DNA of 63,089 nt from Melioribacteraceae bacterium. GTDB lineage: Bacteria > Bacteroidota > Ignavibacteria > Ignavibacteriales > Melioribacteraceae. The stretch spans positions 1-63,089 of the forward strand of contig JALVFE010000033.1 of NCBI GenBank assembly GCA_027030245.1, in the 5' to 3' direction. Under the pieces are notes generated by a model. The model did not search any database. It saw nothing but the letters and a program-made list of their open reading frames with translations, and was not told the origin of the DNA. The translations under genes and the position numbers were made by a program. Shown piece by piece: positions 1 to 63,089 of the stretch; positions within the stretch are counted from its first letter, which is position 1; every line of letters begins with the position of its first letter.

Positions 1-50
1 GCAACTTTTGCCTTATATTGGTTAGAAAAATTTTTCCTCTTACTGGACAT
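1..50 (-). CDS. IS3-family transposase OrfA, N-terminal fragment
   Basis: Only the first 16 codons are present. They read MSSKRKNFSNQYKAKV, which matches the usual beginning of IS3-family OrfA helix-turn-helix proteins (K-R-x-F-S-x-x-[FY]-K-A-K-V-A). An AGGAG-type ribosome site lies just upstream of the ATG (about 51-63). OrfA binds the element's ends and is normally joined to the DDE-domain OrfB by programmed frameshifting; both lie beyond the window edge. Confidence 0.7.
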   Translation of the reverse strand, partial: MSSKRKNFSNQYKAKV

Positions 51-102
51 TTCTTCTCTCCTTTGTTTTTTGTTAATTTACGATTTTTCCACCTTAATTT
101 CT

Positions 103-122
103 TGTCCAGTTTTTGGGGTACA
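103..122 (-). repeat. Terminal inverted repeat of the IS3-family element
   Basis: Twenty bases that read TGTACCCCAAAAACTGGACA on the minus strand. The TGTAC-CCC start and the A-run followed by TGGACA are typical of IS3-family (IS150 group) ends. The partner repeat is outside the window. Confidence 0.7.
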
Positions 123-129
123 TTATACA

Positions 130-765
130 TTAATAACCAAACAAAAATTTTATTGTTGTAAAAAATTCGTTGTATTTTCCGTGGTTATTTTCTTTATCAA
201 CTAAATATCCTTCCGCAAAAGTTCTCAATTCAACATCATTTAAGTTCTCATCAATAAAAGGTTCAATTGTTTTTTTTCTTAAATCTACCAATTTATCTAT
301 ATCCAATTTTAATTTATCAATAGTTGTTTTAGCAGCCAAATTGCTTTCATCTGATGGATAAATATGTCCATCATATGAATAAATGAATTGGTCTTCACAA
401 GTTGGGTCAAGTGGGGAAATTAATAATGTTTCATCAAACCAATTTCCCTTACTATTACCACAATGTAATGGTGTCTTTCTTTGATTGTTTCTTTGGCATG
501 AGCACAATAGATTTGAATAATCTAATTGTAATTCAGGAAATAAAGTTCTATCCTTGGGTCTAAAATGTTCAATGTGATAATCATTTTCTTTTAATTCTCT
601 TTCACAATAGCAACAAATATATCCTTGTTCTTCTAGTAAAGAATGATAAAGAATTCTTTTTTTAGGATTTTGTAAATTATCATACGTAGGTTGCCAATTT
701 TCATTGGCATTATTCTTCCAATCTATAAACTCTTGTGGTTCTTGATTTTTTACTATATGCTTCAT
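130..765 (-). CDS. ptuB: Septu-type HNH endonuclease (PtuB-like, TIGR02646 family)
   Basis: A 211-residue protein of the TIGR02646/HNH family, the nuclease half of Septu phage-defence pairs. Visible features are a cysteine cluster CCYC at residues 51-54, the HNH core H64-x-E66-H67 followed by FRP, N85 and further cysteines at 88, 90 and 102 that could hold structural zinc. Its ATG overlaps the ptuA stop (ATGA), so the two are translationally coupled. In Septu, PtuB cuts DNA when controlled by the PtuA ATPase. The same family also occurs in some retrons, but there is no reverse transcriptase in the window. The IS3-type end lies directly downstream; the coding frame itself appears complete. Confidence 0.85.
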   Translation of the reverse strand: MKHIVKNQEPQEFIDWKNNANENWQPTYDNLQNPKKRILYHSLLEEQGYICCYCERELKENDYHIEHFRPKDRTLFPELQLDYSNLLCSCQRNNQRKTPLHCGNSKGNWFDETLLISPLDPTCEDQFIYSYDGHIYPSDESNLAAKTTIDKLKLDIDKLVDLRKKTIEPFIDENLNDVELRTFAEGYLVDKENNHGKYNEFFTTIKFLFGY

Positions 766-2606
766 TTCCCAATAATCTCTTTACGCTTAATTAAAACCCG
801 AGCTTTTACTAATTCGGAATCTTCACCAATTTGCAATTCTAATTCTTCAATATTCTTTTTTGCATCTTCTATTTTGTTTGACTGTATTAACTCATATATT
901 TTGCGTAAAGCTTCCTTTTCTTTTTTGGGACGAGCATCAACCCCAAGTATATCTTCTAATATTCTATCAGAATTTTTCCCATAGGATTCAGTCGGTTTGG
1001 AATAGCTTAATTCATTATTTTCATTTTTTAACAAAAAGATATTTTCAGGTTTTACATGACTTAAAACTTGCGGTGAATGGGTAGTTATAAAAAATTGACA
1101 ATTAGGAAACAATTCGGTCAATTTTGGAATAATCAATCTTTGCCAAGACGGATGTAAATGTAAATCAACTTCATCTATCAAGATAATACCATCACCTTCT
1201 AATGGTTTATTGCTGTTTGGATTAGCAATTGATAATCTTCTTGCTATATCTCCTACTAATGCAATAAGGTTTTTTTCACCGTCAGAAAGCTGTTCAAGAT
1301 TAAATGTTTCTCCGTTTTTATCAACAAGCATGTGAGGGCGGGGTAATCTTTTTATTCTTAAATTAGAATATCCTTCAATAAAATTTTCAATTGTTTTTGT
1401 TACAATTTGAATTTCTCTTCCTTCATTTTTTGCTGCTACATCTTGCCTATTGGCATCATTACGAATAATTTGCTCAATATCATTTATAAAATGTTCTTTA
1501 TTTTTATGCCAATCTCTTTGGTTTCTTTTTAATGATGGATTGTAATTCTTAAAAAGAGTTTCTATTTCTCTTTTTCCTTTATCACTTAACCACCACAAAC
1601 TTAACAATATTGAAAAGAGTAATGTTTCCCAAATAAATTGGATTAGTGGTTTATTTTCTGTATCAAGATTAGTTCTATCAAAGATAAGTTCTAATTGTTC
1701 AAATATTCTTTTAATAATATGAGTAGGAAATTTTGAGGGATCAATTAGATTATCTTTTCTTATATTTGATAAGGAACTCATTTTGTGCAAAAGGTATTCA
1801 ATATCATGTAAAACCATTTCAAAATGATGTTCTTTTTCAAACTTAATTTCTACTGAATGTAATAAGTCAATAAGTTCATGGAATAAATATCTTGGTTCCT
1901 CATAGATTATATCATCTTTTTTTATTCTTTCTGTCAAATAATTAAATTCATCATAATCTTTTGTTATTCTACCAAGGTATGAAATAATCTTATTCGTTTT
2001 TCGCTTTAACCATTTTTTATTGTTTATCATCCATTTTGTTCTTGAACCTAATTTTTCATTCAAAATATCATCTTGTAGTCTGAACCATTCAAAGAACGAT
2101 TGAAAGTTTGCTTTTACACCAATAGCATTTTCATACACATCCAATACATAAAAATTGTCTTTGCTTGAAATTTCAGGACTAATATCTTTGACGACTCTGT
2201 TTACTGGATAATATGCAATAACGGGTAGTTTATTGTTTTGCTTTAATTGCCTTCTTAAATAATCTGCTAATTGAGAAACTTTTGATAATTCTGATTTTTC
2301 TTTTGCAATTTCTCCCTTTTTAGTTTTGGCTAATTTCCAATTAAAAATCTCATCATTTATTTTTGCATAAACCTCTATTGTTGAATATGGTTCAGTATTT
2401 CTAATGTCATTTTCGGAAATATGTTTTCCAGAGACATTTTCTCGTTGAATTCTATTTATAAGCCAAGATAAAGAAGTAATTAAAGCATCAAGAATTGTAG
2501 TTTTACCAGCACCATTTATTCCAACAAAAATATTTAGCGTATTGAATTCGAACTCAATATATTTAATACTTCTATAATTTTTAATTTTTGTTTTTAATAT
2601 ATCCAT
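762..2606 (-). CDS. ptuA: Septu-type AAA/SMC-like ATPase (PtuA)
   Basis: A 614-residue ATPase of the OLD/RecF-like ABC class. It has a Walker A GINGAGKTT at residues 29-37, an ABC signature LSDGEK at 440-445, a Walker B IILIDE at 474-479 with a following D-loop region, and the switch histidine in THSP near 510. A long low-complexity helical middle fits the coiled-coil insert of this class. The ATG at 2606 is chosen because AAGGAAG precedes it at good spacing; a TTG ten codons upstream is the alternative. Overlap with the HNH gene makes a Septu operon. PtuA is expected to sense infection and license the nuclease. It could also be called an OLD-like or retron-associated ATPase. Confidence 0.85.
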   Translation of the reverse strand: MDILKTKIKNYRSIKYIEFEFNTLNIFVGINGAGKTTILDALITSLSWLINRIQRENVSGKHISENDIRNTEPYSTIEVYAKINDEIFNWKLAKTKKGEIAKEKSELSKVSQLADYLRRQLKQNNKLPVIAYYPVNRVVKDISPEISSKDNFYVLDVYENAIGVKANFQSFFEWFRLQDDILNEKLGSRTKWMINNKKWLKRKTNKIISYLGRITKDYDEFNYLTERIKKDDIIYEEPRYLFHELIDLLHSVEIKFEKEHHFEMVLHDIEYLLHKMSSLSNIRKDNLIDPSKFPTHIIKRIFEQLELIFDRTNLDTENKPLIQFIWETLLFSILLSLWWLSDKGKREIETLFKNYNPSLKRNQRDWHKNKEHFINDIEQIIRNDANRQDVAAKNEGREIQIVTKTIENFIEGYSNLRIKRLPRPHMLVDKNGETFNLEQLSDGEKNLIALVGDIARRLSIANPNSNKPLEGDGIILIDEVDLHLHPSWQRLIIPKLTELFPNCQFFITTHSPQVLSHVKPENIFLLKNENNELSYSKPTESYGKNSDRILEDILGVDARPKKEKEALRKIYELIQSNKIEDAKKNIEELELQIGEDSELVKARVLIKRKEIIGK

Positions 2607-2681
2607 GTTTTCTTCCTTTATAAAACTATTTTTCAAAGATACTGCTATTTTCTATTTCTGTGAAATGTTTCTTTGCATGAC

Positions 2682-2816
2682 ACCCAACGGTCAAGCATAT
2701 GGCGCGTAGCGAATGTCTACCGTTAAGTTTAAATCGCAGTCCAATTTACAAAATTTTCTTTTGTCTTTTTCCGCCGAAGAAGGAAACTAAGCTATGCGCT
2801 ATATGCGTTGTTAGCA
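2682..2816 (-). repeat. attC-like recombination site (downstream of the HEPN-like gene)
   Basis: A 135-bp imperfect palindrome in the gap between ptuA and the 306-residue gene. The inner arms GCATATGGCGCGTAGC (2695-2710) and GCTATGCGCTATATGC (2791-2806) pair at 14 of 16 positions. The outer boxes are ACCCAAC at 2682-2688 (a perfect RYYYAAC, hence GTTGGGT on the minus strand) and GTTAGCA at 2810-2816 (a poorer match). Size, box order and extra-helical bases fit an integron attC. No integrase is in the window, so function is inferred only from structure. Confidence 0.55.
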
Positions 2817-2824
2817 CCAGTGTT

Positions 2825-3745
2825 TTATTTAAATTCGTCATCAATCTCTATTAACATTCTTTCTAATTCCTTGAATCTATCAGAGAAACTGTCCATAAAC
2901 ACCTCTGCATCGTTATTATTTAGAAGATTATTTTCGTTAATCCACCTATCCATTCTCTGTATAATATGGTCTATTCTTCTAATAACATCTTCAACTCCTT
3001 TTAGGGCAGAGAACTTTCCATATCTATTTTCTATTTCTTTTTTTATAGTGTTAATTGTAGTTTTAATTATAGAAAAATTCATCTCAGCTAAAGGATAGTT
3101 ATTATAGATGCCTTCATAGACTTTACTAATAGAATATCCTATACCATTTGTCAATTCACTAATTTTATTGTTTGTAAATTGTTTTTTGTGTTCTTCATAT
3201 TCTTTTTCCATAAGTTCGATAACATTGTCTAAAATTTCAATTACACTATTTTCTTGTTTTTCTTTCAATTCTTGAATATTCACATCTCTATAAAGATGTT
3301 TGTTTAAATCAGAATAATAGGACATTAATCTAAACATCCCATTAGAAATAGAATATCTAGCAATAAAATGGAATGATTTATCTGAGCCTCTTTTGGTTGG
3401 ATGTCCAATTGAGTCATTTCTTAATTCTCTAACATGATAAATATCTGGATAATCATTTTTCCAATCTATTTGTTTGTTAAACAATGCTTCAGATAAATGA
3501 TTAATTGCATCTTGTTGTAAAAAAAATGCTTGTAGTAATCCATATAAGAATAGATATCCACCAGTATTGGAAGAAAATGATGGTAAGGAAAAAAAGTCAT
3601 TAATTGCTATTTGAGTGTCGCCGATGACGTCCATCGAGGCACACAACTTATTCCATTTAGATTTATCTTCAAATAGTGTTTGTAATTTCCATGGATGATT
3701 TACCAAATCACGAATTCTTTTTTCTTTATGTTCTATGGCGTTCAT
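2825..3745 (-). CDS. Cassette-like gene, protein with HEPN-type Rx5H motif, function unknown
   Basis: A 306-residue, mostly helical protein that I cannot assign to a named family. The sequence RNDSIGH at residues 109-115 fits the Rx4-6H signature, with Asn after the Arg, of HEPN domains, which are often RNases in defence and toxin systems. Helical segments follow (about 180-300), with many charged residues. It has no signal peptide or clear membrane span. The gene starts 11 bp inside one attC-like palindrome and ends 8 bp before another, in the same strand sense as the Septu pair, which suggests acquisition as a gene cassette. An RNase, abortive-infection or toxin role is inference only. Confidence 0.6.
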   Translation of the reverse strand: MNAIEHKEKRIRDLVNHPWKLQTLFEDKSKWNKLCASMDVIGDTQIAINDFFSLPSFSSNTGGYLFLYGLLQAFFLQQDAINHLSEALFNKQIDWKNDYPDIYHVRELRNDSIGHPTKRGSDKSFHFIARYSISNGMFRLMSYYSDLNKHLYRDVNIQELKEKQENSVIEILDNVIELMEKEYEEHKKQFTNNKISELTNGIGYSISKVYEGIYNNYPLAEMNFSIIKTTINTIKKEIENRYGKFSALKGVEDVIRRIDHIIQRMDRWINENNLLNNNDAEVFMDSFSDRFKELERMLIEIDDEFK

Positions 3746-3755
3746 ATTACATTGG

Positions 3756-3842
3756 TGCTAACATCCCCAATAAACTCAATTTCGTTTATCCCGCAATATT
3801 CCGCTTAAAGCGTATTGCGTTTACCGGGAATATATGTTAACT
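3756..3842 (-). repeat. attC-like recombination site (upstream of the HEPN-like gene)
   Basis: An 87-bp imperfect palindrome. Nested complementary blocks are TAACAT/ATGTTA at the outside, then CCC/GGG, TAAAC/GTTTA and an inner perfect CGCAATA (3792-3798)/TATTGCG (3813-3819). The end boxes TGCTAAC and GTTAACT are only partial matches to RYYYAAC/GTTRRRY. Together with the larger palindrome on the other side it brackets a single gene. Confidence 0.45.
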
Positions 3843-3958
3843 CATTATTCGTTTATTACTTAAACTAAATTTTAAAATACAGAAAAAGAAAGAAATTTTA
3901 AATTACTTTTACAATAACTTAAAGATAAAAACCATTCAGGTCAACCTGCAAGAAGCTA

Positions 3959-5065
3959 CTACTCTGCAGATTTTATTGTTTGGTAAATTACATCTACCAA
4001 TCCGTTTTTATACTTATCCAGAGTCAATTCCCAGAACATTATTCCGCCCAAATTATTATCTATGGCATAACGGGTTTTTAATGCAATTGACTTCGGATCG
4101 TCGAAAGTGGCAAATAATTTTTCCTTTGTGTTATACATGTAAGGAGCTTTGGATTTGACATCCCAAAAATGCTTGAAGCCTTTTTCCGCCGTGAAGGTAT
4201 TATCAAAATCTTTGTAATTTACTGCGGTCTTAAATTTACCGGGTTGATACAAACCGTTATTCGTATCCGGCACACTTTCCCAAACCCTAGCGTAAAACGC
4301 AGCGCCGATAATTATTTTCTTTTTATCGACCTCAATCGAATCCAGCATCCGCACGGCATTGTCAACGGATTCTTTTTGTTTCGGATTGGAATAAAGCGGT
4401 GTGTGGTGACCCGTGACCGTGCTGTATCCGTTAACCAGATCGTATGTCATCACATTCACCATGTCAACAACCGGCATTACTTCTTTCCACTCAATTGAAT
4501 TTTTGATATAATCCGTAAAACCTCCGGCGGCAAAACTAATGATGTAGTAATCGCCAAGAACTTTCCGCAAAGTTTTAACAAGCAACGTAAAATTATGCTT
4601 ATCTTCTTTTGTATAACGGTGACCCGGATATCCTTCGATTGCAGGATATTCCCAATCGAGATCGATCCCGTCCGCATTGAAATCCGTTAGTATTTTTTTA
4701 ACCGATCCGGCAAATGCGGTTCTGCCCTCTTTGCTTGCAAAAACTTCCGAACAAGTTTTACATCCTCCCCAACCGCCGAGAGAAATTAAAACTTTAAGAT
4801 TTTTATAATTTTTCTTTAAAGACGTTAACTTTCTCAAAGTTTTTCTATCAACGTCTTTGTCAAAAGCCAATTCATTCCCTTTCAGATGCAAAAAACTGAA
4901 AATAATGTGGGTTAATTTCTCAACCGGGTATTTTTCTATTTCCTTGGAATCGCCGGTGTAATATGCAATCACCGCAAAATTGTTTTTATCATTTTTCTCT
5001 GTTTTCAAATTCCGGCAAGAAACAACTGCAATTAATATCAAAATAAGAACATAAATATTTCTCAT
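3959..5065 (-). CDS. Glycoside hydrolase family 18 chitinase-like lipoprotein
   Basis: A 368-residue GH18 enzyme. The start is a lipoprotein signal with the lipobox Cys at residue 17, so the protein is probably anchored to a membrane. The GH18 hallmark SLGGWG lies at 95-100 and the catalytic DxxDxDxE at D132-D135-D137-E139 is complete, with E139 as the acid/base and the substrate-assisted mechanism expected. The C-terminal MFWELTLD near 345 closes the barrel. It is expected to cut beta-1,4-GlcNAc polymers such as chitin, or to act on peptidoglycan or N-glycans; the substrate cannot be read from the sequence. It is the last gene of a six-gene operon and overlaps the preceding membrane-protein gene by 4 bp (ATGA). 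Confidence 0.9.
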   Translation of the reverse strand: MRNIYVLILILIAVVSCRNLKTEKNDKNNFAVIAYYTGDSKEIEKYPVEKLTHIIFSFLHLKGNELAFDKDVDRKTLRKLTSLKKNYKNLKVLISLGGWGGCKTCSEVFASKEGRTAFAGSVKKILTDFNADGIDLDWEYPAIEGYPGHRYTKEDKHNFTLLVKTLRKVLGDYYIISFAAGGFTDYIKNSIEWKEVMPVVDMVNVMTYDLVNGYSTVTGHHTPLYSNPKQKESVDNAVRMLDSIEVDKKKIIIGAAFYARVWESVPDTNNGLYQPGKFKTAVNYKDFDNTFTAEKGFKHFWDVKSKAPYMYNTKEKLFATFDDPKSIALKTRYAIDNNLGGIMFWELTLDKYKNGLVDVIYQTIKSAE

Positions 5066-5610
5066 TTTCTACTCAAACTTTTTAATATTAAACCTATTAG
5101 AACCAAAAGAAAAGTTAAAACCGCAAAACTCCATTTTAATTTTGTAAACATTGATGCGGCATAAGCAGGGGCGGTTATTTTATAATCGAATAATGCTATC
5201 ATTAAAACGATACCCGAATTTTCCAATAAATCGAAAATTCCAAGAAACAAAGGCGCCCAAATTAAATATTTACGGAATGAAAACCGGAAGTTTTTGTAAA
5301 CGGCAATTATCACAACCGAGTAAACAAACGTATAAATAACCGCATAAGGCCAATCGATAATTATTTCCGAAAGCAGGTATACCGTTCTTCCCTTTCCGCC
5401 CATATCACTTAACAGTTTGTATGCTTCTGCGGGTGAATAACCGAATTTCAAATCGAGCGGATAATTTCCTGGAACGGAAAATATTTTGGGAAATCCGGGC
5501 AGTAAAATAAGATTGAACAAAATTATTATAACAAATCCCAGAATAATATTTCTTTTACTAACGTAAAGCGATAGTTTATCCCAAAGTATATTTGTAAAGT
5601 GCAAAAACAT
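5062..5610 (-). CDS. Four-helix integral membrane protein, unknown function
   Basis: A 182-residue protein with about four membrane segments (roughly residues 22-42, 83-105, 118-140 and 156-177) and a loop rich in Gly, Tyr and Pro between the first two. I recognise no family motif. It sits inside a coupled operon: its ATG overlaps the hydrolase stop upstream (TAATG) and its stop overlaps the start of the chitinase gene. The tight coupling suggests joint expression with the two hydrolases, but no function can be assigned. Confidence 0.7.
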   Translation of the reverse strand: MFLHFTNILWDKLSLYVSKRNIILGFVIIILFNLILLPGFPKIFSVPGNYPLDLKFGYSPAEAYKLLSDMGGKGRTVYLLSEIIIDWPYAVIYTFVYSVVIIAVYKNFRFSFRKYLIWAPLFLGIFDLLENSGIVLMIALFDYKITAPAYAASMFTKLKWSFAVLTFLLVLIGLILKSLSRK

Positions 5611-6551
5611 TATTCCGGTTTAGTGGATTGTTCACCCTCAAAAAATTTTTTTAATACGCTATTATATTCTTCCGCAGCGTTGATATACGGGAAATGTCCC
5701 TCATTATGAAAAGTATAAACCCGGGCTTCCGGATAAAGCTCTTTTAACCTTTTTCGCAAATGCGGCGGAATAAGCGGATCGTTATCCGATTCGATTATAA
5801 GCTTCGGAATTTGTTTAATCGCCTCGTTGGTTGTGTCGGGTTCAAAATAATCAACTACAACATAATATCGACCAATCAGCTGTTTCTTACTGAAAGGAAG
5901 ACTCGGCAAAAACGACGTGAGCAGTTTACTGTTTTTCCCGGCGGGATAAATATTTTTTTCGAAATTCAATTCACCTACAAATGCGATTAATATTTCGGGC
6001 AAGTAAGGAACTACTTTACTAAGGAGAGCATTCTTTTCAGCAAAATATTTGTTGGGCGGAAACGTATTTCCCAAAACCGCTTTCTCAACCAAAGCGGGAT
6101 GTGTATGAAACAAATATTGATTGATATAACCGCCCATCGATGTTCCGACGGTATAAACTTTATTCACATTTTCTTTTTTCAGAATTGCCATAATTCCTTC
6201 CACAGCGCCTTCAAGCGAATTTATTTCCTCCGGCAATGAATACGTAATCACTTTATAATTATTTTCGAACGCAACAATTTGATTCCACCATAAATCATAA
6301 GCGCCGCCCATACCGTGCAAAAAGAGAATTGTTTTATCTCCTTTACCGCCCGAATAGTATTTCCATTTGATTCCATCGACATCGATATATTTTACCGGAC
6401 GGCTCTTGAATTCCTTTAGCGTGCGGGAATATTTATCGTCTTTGCCGTAAAGCTCGAAAAATGATTTCGGCTTAACCGGAATATAATATGAAATGGAGAT
6501 AAGCAACGCCAGAATTATCAACACCAAATATTTTATTTTAATCTTTTTCAA
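5610..6551 (-). CDS. Membrane-anchored alpha/beta-hydrolase
   Basis: A 313-residue alpha/beta-fold hydrolase. An uncleaved N-terminal hydrophobic segment (about 8-25) probably anchors it with the catalytic domain outside the cytoplasm. The oxyanion-hole motif HGMGG is at 79-83, the nucleophile elbow GTSMGG has Ser138, and the late segments DNDPLIPP and NEGHFPY supply the acid and histidine, so the triad looks complete. The substrate is unknown; esterase or lipase activity is the family default. It is the fourth gene of the operon that ends in the chitinase. Confidence 0.8.
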   Translation of the reverse strand: MKKIKIKYLVLIILALLISISYYIPVKPKSFFELYGKDDKYSRTLKEFKSRPVKYIDVDGIKWKYYSGGKGDKTILFLHGMGGAYDLWWNQIVAFENNYKVITYSLPEEINSLEGAVEGIMAILKKENVNKVYTVGTSMGGYINQYLFHTHPALVEKAVLGNTFPPNKYFAEKNALLSKVVPYLPEILIAFVGELNFEKNIYPAGKNSKLLTSFLPSLPFSKKQLIGRYYVVVDYFEPDTTNEAIKQIPKLIIESDNDPLIPPHLRKRLKELYPEARVYTFHNEGHFPYINAAEEYNSVLKKFFEGEQSTKPE

Positions 6552-6566
6552 ATTCGCTACCTCTCA

Positions 6567-7109
6567 TTAATTAACAGCCAAATAGTTTTTATATTCCTCG
6601 ATTTTTTCTTTCAAACGGTTTTCAAGATATTCGTTTTTATTTTGAAGCATTCGGGAAATTAATTTTGCTTCTTCCAAATAATTTTTTCTTTTCTCAATTT
6701 CCCAACTTTGCGGCGGCGGTTGAAGATTGGTAATTCTGTCGGCTAACTTAACTATACCGATTTCTTTTTCCAGAGCGTTTATTCTATTCAGAGAATCGAT
6801 TATCCTTTCGCGCTTCGTCGGTAAGGATTTATTTTTCGTAAGTGCCTCAACGCCTTTAGCTATTTTTTCTCCGAAGATATTGTTAAGTTCTTCGAAAGTA
6901 GTATCCGTATCTTCAAGCGTATCGTGGAGAATTGCGACTTGCACGGCATATTCCAAATCAAAATCATTTGTAACGGAATGAGCAATCATAACTTCCATTG
7001 CAACATTTGCAATATGAAGTAAATAATTGGCATCCGTGCCCGGAACTTTTTGCCGGTAATGTTTTTCCCCGGCAAACTTCATCGCCTTTTGAAATAATTC
7101 TTGAACCAT
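6567..7109 (-). CDS. HD-domain phosphohydrolase, (p)ppGpp hydrolase-like
   Basis: A 180-residue stand-alone HD protein of the RelA/SpoT hydrolase/MESH1 type. Metal-binding residues are visible as H32, the H62-D63 pair in ILHDTLED and the adjacent E67-D68. Only the hydrolase half is present, with no synthetase, TGS or ACT domain, which suits a small alarmone hydrolase. A general nucleotide phosphohydrolase remains possible. It lies 9 bp after the methyltransferase gene and 15 bp before the alpha/beta-hydrolase in the same operon. Confidence 0.75.
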   Translation of the reverse strand: MVQELFQKAMKFAGEKHYRQKVPGTDANYLLHIANVAMEVMIAHSVTNDFDLEYAVQVAILHDTLEDTDTTFEELNNIFGEKIAKGVEALTKNKSLPTKRERIIDSLNRINALEKEIGIVKLADRITNLQPPPQSWEIEKRKNYLEEAKLISRMLQNKNEYLENRLKEKIEEYKNYLAVN

Positions 7110-7118
7110 TTTATAATT

Positions 7119-7742
7119 TTATTTTTTAAATATAAATGATATTAACCTCGGCGGACTTTGATCATCTTTTTCGTCGAACCATTCGCCCACTTCCGATAAA
7201 GTAAATCCGTTCTTTAATGCAGCGTTAACATAATCGGAGAAATGATGTGTGTAAGTTTCCAATTCTATTTTATTTCCGTCGAGTGAAAAGTTTGCTTTTG
7301 TTCCGCCGTATTGCTTGAACGGATGAAGTTCGCAAACATAGAACTTCCCGTTTTCTTTGAGTGTTCTGTATCCTTCGGAAAAAATAAAATTTAAATTTGA
7401 AATATGTTCCAAGGTCAAACTGCAAACAATTAAATCCGCGAACCCGTTTTCTATATTCCACTTTTGTGAAATATCCGCTAACATAAATTCAACGTTGGGC
7501 AAATTTAATTTTGCTCCGGCAATTTTCAGCATTTCGCTAGAAAAATCAATTGCTTTTACCGATTTGCTTCTCTCAGCCAACCAGCCGGTATTTTTCCCCG
7601 TTCCGCATCCCAATTCGATAACGTTATCGAATTCGTAATTACTTAATATTTTCCGCGCTACCTTTTTCTCCAAATCGCGGGTTTTGTTTCCGGTTGAGTC
7701 GTAACTTTCTGACCATTTGTCGTAAGCTTCTTTTACTTTCAT
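7119..7742 (-). CDS. Class I SAM-dependent methyltransferase
   Basis: A 207-residue Rossmann-fold methyltransferase. Motif I (VIELGCGTGKNT, about residues 40-51), the motif II acidic residue in KAIDFS, and the motif III-IV region DLIVCSLTLEHI are clear. The family resembles UbiE/SAM-dependent methyltransferase type 11, but the substrate cannot be predicted. It is second in the operon, separated from its neighbours by about 10-15 bp. Confidence 0.8.
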   Translation of the reverse strand: MKVKEAYDKWSESYDSTGNKTRDLEKKVARKILSNYEFDNVIELGCGTGKNTGWLAERSKSVKAIDFSSEMLKIAGAKLNLPNVEFMLADISQKWNIENGFADLIVCSLTLEHISNLNFIFSEGYRTLKENGKFYVCELHPFKQYGGTKANFSLDGNKIELETYTHHFSDYVNAALKNGFTLSEVGEWFDEKDDQSPPRLISFIFKK

Positions 7743-7757
7743 TTTTAAATATAAAGT

Positions 7758-8669
7758 TTAATTAACAGGCTTTGTGCCCGGCTTGCCTTCTTTCAAATTA
7801 TCGAAAAACCTTTGCGTAGGATATGCAAAATCGATATCATCGTGCTTGGCAAACCGCTCGAGAATATCTTCCCAAATTTTTTCTTCGAGAGTTCTTCTTT
7901 GCCTTACGTGGCATATAAATCTGATTGTCAAAAGCACGCCACTGTCTTTAACCGTTGTGTAAACTATAGGTGTGAGATTTTTATAATAAATTAAAAACTT
8001 GCGCGAAGCTTTCCTTAATTGTTCGGCTGCGTTCTGACTAAAATCACCGCTATGCTCCGTAATAATTTCGGTAAGAATTTTTTTAGCTTTCTTCCAATCG
8101 CTTTCGAAGGTAACCAAGACGGGAATTTCGTGCCAGATGTATTCGAAACCCAACGTAAAATTTGCTTGCGGGGTGGAGAAAATTATTCCGTTCGGTATAT
8201 TTATTATTCTCCCAGTGCTTTGATCGGCATCCACCCAATTACCGATTTCAATCACCGAAAATTGGAATAAGCGGATATCGATAACGTCGCCGGTAATGTT
8301 ATTTATCTCGATTCTATCCCCAACTTTGAAAGGCTGGCGCGTAAGAATAAACATCCACCCGACCATGTTAACCAGCAAATCTTTGAACGCAATTGCAAGT
8401 CCGGCAGATAACAATCCGAAATAAGTGCCGAGCGAAGTAAAAGCGCCAAACCAAATACGGATTAATAAAATCAGCGCAATGGTTACGCTTATATATTTAA
8501 TAACTTTTTGCCATTGATAACGAACCGGCGGGTCTTCTATCCTGTTTACCAAAAATTTAATAATGGTTCTTTGAATTATCCAAATAACCAAAACGGTAAT
8601 TACCGATACAAGAATTTGGGATTGATGTTGCGGGGAAAGACCAATGTAATTTTCAATAAAATCGCTCAT
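7758..8669 (-). CDS. Small-conductance mechanosensitive channel (MscS family)
   Basis: A 303-residue MscS-type channel. About three N-terminal membrane segments (residues 15-35, 55-75, 80-108) are followed by the MscS beta domain, with the typical FKVGDRIEINNITGDV stretch near 118-133 and an INIPNG strand near 163, then an alpha/beta C-terminal region. It would open under membrane tension to release osmolytes. It is the first gene of the minus-strand operon that ends in the chitinase. Confidence 0.88.
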   Translation of the reverse strand: MSDFIENYIGLSPQHQSQILVSVITVLVIWIIQRTIIKFLVNRIEDPPVRYQWQKVIKYISVTIALILLIRIWFGAFTSLGTYFGLLSAGLAIAFKDLLVNMVGWMFILTRQPFKVGDRIEINNITGDVIDIRLFQFSVIEIGNWVDADQSTGRIINIPNGIIFSTPQANFTLGFEYIWHEIPVLVTFESDWKKAKKILTEIITEHSGDFSQNAAEQLRKASRKFLIYYKNLTPIVYTTVKDSGVLLTIRFICHVRQRRTLEEKIWEDILERFAKHDDIDFAYPTQRFFDNLKEGKPGTKPVN

Positions 8670-8841
8670 TACGTACCGGTTGATTTTCGTTTATCTGTTT
8701 GCGGCAACGGGTAAAAATTTTTGTTTGTAAAATAATTTTTTAATTGTGAAGATACAAGTGGATTGAAGAAGAACAACTTACAATAACATTCGGTTAAATA
8801 AAGATTAACGAATGCAAAACAAAGAAGATATTTACGGAAAA

Positions 8842-9183
8842 TTATTGATCGCCGGACTTAAACCCGTAATCGGCTTCAACTTTCGCGATGCGGATTTTGT
8901 ATTCTTCATACCATTTTGTTTTTCCGTTTTCTTGTGCGGTTTTATGTTCCGAGTTTTCTTTCCACTTTTTTATGGAATTAAGGTCACGCCAATACGAGAC
9001 GGTAATTCCGAGTTCTTCCCTTGCGCTTTCCACACCGAGAAATCCTTCTTGATTTTTAGCCAGCTCCAACATTCGCTTACTTGTTTCTTCATATCCGTTA
9101 CCGTCATCTCTTTTCAGAGAAGTGAAAATCACTGCGTAGTAAGGTGGTTCGGGCGTTCGGGCAATTAAGTTTTTATTTCCCAT
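8842..9183 (-). CDS. ABM-domain (antibiotic biosynthesis monooxygenase-like) protein
   Basis: A 113-residue dimeric alpha-beta barrel protein. The pattern YYAVIFTSLKRDDGNGYEE, then LAKNQEGFLGVESA, then a YWRDLNSIKKWK strand-helix, is that of the YqjZ/YgiN-like ABM fold. Homologues include small haem-degrading or quinone mono-oxygenases and many of unknown function. The start follows a 14-bp gap from the ICMT-like gene upstream, so the two may be co-transcribed. Confidence 0.8.
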   Translation of the reverse strand: MGNKNLIARTPEPPYYAVIFTSLKRDDGNGYEETSKRMLELAKNQEGFLGVESAREELGITVSYWRDLNSIKKWKENSEHKTAQENGKTKWYEEYKIRIAKVEADYGFKSGDQ

Positions 9184-9197
9184 TAACCAACTTCCTT

Positions 9198-9710
9198 TTA
9201 TTTATTAACGTTTTTCCATAATTCTTTCAGGCATTCTTTTTTAAAACAGAACGGCGGCACGCTTTTTTTGTATTCCAAATAATCATTTCCGAATTTCTTA
9301 ATCGCTTCCGGTTCTTCAAAAACTTTAATCATTAAAATCATAAACAAAATTTCAAGCGGCGCAATAATCAATATAAAAGAAGGCGAACCAACCAAAAAGG
9401 CAATCGCTACGGGAAAAAGCATTAATCCCAAATGCATCGGATGGCGCATAAATTTATAAGGACCTTCTTTAACAAGAACATTTGTTTCGCCGCGCTTAAG
9501 GGTTCCTTTCCTTCCGTATTTTGCAAGCGTTCTGCCGGTATTCTTACTTATCCTTAACACAACCTTAAGCAAAAGGGCACCGGCAATGAAGCTAACAAGA
9601 TGGAACACAATATTGTAATGAATACCGGGGAAAAGTTTGCCGTCCAGATATAATCCGGCAGCAACTCCCCCGAAAACCATTATCAACCAAACTATAATTC
9701 TAAAATACAT
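9198..9710 (-). CDS. Isoprenylcysteine carboxyl methyltransferase-like membrane protein
   Basis: A 170-residue integral membrane protein with about four hydrophobic segments. The sequence GPYKFMRHPMHLGLML (about 85-100), and a late EPEAIKKFGNDYLEYKKSVP, are the SAM- and substrate-site motifs of the ICMT/phospholipid-methyltransferase (PEMT/NnrU-like) superfamily. The bacterial substrate is usually unknown. Confidence 0.8.
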   Translation of the reverse strand: MYFRIIVWLIMVFGGVAAGLYLDGKLFPGIHYNIVFHLVSFIAGALLLKVVLRISKNTGRTLAKYGRKGTLKRGETNVLVKEGPYKFMRHPMHLGLMLFPVAIAFLVGSPSFILIIAPLEILFMILMIKVFEEPEAIKKFGNDYLEYKKSVPPFCFKKECLKELWKNVNK

Positions 9711-9715
9711 AATAT

Positions 9716-9808
9716 TTAAATCATCAAGCTATTTAGCAAATCATTTATCCGAATAAATTGTTTAACTTCGTCAATGTTTTTATTTTCAAAGTAACTTGGC
9801 ATATACAT
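9716..9808 (-). pseudogene. Possible N-terminal remnant of a PaiB/FMN-binding family gene
   Basis: A 30-codon frame beginning MYMPSYFENKNIDEVKQFI and stopping soon after. The pattern MY-x-P-x-x-F followed by acidic residues and FI-x-x-N resembles the very N-terminus of PaiB-type FMN-binding regulators, whose usual length is about 200 residues. A ribosome-site-like AAGGG sits at the ATG. The rest of the family is absent downstream, so if real it is a truncated relic. A chance short frame is possible. Confidence 0.3.
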
Positions 9809-9851
9809 CCCTTAACAAAATATGTTCGTAGGTTCTTTAACGTTTACGGAA

Positions 9852-10346
9852 TTATTGCTTGAACTTGGCATGGCAATCTACACAATAGTTTAATGTAGTT
9901 GACAAAGCTTCAAGTGATTTGTTTATATCCTTAGATTTAAAAACTTCGCTCATTCTGTCCGCACTTTTGTGAAACTCCAATCCCAGTTTTTCAAATTCCT
10001 CATTCCCGAAAGCGGAACACATCATTTGCATTTCTTTTGTTAATCCTAAATTAGCCGATGCAACTTTCGATGCTTCTTCATATTTGCCTTCGGATAAAAA
10101 TTCCAAAATAGATTGAACGGATTTTAAATGATTTCTCATGTTCATCAATTGATGTTGCGCCATTTGCGCCGAAACATTAAGCGGAATACGGTTATCTTTT
10201 ACATGCTGCATTTTGTGCATCATACCAGCTTGATCTTTATTAATCGATTTTTCCTCTTGTTTATTTGCTTTATTTACATCGCATGAAGTAACTATGATTG
10301 CCGTAAATAGTAATGACAACGTAATTAGTGAAATATATTTTTTCAT
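9852..10346 (-). CDS. Lipoprotein with a single C-terminal haem c site
   Basis: A 164-residue exported protein. The ATG at 10346 is chosen for the AAGGAG ribosome site and because it gives a clean lipoprotein signal with the lipobox Cys at residue 22. The mature part is helical and Met/His rich (MMHKMQH near 43-49). It ends in CVDCH (155-159), a CxxCH haem c attachment motif, suggesting a small four-helix cytochrome of the c'/cytochrome b562 fold type. A distant functional twin is encoded near 31 kb. It may carry electrons or bind a ligand in the periplasm; the partner is unknown. Confidence 0.7.
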   Translation of the reverse strand: MKKYISLITLSLLFTAIIVTSCDVNKANKQEEKSINKDQAGMMHKMQHVKDNRIPLNVSAQMAQHQLMNMRNHLKSVQSILEFLSEGKYEEASKVASANLGLTKEMQMMCSAFGNEEFEKLGLEFHKSADRMSEVFKSKDINKSLEALSTTLNYCVDCHAKFKQ

Positions 10347-10424
10347 TTTTCTCCTTAACCATTTGATTGTGTAAAAAAATAAACTTATGATAAACGAATA
10401 AAAATTCAAAAAGCCAATACTATA

Positions 10425-11000
10425 TTATTTATCCGGATGGTTATTCAAAAGTTCATCGGTGAAATGTTCCCGCCGTTTTCCTTTTTCAAATTTTTCTTTA
10501 TTAAACTCGGAAGATTTACCTTTCGGAATGGAAAGGCTTTTCCACTCTTTTCCTTTTATTAATTTCCCGAGAAAAACAATTTGTCCGGTATGATAAGCAT
10601 AATGCGCAAGTTGGCGGTTTATTGCTTCGGTAATTGTATGACCTTGATTGCGTATGTAAACAATCGTATCAAAATTATTTTCGTTTACGGAATTCAAAGC
10701 GTCGAACAAACAGTTCCAGCCATCGTTCCATTTTTCAATCAGCTCTTCCCTCGATTTAATCACATTCTCGAATTCCAAATCGCGGTTGCGCCATTCTTTT
10801 TCGCCGTCCGAATTCAAGAAATCCGTCCATCGCGATTTCATATTTCCCCAGAGATGATTGACAATCACCGCAACGGAATTGCTTTCGGTATTGTGTTGAA
10901 AAAATAATTCATCGTCATTCAATTGGGCAAATGTTTTTTCACCGAGTAATTTATAATATTCGAATTGTTTCTTTACGCTTTCCAAATAATTATTTATCAT
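10425..11000 (-). CDS. DinB-like / DUF1572 family protein
   Basis: A 191-residue four-helix-bundle protein of the DinB/YfiT superfamily (DUF1572 subgroup). Conserved features are VNHLWGNMKSRW near 47-58, the NRQLAHYAYHTGQIVFLGK helix near 128-146 with paired histidines, and the KGKEWKSLSIPKG tail. These histidines form a metal site in relatives, some of which act as thiol-dependent S-transferases. The specific reaction here is unknown. It is transcribed away from the hydrogenase module. Confidence 0.8.
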   Translation of the reverse strand: MINNYLESVKKQFEYYKLLGEKTFAQLNDDELFFQHNTESNSVAVIVNHLWGNMKSRWTDFLNSDGEKEWRNRDLEFENVIKSREELIEKWNDGWNCLFDALNSVNENNFDTIVYIRNQGHTITEAINRQLAHYAYHTGQIVFLGKLIKGKEWKSLSIPKGKSSEFNKEKFEKGKRREHFTDELLNNHPDK

Positions 11001-11027
11001 TTTTTACTCCCGTTATTTTAACGAATA

Positions 11028-11051
11028 AGATTCCCCTAATTCCGGGAATCT
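11028..11051. promoter_or_regulatory. Perfect 8-bp inverted repeat in the gap before the nickel transporter
   Basis: AGATTCCC and GGGAATCT with an 8-nt spacer lie in the 321-bp gap between the divergent DinB-like gene and the hydrogenase accessory operon. It could be an operator or a small hairpin. The rest of this gap is AT-rich; I find no convincing -24/-12 element in it, so the accessory operon promoter was not located. Confidence 0.3.
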
Positions 11052-11321
11052 CCCAAAACTAATGTTTTACAAATATATAAAATTAACCGGGAGATTGGCA
11101 GGCAATAAAATTCAAAATGAAATTAGATAATAAGGTTTAACTTATAAAAACAAAAGTAGGTGAAAGTACCGTAAATATTGTGACAAATAATTTTCAGAAA
11201 AATGTTAGGTAATAATTAACTTTATTTATACACGTAAACTTGAGCAGAACCGACCCAATTTTTTCTTGAATCTTTGCATTCATCTTTTTATTTTCTTACA
11301 AAATTATTTGACAACCCTAAA

Positions 11322-12032
11322 ATGAATTCGGAAATTTCCATATTGTTGATTACTACTTTATCCATTGGTGTTGTTCACACCGCATTGGGTCCCGATCATT
11401 ACATCCCTTTTATTGCACTCTCCAAAGCGAATAACTGGAGTTATTCAAAAACTTCGTTTATTACTTTAATTTGCGGTTTAGGTCATGTGTTATCTTCAAT
11501 ATTTATAGGCTTGGCAGGTATATACATCGGGGTTAATGTTTTTTCCTTGGATGCTTTAGAATCCGTAAGGGGAAATATTGCCGGGTGGCTTTTGATTATC
11601 TTTGGATTATTATATACTATATGGGGAATAAAGCAATCATTAAAAAACAAAACACATACTCATATACATTGTCACTCAGACGGAACGGTTCATACACACA
11701 CGCATAACCATAAAAATGAACATTCGCATATTCACATAAAGAAAAACAAAAACTTAACCCCGTGGTTAATTTTTATCATTTTTGTTTTTGGTCCGTGTGA
11801 ACCGTTAATCCCACTAATTGTTTATCCGGCGGTAAATTTAGGCACTATGGCTGTTATTATGGTAGCCGTTGTTTTTTCGGTTGTTACAATTGCGGTAATG
11901 GAAATAATTGTATTCCTCGGAATTTACGGGATAAACTTTATACCGGCGCATAAACTTCAAATTCATATTCACACTATTGCAGGGTTATCGATTTTATTGT
12001 GCGGAATCGGCGTGCAATTCTTGGGTTTATAA
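11322..12032 (+). CDS. Nickel transporter, HupE/UreH-like, with histidine-rich loop
   Basis: A 236-residue membrane protein with about six helices. HTALGPDH at residues 19-26 supplies the His/Asp metal motif typical of nickel/cobalt permease families, and a cytoplasm-sized loop at 112-139 is almost entirely His with Thr and Asn (HTHIHC, HTHTHNH, HSHIHIK), fit for holding Ni2+. The ATG at 11322 is used; a TTG 16 codons upstream is possible. It opens the hyp cluster, 29 bp before hypA, so its likely job is supplying nickel for hydrogenase maturation. Confidence 0.75.
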   Translation: MNSEISILLITTLSIGVVHTALGPDHYIPFIALSKANNWSYSKTSFITLICGLGHVLSSIFIGLAGIYIGVNVFSLDALESVRGNIAGWLLIIFGLLYTIWGIKQSLKNKTHTHIHCHSDGTVHTHTHNHKNEHSHIHIKKNKNLTPWLIFIIFVFGPCEPLIPLIVYPAVNLGTMAVIMVAVVFSVVTIAVMEIIVFLGIYGINFIPAHKLQIHIHTIAGLSILLCGIGVQFLGL

Positions 12033-12061
12033 CTGTTAACATAATTTTTATATGAGATAAA

Positions 12062-12403
12062 ATGCATGAAGTCGGGATTGCCCAAAGTATTTTGGAAATT
12101 GTTGAAAAGGAAGCAGCTAAAAACAATGCAACGGTTGTAAAAAAAGTTAAACTGATAGTCGGTGAATTTACGGGGATTGTAAAAGAAGCACTGGAATTTG
12201 CCTTGGAAATAGTTAAGAAGAATACAATAGCCGAAAATGCGGAATTTGAAATTGAGATTGTAAAATTAAAAACCCATTGTAAACATTGTAACCGTGAATT
12301 CACTAACAACAAACAAGCTGGGTTTTTATGTCCGGAATGTAACGGAATTCTTAGCATTGTTGCAGGCAAGGAATTGAATATTGAATATATTGATGTTGAC
12401 TAA
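12062..12403 (+). CDS. hypA: Hydrogenase nickel-insertion protein HypA
   Basis: A 113-residue HypA. The N-terminal MHE (His2, Glu3) forms the nickel site, and the zinc hairpin is complete (C73-x2-C76 and C90-x2-C93). It delivers nickel to the large-subunit precursor with HypB. It has full family length and a standard start, and follows the nickel transporter closely. Confidence 0.95.
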   Translation: MHEVGIAQSILEIVEKEAAKNNATVVKKVKLIVGEFTGIVKEALEFALEIVKKNTIAENAEFEIEIVKLKTHCKHCNREFTNNKQAGFLCPECNGILSIVAGKELNIEYIDVD

Positions 12404-12479
12404 ATTTTCCGAGACCATTGTATTTGAGCGAAAAAAATTTTGAATGTAACCAAAATAATTAATATAGACGAGGATTAAA

Positions 12480-13148
12480 ATGCACATTATTGATGTAAAC
12501 AGTCAAATATTAAAAGAAAATTCAAGGATAGCCGAAGAAAACAGAAAATTGTTCGATGAAAAAGGGTTGTATGTTGTAAACATTATGTCCGCTCCCGGAG
12601 CCGGTAAAACATCCGTTCTGGAAGCAACGATAAAAAAGATTAAAGACGATTATAAAATATCGGTTATTGAAGGCGATTTACAAACATCAATCGATGCCGA
12701 CAGGATCGGAGCATTAAATATTTCATCTTATCAAATCGTTACCGGAACGGTTTGCCATTTGGATGCACGTATGATCCATAATGCTTTGCATGAATTTCAA
12801 CAAGACGGAAATGATATTCTGTTTATTGAAAACGTAGGCAACCTCGTTTGCCCCGCCGATTTTGAATTAGGTGAAAAACTTAAAGTGATGGTATTCAGCA
12901 TTGTTGAAGGCGCCGAAAAACCGAAAAAATATCCCGTAATGTTCCATGCGGTCGATGTTGTTTTATTAAATAAAATCGATCTGGCTCCTTATTCCGATAT
13001 CGATATTGAACTGTTAAAGAAAAATGTTTTGGAGATAAACCCCACCGCAACTATTTTCCCGGTATCATGTTCAACGGGAGAAGGAATAGAAGAGTGGGTT
13101 AATTGGTTCAAGAAAAAAGTTAACGAAGATAAAAACAGAAACAAATGA
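12480..13148 (+). CDS. hypB: Hydrogenase nickel-insertion GTPase HypB
   Basis: A 222-residue SIMIBI GTPase. The P-loop SAPGAGKTS is at about 37-45, the metal-site TVCHLDA near 95, and the NKID guanine motif near 165. The N-terminus lacks the poly-histidine stretch that some HypB proteins use for nickel storage; that role may fall to the transporter's His loop. A GAGGA ribosome site precedes the ATG. Its stop overlaps the hypF start by 4 bp. Confidence 0.95.
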   Translation: MHIIDVNSQILKENSRIAEENRKLFDEKGLYVVNIMSAPGAGKTSVLEATIKKIKDDYKISVIEGDLQTSIDADRIGALNISSYQIVTGTVCHLDARMIHNALHEFQQDGNDILFIENVGNLVCPADFELGEKLKVMVFSIVEGAEKPKKYPVMFHAVDVVLLNKIDLAPYSDIDIELLKKNVLEINPTATIFPVSCSTGEGIEEWVNWFKKKVNEDKNRNK

Positions 13149-15433
13149 ATATAGCGGTAAAAATATATGTCGCCGGTATTGTTCAAGGAGTTGGTTTCCG
13201 GCCGTTCATATACAATATTGCAAAAAGAAATAAACTCGTAGGACAAATTTATAACAATTCAAAAGGAGTAATTATAGAAGCCGAAGGTGAAAAAATAAAT
13301 GTCGATAAATTAATTTTTGCTATTAAAAACGAAGCGCCTCCTTTAGCATCCATTCGGGAATTGGAAACGGAATTTATAAATTCCACCGGTCTTAATGATT
13401 TCTTTATTAAAGAAAGCAAACTTGCCGAAGATAAATTGACCTTGATTTCACCTGATATTTCGGTATGCGATGATTGCTTGGAAGAACTGAAAAATCCCGA
13501 AGACAGGCGTTTCGAATATCCATTCATTAACTGCACAAATTGCGGTCCGCGCTATACAATTATAAAAGATGTTCCTTACGATAGACCCCAAACAACAATG
13601 AACGTATTTCAAATGTGTCCGGAATGTAAAAAGGAATATGAAAATCCGGACAATAGAAGATTTCACGCACAACCTATCGCATGCAAAAAATGCGGACCTA
13701 CATTAATGTTAAAGGATAATAAAGGTAAAATAATTTCTTCGGAAAATTTGATTAAGAAAGCCGTTAGTTTAATTAAACAAGGATTTATATTGGCAATAAA
13801 AGGACTGGGAGGATACCATCTTGCTTGCGATGCCCAAAATACAATTGCAGTTAGAAACCTCAGGAAAAGAAAATTGAGAATCGATAAACCGTTTGCCGTA
13901 ATGATTCCTTCGATTGAATGGTTAGACAAACTTTGTATTTATACCCCCAAAGAGAAAGAGTTGTTAACGGATATACGAAGACCGATTGTATTAATTAAGA
14001 GAAAAAAAGATTGCCCGGTAGCCGTAGACGTTGCCCCGCAAAATAATTACATCGGTTTAATGCTTCCATATACACCCCTGCACAAGTTAATAATGGAAAG
14101 TTATAACGTTCCGCTGGTTATGACGAGCGCCAACATTTCGGAAGAACCGATTGCATATCAAGATGATGACGCATTTGAACGGCTGAAAAATATTGCCGAT
14201 TATTTTTTAATTCATGATAGGGAAGTATACATCCGGTGCGATGATTCCGTTGCTGCTGTTTTAGGTAATAAGAAAACTATTTTAAGAAGAGCAAGAGGTT
14301 ATGTTCCAACCCCGGTCGAACTTCCGTTCAATGTGGAAAAACAGGTTTTAGCCGTAGGAGCTCATCTGAAAAACACTTTTTGCTTCTTGAAAAACAAATA
14401 TGCATTTATTAGCCACCATATTGGCGACCTGGAAAATTTACCGACTATGAAATCGTTTAAGCAAGGAATACTGCATTTCAAAAAAATATTCGATTTAAAT
14501 CCGGAATTAATAGTGCATGATTTGCATCCCGACTATCTCTCAACAAAATATGCACTCGATAAAAAAGATTGTAACAAAGTTGCCGTGCAGCACCATCATG
14601 CCCATATAGTAAGCTGTATGGTGGAAAATAATTTAAATGAAAAAGTTATTGGCGTCGCTTTTGACGGCACCGGATTAGGAACAGATGGAAATATTTGGGG
14701 CGGAGAATTTTTAATTGCGGATTATTTTTCATTTGAACGTTTTGCACATTTTGAGTATTTTGCATTACCCGGAGGTGAACTGGCAATTAAACAACCATGG
14801 AGAACGGCATACTCAATTTTATACAAACTATATAATTTCAACAACGGGGAGATATCAAAAGAGCGTTTCGATTTTTTAAAAGATAAGAATTATGAAATTG
14901 TATCCCGGATGTTGGAAAAAAATATTAATTCACCTCTAACGTCTGCAGCTGGCAGATTATTCGATGCTGTCTCCGCGTTATGCGATATAAGAACCGAAGT
15001 TAACTACGAAGCACAAGCTGCCATTGAATTACAAATGATTGCCGACGAGAAAGAAAAAGGTTCTTATAAGTTTGATATAATTAACAACAATGAAACTAAT
15101 AAGGTGAGTTTCGCGAAAATGATTTCCGGAATTATAAATGATTTGAAATCGGATATTCCTAAAAGTAAAATTTCGGCAAAGTTTCATAATACAATTGCCC
15201 GCGTCATTCTGGAAACGGCAAAACTTATTCATAAACAAAGGGGAATTAATAAAGTGATTCTAAGCGGAGGAGTTTTTCAAAATTCATTACTTTGCGATAA
15301 AACGTTAACATTATTGAAAAAAAACAACTTCGAAGTTTTTACCCATTCAAACGTTCCTCCTAACGACGGAGGGATATCATTAGGGCAAGCAGTTATAGGT
15401 TATTTCAAACATTTTAAAAATCAGAGGTATTAA
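13145..15433 (+). CDS. hypF: Carbamoyltransferase HypF (cyanide ligand synthesis)
   Basis: A 762-residue HypF of usual length. Domains in order are an acylphosphatase domain (GIVQGVGFRP, 11-20), two zinc fingers with exact family spacing (C108, C111, C130, C133, then C158, C161, C180, C183), a YrdC-like domain (about 200-390) and a Kae1-like carbamoyltransferase domain with the HHHAH motif near 480. It makes the thiocarbamate on HypE from carbamoyl phosphate, the source of the CN ligands of the Fe atom. It is coupled to hypB by the ATGA overlap and ends one base before hypC. Confidence 0.96.
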   Translation: MNIAVKIYVAGIVQGVGFRPFIYNIAKRNKLVGQIYNNSKGVIIEAEGEKINVDKLIFAIKNEAPPLASIRELETEFINSTGLNDFFIKESKLAEDKLTLISPDISVCDDCLEELKNPEDRRFEYPFINCTNCGPRYTIIKDVPYDRPQTTMNVFQMCPECKKEYENPDNRRFHAQPIACKKCGPTLMLKDNKGKIISSENLIKKAVSLIKQGFILAIKGLGGYHLACDAQNTIAVRNLRKRKLRIDKPFAVMIPSIEWLDKLCIYTPKEKELLTDIRRPIVLIKRKKDCPVAVDVAPQNNYIGLMLPYTPLHKLIMESYNVPLVMTSANISEEPIAYQDDDAFERLKNIADYFLIHDREVYIRCDDSVAAVLGNKKTILRRARGYVPTPVELPFNVEKQVLAVGAHLKNTFCFLKNKYAFISHHIGDLENLPTMKSFKQGILHFKKIFDLNPELIVHDLHPDYLSTKYALDKKDCNKVAVQHHHAHIVSCMVENNLNEKVIGVAFDGTGLGTDGNIWGGEFLIADYFSFERFAHFEYFALPGGELAIKQPWRTAYSILYKLYNFNNGEISKERFDFLKDKNYEIVSRMLEKNINSPLTSAAGRLFDAVSALCDIRTEVNYEAQAAIELQMIADEKEKGSYKFDIINNNETNKVSFAKMISGIINDLKSDIPKSKISAKFHNTIARVILETAKLIHKQRGINKVILSGGVFQNSLLCDKTLTLLKKNNFEVFTHSNVPPNDGGISLGQAVIGYFKHFKNQRY

Positions 15434-15434
15434 A

Positions 15435-15683
15435 ATGTGTTTATCAGTTCCAGGCAAAATAATATCGATAGACGAGAGCAATCCGGAATTAAAAATGGCT
15501 AAAGTTAATTTTGGCGGTGTGTCAAAAGATGTTTGTGTTCAATGGATCGATAACCCGAAAGTCGGCGAATATGTATTGGTGCATGTTGGTTTTGCTCTCA
15601 ATAAAATAGATGAAAAAGAAGCCGACGAAACAATTAAACTCTTGAAGGAAATGGGAGATTTGGACGAAGATTTCAATTACTAA
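15435..15683 (+). CDS. hypC: Hydrogenase maturation chaperone HypC
   Basis: An 82-residue OB-like protein beginning MCLSVPGKI. Cys2, essential once the Met is removed, and the GDYVLVH-type strand (here GEYVLVHVGFAL) identify it. It holds the Fe(CN)2CO group with HypD and escorts it to the large-subunit precursor. Only one classical hypC is present; a second HypC-like protein lies just before the structural genes. Confidence 0.95.
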   Translation: MCLSVPGKIISIDESNPELKMAKVNFGGVSKDVCVQWIDNPKVGEYVLVHVGFALNKIDEKEADETIKLLKEMGDLDEDFNY

Positions 15684-15726
15684 TTTATTTTACATTTATC
15701 AAAAATCCGGTTTGAGAAATTAAAAC

Positions 15727-16818
15727 ATAAAATATACTAAAGAATTCAGAGACCCCGTAGCAGCAAAAAAACTTTCCGAAAGGATTAAATCGGTTACAAC
15801 TAAATCGTGGACAATAATGGAGATTTGCGGCGGACAGACACACACAATAATGAAATATAATATTGATGAACTGTTACCCGACAAAATTAATTTAATTCAC
15901 GGACCGGGTTGCCCCGTATGCGTTACTCCGTTGGAAATGATTGATAAAGCAATTGCAATTGCTTCGAGGGAAGATGTTATATTTACGTCTTTCGGCGATA
16001 TGCTCCGGGTGCCGGGTTCTACATTAGACCTTCTCGGGGTTAAAGCAAACGGCGGCGATGTGCGAATGGTTTATTCACCTCTCGATGCCGTTAAAATTGC
16101 GGAAGAAAATCCGAACAAAAAAGTGGTCTTTTTTGCCGTCGGTTTCGAAACCACCGCTCCGGCAAATGCAATGGCTGCTATCCAAGCAAAACAAAAAGGA
16201 TTAAAAAATTTCTCAATCCTGGTATCTCATGTCCTTGTTCCCCCGGCTATTGAAGCGCTTTTAGATTCGGAGAATTCAAAAATCAAAGGCTTCCTTGCTG
16301 CGGGTCATGTATGCACCGTAATGGGTTTTCACGAATATATTCCTCTCTCTAAAAAATATAACATACCGATTATCGTTACCGGTTTTGAACCGATTGACAT
16401 TTTGCAAGGCATTTATGAATTGATTAAACAACTCGAAAACAACCGGGCCGAAGTGTTTAATGCCTACGGAAGGGTTGTTAGTAAGGAAGGTAACATACCG
16501 GCACAAAAATTATTATCGGAAGTATTTGAAATTGTCGATAGAAAATGGCGCGGGATTGGGGTTATTCCCAAAAGCGGATTTAAATTAAAAGATATTTACT
16601 CCGAATTTGATGCGGAAAAGTTGTTTGACGTTGGGGAAATTGAACAACAAGAGTCTCAATTTTGTATTTCCGGTGAAATTCTACAGGGAATTAAAAAACC
16701 CCAAGAATGTTCTGCTTTTGGGAAAGAATGCACCCCTGAACATCCTTTGGGTGCTCCGATGGTTTCTTCCGAAGGTGCATGCGCCGCTTATTTTCATTAC
16801 TATAAACGAATTAATTAA
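15727..16818 (+). CDS. hypD: Hydrogenase Fe-S maturation protein HypD (apparent ATA start)
   Basis: HypD assembles the Fe(CN)2CO centre with HypC. The EICGGQTHT motif and GPGCPVC motif mark the family, with cysteines near the C-terminus for its [4Fe-4S] cluster. The first ATG in frame is at 15817, but the 30 codons before it read (I)[19 protein letters not shown], the expected HypD N-terminus. In that stretch there is no ATG, GTG or TTG, and a stop lies two codons upstream of the ATA at 15727. Either translation starts at ATA, or the true ATG is mutated or miscalled, or a shortened protein is made from 15817. I annotate from the ATA because the homology begins there. Confidence 0.85.
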
Positions 16819-16823
16819 AAATT

Positions 16824-17870
16824 ATGAACATTATGAACTTAAATTGTCCGATACCAATTTCCGATTATCCGAAAGTTACTTTAGCTCACGGAGGCGGAGG
16901 AACATTATCCAATCAACTTATACAAAAAATGTTTTTCTCCCAGTTCGATAACGAACTGCTTAATACAACGCACGATGGAGCTATATTTAACGTGCCTTCC
17001 AACAGATTGGCATTTACAACTGATTCGTTTGTTGTAAAACCTATTTTTTTCCCGGGTGGAAATATCGGCGAATTGGCAATTAACGGAACGGTAAACGACT
17101 TGGCAATGTGCGGTGCAATTCCCAAGTTTATCTCGGTAGGATTTATTATCGAAGAAGGATTCGATATGGAAGACCTTTGGAAAATAGTACAATCAATTAA
17201 AGTTGCATCCGAAAAAGCCGGAGTTAAAGTTGTTACAGGCGATACAAAAGTTGTTGACAAAGGAAAAGGGGATAAAATTTTTATTAACACTTCCGGTATC
17301 GGGATAGTTGTTGACGGTGTAAACATAAATCCCAAAAACTGCAAACCCGGAGATAAAATTATTTTAAGCGGAAGAATTGCCGATCACGGCATCGCTATTA
17401 TGTCTGCACGGGAAGGGCTTCAATTCGAAACCACGGTGGAAAGCGATACAGCCCCCTTAAACGAACTTGTTAGCTCGATTCTGGATGTGTCGAAAAATAT
17501 AAAAGTTTTAAGAGACCCAACCCGTGGTGGAATTTCAAGCGCATTAAATGAAATTGCAGCTTCGGCTAACGTGGGAATAAAAATCCAAGAAGAAAAAATC
17601 CCCGTATCCGAACAAGTTGACAGTGCTTGCGAAATTCTCGGGCTCGATCCGTTGTATATTGCAAACGAAGGAAAACTTATAGCAATTGTTCCTCCAAACG
17701 ACGCCGAAAAAATATTGGAAGCTATGCGACGAAATGATTACGGTAAAGAAGCTGAAATTATAGGTGAGGTGGTTTCGGATCATCCCAAAACAGTTGTGAT
17801 GAAAACAACAATAGGAACAACCAGGATTGTTGATATGATTTCCGGAGAACAATTACCCAGAATTTGTTAA
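16824..17870 (+). CDS. hypE: Hydrogenase maturation protein HypE
   Basis: A 348-residue PurM-like ATPase. The glycine-rich AHGGGGTLSNQLIQ near 20-33 and the C-terminal PRIC, whose Cys is carbamoylated by HypF and dehydrated to a thiocyanate, are intact. A second ATG four codons in is an alternative start. It closes the accessory operon, 5 bp after hypD. Confidence 0.96.
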   Translation: MNIMNLNCPIPISDYPKVTLAHGGGGTLSNQLIQKMFFSQFDNELLNTTHDGAIFNVPSNRLAFTTDSFVVKPIFFPGGNIGELAINGTVNDLAMCGAIPKFISVGFIIEEGFDMEDLWKIVQSIKVASEKAGVKVVTGDTKVVDKGKGDKIFINTSGIGIVVDGVNINPKNCKPGDKIILSGRIADHGIAIMSAREGLQFETTVESDTAPLNELVSSILDVSKNIKVLRDPTRGGISSALNEIAASANVGIKIQEEKIPVSEQVDSACEILGLDPLYIANEGKLIAIVPPNDAEKILEAMRRNDYGKEAEIIGEVVSDHPKTVVMKTTIGTTRIVDMISGEQLPRIC

Positions 17871-17993
17871 AATGAAATAAAGTAAAAGTTACCTTTTAAT
17901 CAACATTTTTATCTGTAATTTTTTAAGTTATTTTATTTGATCTTGTTAAAATCAAAACATTCGTTTTTTCTACTAATTTTAAGGGAATTGTAA

Positions 17994-18968
17994 TTGAGAA
18001 ACAATACGTCACTTTCTCTAATAACAAAAAATGAAACAATGAGAACTATTCTGTCAAAAATTGACAGGGTAGTTAATTCGGACAGTTCGATTTTATTAAT
18101 CGGGGAAACGGGAGTTGGTAAAGAGATCTTCTCGGATTACATTCACCGGACAAGTCACAGATCCGAACAACCTTATGTTAAAATTAGTTTGTCGGCAATT
18201 CCTCCGGATTTACTTGAAAGCGAATTATTCGGTCACGAAAAAGGTTCCTACACTAGTGCATCTAATGAGAAGAAGGGATTATTTGAGATAGCAAATAAAG
18301 GCACAATACTTCTTGACGATATAGACGATGTTCCAATGTCGATTCAAAAAAAATTATTGAGGGTTTTAGAAGCCAAAGAAATAATGCGAGTTGGGGGAAC
18401 CGATGTGATCCCTATCGATGTAAGAGTAATTTCGGCTTCCAAAATTGATTTGAAAGAACTTGTAAAACAAAAAAAATTCCGTGCCGATCTTTTTTACCGG
18501 CTAAACGTTGTGCCAATACACATACCACCGTTAAGAGAGAGACGGGACGATATCCCTTTGCTTATTGATCATTTCCTAAAAATATTTTCACAAGGCAAAA
18601 AACTTACTGTATCTAAAGAAGCTTTGAAATTACTGGTTAATTATTCATGGCCCGGAAATGTAAGGGAATTAAAAAACGTTATTAAAAGACAAGCTTTGTT
18701 TACCGAAAAAGTAATTTACCCAAGCAATCTTTCGTTAGAAATTAGAAACGAAAACTCATGGCAAAACCTTCTTAAAAAATGCAACCAGTGTTTTATAGAA
18801 GAGTCGATAAATTTCGAGTCGGTTGTTTCTTGTTTGGAACATAATCTTTTATACAGTGCATTGGAAAAGACAAATGGAAACCAAACACAAGCAGCAAAAA
18901 TTTTAGGATTAAATCTTTCGACATTCAGAGACAAAATAAAAAAGTACAAAAGCAAAAGTATTCCATAA
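17994..18968 (+). CDS. Stand-alone sigma-54 activator (AAA+ plus Fis-type HTH), likely hydrogenase regulator
   Basis: A 324-residue enhancer-binding protein with no N-terminal sensor domain; AAA+ begins almost at once, as in PspF. Walker A is GETGVGKE (37-44), arginine fingers R163 and R169 sit in FRADLFYRL, and a Fis-type helix-turn-helix lies at about 284-316. Two key places are unusual: the sigma-54 contact loop is GSYTSA (84-89) instead of GAFTGA, and Walker B reads ILLDD, with Asp109 for the usual Glu. Three cysteines (263, 266, 280) lie between AAA+ and HTH, recalling the Cys-rich linker of oxygen-sensitive NifA. TTG is taken as start because AAGGGA lies 7 nt upstream. It faces a sigma-54 promoter for the hydrogenase genes. 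Confidence 0.88.
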   Translation: MRNNTSLSLITKNETMRTILSKIDRVVNSDSSILLIGETGVGKEIFSDYIHRTSHRSEQPYVKISLSAIPPDLLESELFGHEKGSYTSASNEKKGLFEIANKGTILLDDIDDVPMSIQKKLLRVLEAKEIMRVGGTDVIPIDVRVISASKIDLKELVKQKKFRADLFYRLNVVPIHIPPLRERRDDIPLLIDHFLKIFSQGKKLTVSKEALKLLVNYSWPGNVRELKNVIKRQALFTEKVIYPSNLSLEIRNENSWQNLLKKCNQCFIEESINFESVVSCLEHNLLYSALEKTNGNQTQAAKILGLNLSTFRDKIKKYKSKSIP

Positions 18969-19004
18969 TAAATAATTGTCCACTTCGTTTCCTCACTTAA
19001 AACC

Positions 19005-19038
19005 TGCGGATTTCCACAAGTAAAAGTGCGGATTTCCA
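19005..19038 (+). promoter_or_regulatory. Two direct repeats, probable activator binding sites (UAS)
   Basis: TGCGGATTTCCA occurs at 19005-19016 and again at 19027-19038, start to start 22 bp, or two helical turns, so both would face the same side of the helix. They lie about 55-85 bp upstream of the -24 element, the usual distance for enhancer sites of sigma-54 activators. The adjacent activator gene ends 36 bp before the first repeat. Confidence 0.6.
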
Positions 19039-19090
19039 TAAATCTAATTTTCGACCGTTTGTTTTCAGCCCGTATCATTGTATTTAACGC

Positions 19091-19105
19091 TGGCATATAA
19101 TTTGC
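19091..19105 (+). promoter_or_regulatory. Sigma-54 (-24/-12) promoter of the hydrogenase operon
   Basis: TGGCATA-TAAT-TTGC fits the sigma-54 consensus TGGCACG-N4-TTGC with exact spacing and with the invariant GG and GC. Transcription should start near 19117, about 20 bp before the first gene. An activator gene and two upstream direct repeats are in the expected places. Confidence 0.8.
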
Positions 19106-19137
19106 CCAATCGTATATAATTATCTATATGAAGACTA

Positions 19138-19350
19138 GTGAGTAAAGATAACCCCGACAAAATTACACTTCTCGGTGAAGTAGTTGAAACATTTGAACAA
19201 AGCGGTAAAAAATATGCAAAAATATTATTCAGGACAGGATATTTAGAAGTATGCGTGGAAAACTTATCGAATACCAATTTGGGCGATAAAGTAAAAATTT
19301 ATGCTCACGTTTCAATCGACAAAGTAACTGATAAATTTATATTTATTTAA
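19138..19350 (+). CDS. Small HypC-like protein at the head of the hydrogenase operon
   Basis: A 70-residue protein with a GTG start, the first gene after the sigma-54 promoter and 19 bp before the small subunit gene. The strand pattern LLGEVVETF, YAKILFRTGYLEVCVENL, LGDKVKIYAHVSI parallels the small barrel of HypC/HupF (compare its GDYVLVHAGFA). It lacks the N-terminal Met-Cys that HypC needs; its single Cys is internal, at about residue 40. A dedicated chaperone for the hydrogenase is plausible, but this is inference and the family is unproven. Confidence 0.6.
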   Translation: MSKDNPDKITLLGEVVETFEQSGKKYAKILFRTGYLEVCVENLSNTNLGDKVKIYAHVSIDKVTDKFIFI

Positions 19351-19369
19351 TAAATGCAAAGGAGGATCC

Positions 19370-20500
19370 ATGAAAATTAATTCCCCTACATATTGGGAAG
19401 CAATGCAGGCAAAAGGGGTTAATAGAAGAGATTTCCTTAAATACTGTGCGTGGCTCGGTGCGTTATTAGGCATTGAAGCCAGCGGTGTAGGTAAAATCGT
19501 ACACGCAATGGAAACCAAAAAGCGATTGCCTGTAATCTGGCTTCACGGTCAAGAATGTACTTGCTGCAGCGAATCATTTATTCGATCTTCCCACCCGGTT
19601 GTTGCTAATGTAATTCTAGATGACATTTCTTTGGATTATACCGAAACTTTAATGGCAGCTTCAGGGTATCAAGCGGAAAAATCTTACCGGGATACAATTA
19701 CCAAATACAAGGGCGAGTATATTCTATGTATGGAAGGTGCCATCCCAACGGGTAACGGAGGAGTTTATTGCTGCATCGGAGGACGTTCAATGGAACAAAT
19801 TCTTAAAGAAGCCGCCGAGGGTGCCAAAGCAATTATCGCTTGGGGCAATTGTGCAACGCACGGGTGTGTTCAAGCAGCAAAACCCAATCCAACGGGAGCT
19901 ACGCCGGTAAGAAAATTAATTAGCGGTAAACCTATTATTAACGTTCCCGGTTGCCCGCCGATTGCCGAAGTTATGACGGGAGTTATTGCCCACGTTCTTA
20001 CATTCGATAGAATTCCCGCTTTGGACAGCATGGGACGACCGAAAGCTTTTTACTCCAGAAGAGTTCACGATTCCTGTTACCGCCGTCCGAATTACGATGC
20101 CGGTCTTTTTGTAGAAACTTTCGACGATGAAAATGCTAAAAAGGGTTATTGTTTATATAAAGTTGGATGCCGTGGTCCCGTAACATATAATTCTTGTGCA
20201 ATAATGAAATGGAATAACGGTGTTAGTTACCCTATTCAATCCGGTCACGGTTGTATAGGATGCAGCGAACAGAATTTTTGGGATAACGGTCCGTTCTACA
20301 AACATTTACCGTCTTTCCCCGGTTTCCCGATTGAAAAAACTGCGGACGATATATGCATTGCGATTGGTGCCGCTACGGCAGCGGGAATTGCCGCTCATGC
20401 AATAACAACAAATATCAGAAAGAGAGCGGAAATAAAAGAAAAAGTTGAAAAAGGAAGAATAAAAAATATAGAAAAAGAAGAGGGGGTGAACAATGGCTAA
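19370..20500 (+). CDS. hyaA: [NiFe]-hydrogenase small subunit, oxygen-tolerant group 1 type
   Basis: A 376-residue iron-sulfur subunit exported by the Tat path (NRRDFLK at 18-24), with a strong AGGAGG ribosome site. It closely resembles E. coli HyaA. The proximal-cluster region has six cysteines: C63, C65, C66 in ECTCCSESF, C161 and C166 in GNCATHGC, and C195 in PGCPP. C65 and C166 are the two extra residues that give the [4Fe-3S] cluster of oxygen-tolerant enzymes. Medial and distal cluster ligands follow (YCLYKVGCRGP, GHGCIGCSE). A weak C-terminal membrane helix (about 338-352) fits membrane attachment to the cytochrome b. It overlaps the large-subunit gene by 8 bp. Confidence 0.95.
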   Translation: MKINSPTYWEAMQAKGVNRRDFLKYCAWLGALLGIEASGVGKIVHAMETKKRLPVIWLHGQECTCCSESFIRSSHPVVANVILDDISLDYTETLMAASGYQAEKSYRDTITKYKGEYILCMEGAIPTGNGGVYCCIGGRSMEQILKEAAEGAKAIIAWGNCATHGCVQAAKPNPTGATPVRKLISGKPIINVPGCPPIAEVMTGVIAHVLTFDRIPALDSMGRPKAFYSRRVHDSCYRRPNYDAGLFVETFDDENAKKGYCLYKVGCRGPVTYNSCAIMKWNNGVSYPIQSGHGCIGCSEQNFWDNGPFYKHLPSFPGFPIEKTADDICIAIGAATAAGIAAHAITTNIRKRAEIKEKVEKGRIKNIEKEEGVNNG

Positions 20501-22211
20501 AAGAATTGTAGTTGACCCGATTACAAGAATTGAAGGTCATCTTAGGATAGAGGCTGAAATAGAAAACGGTAAAATAGTTGACGCTTATAGTGCCGGAACC
20601 ATGGTAAGAGGAATTGAAATTATATTAAAAGGGCGTGATCCGCGAGATGCATGGGCTTTTACCGAACGTGTTTGCGGTGTTTGTACAACCGTTCATGCTT
20701 TAGCTTCTTGTAGAACGGTTGAAAACGCACTCGATATTAAAATACCTCCAAACGCGGAATTGGTACGAAACCTTATGTTTTCCGCCCAGCAAATGCAAGA
20801 TCACGTAATACATTTTTATCATCTTCATGCTTTGGATTGGGTGGATGTTGTTAGCGCATTAAAAGCCGATCCCAAAGAAACCAGCAGAATTGCCCAAAGT
20901 ATTTCCAATTGGGCAAAAAGCAGTCCGAAATATTTCTCCGATCTCCAAAAAAGATTAACCAACTTTGTTAATAGCGGGCAATTGGGAATTTTTGCGAACG
21001 GATATTGGGGTCACCCGGCTTATAAACTTCCGCCCGAAATAAACTTAATCGGTGTCGCTCATTATTTGGAAGCGTTGGAATGGCAAAAGGAAGTTATTAA
21101 AATTCATACCATTCTCGGCGGAAAAAATCCTCACCCCAATTATCTTGTTGGCGGTGCTCCCATATCAATCAATATCGATGAAGCAAATGCATTGAATATG
21201 GAAAGATTAAACATTATTCATAAACAATTAAAAGATGCAAAAGAATTCATTAACCAAGTGTACATTCCCGATATTCTTGCCGTTGCCCCTTATTATCTCG
21301 AATGGAGCAAAATCGGCGGTGGTCTGAAAAATTATTTGGCCTATGGCGATTTGCCTACAAACGGATATAATGATGTTTCCAGCTTTAAACTTCCCCGTGG
21401 AATTATACTTGACAGAAACTTGAACGAAGTAATTGATGTTGACGGTACCGATGAAGAACAAATCAAAGAATACATAGCTCATTCGTGGTATGAATATGAA
21501 GACGGTAGCAGTGGACCCAAACACCCGTGGCATGGTGAAACAAAATTAAATTATACCGGTCCGAAACCACCTTACGAATACCTCGATGTAAAAAATAAAT
21601 ATAGCTGGTTGAAAACTCCGCGATGGAAAGACAAACCGATGGAAGTCGGACCTTTAGCCAGAATGCTGGTTTCATATGCTAAGGGTGTTCCCGAAGTTAA
21701 AGGTTTAATTGATACCGTATTGGGAAAATTGAATGCACCGGCTTCGGTTTTATTCTCGACCTTAGGCAGAACAGCGGCAAGAGCAATAGAAGCTGCGGTT
21801 GTTGCCGATTGGGCTTTGGAATTTTATAACCAACTCATCTCAAACATTAAAAACGGCGATACCCGTATGGCAAATATGGAGAAATGGGACCCTGAAACTT
21901 GGCCGAAAGAAGCGAAAGGAGTAGGTATGACCGAAGCCCCGAGAGGTGCCTTGGCTCATTGGATAAGTATTAAAGATAAGAAAATTGATAATTATCAACT
22001 TGTCGTTCCGACAACTTGGAACGGTTCCCCCCGTGATGCTAACGGGAATCGTTCCGCATTCGAAGAATCATTGATCGGAACTCCGGTCGCCGATCCGGAA
22101 CAACCCTTGGAAATTTTAAGAACTATCCATTCATTCGATCCGTGTCTGGCTTGTTCCGTTCATCTCTACGATGAAAAAGGCACTTATGTTCATAGAGTAG
22201 AAACATTTTAG
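20493..22211 (+). CDS. hyaB: [NiFe]-hydrogenase large subunit
   Basis: A 572-residue catalytic subunit. The four nickel-binding cysteines are C61 and C64 (RVCGVC) and C551 and C554 (DPCLACSVH). The last 15 residues after His557 form the C-terminal extension that the maturation protease removes after nickel insertion. The protein has no signal and is exported by riding with the Tat-tagged small subunit. It oxidises H2 on the periplasmic side. Confidence 0.96.
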   Translation: MAKRIVVDPITRIEGHLRIEAEIENGKIVDAYSAGTMVRGIEIILKGRDPRDAWAFTERVCGVCTTVHALASCRTVENALDIKIPPNAELVRNLMFSAQQMQDHVIHFYHLHALDWVDVVSALKADPKETSRIAQSISNWAKSSPKYFSDLQKRLTNFVNSGQLGIFANGYWGHPAYKLPPEINLIGVAHYLEALEWQKEVIKIHTILGGKNPHPNYLVGGAPISINIDEANALNMERLNIIHKQLKDAKEFINQVYIPDILAVAPYYLEWSKIGGGLKNYLAYGDLPTNGYNDVSSFKLPRGIILDRNLNEVIDVDGTDEEQIKEYIAHSWYEYEDGSSGPKHPWHGETKLNYTGPKPPYEYLDVKNKYSWLKTPRWKDKPMEVGPLARMLVSYAKGVPEVKGLIDTVLGKLNAPASVLFSTLGRTAARAIEAAVVADWALEFYNQLISNIKNGDTRMANMEKWDPETWPKEAKGVGMTEAPRGALAHWISIKDKKIDNYQLVVPTTWNGSPRDANGNRSAFEESLIGTPVADPEQPLEILRTIHSFDPCLACSVHLYDEKGTYVHRVETF

Positions 22212-22220
22212 GAGATGGCG

Positions 22221-22898
22221 ATGGAAAAAAACACAGTATTAAAAAGAGTATATGTTTGGCAATTACCCGTGAGGTTTTATCATTGGTTAAATGCCCTTTG
22301 CATATTAATTTTAGCAATAACGGGTTATATAATCGGGAATCCTCCGGCTATACAAAGCGGAACCGAAGCATTTAAAGGATATTGGTTCGGTACCGTAAGA
22401 TTTATTCATTTCGTTACCGCCTTTGTATTTTTCTTTAATTTCGTTTTTAGAATCTATTGGGGTTTTGTCGGTAACCGTTTTGCCAAATGGAATAATTTTA
22501 TTCCTTTTAAAAAATCGGATTGGAAAGGGATGTTACGCATTATTATGATTGATATTTTACAGAAGGAATCCCGCCCGTTAAGAAAAATCGGGCACAATTC
22601 ACTAGCCGGATTTACTTATTTTATCCTCTTTATAATATTCTTACTGCAAAGTATAACGGGTTTCGGTTTGTATTCAGCCATGAGCACTTCGTGGTTCCCA
22701 AAATTGTTTTCCTGGATAGTTCCGTTTTTAGGAGGCGATCTCCAAGCCCGGCAGTTGCATCATGTTTTGATGTGGTTTTTCATTCTCTTCGCTTTCGTGC
22801 ATGTGTATTTGGTTTTTTATCACGATTATGTTGAAGGCAGGGGAATTATTTCTTCTATGGGCGGCGGTTGGAAATTTATAGAACGGGAAATCAAATAA
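22221..22898 (+). CDS. hyaC: Hydrogenase cytochrome b subunit
   Basis: A 225-residue di-haem cytochrome b of the HyaC/HupC family with four membrane helices. Histidines in FYHWLNAL, FIHFVTAF, LHHVLMWFF and FVHVYLVFYHDY are the haem ligands and quinone-site marks. It takes electrons from the small subunit to the quinone pool. An AGGAG site favours the second ATG (22221) over the ATG six bases earlier. Confidence 0.93.
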   Translation: MEKNTVLKRVYVWQLPVRFYHWLNALCILILAITGYIIGNPPAIQSGTEAFKGYWFGTVRFIHFVTAFVFFFNFVFRIYWGFVGNRFAKWNNFIPFKKSDWKGMLRIIMIDILQKESRPLRKIGHNSLAGFTYFILFIIFLLQSITGFGLYSAMSTSWFPKLFSWIVPFLGGDLQARQLHHVLMWFFILFAFVHVYLVFYHDYVEGRGIISSMGGGWKFIEREIK

Positions 22899-22913
22899 GT
22901 TAACATTTTCATT

Positions 22914-22937
22914 GCGGGATTTTATCCCGCATTTTTA
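22914..22937 (+). terminator. Rho-independent terminator or attenuating hairpin after the cytochrome b gene
   Basis: GCGGGAT-TTT-ATCCCGC followed by ATTTTTAT. The 7-bp GC-rich stem with a T-rich tail lies between the cytochrome b gene and the maturation protease, so the protease may be made by read-through or from its own promoter. Confidence 0.65.
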
Positions 22938-22965
22938 TTATAAAACAATATTTTCCATAAGGTTT

Positions 22966-23421
22966 ATGAATAATAAAATTTTGATCATGGGTATCGGCAA
23001 TGTTTTACTCGGTGATGAAGGAATTGGTGTGCACGTAATTAATTCTCTCAAAAAGAAAACTTTTCCGAATTATGTCGATATTGTTGACGGGGGAACCGGG
23101 GGATTCCACTTACTTTCGTATTTCCACGACTATCCGAAAATGATAATGATTGATGCCACAATGGATGGAAATCCACCTGGCACAATATCCGTGCTTAAAC
23201 CGAAATTTGCATCCGATTTCCCAACAGCATTAAGCGCCCATGATATCGGACTTCGCGATTTGATTGAGACCGCCATAATTTCCAACGGATTACCCGAAAT
23301 CGTTTTAATTACTATTTCCATCGACAGAATTCAAAATATGGTAATGACTCTCTCGCCGGAAGTAAAAAACTCAATTCCGGGTATTATTAGTTTAATACAA
23401 AAAATTTTAAGCAGTTCCTAG
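22966..23421 (+). CDS. hyaD: Hydrogenase maturation endopeptidase
   Basis: A 151-residue member of the HybD/HyaD/HupD protease family. The start MNNKILIMGIGNVLLGDEG has the family glycine pattern with the metal-sensing Glu18, and DGGTGGFHLL and HDIGLRDL (with His) follow. It clips the C-terminal extension of the large subunit when nickel is in place. The ATG at 22966, preceded by AAGG, is chosen over an upstream TTG. Confidence 0.92.
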   Translation: MNNKILIMGIGNVLLGDEGIGVHVINSLKKKTFPNYVDIVDGGTGGFHLLSYFHDYPKMIMIDATMDGNPPGTISVLKPKFASDFPTALSAHDIGLRDLIETAIISNGLPEIVLITISIDRIQNMVMTLSPEVKNSIPGIISLIQKILSSS

Positions 23422-23562
23422 GATTTAAACCACTTATTGAAAAATCATTAATACAAACAGAGAAAATCACTTTCCCAAAGCGGTTATTGTCGTCATTAAC
23501 AATATTATACCGGAAGCATTTTTGTCTTCGCCGTTGTTCCGAGGAATATGTTTAACGATTCG

Positions 23563-23582
23563 AAGCCGGTTACCCGGCTTTT
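23563..23582 (+). terminator. Hairpin with T-tract downstream of the hydrogenase protease
   Basis: AAGCCGG-TTAC-CCGGCTT followed by TT. The perfect 7-bp stem between convergent genes probably ends the plus-strand hydrogenase transcript and may also act on the minus-strand synthetase transcript. Confidence 0.6.
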
Positions 23583-23584
23583 AT

Positions 23585-25231
23585 TCAAGCATATTTTTCC
23601 GCATAAATTTTTCTGAGCAATTTTTTATCGAGCTTACCAACGCTTGTTTTGGGAATTTCTTCTACAAAAATAAAGCGGTTAGGAATTGCCCATTTTTCTA
23701 TTTTACCGGTTTCAACGAAAGACATTAACATTTCGTTAATTGATTTTTCAGCTTCCTCATCAGAAGGTGCGTCTGAGGTTTTAACCGCAAAAGCAACGGG
23801 ACGTTCACCCCATTTTTCGTCGGGAACACCGATTACCGCGGCTTGTGCAACGTACTTACTTTGTTCAATCATATTTTCAAGATCGAGCGAGGATACCCAT
23901 TCGCCTCCGGTTTTTATTACGTCTTTCAGTCTATCGGTAATTTTAAAATATCCGTCTTCGTCTCTGTAAGCGATATCGCCGGTATGCAGCCAACCGTCTT
24001 TCCAAAGCTCTTTGGATTTTTCTTCAACTTTAAAATAACCTCCGGTCAACCACGGAGCGCGGACAACTATTTCTCCGACGTTGCCTTTTCCTCTCGGTTT
24101 TTCATTCATGTTTTCGTCCACCACTTTAAGTTGAACGAGCGGTACCGGGAAACCGGTACGTGTCACCAAATCCAACCTTTCTTCGAAATCGGCGTTTTCC
24201 TTACCTGGTCTTAATGTTGCCAAGGTCAATAAAGGTGCGGTTTCGGAAAGACCGTATCCGCTCATCACTTGTATATTACGTTCCATAGCCTTTCTAGCAA
24301 GAGATTTTGTTAAAGCCGAACCGCCTATTACCACTTTCCAAAATGAGAAATCTAAATTTGCAGTTGCCGGATTATCCAAAATCATCTGGAGAATTGTGGG
24401 AACGCAATGGGAAACGGTCACTCTGTGTTGAAAAATTAGTTTAACCAACAATTCGTCGTACCGGCCGGGATAAATTTGTCTTACGCCCAGCATTGTTGCT
24501 ACATACGGCATTCCCCAAGCGTGAACGTGAAACATCGGAGTTAACGGCATATAAACATCGTGAATGGTTACGGATATCGGATTATTGAAATTTCCGAACG
24601 ACATTGCCAAAACAAGAGAATGCAATACCAATTGACGGTGAGTAAAATAAACGCCTTTTGGATTTCCGGTTGTACCCGTTGTGTAAAACGTAGTTGCAAT
24701 GGTGTTTTCGTCCAATTCGGGAAAGTCGTAATAATCATTTTGTTTTTCAAGCAGTTTTTCGTATTCGCCAACCGTTTCAAATTGCGGTTCATAGTTTTCG
24801 TCGCCGTCCGAGATATAAATTATTTTTTTCACCGTTTCGAAATTTGCTTTAATCTTCATTATTAAAGGTTCAAAATCTTTGTGGACAACGAGAATCTTAT
24901 CTTCGGCGTGATTGATTGTATAAAGCATTTGATCGGGTGAAAGTCTAACATTAACATGATGCAGAATCGCGCCCATCATGGGAACGGCAAAGTAATGTTC
25001 AAGATACCGGTGGCTATCCCAATCAACAACGGCAACCATATCCCCTTTTTCCACGCCTAATGATTCAAGCAGGTTGGCAAGTTTGTTTACGCGTTTGTAA
25101 AAATCGACATAAGTATAGCTGAACGAATCTCGATAAAAGATTTTTTCATCGGGTTTCCAATCCAATACATGATTGAGAAGTTGTTTGATGGTGAGTTGGT
25201 ATTTGTAACCAAAATCAATAAACTTTTCCAT
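23585..25231 (-). CDS. Fatty-acyl-CoA synthetase (AMP-forming)
   Basis: A 548-residue ANL-superfamily ligase. The ATP-binding TTFYTTGTTGNPKGV is at about 180-194, then GYGLSETAP, and the late hinge region YRDEDGYFKITDRLKDVIKTGGEW, with the conserved catalytic Lys near the C-terminus in KTSVGKLDKK. It resembles medium/long-chain enzymes of the AlkK type. It activates fatty acids through acyl-AMP to acyl-CoA; chain length cannot be read. It stands alone, convergent with the hydrogenase operon. Confidence 0.9.
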   Translation of the reverse strand: MEKFIDFGYKYQLTIKQLLNHVLDWKPDEKIFYRDSFSYTYVDFYKRVNKLANLLESLGVEKGDMVAVVDWDSHRYLEHYFAVPMMGAILHHVNVRLSPDQMLYTINHAEDKILVVHKDFEPLIMKIKANFETVKKIIYISDGDENYEPQFETVGEYEKLLEKQNDYYDFPELDENTIATTFYTTGTTGNPKGVYFTHRQLVLHSLVLAMSFGNFNNPISVTIHDVYMPLTPMFHVHAWGMPYVATMLGVRQIYPGRYDELLVKLIFQHRVTVSHCVPTILQMILDNPATANLDFSFWKVVIGGSALTKSLARKAMERNIQVMSGYGLSETAPLLTLATLRPGKENADFEERLDLVTRTGFPVPLVQLKVVDENMNEKPRGKGNVGEIVVRAPWLTGGYFKVEEKSKELWKDGWLHTGDIAYRDEDGYFKITDRLKDVIKTGGEWVSSLDLENMIEQSKYVAQAAVIGVPDEKWGERPVAFAVKTSDAPSDEEAEKSINEMLMSFVETGKIEKWAIPNRFIFVEEIPKTSVGKLDKKLLRKIYAEKYA

Positions 25232-25346
25232 AGAGTTACCTCTTTTGGTTAATAAATAATATTTTAAAGATGTTTCAAAGAGCCGGCTTAATATGTAAAC
25301 AAATTAAGAAATTTATTCTTAAAATTCATTGGGAATAAAAAATAAT

Positions 25347-25653
25347 TTAATGCGGTGAAAATATTTCGGCGAAAAATTGAATTAATGTTAAAAGTCCGAT
25401 TAAAACAGAAATAATAACCAGTACCGATCTTTCCCTAAATTTAACAATACTTACCACTCCGCTGAAAAAAGCTCCGGCGCCGCATATCCAAGCCAAAACA
25501 ACGGGCACGGATAACAGAGGATTAGCAAAAAAAAGTCCGTCCGCCCTTCTGACCGAAAGCGACAAAGATTAAAAATATACCAAAGAAAAAAATGAATAAT
25601 AAAAGAAATGCCAGTGTTTTTTTACCTGCTCCGGTTTTTGGTATGAAATACAT
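25347..25653 (-). pseudogene. Small two- or three-helix membrane protein gene split by a frameshift at a T8 run
   Basis: Two frames join into one sensible protein: MYFIPKTGAGKK..., a first hydrophobic helix, GQKGGRTFF, then in the next frame ANPLLSVPVVLAW, a second helix, VKFRERSVLVI, a third helix and FFAEIFSPH. The break coincides with eight Ts on the coding strand (A8 at 25527-25534); removing one T restores the frame. A GGGGGA ribosome site precedes the ATG. Function is unknown. A sequencing or assembly slip is as likely as a real mutation. Confidence 0.55.
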
Positions 25654-25809
25654 TTGCAGTCCCCCATAAACGATTGTATAAAAAATATTATACAGCAGTG
25701 AAAAATGAATATTTCTCACATGTTAATTAAACATGTGTTGCCGTTGTATTTATTTAAATTTTTAATTTTTCAACTACACACGTTCGGGGAACCGGCTTTG
25801 GAAAATACG

Positions 25810-26012
25810 GAGCAATCTCCTTGACAATCATTCAAAGTAAGTTTACCGTATGCTCCATTTAAGCCTTCGGGATAAACAACGATAAACTTCACTGTTTCTG
25901 CTAAATTCATCCACGGTTAATTAGTGTCTTAAATCCGCTTTCGCCGGTCATATCTTTAATATATATTCCTCCACTGTGCATGAAGTTCGAATACTAACGG
26001 ATTAGAAATATT
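25810..26012 (-). pseudogene. Decayed fragment of a PHB-depolymerase-like esterase gene
   Basis: The minus strand still encodes pieces such as VFELH-GGIYI-DMTGESG and KFIVVYPEGLNG-Y-LT-NDC-GDC, interrupted by stops and shifts. These match residues of the intact esterase lipoprotein encoded near 61-62 kb. Only the middle of the gene survives. The rest of the gap up to the MarC gene is AT-rich with no other feature I can support. Confidence 0.6.
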
Positions 26013-26138
26013 CTTAATACTTTCGGCAATACAAATAGCAGTTTGTTTAAAAATAATTCGAATATTTTTTACAAAAAAAGATTCATAGAAATTATTTTTT
26101 ATTAAAAATACATTCATATTTTATAATAGACTGAAATA

Positions 26139-26759
26139 TCAATTAGTTAATTCAAATGCCAATTTAATTCCTTCAATAACCATATTTGTTCCTATTATTG
26201 CTAAAATCAATCCCATTATTTTTCCAACTACTGCAATTACATTTGTTCCTATTTCTTCTAGTAGAAATTCACTCATATTAAAAAACACATAAGTTATGTA
26301 ACACATTACCGCAAAAACCAAAATGACAATACCGATTTTCAGATAGCCGGAATTTGCAACAAAATTCATTGCAGTAACAATTGTACCGGGTCCGGCTAAT
26401 ATTGGTATAGCAAGCGGTGACACGGCTATGTTTTCATCTATCTTTGCATTCTTTAAATGAGTTACCGAGGATTTTTTTGATTGTAACATTTCAAAGCCAA
26501 CGTAAAAAACCAAAATTCCACCGGTGATTTTAAATGCCGGAATTGTAATTCCAAACAATTCAAATATAAATTTTCCGAGAACAACAAATGAAAATACAAT
26601 AAAAAAAGCGGTAACAGTCGCTTTTTTACTGATGCGTTTTTGTGTTTCGTTATCTGCATTCTGCACTAATGACAAAAATATCGGTATGTTTGCAATAGGA
26701 TTCATTATTGCAAAAAATCCGGTAAACACGGTTATTATAAATGTTAATATATCATTCAT
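26139..26759 (-). CDS. MarC-family integral membrane protein
   Basis: A 206-residue protein with six membrane helices and the MarC/YhgN pattern: FFAIMNPIANIPIFL near 16-30, the FVGFEMLQ segment, PLAIPILAGPGTI near 115-127 and a Gly-rich last helix. Despite its name, the family's role is not settled and it is probably not a drug-resistance factor. It starts 6 bp after the lipoprotein gene upstream and looks co-transcribed with the ABC transporter operon. Confidence 0.85.
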   Translation of the reverse strand: MNDILTFIITVFTGFFAIMNPIANIPIFLSLVQNADNETQKRISKKATVTAFFIVFSFVVLGKFIFELFGITIPAFKITGGILVFYVGFEMLQSKKSSVTHLKNAKIDENIAVSPLAIPILAGPGTIVTAMNFVANSGYLKIGIVILVFAVMCYITYVFFNMSEFLLEEIGTNVIAVVGKIMGLILAIIGTNMVIEGIKLAFELTN

Positions 26760-26765
26760 TTAGTA

Positions 26766-27485
26766 CTACAGTTTAATAACCTGAAAATCGTCAAAGTATG
26801 TTACGGCATCGGCTTTAGTCCATAAACCGATTTTTCCTTCATTCGTAAAAGTTTCATCTTTCACCTTAAACAATTCCTTTCCGTTTAAAAACACTGTAAA
26901 CAAATCACCTTTAACTGTCAATGCTAATTCGTTCCAATCGTTACCAAGCGGCGGAACATCCACGCCATAAGTTCTCCCTTTGCCAACCAGCGGCAAATCG
27001 GTTCTTCTGCCGTTTACTACCTTGTATAGCACAACGTTATCTTCCAACGGATTTGCACGAACAACATAGTAATTATCGGCATTGGTAAAACGCCAAACAA
27101 AACCGCCGCCTTGGTCTTTTCTGCCTTTCACTCCTTTCATTTTAACTTTTAACTTAACATCTTTTGTTTTAAATCCGTCATACACAATAACGTTGAAATG
27201 ATAATTCGGATTATCGTCTGAAAGCTGGGCAAGAACTTTGTTTCCGTTATCGTCAATATTTTTCCAATCTGTACCATTACCTCTACCTGTAAAATATTGC
27301 GACCAACCGGAAGGTAATTTGTTTACTTCATATTCCTCAAATGTAAATATTGTGTCGTTAATTAAAACCGGTGCGCTTTCGGTTGCTTGTTTAACTTTTT
27401 GGTTTTCTTCGGGAGATTTGCTTTGCGCTTGATTGCAACCGAATAAAACTACAATACTCAAAATTATGATGGTCGGAATTCTCAT
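26766..27485 (-). CDS. Lipoprotein with a DUF1080/LamG-like jelly-roll domain
   Basis: A 239-residue lipoprotein (lipobox Cys at 17, LFGCNQ). The mature domain, from about residue 45, is a concanavalin-like fold with the DUF1080-type phrases GGGFVWRFTNADNYYVVRANP and GKIGLWTKADAVTYFDDFQV. Relatives bind or cut sugars, but no catalytic residues are evident. It lies 35 bp after the ABC ATPase gene in the same direction. Confidence 0.75.
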   Translation of the reverse strand: MRIPTIIILSIVVLFGCNQAQSKSPEENQKVKQATESAPVLINDTIFTFEEYEVNKLPSGWSQYFTGRGNGTDWKNIDDNGNKVLAQLSDDNPNYHFNVIVYDGFKTKDVKLKVKMKGVKGRKDQGGGFVWRFTNADNYYVVRANPLEDNVVLYKVVNGRRTDLPLVGKGRTYGVDVPPLGNDWNELALTVKGDLFTVFLNGKELFKVKDETFTNEGKIGLWTKADAVTYFDDFQVIKL

Positions 27486-27520
27486 AGCTTCCTCCTTAAA
27501 TTCTTCTCAAAAAAACCTCA

Positions 27521-28231
27521 TTAATATTCCAAGAAATATTTCACAAATGTATCTTCAGATTTTTTAATTTCTTCAACCGTTCCCGTTTCCACTATTTTAC
27601 CTTCATCCATAACAACAATTTCATCAGAAATTGCAAAAGCTTCCCTATGATCGTGGGTAACGTAAATGATAGAAAGATCAAAATTTTGCTTTAACTTTTT
27701 TATGTATTCCAATATTTTTCTTTTAAGTTTAACATCCAAATTGGCAAGCGGTTCATCCATAAGTAAAATTTCCGGTTTCAATACAAGCGCACGGGCAATT
27801 GCTACAAGCTGTTTTTGTCCGCCCGAAAGCTGATTAGGATATTTTTCCGAATGTTCACCGATACCGAAAAATTCCAACATATCAAAAACTTTGCTTTTTA
27901 CATCATTTTCTCCACGCTCTTCCAATCCGAAAGCAATATTTCTGTAAACAGTGAAGTGCGGCCATAGAGCTAAATCTTGAAAAATAAATCCGACATTTCT
28001 TTTATGCGGCGGAATAATAATCCGGTTCTCTTCCGTTACAATTTTATTATTAATTTTAATTTTTCCTGATTGAGGTTTTTCCAATCCGGCAATAAGTCGC
28101 AATATTGTTGTTTTTCCACAGCCCGAACCGCCGAGAATACAAGTAAGATTATTCTTTATCACATTCAAACTTAAGTTACGGAAGGTTTCTTTTCCGCCAT
28201 AGGTATGAGTTATGTTAATTAGTTGTATCAT
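27521..28231 (-). CDS. ABC transporter ATPase, Fe3+-type (FbpC-like)
   Basis: A 236-residue ABC ATPase. Walker A GGSGCGKTT (about 34-42), Q-loop region FIFQDLALWPH, signature LSGGQKQLVAIARAL (near 135-149), Walker B ILLMDEPLANLD and the H-loop VTHDH are intact. It is shorter than typical FbpC, ending soon after the nucleotide domain with no regulatory C-terminal domain. It is coupled to the permease gene by a 4-bp overlap and energises import. Confidence 0.85.
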   Translation of the reverse strand: MIQLINITHTYGGKETFRNLSLNVIKNNLTCILGGSGCGKTTILRLIAGLEKPQSGKIKINNKIVTEENRIIIPPHKRNVGFIFQDLALWPHFTVYRNIAFGLEERGENDVKSKVFDMLEFFGIGEHSEKYPNQLSGGQKQLVAIARALVLKPEILLMDEPLANLDVKLKRKILEYIKKLKQNFDLSIIYVTHDHREAFAISDEIVVMDEGKIVETGTVEEIKKSEDTFVKYFLEY

Positions 28232-29787
28232 TCCGGCAAGTAATATTTTTTTAGAAACATATTAACAATTAAGTAAAAAATTAATATTGTGAACAATGTA
28301 ATCGAAAAAACAATTAAAATCATTGAACTTGTTAACGATTGAGGTGCGTTTGCCATTATAGTGAAAACCTTGATTGGCATAATTTCACTTCCGGGCGGAT
28401 AAAGCATTATGGTCATACCGAGTTCTTCTAAACTAAAAACAAAGCCGATAACAAATGAAGCTAGCATTGCCGGCAGAACAAAAGGAAAAATAATATTCCA
28501 TAATTGCGATAAAGGTTTGATACCTTCAAGAGAAGCAACTTCCAAAAACGATTTGGGTATTTGCTTAAGCGAGTTTTCAATAACTTTATACGAAATAAAA
28601 GAAAATTTACCTGCATACCCGATTACAATTATAGCAAAACCGGCATAGATGAAATTAAAAGCGGGACGATTATAAAACTTTATTAAACTTATTGCGAAAA
28701 TTATTGAAGGGATTGCAAAAACGATTAACAATGTCCAGTCGAATATTTTTTTCATCTCCGTACCGGGATTCCGGAAAGTGAAATAGGCTACAGCAAAACC
28801 AATTACAACAATCAATGCCGCACCGCTTAATGCCAATATAAACGATGTGAAAAACGTAGGCAATAATAATACGAATGCTTTTTCCAGAATACCGATTCCA
28901 TTCCGAAAAGCCTGGGAAACGAGTATAATTAAAGGCAAAAGAATTGAAGCAACAAACCAAAAACCTATAAACAAATATCCGTATTTATTTTTGCTTTGCA
29001 ATTGATATGTCTTGCTTGTTGTTCCCTTGCTTCCGATCGATAAAAACGGTGATCCCGAAATATATTTTCTTTCCGTAACAAGCAGCACCATACAGATTAC
29101 CACAAGCAGCATCGATTGAAATACGGCAAGCGAATGATTATAAAACGCGGAAAACTGTTTAAATATTTCAGTTGTGAAAACTTGTACACCGAGAAATGCG
29201 GGTACGGAAAATTCCGAAATGCTGAAAATGAACACGAGAACAAAAGAAGTGAAAATCGCCGTTTTAATTAAGGGTAAAATTATTTTAACAACCACTCTTC
29301 CGAATTTTGTTATTACCAAACCGCTCTCTTCCATAGCGGAATCAATATTTGCAAGTGCACTCCCGATAATTAAAAACGATAAAGGCGTAAAAACGGTGGT
29401 TAACACTAAAATCATACCGGAAACAGAATAAATGAAATTAGTATTATTAAACATCAAATAGAATAAATCTTTCCAGGCAACCGCCCAAATATACGGCGCT
29501 ATAAACAGCGGCAAGAGTAAAACCACTTTGAAAAAATTTCGTCCTCTCAGATTCGTCTTATATATCAGAAAACCGATAATTACTCCCAATATAGTTGAGA
29601 TAAAACCGACCATTGAAGCAATCAGAATACTTTTCAGTAAAAGCTCTAAGTTACTTAAATCGAATGATGCAAGATTATTATAAAGGGAAGTCCAATTTAA
29701 AACCGTATCACCAAAGACATAGAATACCGGTAATACTACAAATAATAAAAACAAAGCGAAGACCGACAAGCACAGTTTACAGCGCAA
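28228..29787 (-). CDS. ABC transporter permease, fused two-domain type (FbpB-like)
   Basis: A 519-residue permease with about twelve helices, two binding-protein-dependent permease domains in one chain as in FbpB/SfuB. An EAA-type loop (EVASLEGIKPLSQLWNIIFP, near 412-431) and its counterpart in the first half (EESGLVITKFGRVVVKII) contact the ATPase. It lies downstream of the binding-protein gene and overlaps the ATPase gene. Confidence 0.87.
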   Translation of the reverse strand: MRCKLCLSVFALFLLFVVLPVFYVFGDTVLNWTSLYNNLASFDLSNLELLLKSILIASMVGFISTILGVIIGFLIYKTNLRGRNFFKVVLLLPLFIAPYIWAVAWKDLFYLMFNNTNFIYSVSGMILVLTTVFTPLSFLIIGSALANIDSAMEESGLVITKFGRVVVKIILPLIKTAIFTSFVLVFIFSISEFSVPAFLGVQVFTTEIFKQFSAFYNHSLAVFQSMLLVVICMVLLVTERKYISGSPFLSIGSKGTTSKTYQLQSKNKYGYLFIGFWFVASILLPLIILVSQAFRNGIGILEKAFVLLLPTFFTSFILALSGAALIVVIGFAVAYFTFRNPGTEMKKIFDWTLLIVFAIPSIIFAISLIKFYNRPAFNFIYAGFAIIVIGYAGKFSFISYKVIENSLKQIPKSFLEVASLEGIKPLSQLWNIIFPFVLPAMLASFVIGFVFSLEELGMTIMLYPPGSEIMPIKVFTIMANAPQSLTSSMILIVFSITLFTILIFYLIVNMFLKKYYLPE

Positions 29788-29856
29788 TTTATATACTTTA
29801 AATTTTTAGAAATCCATTTAGCAATTATTTACTTTACTCAACCGGCGGTTTTAATT

Positions 29857-30876
29857 TTACTTTTTATCATACCGGGAAAATTGCTCTAAAATTTTTACAA
29901 TACTATTCAATTTTTCCGCCGTTTTTTCATAATCTATTTTCATCGGAATGATATTATCCAAAGAAGGAACATTTACCGGTACGGATACGCCTTTGTGCAA
30001 TGGCATTTGTGCGCAGCTTTGTGCGAGTTTGGCTTCTGTCTCTTTGCTTATTAAGTAATCAAATAACCTTTTCGCATTTTCCGCATTATGTGAATTCTTA
30101 ATTAAACATACGGTGTTCGGCATAATCAAGCTTCCCAAACCGAGCGGTTTTTGGTCCAAAAATACAATACCGATATCCGCTCTTTCTTTTAACGCTTCGT
30201 TTGCGTCATCCGTATCTGTTAAACCGCAAACCGCTTCACCCTGCACAACGCGTTTTTTCACATCACCGTTGCTCGAAGCGATAACAACTTTATTTTTTTC
30301 AAGTGCGGCTAAAAATTCTTTTGCTTTTTCGTCGCCCAATAAAGTAAATAGTGCCGCAAAGTGAAAGGTTGTTGTTCCGAATAAAGGATTTGCAATTACA
30401 ACCTTCCCTTTATATTTCTCTTTTGTTAAGTCAAAGATTGACTGCGGAACATCCTTTTCAGGTAAAAGCTTTTTATTATAAATTAAAACCCTAGCCCTTG
30501 CGGAAAAGCCTGTCCAGTGATTTTCCGGGTCTTTGAAAACCGGATTAATATCATCGGCTACGTGGGAACGATACGGTGAAGTAATTCCTTTTTGCTTCAA
30601 TACTATTGCGCGCATCGGATCGCCGCTCCAAAACAAATCGCATTGCGGATTGTCCTTCTCGGCAATTAATCTGTTCAACACTCCGGTTGATTTTGTTTCT
30701 TCCGTATCGAATACGGCTTTCACTTTTATTCCGGTTTCCTTTTCGAAGTCTTTTAAAATTGGTTCCGAAAAAATTTGATCAACACTTGTATAAACAACAA
30801 CTTCATTTGAATTGGAGTTACAACTTAATAACATATTAGATAAGAGGATAGCGAGCAATAATTTCCCTTTATTCAT
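29857..30876 (-). CDS. ABC transporter solute-binding lipoprotein, Fe3+/family 1 type
   Basis: A 339-residue periplasmic binding protein with lipobox Cys19. It begins VVVYTSVDQIFSEPILKDFEKETGIKV, a classic FbpA/FutA-like opening, with a two-lobe body (SGDPMRAIVLKQKG, GFSARARVLIYNKKLLPE). The adjacent double tyrosine of many ferric-binding FbpA proteins is not evident in the SLIMPNTVCLI region, so the ligand may not be free Fe3+; other metals or organophosphorus compounds are possible. It heads the operon. Confidence 0.82.
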   Translation of the reverse strand: MNKGKLLLAILLSNMLLSCNSNSNEVVVYTSVDQIFSEPILKDFEKETGIKVKAVFDTEETKSTGVLNRLIAEKDNPQCDLFWSGDPMRAIVLKQKGITSPYRSHVADDINPVFKDPENHWTGFSARARVLIYNKKLLPEKDVPQSIFDLTKEKYKGKVVIANPLFGTTTFHFAALFTLLGDEKAKEFLAALEKNKVVIASSNGDVKKRVVQGEAVCGLTDTDDANEALKERADIGIVFLDQKPLGLGSLIMPNTVCLIKNSHNAENAKRLFDYLISKETEAKLAQSCAQMPLHKGVSVPVNVPSLDNIIPMKIDYEKTAEKLNSIVKILEQFSRYDKK

Positions 30877-31048
30877 AGTATCTGACCAACTTTTTTTGTT
30901 TCAAAAATGTCAAATAAAAAATAAATGTAAACAAAGTTGTGAACAATCGAAATACAACTCCTTCTAATAATAATATAACTTTCAACTAAATTTGCCATTG
31001 CTTGATGCAATAACGAACAAGTAAATATTAATATAATTTTAAAGCTAT

Positions 31049-31537
31049 TTATTTCTTAACTCTAAAAGCTTGGTTATCAAAAACCGGTTGGGAAGGTACC
31101 TTGACAATATTATATTCAAACTTTGTTATTTTGTGACAATCATTGCACACCTTGGTCAAATTTTCATAATTGGTTTTAAAATCCCGAACACTATTTTTCT
31201 TAATCGCTTTGCTTAGGCTTTCCAGTGCGGGTTTAATCATATCAATATCTTTACTTTCTTCCCTCCGTCCTTGATACTTTTTAATATCGTCAAGCAATTC
31301 GTTAATCTCATGAATTTCGAAATCGGCCAATTTCCAATTTTCATTAATTCCAGCAAACCAAAGTTTCGAATGATGAATTTGCACTCCGCTCATTATTTCC
31401 CCGAACCCAGGTTTATAAACATTTGCCAATTCGGTTTTCAAACTGTCGATTCTCATTTGTAGTTCAGTAATCTTTTCCGTTTCAAGTCCGCATGAGGTTA
31501 GTCCAATAACAGTTAAAATTGCAATTAGATTTTTCAT
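31049..31537 (-). CDS. Lipoprotein with a single haem c motif and coiled-coil start
   Basis: A 162-residue exported protein: lipobox Cys16 (LTSCG), a short coiled coil (about 22-40), helical body with HH at 55-56, and CNDCH at 131-135, a CxxCH haem c site followed by about 27 residues. It resembles the architecture of the mono-haem lipoprotein at about 10 kb, so the genome seems to use several of these. The partner is unknown; a cytochrome c'-like role is a guess. Confidence 0.65.
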   Translation of the reverse strand: MKNLIAILTVIGLTSCGLETEKITELQMRIDSLKTELANVYKPGFGEIMSGVQIHHSKLWFAGINENWKLADFEIHEINELLDDIKKYQGRREESKDIDMIKPALESLSKAIKKNSVRDFKTNYENLTKVCNDCHKITKFEYNIVKVPSQPVFDNQAFRVKK

Positions 31538-31693
31538 TATTATATTCCTTTTATAGGATAAAATAAAAATTGTGCGAACGGAATTGGTACTAAAAATTTT
31601 ATAAGTTATCCTTTACAAAACTATCTCTAAATTTTGAATATTCCCAAATTACTTATTAGGAAGATAAAACAAATTTATTTTAATTTCCGCAAT

Positions 31694-31726
31694 AAAAAAG
31701 CGGCTTGAGATTTCTCTCAAACCGCT
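31694..31726 (-). terminator. Rho-independent terminator of katG
   Basis: On the minus strand AGCGGTTTGAGA-GAAA-TCTCAAGCCGCT followed by a run of six Ts. The stem is 12 bp with one mismatched pair and a GAAA tetraloop, 44 bp after the katG stop. Confidence 0.88.
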
Positions 31727-31769
31727 GTTGACGATAATCAATTAACGACACAATTAATAAAAAACCCGG

Positions 31770-34083
<2,314 letters not shown>

Positions 34084-35022
34084 ATGAATCTTCAACAAAT
34101 AGAATACATTCTTGCGGTAGCGGAATTAAAAAATTTCAGCCGTGCGGCGGAGAAATGTTACATTACGCAATCCACGTTAAGCACAATGATTTGTAAGTTT
34201 GAAGATGAAACCGGTATAAAAATATTCGACCGTAAAACAAAACCGGTTTCGGTTACAAAAGAAGGCGAAGAAATAATCCGTCAATTGAAAAATATTGCAA
34301 AGGAAATTGATGTACTCAACGAAACGGTTCAAAACATTAAAGGTGAACTTTCCGGCGAATTGAAAGTCGGTATAATTCCAACCGTTGCCCCGTTTATACT
34401 TCCCGAATTTTTAAACGGCTTCGCTAAAAAATTTCCGGGCATTAACATTTCCGTTAGCGAAATGACGACGGAAAACATAATTGAATCGATTAAACGAAGG
34501 GATTTGGACATAGGAATATTAGCAATTCCTTTAGATGATAAAATGATTAAGGAAATTGCCCTTTACAACGAACCCTTCGTATTGTACGATTGCTCAAATA
34601 AGTATAAGCCGGAATATGCGGACATCAACAAAATAGAATTCGATAAGTTTTGGCTTTTATCGGAAGGGCATTGCCTGAACACACAAGTTAAAAGAATTTG
34701 CGATTTGGAAAACAAAGAGAATATAACGGGAATTAATTTTGATTTTAAAGCAGGCTCAATTGAAAGCCTGGTTCGATTCGTAAGGAAAAACAAAGGCATG
34801 ACCTTATTGCCATACCTTGCAACACTTGATTTTCCCAAGAGGGAACGAAATAAAATCACTAATTTCCAATCGCCCGTTCCGGTAAGAACAATAGGTTTGG
34901 CAGTGCATAAGCATTTTGTAAAGACAAGAATATTGGAGCTTTTACAATCGGAAATAAAAGATAAAATTGTTCCGCTGTTAAACTTTGAGAAACATGATGA
35001 ATTTATTGTATCGCCGGTGTAG
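34084..35022 (+). CDS. oxyR: Peroxide sensor-regulator OxyR (LysR family)
   Basis: A 312-residue LysR-type regulator: winged helix-turn-helix at 1-60 (QIEYILAVAELKNFSRAAEK), LysR substrate domain from about 90. The redox pair is present in SEGHCLNTQVKRIC, with C197 and C206 nine apart as in E. coli OxyR (199/208), so disulfide switching by H2O2 is expected. The ATG at 34084 is preferred over a TTG four codons earlier. It is divergent from katG. Confidence 0.92.
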   Translation: MNLQQIEYILAVAELKNFSRAAEKCYITQSTLSTMICKFEDETGIKIFDRKTKPVSVTKEGEEIIRQLKNIAKEIDVLNETVQNIKGELSGELKVGIIPTVAPFILPEFLNGFAKKFPGINISVSEMTTENIIESIKRRDLDIGILAIPLDDKMIKEIALYNEPFVLYDCSNKYKPEYADINKIEFDKFWLLSEGHCLNTQVKRICDLENKENITGINFDFKAGSIESLVRFVRKNKGMTLLPYLATLDFPKRERNKITNFQSPVPVRTIGLAVHKHFVKTRILELLQSEIKDKIVPLLNFEKHDEFIVSPV

Positions 35023-35213
35023 CAACATTAACCGGAGTTAAAAATTAATTGGTAACAGCGATGAGAAGTGCACGGTAACACTTTTAGTAATTCATAATCA
35101 TATTTTTTAAATTAATTACGCTAAACAACAATTATTTTATAAATATTGATTCTGTTTTTCTTTTATCAATTTAAATTACAATTTTATGTATAAATTTTTT
35201 ATAATTTCTATCT

Positions 35214-38200
35214 ATGTATATGGAAAATCTAATTAATCATATCTCGCAGCAAAGCATACAAAATTTTTTCAGAAACAAATCTGATAAATTCACTCCGGCA
35301 AAACAAGATTACTCCCACTATATCAAAGAAGACAGCTCGAGCTATTTTTCTGAAATTACCAAACTGGGCTCAATTGAGTTTGAAACAACCGAAGAATTAA
35401 TAATAATTTCCGGGAAATGTGAAAATGAACTTACCGAACGCAGCAGCAAGCTAAAACAATATAATATTGCTAAAACCATTTTAAAAGAAGAACGAAAAGA
35501 TGCAGCTATCTTTATTTTTTATGATGAAAACGGAAATTTTCGCTTTTCACTTGTTACAGCGCAATATAAAGGAATAAAAAGAGAATATACTACTTATAAA
35601 CGCTATACATATTTTGTAAGACCTGAAAACCCAAATAAGACTTTTAGAATTCAAATCGGGAAAGCGGATTTTTCTTCTATTGAAAATATTTTAAAAGCCT
35701 TCTCAATTGACGCAGTAACAGATTATTTCTACAAAGAATTTAAGCCAAACTTTGATAAACTTACAGACCGTGTATTGGGTAACGCACCCAAACAAGTAAA
35801 ACAAGATTTTGTATTACTTTTTATTATCCGTACAATTTTTATTGGCTTTGTTCAAAAAAAGGGTTGGTTAAATAAAGACGAAGAATTTATACAAAATTAT
35901 TGGAAAGAATATAAACAAAACTACTCAGGACAAAATTTATTCTATGATGAATGGCTCAAACCACTGTTTTTCCATGCTTTGAATAGTCCGCCAGGGAAAA
36001 AAATAATAAACCGCTCCACGCCTTTTTCAAAAGAAACAGAAACCGCTTTACAAATGGCGCCTTACTTAAACGGAGAGTTATTTAAAGAAAAAAAGGGCTA
36101 TGACGATTTAGAATTAAGCTTGCCTGATACTGCAATCGAAGAATTTTTAGAGTTTTTATTCTCTTATAATTTTACTATTGAAGAAAACACACTTTACGAT
36201 CAAGAACTTGAATTGAATCCCGAATTTCTCGGAATAATATTCGAACGCCTTGTGAACAAAGAAGATGGCGCTGTTTATACTCCAAGAACCGAAGTTGATT
36301 TTATGTGCCGAATTTCACTTGTAAAATGGCTTGAGAAAAATTCCAATGTAAATAAAAAGAAAATTTATCATCTTCTGTTCGATCAACAAAATTCTTCTTT
36401 TCCCAATTTGATTTTAGATAGTAACGAAAAAGAAGAAATAGCAAAATTATTACAAAGCGTAACTGTTTGCGATCCGGCGGCGGGTTCGGGGGCTTTTCCG
36501 GTTGGTATGATGCAAGTTCTTTTTGAAACGCTTTCAATCCTTTCGCCAAATACACAAACCGAATTCGAAAGAAAAAAAGAGATAATTAACCGTTCGCTTT
36601 ACGGAGTTGAAGTTAAACAGTGGGCGGTTTGGATAAACCAGCTTCGTCTCTGGCTTTCCCTGTTTATTGACATGCCAGATGAATTTAAAAACTCGCTTGA
36701 GCCATTGCTTCCAAATCTTGAATTTAAAATTAGGCGCGGCGATTCGCTGGTTCAAAGGATCGGCGATAAACCATTCCCAATTGATAGCCATGCAAATATT
36801 TCTTCGCAAATTAAAAAACAAATTACCGAGCTAAAGAGAGAAAAAACTAATTTCTTTTATGGTAAGAGCAGACTTAAAGCTGAAGATATTAAGAAAAAAG
36901 AAAGCTCTATTTTCAGAGCAATTATCGATGAGCAAATTACCGAACGGGAAAATAGTTTAAGATTATTCGGACAAAGCAACGAAGGCGATGTAAATATTTT
37001 TGGCGAGGTTGACCAAAAAGAAGAACTGCGCCTGCAAATGAGCGAAAAGAAAAAAGAACAGCTAAAAAAAGAAATTGAAGAGTTAAAGGCGGAACGGGAA
37101 TCTTTTAAAGAAGAACATCCGCTCGTGTGGAATATTGAATTTGCGGAAATATTTTTTGAGAAAAAAGGTTTCGATATTATTATCGGTAATCCACCGTATG
37201 TTAGGCAAGAAGATATAACCGACCCTGAAAACAAACTACCGCCCAAAAATTATAAAGAAGCACTGCGTCAATCAATTTACGAGGAATTTCCAGATTATTT
37301 TTACGCAAAAAAGGATAAATCAAAATTGGCGAAAAAGATTGACGGCAAATCCGATCTTTATACTTTCTTTTATCTTAAATCACTAAAATTGTTAAACCGC
37401 AAAGGCATTCATACATTCATTTGTTCCAACTCATGGTTGGATGTCGGCTTCGGCAAATGGTTGCAAGAGTTTATTCTAAACAACACACGGATGCAGTTAA
37501 TAATTGATAACCATGCCAAACGCTCTTTTGCTTCTGCTGATGTGAATACAATTATCTCTGTATTTGACGCGCCGCAAAAAAATGTTGATGAAAACTATAA
37601 AACAAAATTTGTCGCATTCAAAAAACCATTTGAAGATGTAATAAATACGGAAAATTTATTACTAATCGATTATGCCGAAACAATCATTAAAGACGAAGAC
37701 TTTAGAGTATTCCCTATTACATACAAAGAATTGAAAGAAGCGGGAACCGTTTATGAAAATGAAAACGATAAAAAACTTGGAATCGGTAAATATGAAGGCG
37801 ACAAATGGGGCGGTAAATATTTAAGAGCGCCGGATATTTACTGGACTATAATGGAAAAGGGGAAAGATAAATTTGTGAGGCTTGGCGATATTGCTGAGGT
37901 TAGATTTGGTATAAAAACAGGCGCAAACGACTTTTTCTATGTTGAAGATTTAACTGATAAAATAACCGAACTTGAGTTCAATAGAATTGCAAATTTAAAA
38001 AACACTAAAACAATTGATGAAATTAAAGAGAAAAATTTAAGAGTAGTAAAACCAAGTAAATATAAATCCGGCGATAAAGATTATAAACTATTTTTGATTG
38101 AAGATGAATTTTTAAAACCGGTAATTAAAAGTCCGAGAGAATTAAAAACAATTATTGTTAATGAAAAAGATTTGAAATACAAGGTTTTAATGTGTAGTAA

Positions 38201-38861
38201 AACTAAAGATGAATTAAAGGGTAAATATGTTCTGGATTATATCATTTGGGGTGAAAATGAGAAAATCGAAATAAAACAAGGGAAAGATAAAGGAAAAAAG
38301 ATTGTTGGGTTTAATAATATTTCGACAATTAAAGTAAGAAAAATTTGGTGGAACTTGGGAAACCGTAAAATTAGTGAGTTTGTGGTGCCTTCAAAAGTTG
38401 GAGAACGTTTTGGAATTTGGGTGAATGAGAGATTTTTAACTGACAAAATACTATATGATTGTTATTATTTTGATATAAAAACTAAAATATCCATTAGAAT
38501 TAGTTTAAATTCAACAATAACACGATTTTTTGTTGAAATGTTTTCTAGACAACTCACAGGTGCACAAGCTATTTCAGATATTGATGTTATAATCTATAAA
38601 AAAACATTGATAATCAACCCCAAACTGATTGTTACCGCAGATTCATTTAGTAATAAGTTTGTATATTCAATTTTCACCGAACTTGGTTTTGATGCACAAA
38701 TACCAGTTCGCAAACAAGAACCGAATCCATTGCCCGACAGAAAAGAGCTTGATGACATAATATTTGACGCAATCGGTTTAACCGAAGAAGAACGGAAAGA
38801 AGTATATTGGGCAACTGCTGAGCTTGTGCAGAACAGATTGAAAAAAGCGAAGAGTGTGTAA
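35214..38861 (+). CDS. Eco57I/type IIG-like adenine DNA methyltransferase (large, with specificity region)
   Basis: A 1215-residue N6-adenine methyltransferase. An N-terminal region of about 350 residues includes the phrase DAAIFIFYDENGNFRFSLV seen in this class. The SAM motif DPAAGSGAF starts at D420, a coiled coil runs at about 540-630, catalytic NPPY is at 659-662, and a TaqI/Eco57I-like target-recognition half fills 850-1200. It may be a IIG enzyme that also cuts, though I see no certain PD-ExK site, or only the modification and recognition part of a larger system. It is the first gene of the defence island, 31 bp before the next. BREX PglX is a relative, but no BREX partners occur here. 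Confidence 0.85.
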   Translation: MYMENLINHISQQSIQNFFRNKSDKFTPAKQDYSHYIKEDSSSYFSEITKLGSIEFETTEELIIISGKCENELTERSSKLKQYNIAKTILKEERKDAAIFIFYDENGNFRFSLVTAQYKGIKREYTTYKRYTYFVRPENPNKTFRIQIGKADFSSIENILKAFSIDAVTDYFYKEFKPNFDKLTDRVLGNAPKQVKQDFVLLFIIRTIFIGFVQKKGWLNKDEEFIQNYWKEYKQNYSGQNLFYDEWLKPLFFHALNSPPGKKIINRSTPFSKETETALQMAPYLNGELFKEKKGYDDLELSLPDTAIEEFLEFLFSYNFTIEENTLYDQELELNPEFLGIIFERLVNKEDGAVYTPRTEVDFMCRISLVKWLEKNSNVNKKKIYHLLFDQQNSSFPNLILDSNEKEEIAKLLQSVTVCDPAAGSGAFPVGMMQVLFETLSILSPNTQTEFERKKEIINRSLYGVEVKQWAVWINQLRLWLSLFIDMPDEFKNSLEPLLPNLEFKIRRGDSLVQRIGDKPFPIDSHANISSQIKKQITELKREKTNFFYGKSRLKAEDIKKKESSIFRAIIDEQITERENSLRLFGQSNEGDVNIFGEVDQKEELRLQMSEKKKEQLKKEIEELKAERESFKEEHPLVWNIEFAEIFFEKKGFDIIIGNPPYVRQEDITDPENKLPPKNYKEALRQSIYEEFPDYFYAKKDKSKLAKKIDGKSDLYTFFYLKSLKLLNRKGIHTFICSNSWLDVGFGKWLQEFILNNTRMQLIIDNHAKRSFASADVNTIISVFDAPQKNVDENYKTKFVAFKKPFEDVINTENLLLIDYAETIIKDEDFRVFPITYKELKEAGTVYENENDKKLGIGKYEGDKWGGKYLRAPDIYWTIMEKGKDKFVRLGDIAEVRFGIKTGANDFFYVEDLTDKITELEFNRIANLKNTKTIDEIKEKNLRVVKPSKYKSGDKDYKLFLIEDEFLKPVIKSPRELKTIIVNEKDLKYKVLMCSKTKDELKGKYVLDYIIWGENEKIEIKQGKDKGKKIVGFNNISTIKVRKIWWNLGNRKISEFVVPSKVGERFGIWVNERFLTDKILYDCYYFDIKTKISIRISLNSTITRFFVEMFSRQLTGAQAISDIDVIIYKKTLIINPKLIVTADSFSNKFVYSIFTELGFDAQIPVRKQEPNPLPDRKELDDIIFDAIGLTEEERKEVYWATAELVQNRLKKAKSV

Positions 38862-38892
38862 ACTTTATTTTATTTTTTCGTAATTTAATAAT

Positions 38893-39669
38893 ATGCAAAA
38901 TATAGCACACATAGAGATTAATATTTCCGGTTTTAAAGGAAACATTGAGTTAACGCCGGATAATTTTGACATAAAGGAATTAGTTGAATTAATAGAGCAA
39001 ACAGAAAAATTACTGTTCCCCGGCGATCGTTCTAAACGCCCATTAATTAGTTATAGAATTGAAGAGGGTTCCGTTAAAAATATCTTTAAAACCAGCGCTC
39101 AAGTTGTCATTGGGTTTTCCGCTATTATTTCCCAAATAATTAGCACGCAACAGATTGATTTTCTAGAACTAAACAGCGCCAAAGCTATAGAATCTTTACA
39201 AAAAAAATCAATTGAAAAAAACTATGAGTTTGAAATAAAGACTTCATTGCCTAATTCGCCTTCGCTTAAAATTGACAAATCGACATATTATTTTAGGACA
39301 GAAGAAGAATGGGTCAACGCCGAATTTTATTTTTATGGTAAGATTACAAATGCCGGCGGGAAAGAAAAAGCAAACATTCATTTATATACGCAAGATTACG
39401 GAACCCTAATAATAAGAACTCCGCAATCATTTTTAGAAAAAGTTGAAAAAAACATTTTATATAAATGGTATGGTATTAGGGCAAAAGGCAAACAAAATAC
39501 TTCAACCGGCGAAGTGGATAAAAACGATTTGGAATTTATTGAATTATTAGACTTTGATAGTTCTTACGATGAAAGATACTTAAAACTATTAAGGGAAAAA
39601 GCATCAAGATGGTTAAATGACACGGATCCTGACGAGTTAATGAATGAATTGAGAGGATATGATGTCTGA
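38893..39669 (+). CDS. Unknown protein paired with a PIN nuclease
   Basis: A 258-residue protein I do not recognise. It has a helix-rich start, an amphipathic or weakly hydrophobic stretch near 68-90 (VVIGFSAIISQIIS), a strand-rich middle (about 120-190) and an acidic C-terminus ending NDTDPDELMNELRGYDV. Its end overlaps the PIN gene by 11 bp, so they form a coupled pair. Size and position suggest a partner or inhibitor of the PIN protein, but it is far larger than ordinary VapB antitoxins and has no visible DNA-binding fold. Confidence 0.6.
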   Translation: MQNIAHIEINISGFKGNIELTPDNFDIKELVELIEQTEKLLFPGDRSKRPLISYRIEEGSVKNIFKTSAQVVIGFSAIISQIISTQQIDFLELNSAKAIESLQKKSIEKNYEFEIKTSLPNSPSLKIDKSTYYFRTEEEWVNAEFYFYGKITNAGGKEKANIHLYTQDYGTLIIRTPQSFLEKVEKNILYKWYGIRAKGKQNTSTGEVDKNDLEFIELLDFDSSYDERYLKLLREKASRWLNDTDPDELMNELRGYDV

Positions 39670-40144
39670 CGGTTTTTTATTAGACACAAGTTTCTTCCTT
39701 AGATTACTAAAAGAAAACGATCCTTTATATAAAAGTGCAAATAATTATTATAAGCATTTACTTAATAATAACATTCCTATTTATATTTCAACCATAAGTA
39801 TTGCCGAATTTTGCGTTAAAGGTTCGCCTGATGAATTGCCTTTAAAAAACTTAATTGTTTTGCCGTTTAATTATAATCACGCCGTATCTGCCGGGAAATT
39901 AGCTGAAATACTTTATGACAAAAGGAAGAAAGGCATATTAAAAGTTAATGAAAGACCGATTATTATAAATGACGCAAAACTTTTTGCTCAAGCTAACCAA
40001 GAACCTAAAATAGGATATTATATTACAGCGGATCAAAGAAGCAAAAATACTTTTGATAGTATAAATTCGGAGACGAAATTAGAATTTGAATTTATTCATA
40101 TAGAAACTGATTATACTGAAATCTTTAGCATTTTAGATTTATAA
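39659..40144 (+). CDS. PIN-domain nuclease, VapC-like
   Basis: A 161-residue PIN protein. The acidic quartet can be traced: D9 in LLDTSFFLRLL, E50 in ISIAEF, D105 in INDAKLFAQA and D125 in YITADQRS. VapC-type relatives cut RNA, mostly tRNA, as toxins. The ATG pair at the start gives a second choice 3 bp on, with AGAGGA just upstream. It is coupled to the preceding unknown gene and lies inside the methyltransferase-helicase island. Confidence 0.8.
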   Translation: MMSDGFLLDTSFFLRLLKENDPLYKSANNYYKHLLNNNIPIYISTISIAEFCVKGSPDELPLKNLIVLPFNYNHAVSAGKLAEILYDKRKKGILKVNERPIIINDAKLFAQANQEPKIGYYITADQRSKNTFDSINSETKLEFEFIHIETDYTEIFSILDL

Positions 40145-40337
40145 TTTCTAGATCCGTATCTTTTTCAAAGCAACTACGACAATTATTAATGTTAATAATA
40201 CAAACTAAATCCGAACCATACATAACTAAACAAGATTAAAATTACACCATTCGTGCATTCGTGGCAGGCATTTTTCTGTTACCAATTCACAAATAATTTT
40301 AAAATATGTATATTAAACAAAAGAAATAATTTGCAAT

Positions 40338-41480
40338 ATGCTTAAACTCACCGGTATAAATATTGAAATTTTAGAATGGGCGCTTGATTATTCTACACAA
40401 GGAGCAGAGATTGCAGCAAAGTTCCCTAAATTGAATAGGTGGCTTAACAAAGAGGATTATCCTACCGTAAGACAATTAGAAAAATTTGCTAAAGCTACAA
40501 GAGTGCCTTTTGGTTTTTTCTTTTTGGATAAGAGACCTGAAATAAAACTCTCTATCCCATTTTTTAGAACTATGAAGGAAGAATTACCTTTTTCTTTTTC
40601 TCCCGAATTAATCGATACAGTTAAAATTGTTGAGCAACGAAAGGTTTGGTTGAAAGATTTTTTAATTCAGAGCGGCGCTGATAAACTCCATTTTGTTGGC
40701 TCTGAAAAATCCAATGAGGATTACATAGAAATAGCCGGAAAAATAAAAGCCGAATTAGCTATTGACGATTTATGGGCAAGCAAGCTCCCCAATTGGGAAT
40801 ATGCATTAAATTATTTAATTGAAAAAACAGAATCTATAGGAATAAATGTTATTCGTAACGGCATAGTTGGTAATAACACACATCGAAAATTAAATTACAA
40901 AGAATTCAGAGGCTTTGTATTAGTCGATGATTATGCGCCTTTTCTTTTTATCAACGGAAATGATTTTAAAGCAGCGCAAATGTTTACGCTTGCGCATGAG
41001 CTTGCGCACGTTTGGTTGGGAAGCAGCGCTGCATTTGATCTTCGCCAAATGTTACCTGCAGAGAATAAGGTGGAAATATTATGTAACAAAGTTGCCGCCG
41101 AATTATTAGTGCCTGAAAAACAAATATTAGACAACTGGAATACCTTAAAAAACGAAGATGACTATTTTCAAGCTATTGCCAGACATTTCAAGGTAAGTAA
41201 AATTGTCGCCGCCCGAAGGCTGCTTGACTTAAATTTAATTACAAAAAAGGATTTCTTCGAATTTTATAATGAATATATAACAAGTATTCCAAAAGGGAAA
41301 AAAGAAAATGAAGGAGGTAACTATTATAATGCTCAACCGTTACGGATTGGGAAACGATTTGCAAATATTGTGATTACAGAAGTAAAAAGGGGTACCTTGC
41401 TTTATAGAGATGCATACAAGCTTACCGGATTAACCGCAACTACTTTTGATGAATTTGAAAAAAAGTTTTATAAAGCTTAA
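40338..41480 (+). CDS. ImmA/IrrE-type metalloprotease regulator with N-terminal HTH-like domain
   Basis: A 380-residue COG2856-type protein. The first 70 residues resemble a worn XRE helix-turn-helix (ILEWALDYS, then PTVRQLEKFAKATRVPFGFFF). The zinc protease site HELAH is at 220-224 within FTLAHELAHVWLG, followed by ENKVEILCNKVAAELLVPE, typical of ImmA/IrrE. Such proteins cleave repressors or act as partners of toxins. It is coupled to the DUF4411 gene by TAATG overlap. A 193-bp AT-rich gap precedes it, so it may have its own promoter. Confidence 0.85.
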   Translation: MLKLTGINIEILEWALDYSTQGAEIAAKFPKLNRWLNKEDYPTVRQLEKFAKATRVPFGFFFLDKRPEIKLSIPFFRTMKEELPFSFSPELIDTVKIVEQRKVWLKDFLIQSGADKLHFVGSEKSNEDYIEIAGKIKAELAIDDLWASKLPNWEYALNYLIEKTESIGINVIRNGIVGNNTHRKLNYKEFRGFVLVDDYAPFLFINGNDFKAAQMFTLAHELAHVWLGSSAAFDLRQMLPAENKVEILCNKVAAELLVPEKQILDNWNTLKNEDDYFQAIARHFKVSKIVAARRLLDLNLITKKDFFEFYNEYITSIPKGKKENEGGNYYNAQPLRIGKRFANIVITEVKRGTLLYRDAYKLTGLTATTFDEFEKKFYKA

Positions 41481-41992
41481 TGAGTAATGTGAAGATAAAA
41501 TACATTCTTGATGCAAATGTCTTTATTGAAGCTTATCGACGGTATTATGCATTCGATATAGCTCCGACTTTTTGGAAATTTTTAATTAATAGCGCCCGCA
41601 ATAATTTTTTAATAAGTATTGATAGAGTCTATAACGAGTTAACAAGAAGTGATGATCAACTTGCCAAATGGATAAAAAATAAATTTAGTTTTGCTTTTAT
41701 AAAAACAAATACAGATTCTGACATTATCACTAATTATGCTTCGCTAATGAAATGGGCATATTCCCAAGAACAATTTTTACAAACTGCAAAAGATGACTTT
41801 GCCCGTGATGACAATGCTGATGCTTGGATTGTTGCCACTGCCAGTTCATATAATTTTACTGTTGTTACGCACGAAGTTTTAGATACAAAAATTAAAAAGA
41901 AAATACCTATCCCCAATGTCTGTAGAGAATTTAACGTTAAATACATTAATACTTTCGATTTACTCAGGAAATTTAATTTCAAATTTAATTGA
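41480..41992 (+). CDS. DUF4411 PIN-like protein
   Basis: A 170-residue member of DUF4411, a PIN-related family. LDANVFIEAYRRYYAFDIAPTFW near 10-32 carries the first acidic residue (D11), then SIDRVYNEL, and RDDNADAWIVATA near 113-125 has the acidic cluster. The family is often found directly after ImmA/IrrE-type genes, as here, and is thought to be a toxin-like nuclease. Its start overlaps the protease stop. Confidence 0.82.
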   Translation: MSNVKIKYILDANVFIEAYRRYYAFDIAPTFWKFLINSARNNFLISIDRVYNELTRSDDQLAKWIKNKFSFAFIKTNTDSDIITNYASLMKWAYSQEQFLQTAKDDFARDDNADAWIVATASSYNFTVVTHEVLDTKIKKKIPIPNVCREFNVKYINTFDLLRKFNFKFN

Positions 41993-42071
41993 TGATACTT
42001 TTTGTGTAACTTAGAGCCCCAAAATTTAAGGCTTTACATTACATGATTGGTAATTATTTTTCTTAAAACTT

Positions 42072-45000
42072 ATGGCAAACAATTTCATTACAAACAATCC
42101 GCAAAAAACAAAATTGCTGGAAAACCGTTTACGGCAACTGATTTCGGTCAGCAAGGAATTAAAATTTCTGGTTGGGTTCTTTTATTTTTCGGGGTGGAAA
42201 CAATTGCACGATACTTTGAAAGAGCGTATCGATAAAAACGATGATTTTAAAATAAAGTTATTAATTGGTCTTGAGGTTGATAAAACCTTGCGTGGAATTT
42301 TTGAATTAACGGAAGATAATTCCGGTCTCTCAAACGAAGAAATGCTAAACAATTATTTCCGTTCTTTAAATATTGCATTGAATAATGAAGACCTTGATGT
42401 TGAACAGTTTTACAACCAAGTTGAATTTTTTATTGAATTGATAGAAAAAGATAAGCTGATTATAAGAAAAACGCTGGAATCCAATCACTCAAAGCTTTAC
42501 ATTTTTAATTTAACCGGAGATGCCGCAACAGTTATTCCTTCCGAATTTATAACAGGCAGCAGTAATTTAACCAAAGCCGGTTTAAAAAATCAAAACGAAT
42601 TTAATGTGGAAATCAGAGATTACGGAACCGATGAGGCGGAAAAATATTTTGACGAATTGTGGGATTCTTCAATTAAAATAACAGAAGTGCCTGAAAGGAA
42701 ACAATATATTATTGATTTTATCCGCAATAGGTCGCAAGCCGCAAACGTAACGCCTTTTGAAGCTTATGTTTTTATACTCCGCATCTATCTCGAAATGATG
42801 GAATTAAAACAGATTAAACCACATGTTGAAAGACTACTGGAAAAAAATGATTTCAAAAGATTAAGTTATCAAATTGATGCCGTGAATCAAGCTCTTTCGA
42901 TTATCGAAAACTACAACGGCGTTATTATAGCCGATGTTGTAGGGCTTGGCAAATCCGTAATTGCATCATTAATTGCAAAAAATTTAGGTAAGCGCGGCTT
43001 TGTAATTTGTCCGCCGGCTTTAATCGGAGAAAAAAGGAATAAGTTTGGTGAAGCTTCCGGTTGGTATGAATATTTACAGCGTTTTGAATTATTTGATTGG
43101 GAAGTTGAATCCACAGGCAAATTGGAGCAATTGGCAGAATATTTTAAAAATAATTCTGACGTCCCGGAAGTAATAATTGTGGATGAAGCACATCGTTTCC
43201 GAAATCAAGATACGGCAGCTTACGAAGCTCTCCAAACAATATGCAGAAACAAAAAAGTTATTCTTTTAACTGCAACACCTTTCAATAATAGTCCGTCCGA
43301 TATTTTTTCTCTGTTAAAATTGTTTATTATTCCCGGTAAATCTGGAATTACACTTGACGATGATTTGGAGAGTCGATTTTCTTCTTATCAATATTTGTTT
43401 TACCGTTTATCATATATTACTAAGAACTATAACTCAAAAAATAAAGATAATGTAAAGAAAGCGGAAAGATATTACAAATCGATTCTAGAGCTTGAACCAC
43501 CCATCAATATAAATTTAGTTAAAAATAAAACGAAAGAGCTGGCAAAAGAAATAAAAAGCGTACTTGAGCCAATTATTATCAGAAGAAACCGGTTAGACTT
43601 AAAAAATGATTTTCTCTATTCCAAAGAAGTAACAGAACTATCCGAAGTAAAAGACCCAATTGAGTTGTTCTATGAACTTACTCCCGAGCAATCAAAATTT
43701 TATGATAAAGTTATTAACGCTTATTTCGGACGTGACGGAGAGTTTACCGGTGCTATTTATCAACCGTTTTTATATGAAAAGAAAATAGTAGATGAAGAAA
43801 AATTAGGAATAGAAGAAAATAGAACCTTTCTACAACAACGCAACTTGTATGATTTTATGAGAAGATTGCTTGTTAAAAGATTCGAAAGCTCATTCGGCGC
43901 TTTTAAAACCAGTATCGAAAGGTTTTATAAAGTAAATAAAATAGTTTTGGAGTTTATTAAGAAAACGGATAAATACATTTTGGATAGAAAATTGATTGAA
44001 GAAATATATGAAGATGATGCTGATAAGATAGATGAAGCGCTTGAGGTTTTTGCTGAATCGCTCAAAGAAAAAAATCTTCCAAAACATAATAAAGTTTATG
44101 ATGTAAATAAATTTAAAAGAAAAGATGAATTTATCGAAAATATCGAGAAGGATATTCAGCTATTCGGTAAGATAAAAGAAGAAATAGAAGAACTTTCTCT
44201 TTTTGATTCCGATCCGAAAAGAGAAAAAGTTCTTAATGAAATAGAAAAAATTATTAATGCAAACAAGAAGCTTAAGAGAAAAGTAGTTGTTTTCACTGAA
44301 TATTTCGATACATTAAAATCACTAAAACCGTTTTTCAAAAAACGTTTTGGCGATAAAGTTCTTTTTTCGGATAGGAGTTTAACTCTGGAATTTTCCCACA
44401 AATTAAATGCAAACTTCAATGCTCAATATAAGGGTGAACAAAAAAACGATTATGAAATTCTTTTCACTTCGGACAAGTTATCTGAAGGGATAAATTTAAA
44501 TCGCGCCGGCGCTATTATAAATTACGACATTCCATGGAATCCTACTCGCGTTATTCAAAGAGTTGGCAGAATAAACAGAATAGGCGTAAAGGTTTTTGAT
44601 GAATTGTTTATTTACAATTTTTTCCCTTCCGAAAAAGGAGCTGATATTGTTAAAAGCAGAGAGATTGCCGCTAACAAAATGTTTTTAATTCATAACGCAT
44701 TAGGTGAAGACGCAAAAATATTTGCTCCCGATGAAGAACCAACTCCGAGTGAAATGTTTAAAAGAATAAATTCAAATCCGGAAAATGAAGATGAATTAAA
44801 TACAATTACAATCTTACGAAATCGCTTTAATGACATTAAAGAAAAATACCCGGAAATTGTTTCTCGCGTTAAAAGACTGCCTATCAGAATTAAAACAGCA
44901 AAAGCTTTTTCTAGAAATGAACTAATTGTATTGCGGAAAAAGGGATTAAGTTTGTTCATTCAGAAAAACACTGATTTACAAAATAATAAATCTAAGATTA

Positions 45001-45467
45001 ATCTTATCTCATTTGATGAGCTTCTTAATTCGGTTGAATGTAAGCCGGATGAGAAGAAATTAAACTTGAGTAAAAATTTCTGGATACAATATGAACGCAT
45101 GAAAAAATACAAACCGGCGTTCAAAACTACTCAAACTGCTACATCGATTGAACAAAAAGCTTTCAATAATTTGAATACCGCATTAAAAAGATATAGAAAT
45201 GAACTTGAACCGATAATACCATTCATTTTAGTTTTACTCAATGATTTACGGAATTTCCAAACACTTACTAAATATACTTTGCGCCGTATTGTGAAATATG
45301 ATTTAAATGAAAATAACAATAATAATTTGCAAAATTTTATTAAGGAAATTGAATGGGTCAAATCACATTTAGGTGAAAATTATTTGGATGAGATAATAAA
45401 AAAAGCAGAAAGAAATAAAACCGAAATAATAGTGGCCGTTGAGAATATTGCAAAAAACGAAACTTAA
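42072..45467 (+). CDS. PLD-nuclease/SNF2-helicase fusion protein
   Basis: A 1131-residue defence-type enzyme. The N-terminal phospholipase D domain (about 1-200) has one HxK motif, NHSKLYIF with H139 and K141, followed by [10 protein letters not shown]; one motif per chain means a dimer would form the active site. An SNF2/superfamily 2 helicase follows: Walker A VGLGKS at 290-295, DEAH at 371-374, TATPFNN, and the second RecA lobe with [11 protein letters not shown] and [10 protein letters not shown] near 825-838. A charged coiled coil sits between the lobes (about 600-740). It probably moves along DNA and cuts it. It is the last gene of the island that begins with the methyltransferase. Confidence 0.88.
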
Positions 45468-45595
45468 AAAGTAAACCAGCAAACAAAAGGCCAGGGAATA
45501 AAATGGAATTGTTCAAATTGCCAAGTTCCGGAAAATGTTTTTCTTTTTTCTTCTTTCCGCACAAAGACAGAAAAAATCCTTAATGCTCTGTATTA

Positions 45596-46891
45596 TTATT
45601 TGTTTAATGTAATCTTCAAAATTATAAATCCCAGAACACCGGAAATTAACGATCCGATTATAATACCAACTTTTGCAGAATTTATGTGAACAAGACTTTC
45701 ACCGAACGCAAGATTAGCGATAAAAATCGACATTGTAAATCCGACGCCCGCAATAATTGCAATTCCCAAAATATGAGTAAAATTTGTTCCCGTTGGCAGT
45801 TCGGTTAAATTTAATTTTATACCCAAATACGAAAAGAGCGAAACACCGATAAACTTACCGGCAAACAAACTGATTGCAATATTTACAATCAGAGAAAAAT
45901 CAAAATTAAAACCGGAGCTTATTTCAACACCGGCATTGGCAAAAGCAAACACAGGCAAAATAAAATAAGCAACAACGTTGTTTAGTTTATGTTCAAGATA
46001 TTGTAAAGGCGATCTGGCTTTGGAAATAAGAGAATCCAAATTATCGATTTTATGAATTTCATCATTTGTGAGAATATGGGAATCGTCAATCTCTCCGCTT
46101 GTAAACGCTCCCGATATTTCACCGAGTTTTTCCGAAAATTGATTTATCCTGATTCGTTTCTTAATTGGGATTGTTAATGCCAAAAGTACACCCGCTATTG
46201 TCGGATGAATTCCGGATTTTAAAAACAGCGTCCAAGTTACAACGGCAATTATTAAACCCGGCCAAACGGAATAGTTAAATTTTCTGTAAATGACGCCCAA
46301 TAAAATTATCAGAATAATTCCGATTAAAACAAACGACCAAACAATCTCTGCGCTGTAAAATATTGCTATTACAAGCACGGCGGCTATATCATCGATGATT
46401 GCAAAAGCGGTTAAAAATATCTTTAAACTTAAAGGAACCCGTTTGCCTAAAATTGTCAATATTGCTAATGCAAAAGCAATATCGGTTGCCATCGGAATAC
46501 CCCAACCTTGAACGGTTCCGGGATTTTGATTTAATATTAAATATATTCCGATCGGAACCAGCACGCCGCCCAATGCACCGATTAACGGAAGCATTGCTTT
46601 CTTTACAGAACTAATTTCTCCAATTAACAATTCGCGTTTAAGTTCCAAACCGATTAAGAAAAAGAAAATAGCCATGAGACCATCGTTAATCCAAAGGATT
46701 GCCGGTTTGATTAATTCAAAACTTTGCGAATAAAAACCGATTTTATAATTCAGTATATTTTGATATACGTAATTAAACGGGGAATTCGCCCAAATAATTG
46801 CAATAACCGTAGCAGCCAATAGTAATATCCCCGCAAAGCTTTCCAGCTTTATAAATTTTTGGAACGGGGAAAGAAAAGTAAATTTTTTCAT
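45596..46891 (-). CDS. nhaA: Na+/H+ antiporter NhaA
   Basis: A 431-residue antiporter with about twelve helices. The signature TDIAFALAILTILGKRVP (about 139-156) and the paired aspartates in AIIDDIAAVLVIA are intact, as needed for Na+/H+ exchange. It expels sodium and controls cytoplasmic pH. It stands alone and is convergent with the defence island. Confidence 0.95.
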   Translation of the reverse strand: MKKFTFLSPFQKFIKLESFAGILLLAATVIAIIWANSPFNYVYQNILNYKIGFYSQSFELIKPAILWINDGLMAIFFFLIGLELKRELLIGEISSVKKAMLPLIGALGGVLVPIGIYLILNQNPGTVQGWGIPMATDIAFALAILTILGKRVPLSLKIFLTAFAIIDDIAAVLVIAIFYSAEIVWSFVLIGIILIILLGVIYRKFNYSVWPGLIIAVVTWTLFLKSGIHPTIAGVLLALTIPIKKRIRINQFSEKLGEISGAFTSGEIDDSHILTNDEIHKIDNLDSLISKARSPLQYLEHKLNNVVAYFILPVFAFANAGVEISSGFNFDFSLIVNIAISLFAGKFIGVSLFSYLGIKLNLTELPTGTNFTHILGIAIIAGVGFTMSIFIANLAFGESLVHINSAKVGIIIGSLISGVLGFIILKITLNK

Positions 46892-46994
46892 ATCGTTTTA
46901 TTCTTTCTTTTAATTTATACAGTATGAATTTAGTCAAGCCGTTAAATTTCCACAATATTTTTTTAGAATTTCTCAAAGTCCACCTTCAACATTA

Positions 46995-47105
46995 TTATTG
47001 AACAAATATCAAATACGCAACCGTGAACTTTAATTCATCCTTAATCATTCCGTAAACATCGTAAATATTTCTTATCCACGGATTTAATTCGGATTGCAGA
47101 GCACG
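46995..47105 (-). other. Short frame in the nhaA-sensor kinase gap, possible gene remnant
   Basis: The 315-bp gap upstream of both nhaA and the sensor kinase is AT-rich. The only thing I see is a 36-codon frame reading SELNPWIRNIYDVYGMIKDE and on to LIFVQ, which looks protein-like in composition but has no start codon and no family I recognise. It may be the tail of a lost gene, or chance. Confidence 0.2.
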
Positions 47106-47206
47106 TTAAGGAAATAGAGCTTAAATCGTAATTAAAATATTTCGTGATATATATTTTTTTAGTACTTTTATAAATCTTTTCAAAACTATAACAATATATA
47201 TAACAA

Positions 47207-50113
47207 TTGAGATTCTTTATACTTTTTGTCATATCATTCTCTCTTTCCTCCCCTTTGTTTTCACAAATATTAGTGACAAATAACATTACCGTTGATGACG
47301 GACTTTCATATTCCGAAGTAACTTGCGCTTATAAAGATCACCGCAATATTCTTTGGTTGGGAACTTCTTCCGGATTATCCGAATGGAACAGTGTTGAATT
47401 CAAAAATTATTACGGCGAAGACGGACTTCCGTCAAGTTTTATTAAATCCATTTGCGAAGACGAAAACGGTGTTCTGTTTGTTGCCACAGACGAAGGACTT
47501 GTTTATAAAAAGGATGAGCGATTTCTCTTCCCGGAGAATTTACCAAATGAACTAAAATCAAAAATAAACGATGTTTACCTTTCAAGGAATAATAAACTCT
47601 ATATTCTTTCCGAAAATTCCGGTTTATGGATTAAAGATAAAAACGGATTTCACAATTTGGAACTTGATAGCGAAAAAAATAATTTTATCCCGATTTCCAT
47701 TTTAGAAAGAAAGAACGGCGATATTTTAATCGGAACACGCTCGGGAGGGATTTATCAAATAACAGGCAATAAAATCAAACGGATAATTTTCGAACCGGTA
47801 TATAAAAAATTTCCTGTTGTGGATTTGGTTGAATTAAGTAACGATTCGCTTTATGTTGCGCTTCAAGGTTTCGGTCTTATTTTGTACGATAACATTAATA
47901 AAACAAAAACGGTTCTTTCCCGCAGAAACGGTTTGCCTTCCAACATAGTAAACGATTTGCAATTAGATTCAAAAAACAAACTTTTTGTTGCTACAACAAA
48001 CGGAATTGCAATAGTTGTGAATAATAAAATTTCAAAAATATTAACTCAAAAAAACGGACTTCAAAATGAATTTATTCTTAAAGTATTTTCGTTGAACGAA
48101 GATGGAGCTTATTTATTTCTCAGCGCAGGCAACGGCTTCTACACTTATCAAGAAAATTCATTTGCTACTTATAACAAAAGCATCGGTTTGCTTCATAATA
48201 ATGTTTGGCGAATAAAAGAGTTGAAAGACGGTTCTTTTTGTTTTCTCACCGACGAAGGGATTTCCCTTTTTAAGAACAATCATTTCCGTTCGATAACCAC
48301 TAAAAACGGTTTGGGAGATAATTTGGTAGTATCCCTTTTTGAAGATTCAACCGGGAACTTATACGTAAGCACATATTCGGACGGGGTTAATTTAATTAAG
48401 GGTAATAAGATTAAACGATTAAACCGTAAAATCGGAATGTTCGAAAACACTACGTGTACTATTGAAGAATACAACAAAGACACACTCTTTTTCATTACAA
48501 GGTCAAAAGGAATTGCGGTCTTCGACGGGAAAAAAATTATCGATACTTTAACTATAGGCGACGGAATATTAAATCCTATCATCTTATCCTCACTTAAAAA
48601 ACACGACGGAACGATAGTAGTCAGCGTTAAAAAAGACGGTCTTTATAAATACAAAAACAAAAAATTCATAAAATATTTAGACGATATAAAAGATTGCTCA
48701 ATATGGGCGATTTATGAGGATGAACGGGACAACCTGTACCTCGGAACGAACGAGAAAGGAATCATCAAATGCTATCCGGACGGTCGCCGTGACACGGTAA
48801 ACGTCAGTACCGGCTTATCGAATAATGTTGTAGTTAGCATTACCGGTGACGATTACGGTAATATCTACGCCGGAACCGATAGAGGTTTGAATATCATCAA
48901 ATTCTCCGCTCCCGGAAAATTTAAAGTGCGACAACTTTTCAAACAAAGCGGATTGGCAAACAGCGAATGCAACCAAGGGGCATTATATAAAGATAAGGAA
49001 GGAAATGTTTGGGTTGGAACTATCGGTGGCGTTACGAAAATAAATCCCGCAATAAATGATAATTCGGAATCAGATACACCGATTATTTTTACATCCGTAA
49101 AAATATTGGATAAAAGCATTCCTTTCAGCGATAGCTTAAATGATTTAAAGCTTAATTATTATGATAATGATATAACTTTCAAGTTTGTCGGACTCAATTA
49201 CCTTGATCCGCAAATAGTTAAATATAAATACAAACTTAAAAACGCCGATAGAAAATGGAATATAGATAATAAAAACGAAATTAGATATGCAAAACTTCCT
49301 CCCGGTGAATACAAATTCATGGTTGCCGCTAACAACAACTGGGGTATTTGGTCAAAACCGGTATCAATTTCTTTCGAAATTGCAAAACCCTTCTGGCAAA
49401 CTTGGCAGTTTACGGCTTCACTTTTTGTGCTCGCCGTTCTAATAGTTTACTCAATACTGAATTACCGGTTAAAAAATATAATGCGACTCGAGAAATTGAG
49501 AAGTAAAATCTCAGCCGATTTGCACGACGAAATAGGTTCCGGATTATCCGAAATTTCAATTTTAAGCGAACTTCTAAAATATAACAAAACGTTCGATGAC
49601 AAGCTTATCAACGGGCTCGACCAGATCGGGGATTCGACACGGAAACTGATTAAAAGTTTAAGCGATATCATTTGGATAGTTAATCCCAAAGAAGAAAGTC
49701 TCGGCGATTTGATTAACAGAATTCAAAACACATATCAGGAAGTCTTTTTTCACGCTAAAATAAATTTGCATATCAACTATGTTGAAAAATTAAAGGAGAT
49801 AAACCTGCCGCTGGAAGTAAGACAAAATCTATATTTGATAATAAAAGAAGCGGTAAATAACGCATTAAAATACAGCAAAGGAAAAAATATTTTTATCAAC
49901 ATAAAAAAATTAAATCAATATCTTGTATTTGAAATTATTGACGATGGCGTTGGACTGAAAAAAGAGGATCACGATAAAGGGAACGGCTTGTATAACATGA
50001 GAAAAAGAGCGGAAACCATTAATGCGGGGTTTGCTATTGAAAGTGATCAAAACGGAACAAAGGTCATAATTAAAATACCCATAAAAAGAAGCAGGATAAA
50101 ATGGTTAAAGTAG
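47207..50113 (+). CDS. Propeller-type sensor histidine kinase (Reg_prop, Y_Y_Y, HisKA_3)
   Basis: A 968-residue sensor. A signal peptide (1-20) leads to a periplasmic beta-propeller built from repeats such as SICEDENGVLFVATDEGL (about 25-640), then a Y_Y_Y domain (about 645-725), one membrane helix at 735-754, a HisKA_3 dimerisation domain with phospho-acceptor H773 in SADLHDEIGSG, and an HATPase_c domain (N-box KEAVNNAL near 880, DDGVGL near 912). The architecture is that of hybrid-like sensors often tied to polysaccharide use, but here the receiver is a separate protein. The start codon is TTG. It overlaps the response-regulator gene by 13 bp. Confidence 0.9.
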   Translation: MRFFILFVISFSLSSPLFSQILVTNNITVDDGLSYSEVTCAYKDHRNILWLGTSSGLSEWNSVEFKNYYGEDGLPSSFIKSICEDENGVLFVATDEGLVYKKDERFLFPENLPNELKSKINDVYLSRNNKLYILSENSGLWIKDKNGFHNLELDSEKNNFIPISILERKNGDILIGTRSGGIYQITGNKIKRIIFEPVYKKFPVVDLVELSNDSLYVALQGFGLILYDNINKTKTVLSRRNGLPSNIVNDLQLDSKNKLFVATTNGIAIVVNNKISKILTQKNGLQNEFILKVFSLNEDGAYLFLSAGNGFYTYQENSFATYNKSIGLLHNNVWRIKELKDGSFCFLTDEGISLFKNNHFRSITTKNGLGDNLVVSLFEDSTGNLYVSTYSDGVNLIKGNKIKRLNRKIGMFENTTCTIEEYNKDTLFFITRSKGIAVFDGKKIIDTLTIGDGILNPIILSSLKKHDGTIVVSVKKDGLYKYKNKKFIKYLDDIKDCSIWAIYEDERDNLYLGTNEKGIIKCYPDGRRDTVNVSTGLSNNVVVSITGDDYGNIYAGTDRGLNIIKFSAPGKFKVRQLFKQSGLANSECNQGALYKDKEGNVWVGTIGGVTKINPAINDNSESDTPIIFTSVKILDKSIPFSDSLNDLKLNYYDNDITFKFVGLNYLDPQIVKYKYKLKNADRKWNIDNKNEIRYAKLPPGEYKFMVAANNNWGIWSKPVSISFEIAKPFWQTWQFTASLFVLAVLIVYSILNYRLKNIMRLEKLRSKISADLHDEIGSGLSEISILSELLKYNKTFDDKLINGLDQIGDSTRKLIKSLSDIIWIVNPKEESLGDLINRIQNTYQEVFFHAKINLHINYVEKLKEINLPLEVRQNLYLIIKEAVNNALKYSKGKNIFINIKKLNQYLVFEIIDDGVGLKKEDHDKGNGLYNMRKRAETINAGFAIESDQNGTKVIIKIPIKRSRIKWLK

Positions 50114-50739
50114 TAATCGTTGAAGACAATCCGATATTTCGCGAGGGAATCGGAGCGTTGATTAACGGAACGAATGGTTTAAGGTGCATTAAAACCTATG
50201 AAAAATATGAAACACTTCTCCCCGAAATCGAAGAGCTAAATCCGGATATAATAATCAGCGACATAAATCTGCCGGGGATGTCGGGAATAGACGGAGTGAT
50301 CAAAGTAAAAAAATTACTTCCCGATGTTAAAATTATGATGCTTACGGTATACGAAGACGACAAAAGAATATTCGAGGCTTTGTTAGCCGGAGCCAGCGGT
50401 TATTTATCGAAAAACACATCACCGGCAAAAATAATAGAAGCGATAGAAGAATTAAATGCCGGCGGTTCTCCAATGAATGCTAATATCGCAAACAAAGTAG
50501 TAAACCTGTTACGTTCAAAAACCAACATTTCCATTGAAAACGAGATTAACTTTTCTTTCAAAGAAAAAACCGTTCTGGAAAATATAGCAAAAGGAAAAAA
50601 CTACGCTTACATTGCCGAAGAATTGAATATAAGCGTACATACGGTGCGCTATTACATAAAACGCATTTACGAAAAACTGCAAACATCTTCCAAATCGGAA
50701 GCGATAGCCATAGCTTATAAAAAGGGATTATTAGATTAG
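50101..50739 (+). CDS. NarL/LuxR-family response regulator
   Basis: A 212-residue two-domain regulator. The receiver has the acidic pair E8-D9, phospho-acceptor D54 in ISDINLPG, Thr in MLTVYEDD and Lys in YLSKN; the C-terminal LuxR-type HTH (about 148-210) contains YAYIAEELNISVHTVRYYIK. The overlap with the kinase gene makes it the cognate partner. Its targets are unknown; the downstream secreted-protein genes are candidates. Confidence 0.92.
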   Translation: MVKVVIVEDNPIFREGIGALINGTNGLRCIKTYEKYETLLPEIEELNPDIIISDINLPGMSGIDGVIKVKKLLPDVKIMMLTVYEDDKRIFEALLAGASGYLSKNTSPAKIIEAIEELNAGGSPMNANIANKVVNLLRSKTNISIENEINFSFKEKTVLENIAKGKNYAYIAEELNISVHTVRYYIKRIYEKLQTSSKSEAIAIAYKKGLLD

Positions 50740-50868
50740 TATCGACCACTACATTTTTTAATAATCCTACTCAAAGTGATAGGAATTTCCCTCCAAAACC
50801 ATAAAAATTACTCAATTTGCTAATAGATTTGCTTTTAGCCATCCTATATTTTGCCCCCAACAATATTG

Positions 50869-51348
50869 ATGAAAATGAATTTACTGATTGTAAACAATAA
50901 CATTTTTTACGCCAAGAGTCTAAAGAAACTTTTAGATAAAAACATGGAATCGGTTTCTATCAAAATATCAAGGGATTTCAAATCTTTATCTCAAAGCCAA
51001 ATTTCTTCAGCAAATGTAATTCTTTTTGAAGCATGTGCAAAAAATATCAATTATATAAAACACATTAAAAACTACAGCGACTATAACCAGATTAAATTTG
51101 TTGCCCTGACCGACAAACCGGATGATGAAATTCTAATTGAAACAATAAAGACAGGCGTTTCGGCAATTATCTATAAAATGGAAAAGATAGAACATATCAT
51201 AGAAGAACTAAACATGGTTCTGCGCGGCAAGGCAAGTTTCCCGGAAAACTTAATTAATAATATGAAGGAAATTCTCTTTTTCGAAGAACCGAAAGAATCA
51301 CAGGGTTTCGTAAATATATTAGGCAAATACGTTGGCGGGAAAAAGTGA
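50869..51348 (+). CDS. Pseudo-receiver protein, no output domain
   Basis: A 159-residue stand-alone receiver-like fold. The metal-binding acidic pair is replaced by N9-N10 (LIVNNN) and the phosphorylated Asp by E54 (ILFEAC), while T81 (ALTD) and K103 (IYKME) remain. It therefore cannot be phosphorylated in the normal way; a Glu at that site may mimic the active state. The tail of about 40 residues has no DNA-binding domain. It lies 129 bp after the response-regulator gene and just before a T9SS cargo gene. The ATG at 50869 is used; TTG upstream is possible. Confidence 0.65.
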   Translation: MKMNLLIVNNNIFYAKSLKKLLDKNMESVSIKISRDFKSLSQSQISSANVILFEACAKNINYIKHIKNYSDYNQIKFVALTDKPDDEILIETIKTGVSAIIYKMEKIEHIIEELNMVLRGKASFPENLINNMKEILFFEEPKESQGFVNILGKYVGGKK

Positions 51349-51416
51349 CACGGAAGTTAAATAAAAATTTGAATACGAAAGAATTTATTAAATACAAAAT
51401 AGAATATAGGTGTAAC

Positions 51417-54400
51417 ATGAAAAACTTATTACTCTTTTTAACAACATTGTTTCTAATCGAATTGAATAGCAGCGTTTCCCTTGCTCAATTACAATTGGTT
51501 AATCGGTTTGAGGAGATGAACAATATTGGCACAACCCATTTTGGTAGTGCGGTTCAATATGCAGGCGATGTTAACGGAGACGGCTACAGCGATATAATCG
51601 TTGGCGCTTATAAATACGGTGATTACGAGAATATCGGAAAAGCTTATCTTTATTTCGGTGGCGCTCAAATGGATTCGATACCCGATCTTACGTTCATTGG
51701 CGAACAAGTTGACAACTATTTCGGATGTTCGGTTTCCACGGCGGGCGATGTAAACGGCGATGGTTATGACGATATTATAATCGGAGCTTACGGAGCCAAT
51801 TTTGACGACGGAAAAGCTTATCTTTATTTTGGAGGCGCCGAAATGGATACGGTTGCAGATTTAATCTTTATAGGAAAAGATAGTTATCCCGAATACGAAA
51901 ATGGCAAGTTTGCAATTTCTGTCGCTTCAGCCGGTGATTTCAACGGCGACGGTTACGACGATATAATCATCGGTTCTTCAGAATATGAAAATGATGATAT
52001 ACACGACGGTGATTATACCGGAGGCGTTCATCTTTATTTCGGCGGCGTAAATATGGATAATACGCGGGACATGCTTTTTGTGGGAAAAAACGATGGAGAT
52101 CAATTCGGCTATTCCGTCGCTTCGGCAGGAGATTTTAATAACGACGGATACTCGGATATAATTGTAGGCGCTTACGGAGCCGATGAAGCATACATTTACT
52201 TGGGTGGTGCAAATCCCGATACTACTTACGACCTTGTGCTCACAGATAACGATCCATCCGAATATGCAGAATTTGGTTCTACGGTCTCTTCCGCAGGGGA
52301 TGTTAACGGAGATAATTACGATGATGTTATTATTGGAAATTCAAATACTACAAGCGCGTATATTTACTATGGAGGTTCAACTTTGGACCCGACCGCAGAT
52401 GTAAATCTTATTTATACCGGCGGAGACTTCGGAGGTTCTGTTTCAACAGCAGGAGATGTAAATAACGATGGTTACGACGATGTGCTTGTTTCCGATAATT
52501 TTTATTACGATGATACTAAAGCCGGGCATGCATATATCTTTTTAGGCGGCTCTACAATGGATAATGTTATGGATTATAGTTTTTCCGAAGGCGAAACTCA
52601 ATGGAGTTCATTTGGTTTGCCCGTAGCCTATGCCGGAGATATTAATAATGATGGCTTTAGTGATATTATTGTCAGCGATGCAAATGAAAGTAATTCTGTA
52701 GGTTCGGTATATCTATATTTAGGCAGTCAGTCAATGGATAACTATGTGGACGTTCACTTTGTCGGTGAGGGAAGTGGAAATACATTTGGCCAGTATATGA
52801 CTTCAGGCGATTTTAACGGAGACGGCTATCCGGATATAGCTGTAGAAGCTACCATGTATAATAATGGAGAGGGAATAACTTATTTTTATTTCGGGGGAAT
52901 AAATGCGGATACCGTTGCAGATCTTACTATTCCGGGCAGAGGGGAAATTTCTTCTGCCGGAGATGTTAACGGGGACGGTTACGATGATTTCTTGATTGCC
53001 AATACTTCTGCCGATAATTATAAAGGTGAAGTATATTTATATTACGGCGGCAATCCCATGGATACCCAACATGATTTTGTATTTAAAGGTAAATATAATT
53101 ATCAATATTTTGGTACTTCTCTTTCATCAGCCGGCGATGTTAACGGAGACGGATACGATGACATAATTATTGGTTCGAATAGCAAATATGCAGATATATT
53201 TTTCGGAGGCGAAACGCTTAGTTTAACCTCCGATGTACACCTGGAAGAAACAAGCTTACAAAATTTTGGCAAACATGTATCCAGTGCAGGTGATGTCAAT
53301 AATGATGGATATGATGACGTGATGGTTTCCGGTGATCACTATTCATCCAGCAATCTAGGAAGAGTACTAATTTATTTTGGCGGACAATCAATGGATGCCA
53401 CTGCCGATGTCGGACTTTCGGGTGAGCATGGTTATGATGGATTTGGAAGAGCTCTTTCCAGTGCAGGAGATGTTAACGGTGACGGCTATGATGATGTAAT
53501 TATTGGGGCATACAAATATAACTCGGATGGAAGAGCATACATTTTTTATGGCGGTTCCCCCATGAGCACAACAGCCGGCGTAACACTTGATGCCGAAACC
53601 CCCGGAGATGAATTTGGTTATATAGTATCTAAAATTGGCGACATTAATAGCGACGGCTACGATGACGTTATTGTTGGGGCTCCATATTTCTATATCGATT
53701 CGTACCATACCACTATGGGAAAAAGCTATATTTATTACGGAGGTTCCAGCATGTCTACAACTCCGCAATATACAATCGTCTTGGACTACACTAAATATTA
53801 TATTAGTTCTTCTTCCCCAGTTGCCTGTGGGGTTGGTGATTTTAACGGTGACGGGAAAAACAATTTTGTGGTTAGTAATTTTGATCATATTCAGAACGGA
53901 ATGGCATTTTTATATTACGACTCTAATTCTGCTTTACCGGTTGAGTTAACATCATTTTCGGCTAATGCGCAACAAGACGGAGTTTTGCTTAGTTGGAAAA
54001 CAGCAACCGAAGTAAATAACTACGGTTTTGAAATAGAACGATCCGTTGCTCAGATTGTTAAGCAGAGTAACGAATGGGAAAAGATTGGTTTTGTTGAGGG
54101 GCACGGCAATAGCAATTCACCGAAACAGTATAAGTTTTTGGACAATTCGGTTACGGGCGGAAAATATATTTACCGTCTAAAACAAATTGACACGGACGGC
54201 TCGTATAAATATTCCAAGCTTATTGAGGTAAATACGGAACTTCCGGGTAGATTTGAACTTTTACAAAATTACCCGAATCCGTTTAACCCGACAACAACAA
54301 TTAAATATTCAATCCCCACTTCCTCCCCTTTGGCAAAGGGGAGGACAGAGGAGGGGTTCGTGACTCTCAAAGTTTACGATGTTCTCGGCAGAGAAATAAA

Positions 54401-54539
54401 AACATTGGTAAACAAAAAACAATCTCCCGGCAATTACACAGTAGAGTTTAATGCCGCAAATCTTCCGAGCGGATTGTATTTCTACAAACTTACAGCAGGT
54501 AGTTTTTCTCAAACGAAGAAAATGATATTGATGAAGTAG
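51417..54539 (+). CDS. FG-GAP repeat secreted protein with T9SS sorting domain
   Basis: A 1040-residue exported protein. A signal peptide (1-23, ending SLAQ) is followed by about 14-16 FG-GAP/integrin-alpha-type repeats with the calcium loop GDVNGDGYDDIIIG, forming one or two beta-propellers (about 30-830), a beta-sandwich stretch (LLSWKTATEVNNYGFEIER), then a type IX sorting domain starting at NYPNPFNP near 955 and ending KKMILMK. The sorting domain contains the in-frame palindrome-encoded insert SPLAKGRTEEG. The ATG at 51417 is chosen because it gives the signal peptide. A surface or secreted adhesive role is likely. Confidence 0.85.
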   Translation: MKNLLLFLTTLFLIELNSSVSLAQLQLVNRFEEMNNIGTTHFGSAVQYAGDVNGDGYSDIIVGAYKYGDYENIGKAYLYFGGAQMDSIPDLTFIGEQVDNYFGCSVSTAGDVNGDGYDDIIIGAYGANFDDGKAYLYFGGAEMDTVADLIFIGKDSYPEYENGKFAISVASAGDFNGDGYDDIIIGSSEYENDDIHDGDYTGGVHLYFGGVNMDNTRDMLFVGKNDGDQFGYSVASAGDFNNDGYSDIIVGAYGADEAYIYLGGANPDTTYDLVLTDNDPSEYAEFGSTVSSAGDVNGDNYDDVIIGNSNTTSAYIYYGGSTLDPTADVNLIYTGGDFGGSVSTAGDVNNDGYDDVLVSDNFYYDDTKAGHAYIFLGGSTMDNVMDYSFSEGETQWSSFGLPVAYAGDINNDGFSDIIVSDANESNSVGSVYLYLGSQSMDNYVDVHFVGEGSGNTFGQYMTSGDFNGDGYPDIAVEATMYNNGEGITYFYFGGINADTVADLTIPGRGEISSAGDVNGDGYDDFLIANTSADNYKGEVYLYYGGNPMDTQHDFVFKGKYNYQYFGTSLSSAGDVNGDGYDDIIIGSNSKYADIFFGGETLSLTSDVHLEETSLQNFGKHVSSAGDVNNDGYDDVMVSGDHYSSSNLGRVLIYFGGQSMDATADVGLSGEHGYDGFGRALSSAGDVNGDGYDDVIIGAYKYNSDGRAYIFYGGSPMSTTAGVTLDAETPGDEFGYIVSKIGDINSDGYDDVIVGAPYFYIDSYHTTMGKSYIYYGGSSMSTTPQYTIVLDYTKYYISSSSPVACGVGDFNGDGKNNFVVSNFDHIQNGMAFLYYDSNSALPVELTSFSANAQQDGVLLSWKTATEVNNYGFEIERSVAQIVKQSNEWEKIGFVEGHGNSNSPKQYKFLDNSVTGGKYIYRLKQIDTDGSYKYSKLIEVNTELPGRFELLQNYPNPFNPTTTIKYSIPTSSPLAKGRTEEGFVTLKVYDVLGREIKTLVNKKQSPGNYTVEFNAANLPSGLYFYKLTAGSFSQTKKMILMK

Positions 54540-54925
54540 TCCCAAATAACTGCATTCGGGGACAAGGCATGCCTTGTCCCTAAACCTCTTGAAGAAAAGA
54601 CAACCCGACGGATTTATCCGTGGGATAAGCCATACCGCCGTGGGTCAGCGAATAAGCATAAAAAGATAAACCGCAACCGTTTCAATGGTTTTTATAGCAG
54701 AAACTTAGCCCGCGACTGAAGTCGCGGAGTTCAATCTTCAACATGAAAAAGTTAAAGATTTAATTGTGCGCTAATTGCACTGATGCCGAAACCTATGCCT
54801 CGACATGTTTTAGCACAAAGAATTTCAACTTTGAAGAGAACTATTCCTCCCCAAAAATTACCTGGTGGGAAGTACCACTCCTCTCCACCAATTATCACCA
54901 TCTACAAGCTCCATATCACGAAAGA
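54264..54925 (+). repeat. Duplicated module, copy A (T9SS domain end plus 3' flank)
   Basis: About 660 bp nearly identical to 56454-57185. It covers the last 92 codons of the FG-GAP gene and 385 bp of non-coding DNA. The flank is a string of short palindromes: a perfect 22-bp GGGACAAGGCATGCCTTGTC (54559-54580), a CGGATTTATCCG hairpin near 54610, AACCG/CGGTT-type arms near 54670-54700, and CCGCGACTGAAGTCGCGG (54710-54727). No gene is seen in the 531-bp gap beyond these. Confidence 0.85.
54322..54344 (+). repeat. Palindromic element inserted in frame in the sorting domain (copy A)
   Basis: CCTCCCCTTT-GGC-AAAGGGGAGG, a perfect 10-bp stem with a 3-nt loop, inside coding sequence. With its flank it encodes SPLAKGRTEEG between the IPTS and FVTLKV strands of the sorting domain, where related domains have no such segment. 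Confidence 0.75.
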
Positions 54926-55070
54926 TAATAATTTCCTAACAGGCTAACTGCATACAACCGGCAGTAATTATGTTTTATAGAATTCTTGTGATTAAAGTCA
55001 CTTGTAAATAAGATACCGGTATATTATTTTAGGGTGTCAAATTTCGAACAATTCTTAAGAGGTGATCAAA

Positions 55071-56741
55071 ATGCGTAAAATCTTTTGGTTACTGCTTTTA
55101 AGTTTAGTTTACAATTTGCATGCCCAAACAAATCCAACAAATTTAATTGAGTTTAAAATAATAGACTCTCTTTCCAGCGCAACCAACCCCTACGGCAGAT
55201 TGTGGTATTGGGGATATGGCGATGTTCATTTCACAACCAATGGTAATAGAATTTTATTAGCGGCAAAAAAAACTTACATCGATCCTCAAACCAATAAAGC
55301 CGGAACACATTTACTTTTCGGGGAAAGACAAAATTTCGGAAAGTGGGATTTTGAAAACCTTTATACTTATTCCGACAGTACCCATTTTTCGCCGGTAAAA
55401 GCAATGTTAATGTACGGACAACTTCCAATAGTATTTTTTACCGATAAAAACGTTAATGCCTATTCCAATTTGTTCTTTACAAACGAAACCGGAACGGGAT
55501 GGGCAACTACTACATTGATAACAGATCCGCATAATGATTCAAATCCGGATAACGACGATATTACCGAGTCGTATGACAATAAAAATTTCTCTATTTCTCA
55601 AGGGGAAAACGGAGCAACTGTTTACTGGTGGCGTGATAATTACGATGAACTTTCTCCTGGTAATTGGAAAGACAGATGGCAACTCGTTTATTCTAATTGG
55701 GCAACAGGAGAAGACACGGTAATTTGGAGTTCACCATACGGCGAAATTGTGGATAAAGCACCGGCGGTAACGGAGGACGGAGAATATGTTGCTTTTTCTT
55801 TTCATTCAAAAGATAGTGAAGGTCATAATTATTGGGGAATTCGAGTTTTTAGAAAAACAAACTACGGTTACGTGCAAGATTTGGCAGACAGTTCCATGGA
55901 AGACGTATTTGGCGGATTTTTCGGACTTGCAATCGGGAAAAAACCAAACGGTGACGTTCTACTTATTGCAAAGAATTCATCAGATTACATGAGTTCACCG
56001 GTATGGGTAAAGAGTGCAGGGATTTGGAGTAAAGTAACGGACAATTATCCGCAAGGTCCTAATACCGATACATATTTATTATCTTCTGCTTCTTCAAGAT
56101 ATTTAAATAACGAGAGAATCCAATTCTCAAAAAACGGAACAGCGTTTTGGGGAGATATGGACGGCTGGGTAACCTATACCACCAGCGCAGAAATCAGTTT
56201 TTATACTCCCGACGGCAGATTCGGACATTTCTATTTTCCCAAATTACCTTATTACCAAGGAAACGGCAGTTTTGAATATCACGACTTCTGTATAACTGAT
56301 GACGATACATTGCACATAGTTTATAATTACAAACCCTCTGTAGAAAATCCGTCAATGTATTTGGTTGAAGGTAAATTGTATATTCCCGATTTGCTGAACT
56401 TACTGACCGGAATCGAGGATGAAAATCATCAACAATTTAGTTTTAAATTATTTCAAAATTACCCTAATCCGTTTAACCCGACAACAACAATTAAATATTC
56501 AATCCCCACTTCCTCCCCTTTGGCAAAGGGGAGGACAGAGGAGGAGTTCGTGACTCTCAAAGTTTACGATGTTCTCGGCAGAGAAATAAAAACATTGGTA
56601 AACAAAAAACAATCTCCCGGCAATTACACAGTAGAGTTTAATGCCGCATCCGCCGCAGGCGGACTTCCGAGCGGATTGTATTTCTACAAACTAACAGCCG
56701 GTAGTTTTTCTCAAACGAAGAAAATGATATTGATGAAGTAG
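55071..56741 (+). CDS. Secreted protein with T9SS sorting domain, unknown N-terminal domain
   Basis: A 556-residue exported protein: signal peptide (1-18, ending LHAQ), a body of about 430 residues rich in Trp, Tyr and Asp with phrases such as APAVTEDGEYVAFSFHS and WVTYTTSAEIS that look like a beta-propeller, then a T9SS sorting domain. The last 96 residues are almost the same as in the FG-GAP protein, including the palindrome insert, plus a second small insert SAAGG encoded by TCCGCCGCAGGCGGA. An AGAGGTGAT ribosome site supports the ATG at 55071. The function of the body is unknown. Confidence 0.8.
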   Translation: MRKIFWLLLLSLVYNLHAQTNPTNLIEFKIIDSLSSATNPYGRLWYWGYGDVHFTTNGNRILLAAKKTYIDPQTNKAGTHLLFGERQNFGKWDFENLYTYSDSTHFSPVKAMLMYGQLPIVFFTDKNVNAYSNLFFTNETGTGWATTTLITDPHNDSNPDNDDITESYDNKNFSISQGENGATVYWWRDNYDELSPGNWKDRWQLVYSNWATGEDTVIWSSPYGEIVDKAPAVTEDGEYVAFSFHSKDSEGHNYWGIRVFRKTNYGYVQDLADSSMEDVFGGFFGLAIGKKPNGDVLLIAKNSSDYMSSPVWVKSAGIWSKVTDNYPQGPNTDTYLLSSASSRYLNNERIQFSKNGTAFWGDMDGWVTYTTSAEISFYTPDGRFGHFYFPKLPYYQGNGSFEYHDFCITDDDTLHIVYNYKPSVENPSMYLVEGKLYIPDLLNLLTGIEDENHQQFSFKLFQNYPNPFNPTTTIKYSIPTSSPLAKGRTEEEFVTLKVYDVLGREIKTLVNKKQSPGNYTVEFNAASAAGGLPSGLYFYKLTAGSFSQTKKMILMK

Positions 56742-57185
56742 TCTCATTCGGGGACAAGGCATGCCTTGTCCCTAAACCTCTTGAAGAAAAACCAACCCGA
56801 CGGATTTATCCGTGGGATAAGCCATACCGCCGTGGGTCAGCGAATAAGCACAAAAGATAAACCGCAACCGTTTCAACGGTTTTTTATATCACAAAAAAAA
56901 AATTCGCATTCTTTAAACAAAAATATGTTTTTAGCTGTGGAAACCGATAAATCGGTTTCTTTCTTTGAGGTTTTTGTTTCTTAGCCCGCGACTGAAGTCG
57001 CGGGGTTCAATCTTCAACATGAAAAAGTTAAAGATTTAATTGTGTGCTAATTGCACTGATGCCGAAACCTATGCCTCGACATGTTTTAACACAAGGAATT
57101 TCAACGTTGGAGCAAACCATTCCTCCTCAAAAAATTTCCTTGTGGAAAGTGCCACTCCTTTCCACTAATTACCACATGCAAGTTC
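56454..57185 (+). repeat. Duplicated module, copy B (T9SS domain end plus 3' flank)
   Basis: Near-identical to 54264-54925. It differs by a 12-nt net insertion in the coding part (TCCGCCGCAGGCGGA, near 56652) and by an extra block at about 56885-56980 holding another palindrome (AAACCGATAAATCGGTTT, 56941-56958). The shared palindromes recur: the 22-bp one at 56751-56772 and the CCGCGACT/AGTCGCGG stem at 56986-57003. The 619-bp gap to the next gene holds only this. Confidence 0.85.
56512..56534 (+). repeat. Palindromic element inserted in frame in the sorting domain (copy B)
   Basis: The same 23-bp CCTCCCCTTT-GGC-AAAGGGGAGG palindrome as in copy A, 2190 bp downstream, again encoding SPLAKGR within the sorting domain. 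Confidence 0.75.
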
Positions 57186-57360
57186 CGTATCATACATGAT
57201 TTACAAATGCGCAAAATTCATGTTCATTTACTATTGGTAAATCTCAAATTTTACTTTCGGGAAATGTTCTTAACGGTAAGTATCAAAGGCGATGGGGGCT
57301 TGGAAACACTTAAATATTAAAACAATTCATAAATCTTCACGCCGGGTTTTAATTATAATG

Positions 57361-57771
57361 TTATTTGCCGGCTATTTTATTCGTTAATTTCTCAATTACT
57401 CCGCCCCAATATTCTTTCATTTCGTTTCGCTGGTGCAGGTTCAATAATTTTTCTTGATGGATAGCAATTGTCGTTTTTGTTTCATTCCCAATCACCCGAA
57501 TTTGAACCGTTGTCATATTTTTCCAAGTTTTAAGTTTCCAATTAAGCCGGATATGAGAATTTGGTTTAAAAACTCTTACAAACGCAGTGATTCCTTCTTC
57601 GGTTTCAAATTCCTTTTTCAACTCGAGTTCGTTCATTAATTTCCCGAGCCAAATTTTTAACCCGTTACTGGAAAATAGAAAATCCCATACCTTTTCAGTC
57701 GAAACATGTATTGTTCTCCTTATTCCGAATTGAAATCCTACATCTTTCGTTTTTCCTATTTGATTTCCCAT
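57361..57771 (-). CDS. SRPBCC/AHSA1-like domain protein
   Basis: A 136-residue START-like fold protein. The opening GIRRTIHVSTEKVWDFLFSSNGLKIWLG and the closing MKEYWGGVIEKLTNKIAGK helix are typical of AHSA1/SRPBCC proteins, which bind hydrophobic ligands. No catalytic residues are known for this branch. It lies 55 bp before the methyltransferase gene's end and may stand alone. Confidence 0.8.
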   Translation of the reverse strand: MGNQIGKTKDVGFQFGIRRTIHVSTEKVWDFLFSSNGLKIWLGKLMNELELKKEFETEEGITAFVRVFKPNSHIRLNWKLKTWKNMTTVQIRVIGNETKTTIAIHQEKLLNLHQRNEMKEYWGGVIEKLTNKIAGK

Positions 57772-57826
57772 CTTATACTCTAAGTTTTTTAATCAGAATG
57801 AATTCCACTTATTGATTTTAATATAC

Positions 57827-58417
57827 CTATTTCTTCTTAAAATTAATTGTGTAATTTCTTTTACTTCCGTATAGCTTATAAAATTCAAAGCCGTGCTTTC
57901 CCGTTAACGTTTTTACTTCTTCAATTGTTAATCTGTCGGGATCCCCGGGAAGTTCGGAGATTGAGAGAATTCCATCATACTTTAAAATTCTGTAAAATTC
58001 GCTCAAATAATTTTCCTTGTTTTCCACTTCACCCAAAACGGATACAAGAAAAATACGGTCGAATGTTTCGTCTTCGAATTGAAATGAATTTCCGTCGCAT
58101 AAATAATACTCAACGTTCGTTATACCTTTTTTCTCCAGCCGCTTTTTTGAAAGATCGAGCATTTCCTTTTGAATATCGGCTAAAACCAGTTTACCGTTGG
58201 TAAGTATTTTGGCAATAGCTGGACTATAATAACCGGGACCGGGTCCGACCTCCAATACATTCATCCGGTCGGTAAGCTCAAGTCTATTTATTAACTGCTT
58301 CGGCGAAAGAAAAATATTCCTGAGCGGAATCAGTAAAGTAAAAGCATACTGATACGGAAATATCCCTTTCGATACAAATCTTTTGGTTATTTCCGGTTTT
58401 CCCTTTTGCAAACTCAT
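57827..58417 (-). CDS. Class I SAM-dependent methyltransferase (UbiE-like)
   Basis: A 196-residue methyltransferase. Motif I VLEVGPGPGYYSPAIAK (about 54-70), the acidic residue in LVLADIQKEML, and DRIFLVSVLGEV at motif IV are clear. It resembles UbiE/type 11 enzymes; the substrate is unknown. The N-terminal IPLRNIFLSPKQLINRLEL helix is common in small-molecule methyltransferases. Confidence 0.82.
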   Translation of the reverse strand: MSLQKGKPEITKRFVSKGIFPYQYAFTLLIPLRNIFLSPKQLINRLELTDRMNVLEVGPGPGYYSPAIAKILTNGKLVLADIQKEMLDLSKKRLEKKGITNVEYYLCDGNSFQFEDETFDRIFLVSVLGEVENKENYLSEFYRILKYDGILSISELPGDPDRLTIEEVKTLTGKHGFEFYKLYGSKRNYTINFKKK

Positions 58418-58557
58418 ATTAAAAGGTTTTTATTAATAATTGTAGCCGAATACGGAACCCGAATACTTTATGTCACAACAGAGTTTCATGTGAACTGCTA
58501 TGCGCATATTAGCAATCTTCCGGTTAAAGTTTTCATACTTTGTTAGCAACTGACTTT

Positions 58558-59340
58558 TCAAAATGTCTTTTTCATAAAACCACCAAACATCTTAGTGTTC
58601 ATTTTTCTGCTCATCAGATGTTTAGACATCCAATTCATCATATTATTCATAAATCCTGGAGTTACTAATGTTTTCTTACCTATACCATCTATTGCCGATT
58701 TGGCTACCAGGTCAGGGGTCATTAATTTCATAGGCATTCCCGAAAAATCATTGTTAGCTGTCATTTCTGTTTTCGTAAGTCCCGGATTTAATACCAAGAT
58801 ATCAATACCTTTGGATTTTAATTCATAAGCCAATCCTTCTGCTTTTACAATTTCCTGGGCTTTTGTACCTGCGTAAGCGGAAGAATAAGGTGTTCCTATA
58901 AATCCTAACATTGAGGCAGTATATATAATTCCTCCTTTTTTTCTTTTGATCATCCGCTGTCCAAAATGGTGCGTAAGAATTGCTGGCGCTTTTATGTTAA
59001 GATCAATCATTTTTAATTCGTTTTCAATTGAATTTTCAAAGTAATTTCCAATATACATCATTCCGGCATTACTTACCAATAGACCGACTTCCCATCCGTC
59101 GGTAACCTTTTTAATTCCCGTTAAAAAATCAGCTTTAGTTAAATCGGCTTGTACAACTTCTGCGTTTACCTTAAATGTATTTTCAATTTCTTTTGCCAAA
59201 CGTTTTAATCTGTCAATTCTTCTGGCAACTAAAACAACATTTAATCCTTTTTGTGCTAGTTGTTTTGCAAATTCTTCACCTATCCCTGAAGAGGCTCCTG
59301 TTATCAAGGCCCAGGGACCATATTTTTCTTTAAAGTCCAT
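58558..59340 (-). CDS. Short-chain dehydrogenase/reductase
   Basis: A 260-residue SDR. The cofactor motif TGASSGIG (about 14-21) follows WALI, the NAG motif is in VSNAGMMYIG, and the catalytic Tyr-Lys is in SSAYAGTKAQ (about 153-162). It belongs to the DltE/YqjQ-like group acting on lipids or steroids; the substrate is unknown. A TetR operator copy lies just upstream of its start, and the tetR gene is next in line, so the TetR protein probably controls it. Confidence 0.88.
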   Translation of the reverse strand: MDFKEKYGPWALITGASSGIGEEFAKQLAQKGLNVVLVARRIDRLKRLAKEIENTFKVNAEVVQADLTKADFLTGIKKVTDGWEVGLLVSNAGMMYIGNYFENSIENELKMIDLNIKAPAILTHHFGQRMIKRKKGGIIYTASMLGFIGTPYSSAYAGTKAQEIVKAEGLAYELKSKGIDILVLNPGLTKTEMTANNDFSGMPMKLMTPDLVAKSAIDGIGKKTLVTPGFMNNMMNWMSKHLMSRKMNTKMFGGFMKKTF

Positions 59341-59410
59341 AAAGTTCTCCTATTGTTTAAATAACTTAGTTAATTTCATTATCATTTATAATTTTTGTTC
59401 AAAACACAAA

Positions 59411-59430
59411 CATACATACCGGTCGGTATT
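59411..59430 (-). promoter_or_regulatory. TetR operator upstream of the SDR gene
   Basis: Minus strand AATACCGACCGGTATGTATG, centred on ACCGACCGGT. It shares ATACCGACCGGT with the site before the tetR gene, and lies 70-90 bp upstream of the SDR start and just after the tetR stop, so the SDR gene has its own regulated promoter. Confidence 0.7.
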
Positions 59431-59448
59431 ATTATTGGATAAAAAAAA

Positions 59449-60054
59449 TCAAGCCAATGATTTAACATAATTTTGCAATTGTATCATACACTGTTTGAAA
59501 ATATCCGAAGAACCGGATGTTTTTCCTAATCCGAACGCTCCTTCTATAGATGAAACTATAAATAAAGCTGCGCCTCTGCTATTTACATTCCGACTGACAT
59601 TGTTATGTTGTTTCCCTCTTTCCAAAGCATCACTGATAACCGTCACCCATTTATCTATTAAATATTTTAAGCTATTGCGAAAATCTTTGTCAATCGAACT
59701 CATTTCTTGTATCAAATTATTAAGGGGACAACCATATTTTATTTCTTCCGGTGTTAAAGTATCTATTTTCTTTTGAAGAATATCTACAAGTACCGGAACC
59801 GGATCATTCTGTCCGACGAGAGGAGCCATAAATAAGTCATACATCCTTGTACCAATAATTTCCTCAATAACACTAAGCCCTAATTCTTTCTTATTGGAAA
59901 AATGGTGGTATAATGCTCCTTTGGTATGATTTACATTCGCCAATATCCTAGTAAGACTTGCTGATTGAAATCCGTTTACATAGATTTCTTTAAAGGCGGC
60001 TTGCAGAATATCTTTCCTTGTTTTGTCCGGATTATATGTTTCTTTAATTTTCAT
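59449..60054 (-). CDS. TetR/AcrR-family repressor
   Basis: A 201-residue regulator. The N-terminal HTH is clear (KTRKDILQAAFKEIYVNGFQSASLTRIL, with NHTKGALYHHFSNKKELG as recognition segment). The C-terminal ligand domain resembles the AcrR/TetR_C group that senses lipophilic compounds. The ATG at 60054 is chosen over an upstream frame since the operator ends 13 bp before it. It should repress itself and the SDR gene. Confidence 0.9.
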   Translation of the reverse strand: MKIKETYNPDKTRKDILQAAFKEIYVNGFQSASLTRILANVNHTKGALYHHFSNKKELGLSVIEEIIGTRMYDLFMAPLVGQNDPVPVLVDILQKKIDTLTPEEIKYGCPLNNLIQEMSSIDKDFRNSLKYLIDKWVTVISDALERGKQHNNVSRNVNSRGAALFIVSSIEGAFGLGKTSGSSDIFKQCMIQLQNYVKSLA

Positions 60055-60066
60055 AATGCAAATATA

Positions 60067-60086
60067 TACAAACCGGTCGGTATGTA
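60067..60086 (-). promoter_or_regulatory. TetR operator upstream of its own gene
   Basis: Minus strand TACATACCGACCGGTTTGTA, a near-perfect palindrome with the same ATACCGACCGGT core as the site before the SDR gene. Its position next to the start codon suggests autorepression. Confidence 0.75.
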
Positions 60087-60351
60087 CAAATTTTTTTTCA
60101 TTTTTTATTTGGAATACTTTTTTTGAATTCAACGGTTACTAAAAGTTTATAGCTAATGGTCAAAATTAAGAACAGTAGCCCACTGCCGAGCCCAATCATT
60201 TTTACTTATACAAAAGTTTAAGCAGATTTGCACTAATTCTGTTTCACTTACATTTTATGTACATTGTTAGCAATATCTGCCAAATTCAACCTATTTTATT
60301 AACTGACCGGTCTTCACGCATTGAGCGCTAAAGTCAAAGCTGCCGGAAGTC

Positions 60352-60858
60352 TTATTTGTTCTTAAGTGCTTTATACAAGAAATACGGCAACAGCAAAAAG
60401 AAAGGAGCCAAAACTGCAATTAAAAACCATACCCCGAACCCTTCAGCTATTCCGTGTGCGGTTTGAATAGTCCGGTAAATGATGAGACCAAATATCAACA
60501 CAATTAATGTTTTTACCGTTCTTACTAAACGGGTCGCAAACGTATATTGAGTTAGTGCATTCCCTTCCGTGATCCTAACCGGATAATTAAACTTATGCGG
60601 GAATTTATTAAGATAGGTTAACGCAATAAAAATTACGGTTGCAACTACCGGTAAAATCAAAATATTGCTTTTATCCCCGAATCTATCCGCTTCACCGGTT
60701 ATGTTGAAATGAACCGGAATTGTATCCGGCAACCCGGCGTAGTTGATTAGAGTATAAAGCCATACAATCAACAATCCTAACCATCCGGCATATTCCAGAA
60801 TCCTATCGAACCGGGTTAATTCAGGTTTTAATTTTGGTCTCTCGTTTGCCGCTTTCAT
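60352..60858 (-). CDS. DUF1648-domain membrane protein
   Basis: A 168-residue protein with four membrane helices. The segment YAGLPDTIPVHFNITGEADRFGDKS (about 45-69) is the DUF1648 signature, found in SdpI-like and other integral membrane proteins. The function of the short form is unknown. The gap between it and the tetR gene (about 220 bp) holds no gene. Confidence 0.82.
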   Translation of the reverse strand: MKAANERPKLKPELTRFDRILEYAGWLGLLIVWLYTLINYAGLPDTIPVHFNITGEADRFGDKSNILILPVVATVIFIALTYLNKFPHKFNYPVRITEGNALTQYTFATRLVRTVKTLIVLIFGLIIYRTIQTAHGIAEGFGVWFLIAVLAPFFLLLPYFLYKALKNK

Positions 60859-60879
60859 GCTTAAAAATAATTATCTTCG

Positions 60880-61208
60880 TTATAATTTCTTGAAACGGCA
60901 AATTAAAAAAATTCCGTCATAAACGGAAGGTTGTATTTCATCGTAAGGTAAGGGACGATTAAATTCATTGCTGTTAAACATTAGTTTGTAGGCTTCCACG
61001 CCGTCTTTTCGGGTTTTAAGCAAGTTCTTGAATATCCCCAACTTTTTTCCGGTAACATAATTTTGTCTCCGCGTGCGGGAGTACCCTCTGGTGTTGCAAA
61101 AGTTATTTTAATATCATTACCGGTCAGAATTTTCCAAGGTATTGCGGCTTCTGTTGGATCGAAACCATATGAAGGCAAAGGGATTAAAATATTTATATTC
61201 CAAGACAT
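60880..61208 (-). pseudogene. Broken DJ-1/PfpI-family gene (N-terminal half, frameshifted)
   Basis: The first frame gives 75 residues starting MSWNINILIPLPSYGFDPTE, with PWKILTGNDIKITFATPEG, the DJ-1/PfpI opening. It is out of frame after about residue 52. A second frame continues as LGIFKNLLKTRKDGVEAY and then EFNRPLPYDEI, as the family expects, and dies before the catalytic Cys region. The shift falls at an A6 run (coding strand, near 61042-61047); one extra A would mend it. The end is then lost. The start lies 2 bp after the esterase stop (TAACAATG), so the two were once coupled. Confidence 0.65.
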
Positions 61209-61210
61209 TG

Positions 61211-62215
61211 TTAGCGGTTAAGTGTTTTGTTTTTAAAAAAATCCCATACTTCTCTTGTCATTTCAATATCGTGATTTTGTTTATTAAAATAATGTTCAAA
61301 TATGGTTGAATACTGTTCTCTAATACTCGGAGCCGAATGCCCTCCGCCAATAATTTTATACAAAACAACTTCTGTTCCCATTTTTCCGTTTTTATACAAA
61401 AATCTTTGCACAACTCCACCGTCTGTAGTATCTAAATCCGGATAAGTATAAGTTACACGAATGGTATCAGTTTGATTGAATCTAATCCAATAATCAACTG
61501 TTTCACTTGTAGATAAAACGCTCCCATGGTCAGGATTGGGAGGATTACCGATTGTTCCCCCGTTGTATGGCATATGATTATCATCGGTTCCATTCATAAA
61601 CAAAACCGAAATGGGATTGGCCGGGGGATTGCAATCCGAAACAGCAGGCAACGCGGCTGCAACAGATGCTATTGCTGCAATCTTATTGTTTAATTCAATG
61701 CCTAATCTTTGAGCCATAAACCCGCCGTTTGAAGTTCCGGATACATATATACGATTTTGATCAACAGAAAATTCCTTTTCGATTTTATTTATCAATTCGG
61801 CTATAAAGCGAACATCATCAGCATTGGAACTAACATAACAATCTCCGCGGCAATCATTCCACGTCGGTTTATCGTAACTCCCGTTTAATCCTTCGGGATA
61901 TACAACAATAAACTTTTCTTTTCCGGCAAGTTCCATCCACAATTTATACGGAGTTTTATGCCCGCTTTCACCGGTCATATCTTCAATGTATACGCCGCCT
62001 CCGTGCAGTTCAAAAACCAGCGGAACCGGCGATATCCCAATATTCTGCGGAATATAAATTGCATACCGTCTTGATATCCCATCCACCATAATGTTCTTAG
62101 TAAACAAACCGTATTCTTTCACATCATTGTTAACCGGTTTATAACAACTTACATAAAACAGCAATTGAGAGATAACAGCAAAATAAAGCAAATATTTTTT
62201 ATCGATTTTTTTCAT
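61211..62215 (-). CDS. PHB-depolymerase/LpqC-like esterase lipoprotein
   Basis: A 334-residue alpha/beta-hydrolase lipoprotein (lipobox Cys24, YVSCYKP). The LpqC/polyhydroxybutyrate depolymerase pattern is seen: YAIYIPQNI, VFELHGGGVYIEDM (oxyanion region), FIVVYPEGLNG, the nucleophile elbow GTSNGGFMAQRL near 160-171, NGTDDNHMPYNGG (acid) and GGGHSAP (His). It is probably an exported feruloyl-esterase- or PHB-depolymerase-type enzyme. A decayed copy of its middle lies near 25.9 kb. The ATG at 62215 is used; the TTG two codons earlier is possible. Confidence 0.85.
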   Translation of the reverse strand: MKKIDKKYLLYFAVISQLLFYVSCYKPVNNDVKEYGLFTKNIMVDGISRRYAIYIPQNIGISPVPLVFELHGGGVYIEDMTGESGHKTPYKLWMELAGKEKFIVVYPEGLNGSYDKPTWNDCRGDCYVSSNADDVRFIAELINKIEKEFSVDQNRIYVSGTSNGGFMAQRLGIELNNKIAAIASVAAALPAVSDCNPPANPISVLFMNGTDDNHMPYNGGTIGNPPNPDHGSVLSTSETVDYWIRFNQTDTIRVTYTYPDLDTTDGGVVQRFLYKNGKMGTEVVLYKIIGGGHSAPSIREQYSTIFEHYFNKQNHDIEMTREVWDFFKNKTLNR

Positions 62216-62296
62216 AATCAATTTTTCTTACATCTTTGCCAATTGCCGGCAACAGCTTGCATACCCGTATTTACCGATTTATAAAATCAAAACTAT

Positions 62297-62352
62297 GGGT
62301 TTTGTGACTAACTTTACCCTATAAAATTATTTTAAAGCTAATCACAAAACCC
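62297..62352. repeat. Long-armed hairpin between the esterase and the terminal membrane-protein gene
   Basis: GGGTTTTGTGACTA (62297-62310) and TAATCACAAAACCC (62339-62352) are complementary at 13 of 14 positions, with a 28-nt loop. There is no T-run of terminator type. It may be an operator, an attC-like relic or an mRNA structure. Confidence 0.4.
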
Positions 62353-62390
62353 TTAATCATCAGTTAAGCATTATTAGCGGTAGTGATTAT

Positions 62391-62897
62391 TCAATCATCA
62401 TCATTGTGGACTTCTTTTTCATCGCCATTGAATCTTTCATTGTCATTATTAACATTATTTGTCCTTATTTCAGAATGCCTAATTTTTCCGCCTTCATTTC
62501 CAACTTTCGCAATAAGTCCAAATGTTACCAATGAAACCATTAGAGTAATAAGACTCAAAGTTTTTACAAACGATAATTTTTTGATAATTGCGAAAAAGTT
62601 AATTATTGATAGAGTTCCTAAAAGTCCCATTAACCATATTGCTATTTCTGCAAGTTCTTCGTGCTTTTCAATTAGTTGTTCCGAAACTCCTGTTATATGT
62701 TCAACAGTTTCTTCCGCTCCTTCGCCTGTTAGAAATACAGGTATTGTTAAAATAGCCATTATTATAAAAATTATTAATGCTACCTTTTTTATATTGTCAT
62801 TAGTAGCAAATTGACCATAAGCCATAATTCCAATTCCGATTATTGTTCCTACTATTGGGAAATGTGTTAGTATTAAATGCAAATGTATTACGTCCAT
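62391..62897 (-). CDS. DUF2231-like four-helix membrane protein
   Basis: A 168-residue membrane protein. HLHLILTHFPIVGTIIGIGIMAYG at the start, TGEGAEETVEH in the second loop and HEELAEIAIWLMG resemble DUF2231-type proteins, which carry histidines in the membrane. The acidic, Asn-rich tail (NNDNERFNGDEKEVHNDDD) is soluble. The ATG at 62897 is chosen because GGTAAA precedes it; the open frame runs further upstream without a good start. Function is unknown. Confidence 0.7.
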   Translation of the reverse strand: MDVIHLHLILTHFPIVGTIIGIGIMAYGQFATNDNIKKVALIIFIIMAILTIPVFLTGEGAEETVEHITGVSEQLIEKHEELAEIAIWLMGLLGTLSIINFFAIIKKLSFVKTLSLITLMVSLVTFGLIAKVGNEGGKIRHSEIRTNNVNNDNERFNGDEKEVHNDDD

Positions 62898-63089
62898 AAT
62901 TTTACCTTTTTTATTCTTTGTTAATAGTATATTTATTTTCATTCTGAATTGATTAAGTGGTAGGCAAAAAGTCAAACTTAGTTGAAAATATTTTAGAGAG
63001 ACTCCACATAAATTAAGCAACCTTTGATTGATTTAATCCTAATTCAGTTTTTAATGCAGCTCTTAATAAATACAACTTTTTATAATTAT

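Follow-up and report, generated by a model that had tools for sequence, protein, structure and literature searches.

How transcription of a [NiFe] hydrogenase operon is switched in a Melioribacteraceae bacterium, and to which signal the switch responds, is the question raised by the stretch of DNA analysed here (63,089 nucleotides, hereafter the window). The operon, on the forward strand like all genes of the window described below, comprises the hydrogenase small subunit (19370-20500; PF14720 and PF01058, with TIGR00391 over its cut-off), the large subunit (20493-22211; the sole PF00374 match in the genome) and the b-type cytochrome subunit (22215-22898; PF01292, with TIGR02125 over its cut-off). 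It encodes the one [NiFe] hydrogenase detected in the genome (97.72%-complete assembly). The small subunit contains ECTCCSES and GVYCC segments; such additional cysteines are a hallmark of oxygen-tolerant enzymes. A terminator-like stem-loop (22913-22931, forward strand), recognized in the sequence between the cytochrome and protease genes, suggests that the hydrogenase maturation protease (22966-23421; PF01750) may be read separately, terminator-like sites occurring in the region at chance number (5 found vs. 6.1 expected). For the protease itself, the ATG at 22966 seems a likelier start than the listed TTG at 22912. Upstream of the activator gene lie maturation genes that we take to be hypB, hypF, hypC, hypD and hypE (12480-17870), with Pfam support for B, C, D and E, and hypF called from its translation.

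We consider it very likely that a sigma-54 switch with its own activator controls this operon, an estimate drawn from sequence that covers the switch and excludes its signal. In the mechanism that we infer, from activator binding and the start site to the signal and any role of the small gene orf70, the stand-alone activator would bind two palindromic operators through its Fis-type helix-turn-helix (HTH), would then form an AAA+ ring and open sigma-54 RNA polymerase at 19091-19105, and the sigma-54 promoter would drive orf70, the hydrogenase small and large subunits and the cytochrome b. An exactly spaced -24/-12 promoter had been placed by the initial annotation in the gap behind the activator gene (18969-19137), and we find it there: TGGCATATAATTTGC (19091-19105, forward strand) matches the familiar -24/-12 consensus exactly, with GG-N10-GC spacing. 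It is the sole match in the window at up to one mismatch, and shuffled sequences average 2.43; the count of matches in the window alone thus lends the promoter no significance, and its evidence is therefore its position and its conservation. From the position of the -12 GC, transcription is predicted to start at 19117 on the forward strand, 12 bp past the -12 C, by promoter geometry only. The gene rpoN, whose absence had been named as grounds for rejecting the switch, is present elsewhere in the genome (one PF04552 match, E 9.3e-62).

The same gap holds the two repeats that had been described as 22 bp apart and at enhancer distance, and both particulars stand: TGCGGATTTCCA occurs twice, at 19005-19016 and 19027-19038, 22 bp apart. 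The repeats themselves need redescribing as degenerate palindromes, with the operator consensus TRCGGAWWTCCGYA. Operator 1, TGCGGATTTCCACA (19005-19018, assigned to neither strand), is an imperfect palindrome with a matrix score of 18.1, is conserved in homologous loci and is centred at about -105 from the predicted start; operator 2, TGCGGATTTCCATA (19027-19040, likewise assigned to neither strand), scores 16.3 and is centred at about -83. Scanning the window with the matrix returns the operator pair at 19005-19040 only. On its own, TGCGGATTTCC is frequent (10 exact copies; 85 forward and 64 reverse when up to one mismatch is allowed), so that the evidence lies in pairing and conservation only. 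The strict pair pattern CGGANNTCCN{11,14}CGGANNTCC has one match in the 3.8-Mb genome, at the hydrogenase switch. Over 97 relatives it matches 7 genomes, and a backward control pattern one; G000 and G015 have their match at the hydrogenase locus, and G001, G017, G029, G048 and G084 have theirs elsewhere. Since the strict pattern misses most true pairs and has off-locus or hydrogenase-less matches in 5 of the 96 other related genomes, uniqueness in the genome holds for the strict pattern only. The off-locus matches (L188, L189, L190, L192 and L193) may be chance or other targets.

Relatives of the small subunit were drawn from two sources, the 97 related genomes (8 matched at E 1e-60, own genome included) and a scan of genome contigs (the best 80 of at least 576). 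The palindromic matrix, with consensus TRCGGAWWTCCGYA, was built from the gaps following the activator in 17 loci; it was seeded with a consensus picked out by eye in these training loci, and L059, L068 and L073 were excluded from training. Two operator copies with centres 21-22 bp apart are found in 15 of the 17 training loci. At a stricter threshold, pairs occur in 14/17 training loci, in 7/9 held-out activator loci and in 3/69 loci in which no activator was seen (61 of them with at least 500 bases scanned), and in none of 100 rounds of shuffled sequence per group. Of the two held-out loci without a pair, L166 has one site, and L073 has its pair beyond the stretch that was scanned; one strong operator instead of two is present in L046, L056 (the two single-copy training loci) and L166. 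The initial annotation had proposed looking for the same repeat ahead of hydrogenase genes in related genomes, and it is there in 26/26 activator loci. Among the 86 loci with more than 450 bp upstream (8 of 94 were left out for too little upstream DNA), a strong operator accompanies the activator in all 26, as a pair in 22; where orf70 is present and the activator is not in view, the pair is found in 3/3, and where neither is present a strong operator is found in 0/57. These rows are not independent events, since the matrix was trained on 17 of the 86 loci and several near-copies are among them. L055, a copy of L037, was dropped from this count and kept in the stricter-threshold pair count, and L073 was scanned here in a hand-set stretch, its pair having already been found. 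In family f21 (L164-L167), the activator is encoded on the opposite strand, at the operon's downstream end, the operators are still upstream of the small subunit, and no orf70 was found.

A -24/-12 element lies 40-150 bp past the last operator in 26/26 units, with 0.9 expected (up to two mismatches in 11 specified bases; the shuffles preserve base composition only). These units, 17 training and 9 others, differ from the 26 activator-bearing loci of the 86-locus count, and L158's second activator, L161 and L163 fall outside them; for L052, L057, L059, L061 and L073 the stretches were placed around operators already found. The distance from operator to element is 56-59 bp in 17 units (57 in the window), 70 in one, 116 in two and 126-128 in six, and the -12 GC is missing in L036, L038, L057 and L162.

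On a tree of the hydrogenases, the module label is clustered, with 8 changes, of which starred branches force at least 5, vs. 26.3 in shuffles, and its rows belong to Ignavibacteriota, Bacteroidota and Acidobacteriota, plus one record labelled Chlorobiota. A prediction test on four genomes in which orf70 was in view and the activator was not (three of them with an operator pair, and L060 cut too short to tell) recovered a cysteine-type activator in 4/4; that of L052 is on the same contig, just past the stretch read, and the other three are on other contigs. The activator was likewise found in 3/3 positive controls and in 0/23 other genomes, these negatives being of our own choosing and including L067 with only 118 bp upstream. 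Another negative, L068, has a hydrogenase nearly identical to that of L063, and its upstream DNA matches L063 in separated pieces only. Across the sequences compared, activator, operator pair and promoter co-occur in different lineages far beyond chance, and the view that operators, promoter and activator belong together is well supported at the sequence level.

The activator is a stand-alone protein of 324 residues with a TTG start (17994-18968, forward strand), assigned by Pfam to an AAA+ domain, lid and Fis-type HTH (PF00158 at 214.5 bits, PF25601 and PF02954). No receiver, GAF or PAS domain was matched by Pfam, including an N-terminal receiver of the NtrC/HoxA type, and homologues begin at about the same place. 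A search with the predicted fold gave sigma-54 activators for all 50 matches listed. Its GAFTGA loop reads GSYTSA (within window positions 18018-18521); S, T or N is frequent at the fifth position in the activator family, and other activators of the genome have GAFTDA. Between the AAA+ lid and the HTH, the aligned activators share a CX2CX13C motif (residues 263-280; 18780-18833), whose three cysteines (C263, C266 and C280) do not vary among 17 aligned sequences, and which is also present in 13 copies found by profile and in 7 copies from the prediction test (the sets overlap). None of the genome's 16 other full activators (17 in total) has a CX2C in its C-terminal part. With a nine-row profile of the activator's C-terminal part, 14 copies were detected, in open frames of 320-340 residues, in at least 13 of 395 genomes of the phylum; as only 12 candidates per genome were scored, this number may be low. 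In the predicted structure (pLDDT 80, pTM 0.55), residues 255-268 and 274-292 form two successive helices before the HTH, an arrangement in which the cysteines may face each other. As no N-terminal sensor domain was found, the CX2CX13C motif is the most likely input, and we put at about even chances that this linker motif acts as a redox, metal or Fe-S switch. A cysteine-based redox control has been proposed for NifA (PMC10590331). In the NifA of Gluconacetobacter, however, a Cys pair directly preceding the HTH is reported in the same paper to leave DNA binding unaffected by redox state, which calls for caution in claiming a cysteine sensor here.

Between the promoter and the hydrogenase genes lies orf70 (19138-19350, forward strand), the first gene of the predicted transcript, encoding a 70-residue protein; this HypC-like gene, like the sensorless architecture and the cysteine motif of the activator, had escaped the initial annotation. 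The protein has no match among Pfam and NCBIfam models, and its sequence has one match to solved structures, at E 0.23. An iterated orf70 profile recruits HypC unaided, which may partly be drift, and direct comparison of the orf70 and HypC profiles gives E 7e-5 with a probability of 63%. The structural model is a small beta-barrel (pLDDT 86) that matches HypC (3d3r, Z 5.5) and a molybdate-binding barrel (1fr3, Z 6.0) equally well, a tie; a fold search returned nothing below E 0.001, and on a second comparison HypC did not rank above other barrels. orf70 resembles HypC/HupF in profile and, in the model, as a small barrel, but it differs in being unmatched by their models and in its N-terminus, since the Met-Cys that is invariant in 8 aligned HypC sequences is absent from all 15 aligned orf70 sequences. 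The protein is HypC-like, not HypC.

The presence of this conserved small protein beside an activator without a matched sensor domain raises the alternative that the activator, like PspF, is active by default and restrained by a partner protein, with orf70 as the candidate anti-activator in a negative feedback and the cysteines purely structural. PspF consists of AAA+ and HTH only, an architecture shared by the window's activator. An operator is present at each of the 24 loci that have orf70 and more than 450 bp upstream, and orf70 is still found behind the activator ahead of non-hydrogenase genes (L159, L161). However, the profile detected no orf70 in any of the four f21 loci, in L163 or behind L158's second activator, cysteines with a structural role alone should be less constant than these are, and the activator, with its conserved cysteines and different target, scores below the cut-offs of the NCBIfam pspF models (266.4 vs. 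443.55 bits and 222.3 vs. 529 bits). We regard this alternative as unlikely.

It is far less probable that the operon is read from a sigma-70-type promoter, with the -24/-12 match being incidental. Sigma-70-like matches are present in the region, one of them at 19051-19078, but at chance number (22 vs. 18.7 expected), a count that is weak evidence because the consensus may not suit this organism; the -24/-12 element, by contrast, is conserved at set distances from the operators. Least probable of all is two-component H2 sensing as by HoxA with a regulatory hydrogenase, for which the precedent is the sigma-54- and HoxA-controlled hydrogenase genes of Cupriavidus necator (PMC10073562), whereas the window's activator has no receiver domain and the single [NiFe] large subunit of the 97.72%-complete assembly means that no regulatory hydrogenase is seen.

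A sigma-54 switch worked by its own activator, possibly through the cysteine motif, remains our preferred reading, and it has partial precedents. In C. necator, HoxA is a sigma-54 activator of hydrogenase genes (PMC10073562), and the likeness is that one activator drives sigma-54-dependent hydrogenase genes; HoxA, however, is described there as a response regulator that phosphorylation by HoxJ inactivates, with a regulatory hydrogenase above it, whereas in the window's system neither a receiver nor a second [NiFe] hydrogenase was found. NifA of alpha- and beta-proteobacteria has a GAF domain and four cysteines, whereas our activator has no GAF domain and three cysteines, arranged as CX2CX13C in the linker, and reaches 312 bits with the NCBIfam nifA model, below the cut-off of 528.85. 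Sigma-54 control of [NiFe] hydrogenase has been reported in Proteobacteria, the group named in passages of a survey (PMC12316311). The accessible open-access literature yielded no description of a sensorless cysteine activator wired to an operator pair and orf70. What appears to be new is the wiring of a sensorless, cysteine-bearing activator to a hydrogenase; sigma-54 control of hydrogenases and the proposal of cysteine-based redox control in NifA were known. If the switch operates as proposed, sigma-54 control of hydrogenases would extend beyond Proteobacteria, the regulon would be defined by sequence and recognisable in uncultured genomes, and the activator would offer a small system for testing cysteine-based control, with no sensor domain interfering.

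Hydrogenase genes are not the only neighbours of the module. In 10 of 13 activator genomes, the hydrogenase small subunit is found within the 10-15 kb read around the activator, and in the other three it is not. The proposal that hydrogen uptake is switched by sigma-54 and one dedicated activator fits this genome, with its one strict-pattern pair and one [NiFe] large subunit, but not the whole family, one of these three genomes having no PF00374 match at all. In that genome, G060, the activator, operator pair, a degenerate -24/-12 element and orf70 follow in order (L159, 7143-8499) and precede an LVIVD-repeat protein with a type IX secretion-signal domain. In G057, the activator and orf70 are located ahead of a protein with multihaem cytochrome matches, and the genome's one PF00374 match is weak (53 bits) and about 8 kb away from the activator gene. 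Near a contig end in G301, a 4Fe-4S protein is preceded by the activator, a single weak operator and a -24/-12 element that is exact, and the several PF00374 matches of that genome are weak and on other contigs. At L161, a single weak operator was found, and no -24/-12 element even when two mismatches were allowed outside GG and GC. With non-hydrogenase genes behind the module, the activator may respond to a signal wider in scope than hydrogenase maturation; this would be compatible with redox or metal control. Somewhat short of an even chance, in our estimate, is the fuller proposal of a distinct activator family that senses redox state or metal at the three-cysteine linker site, has a cysteine-less HypC relative as its partner, and controls the hydrogenase in most lineages and surface or electron-transfer genes in others. 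L158 (G015) carries a second activator copy (9353-10312) with two weaker operators of its own and a -24/-12 element, followed by an open reading frame with a weak match to the protease.
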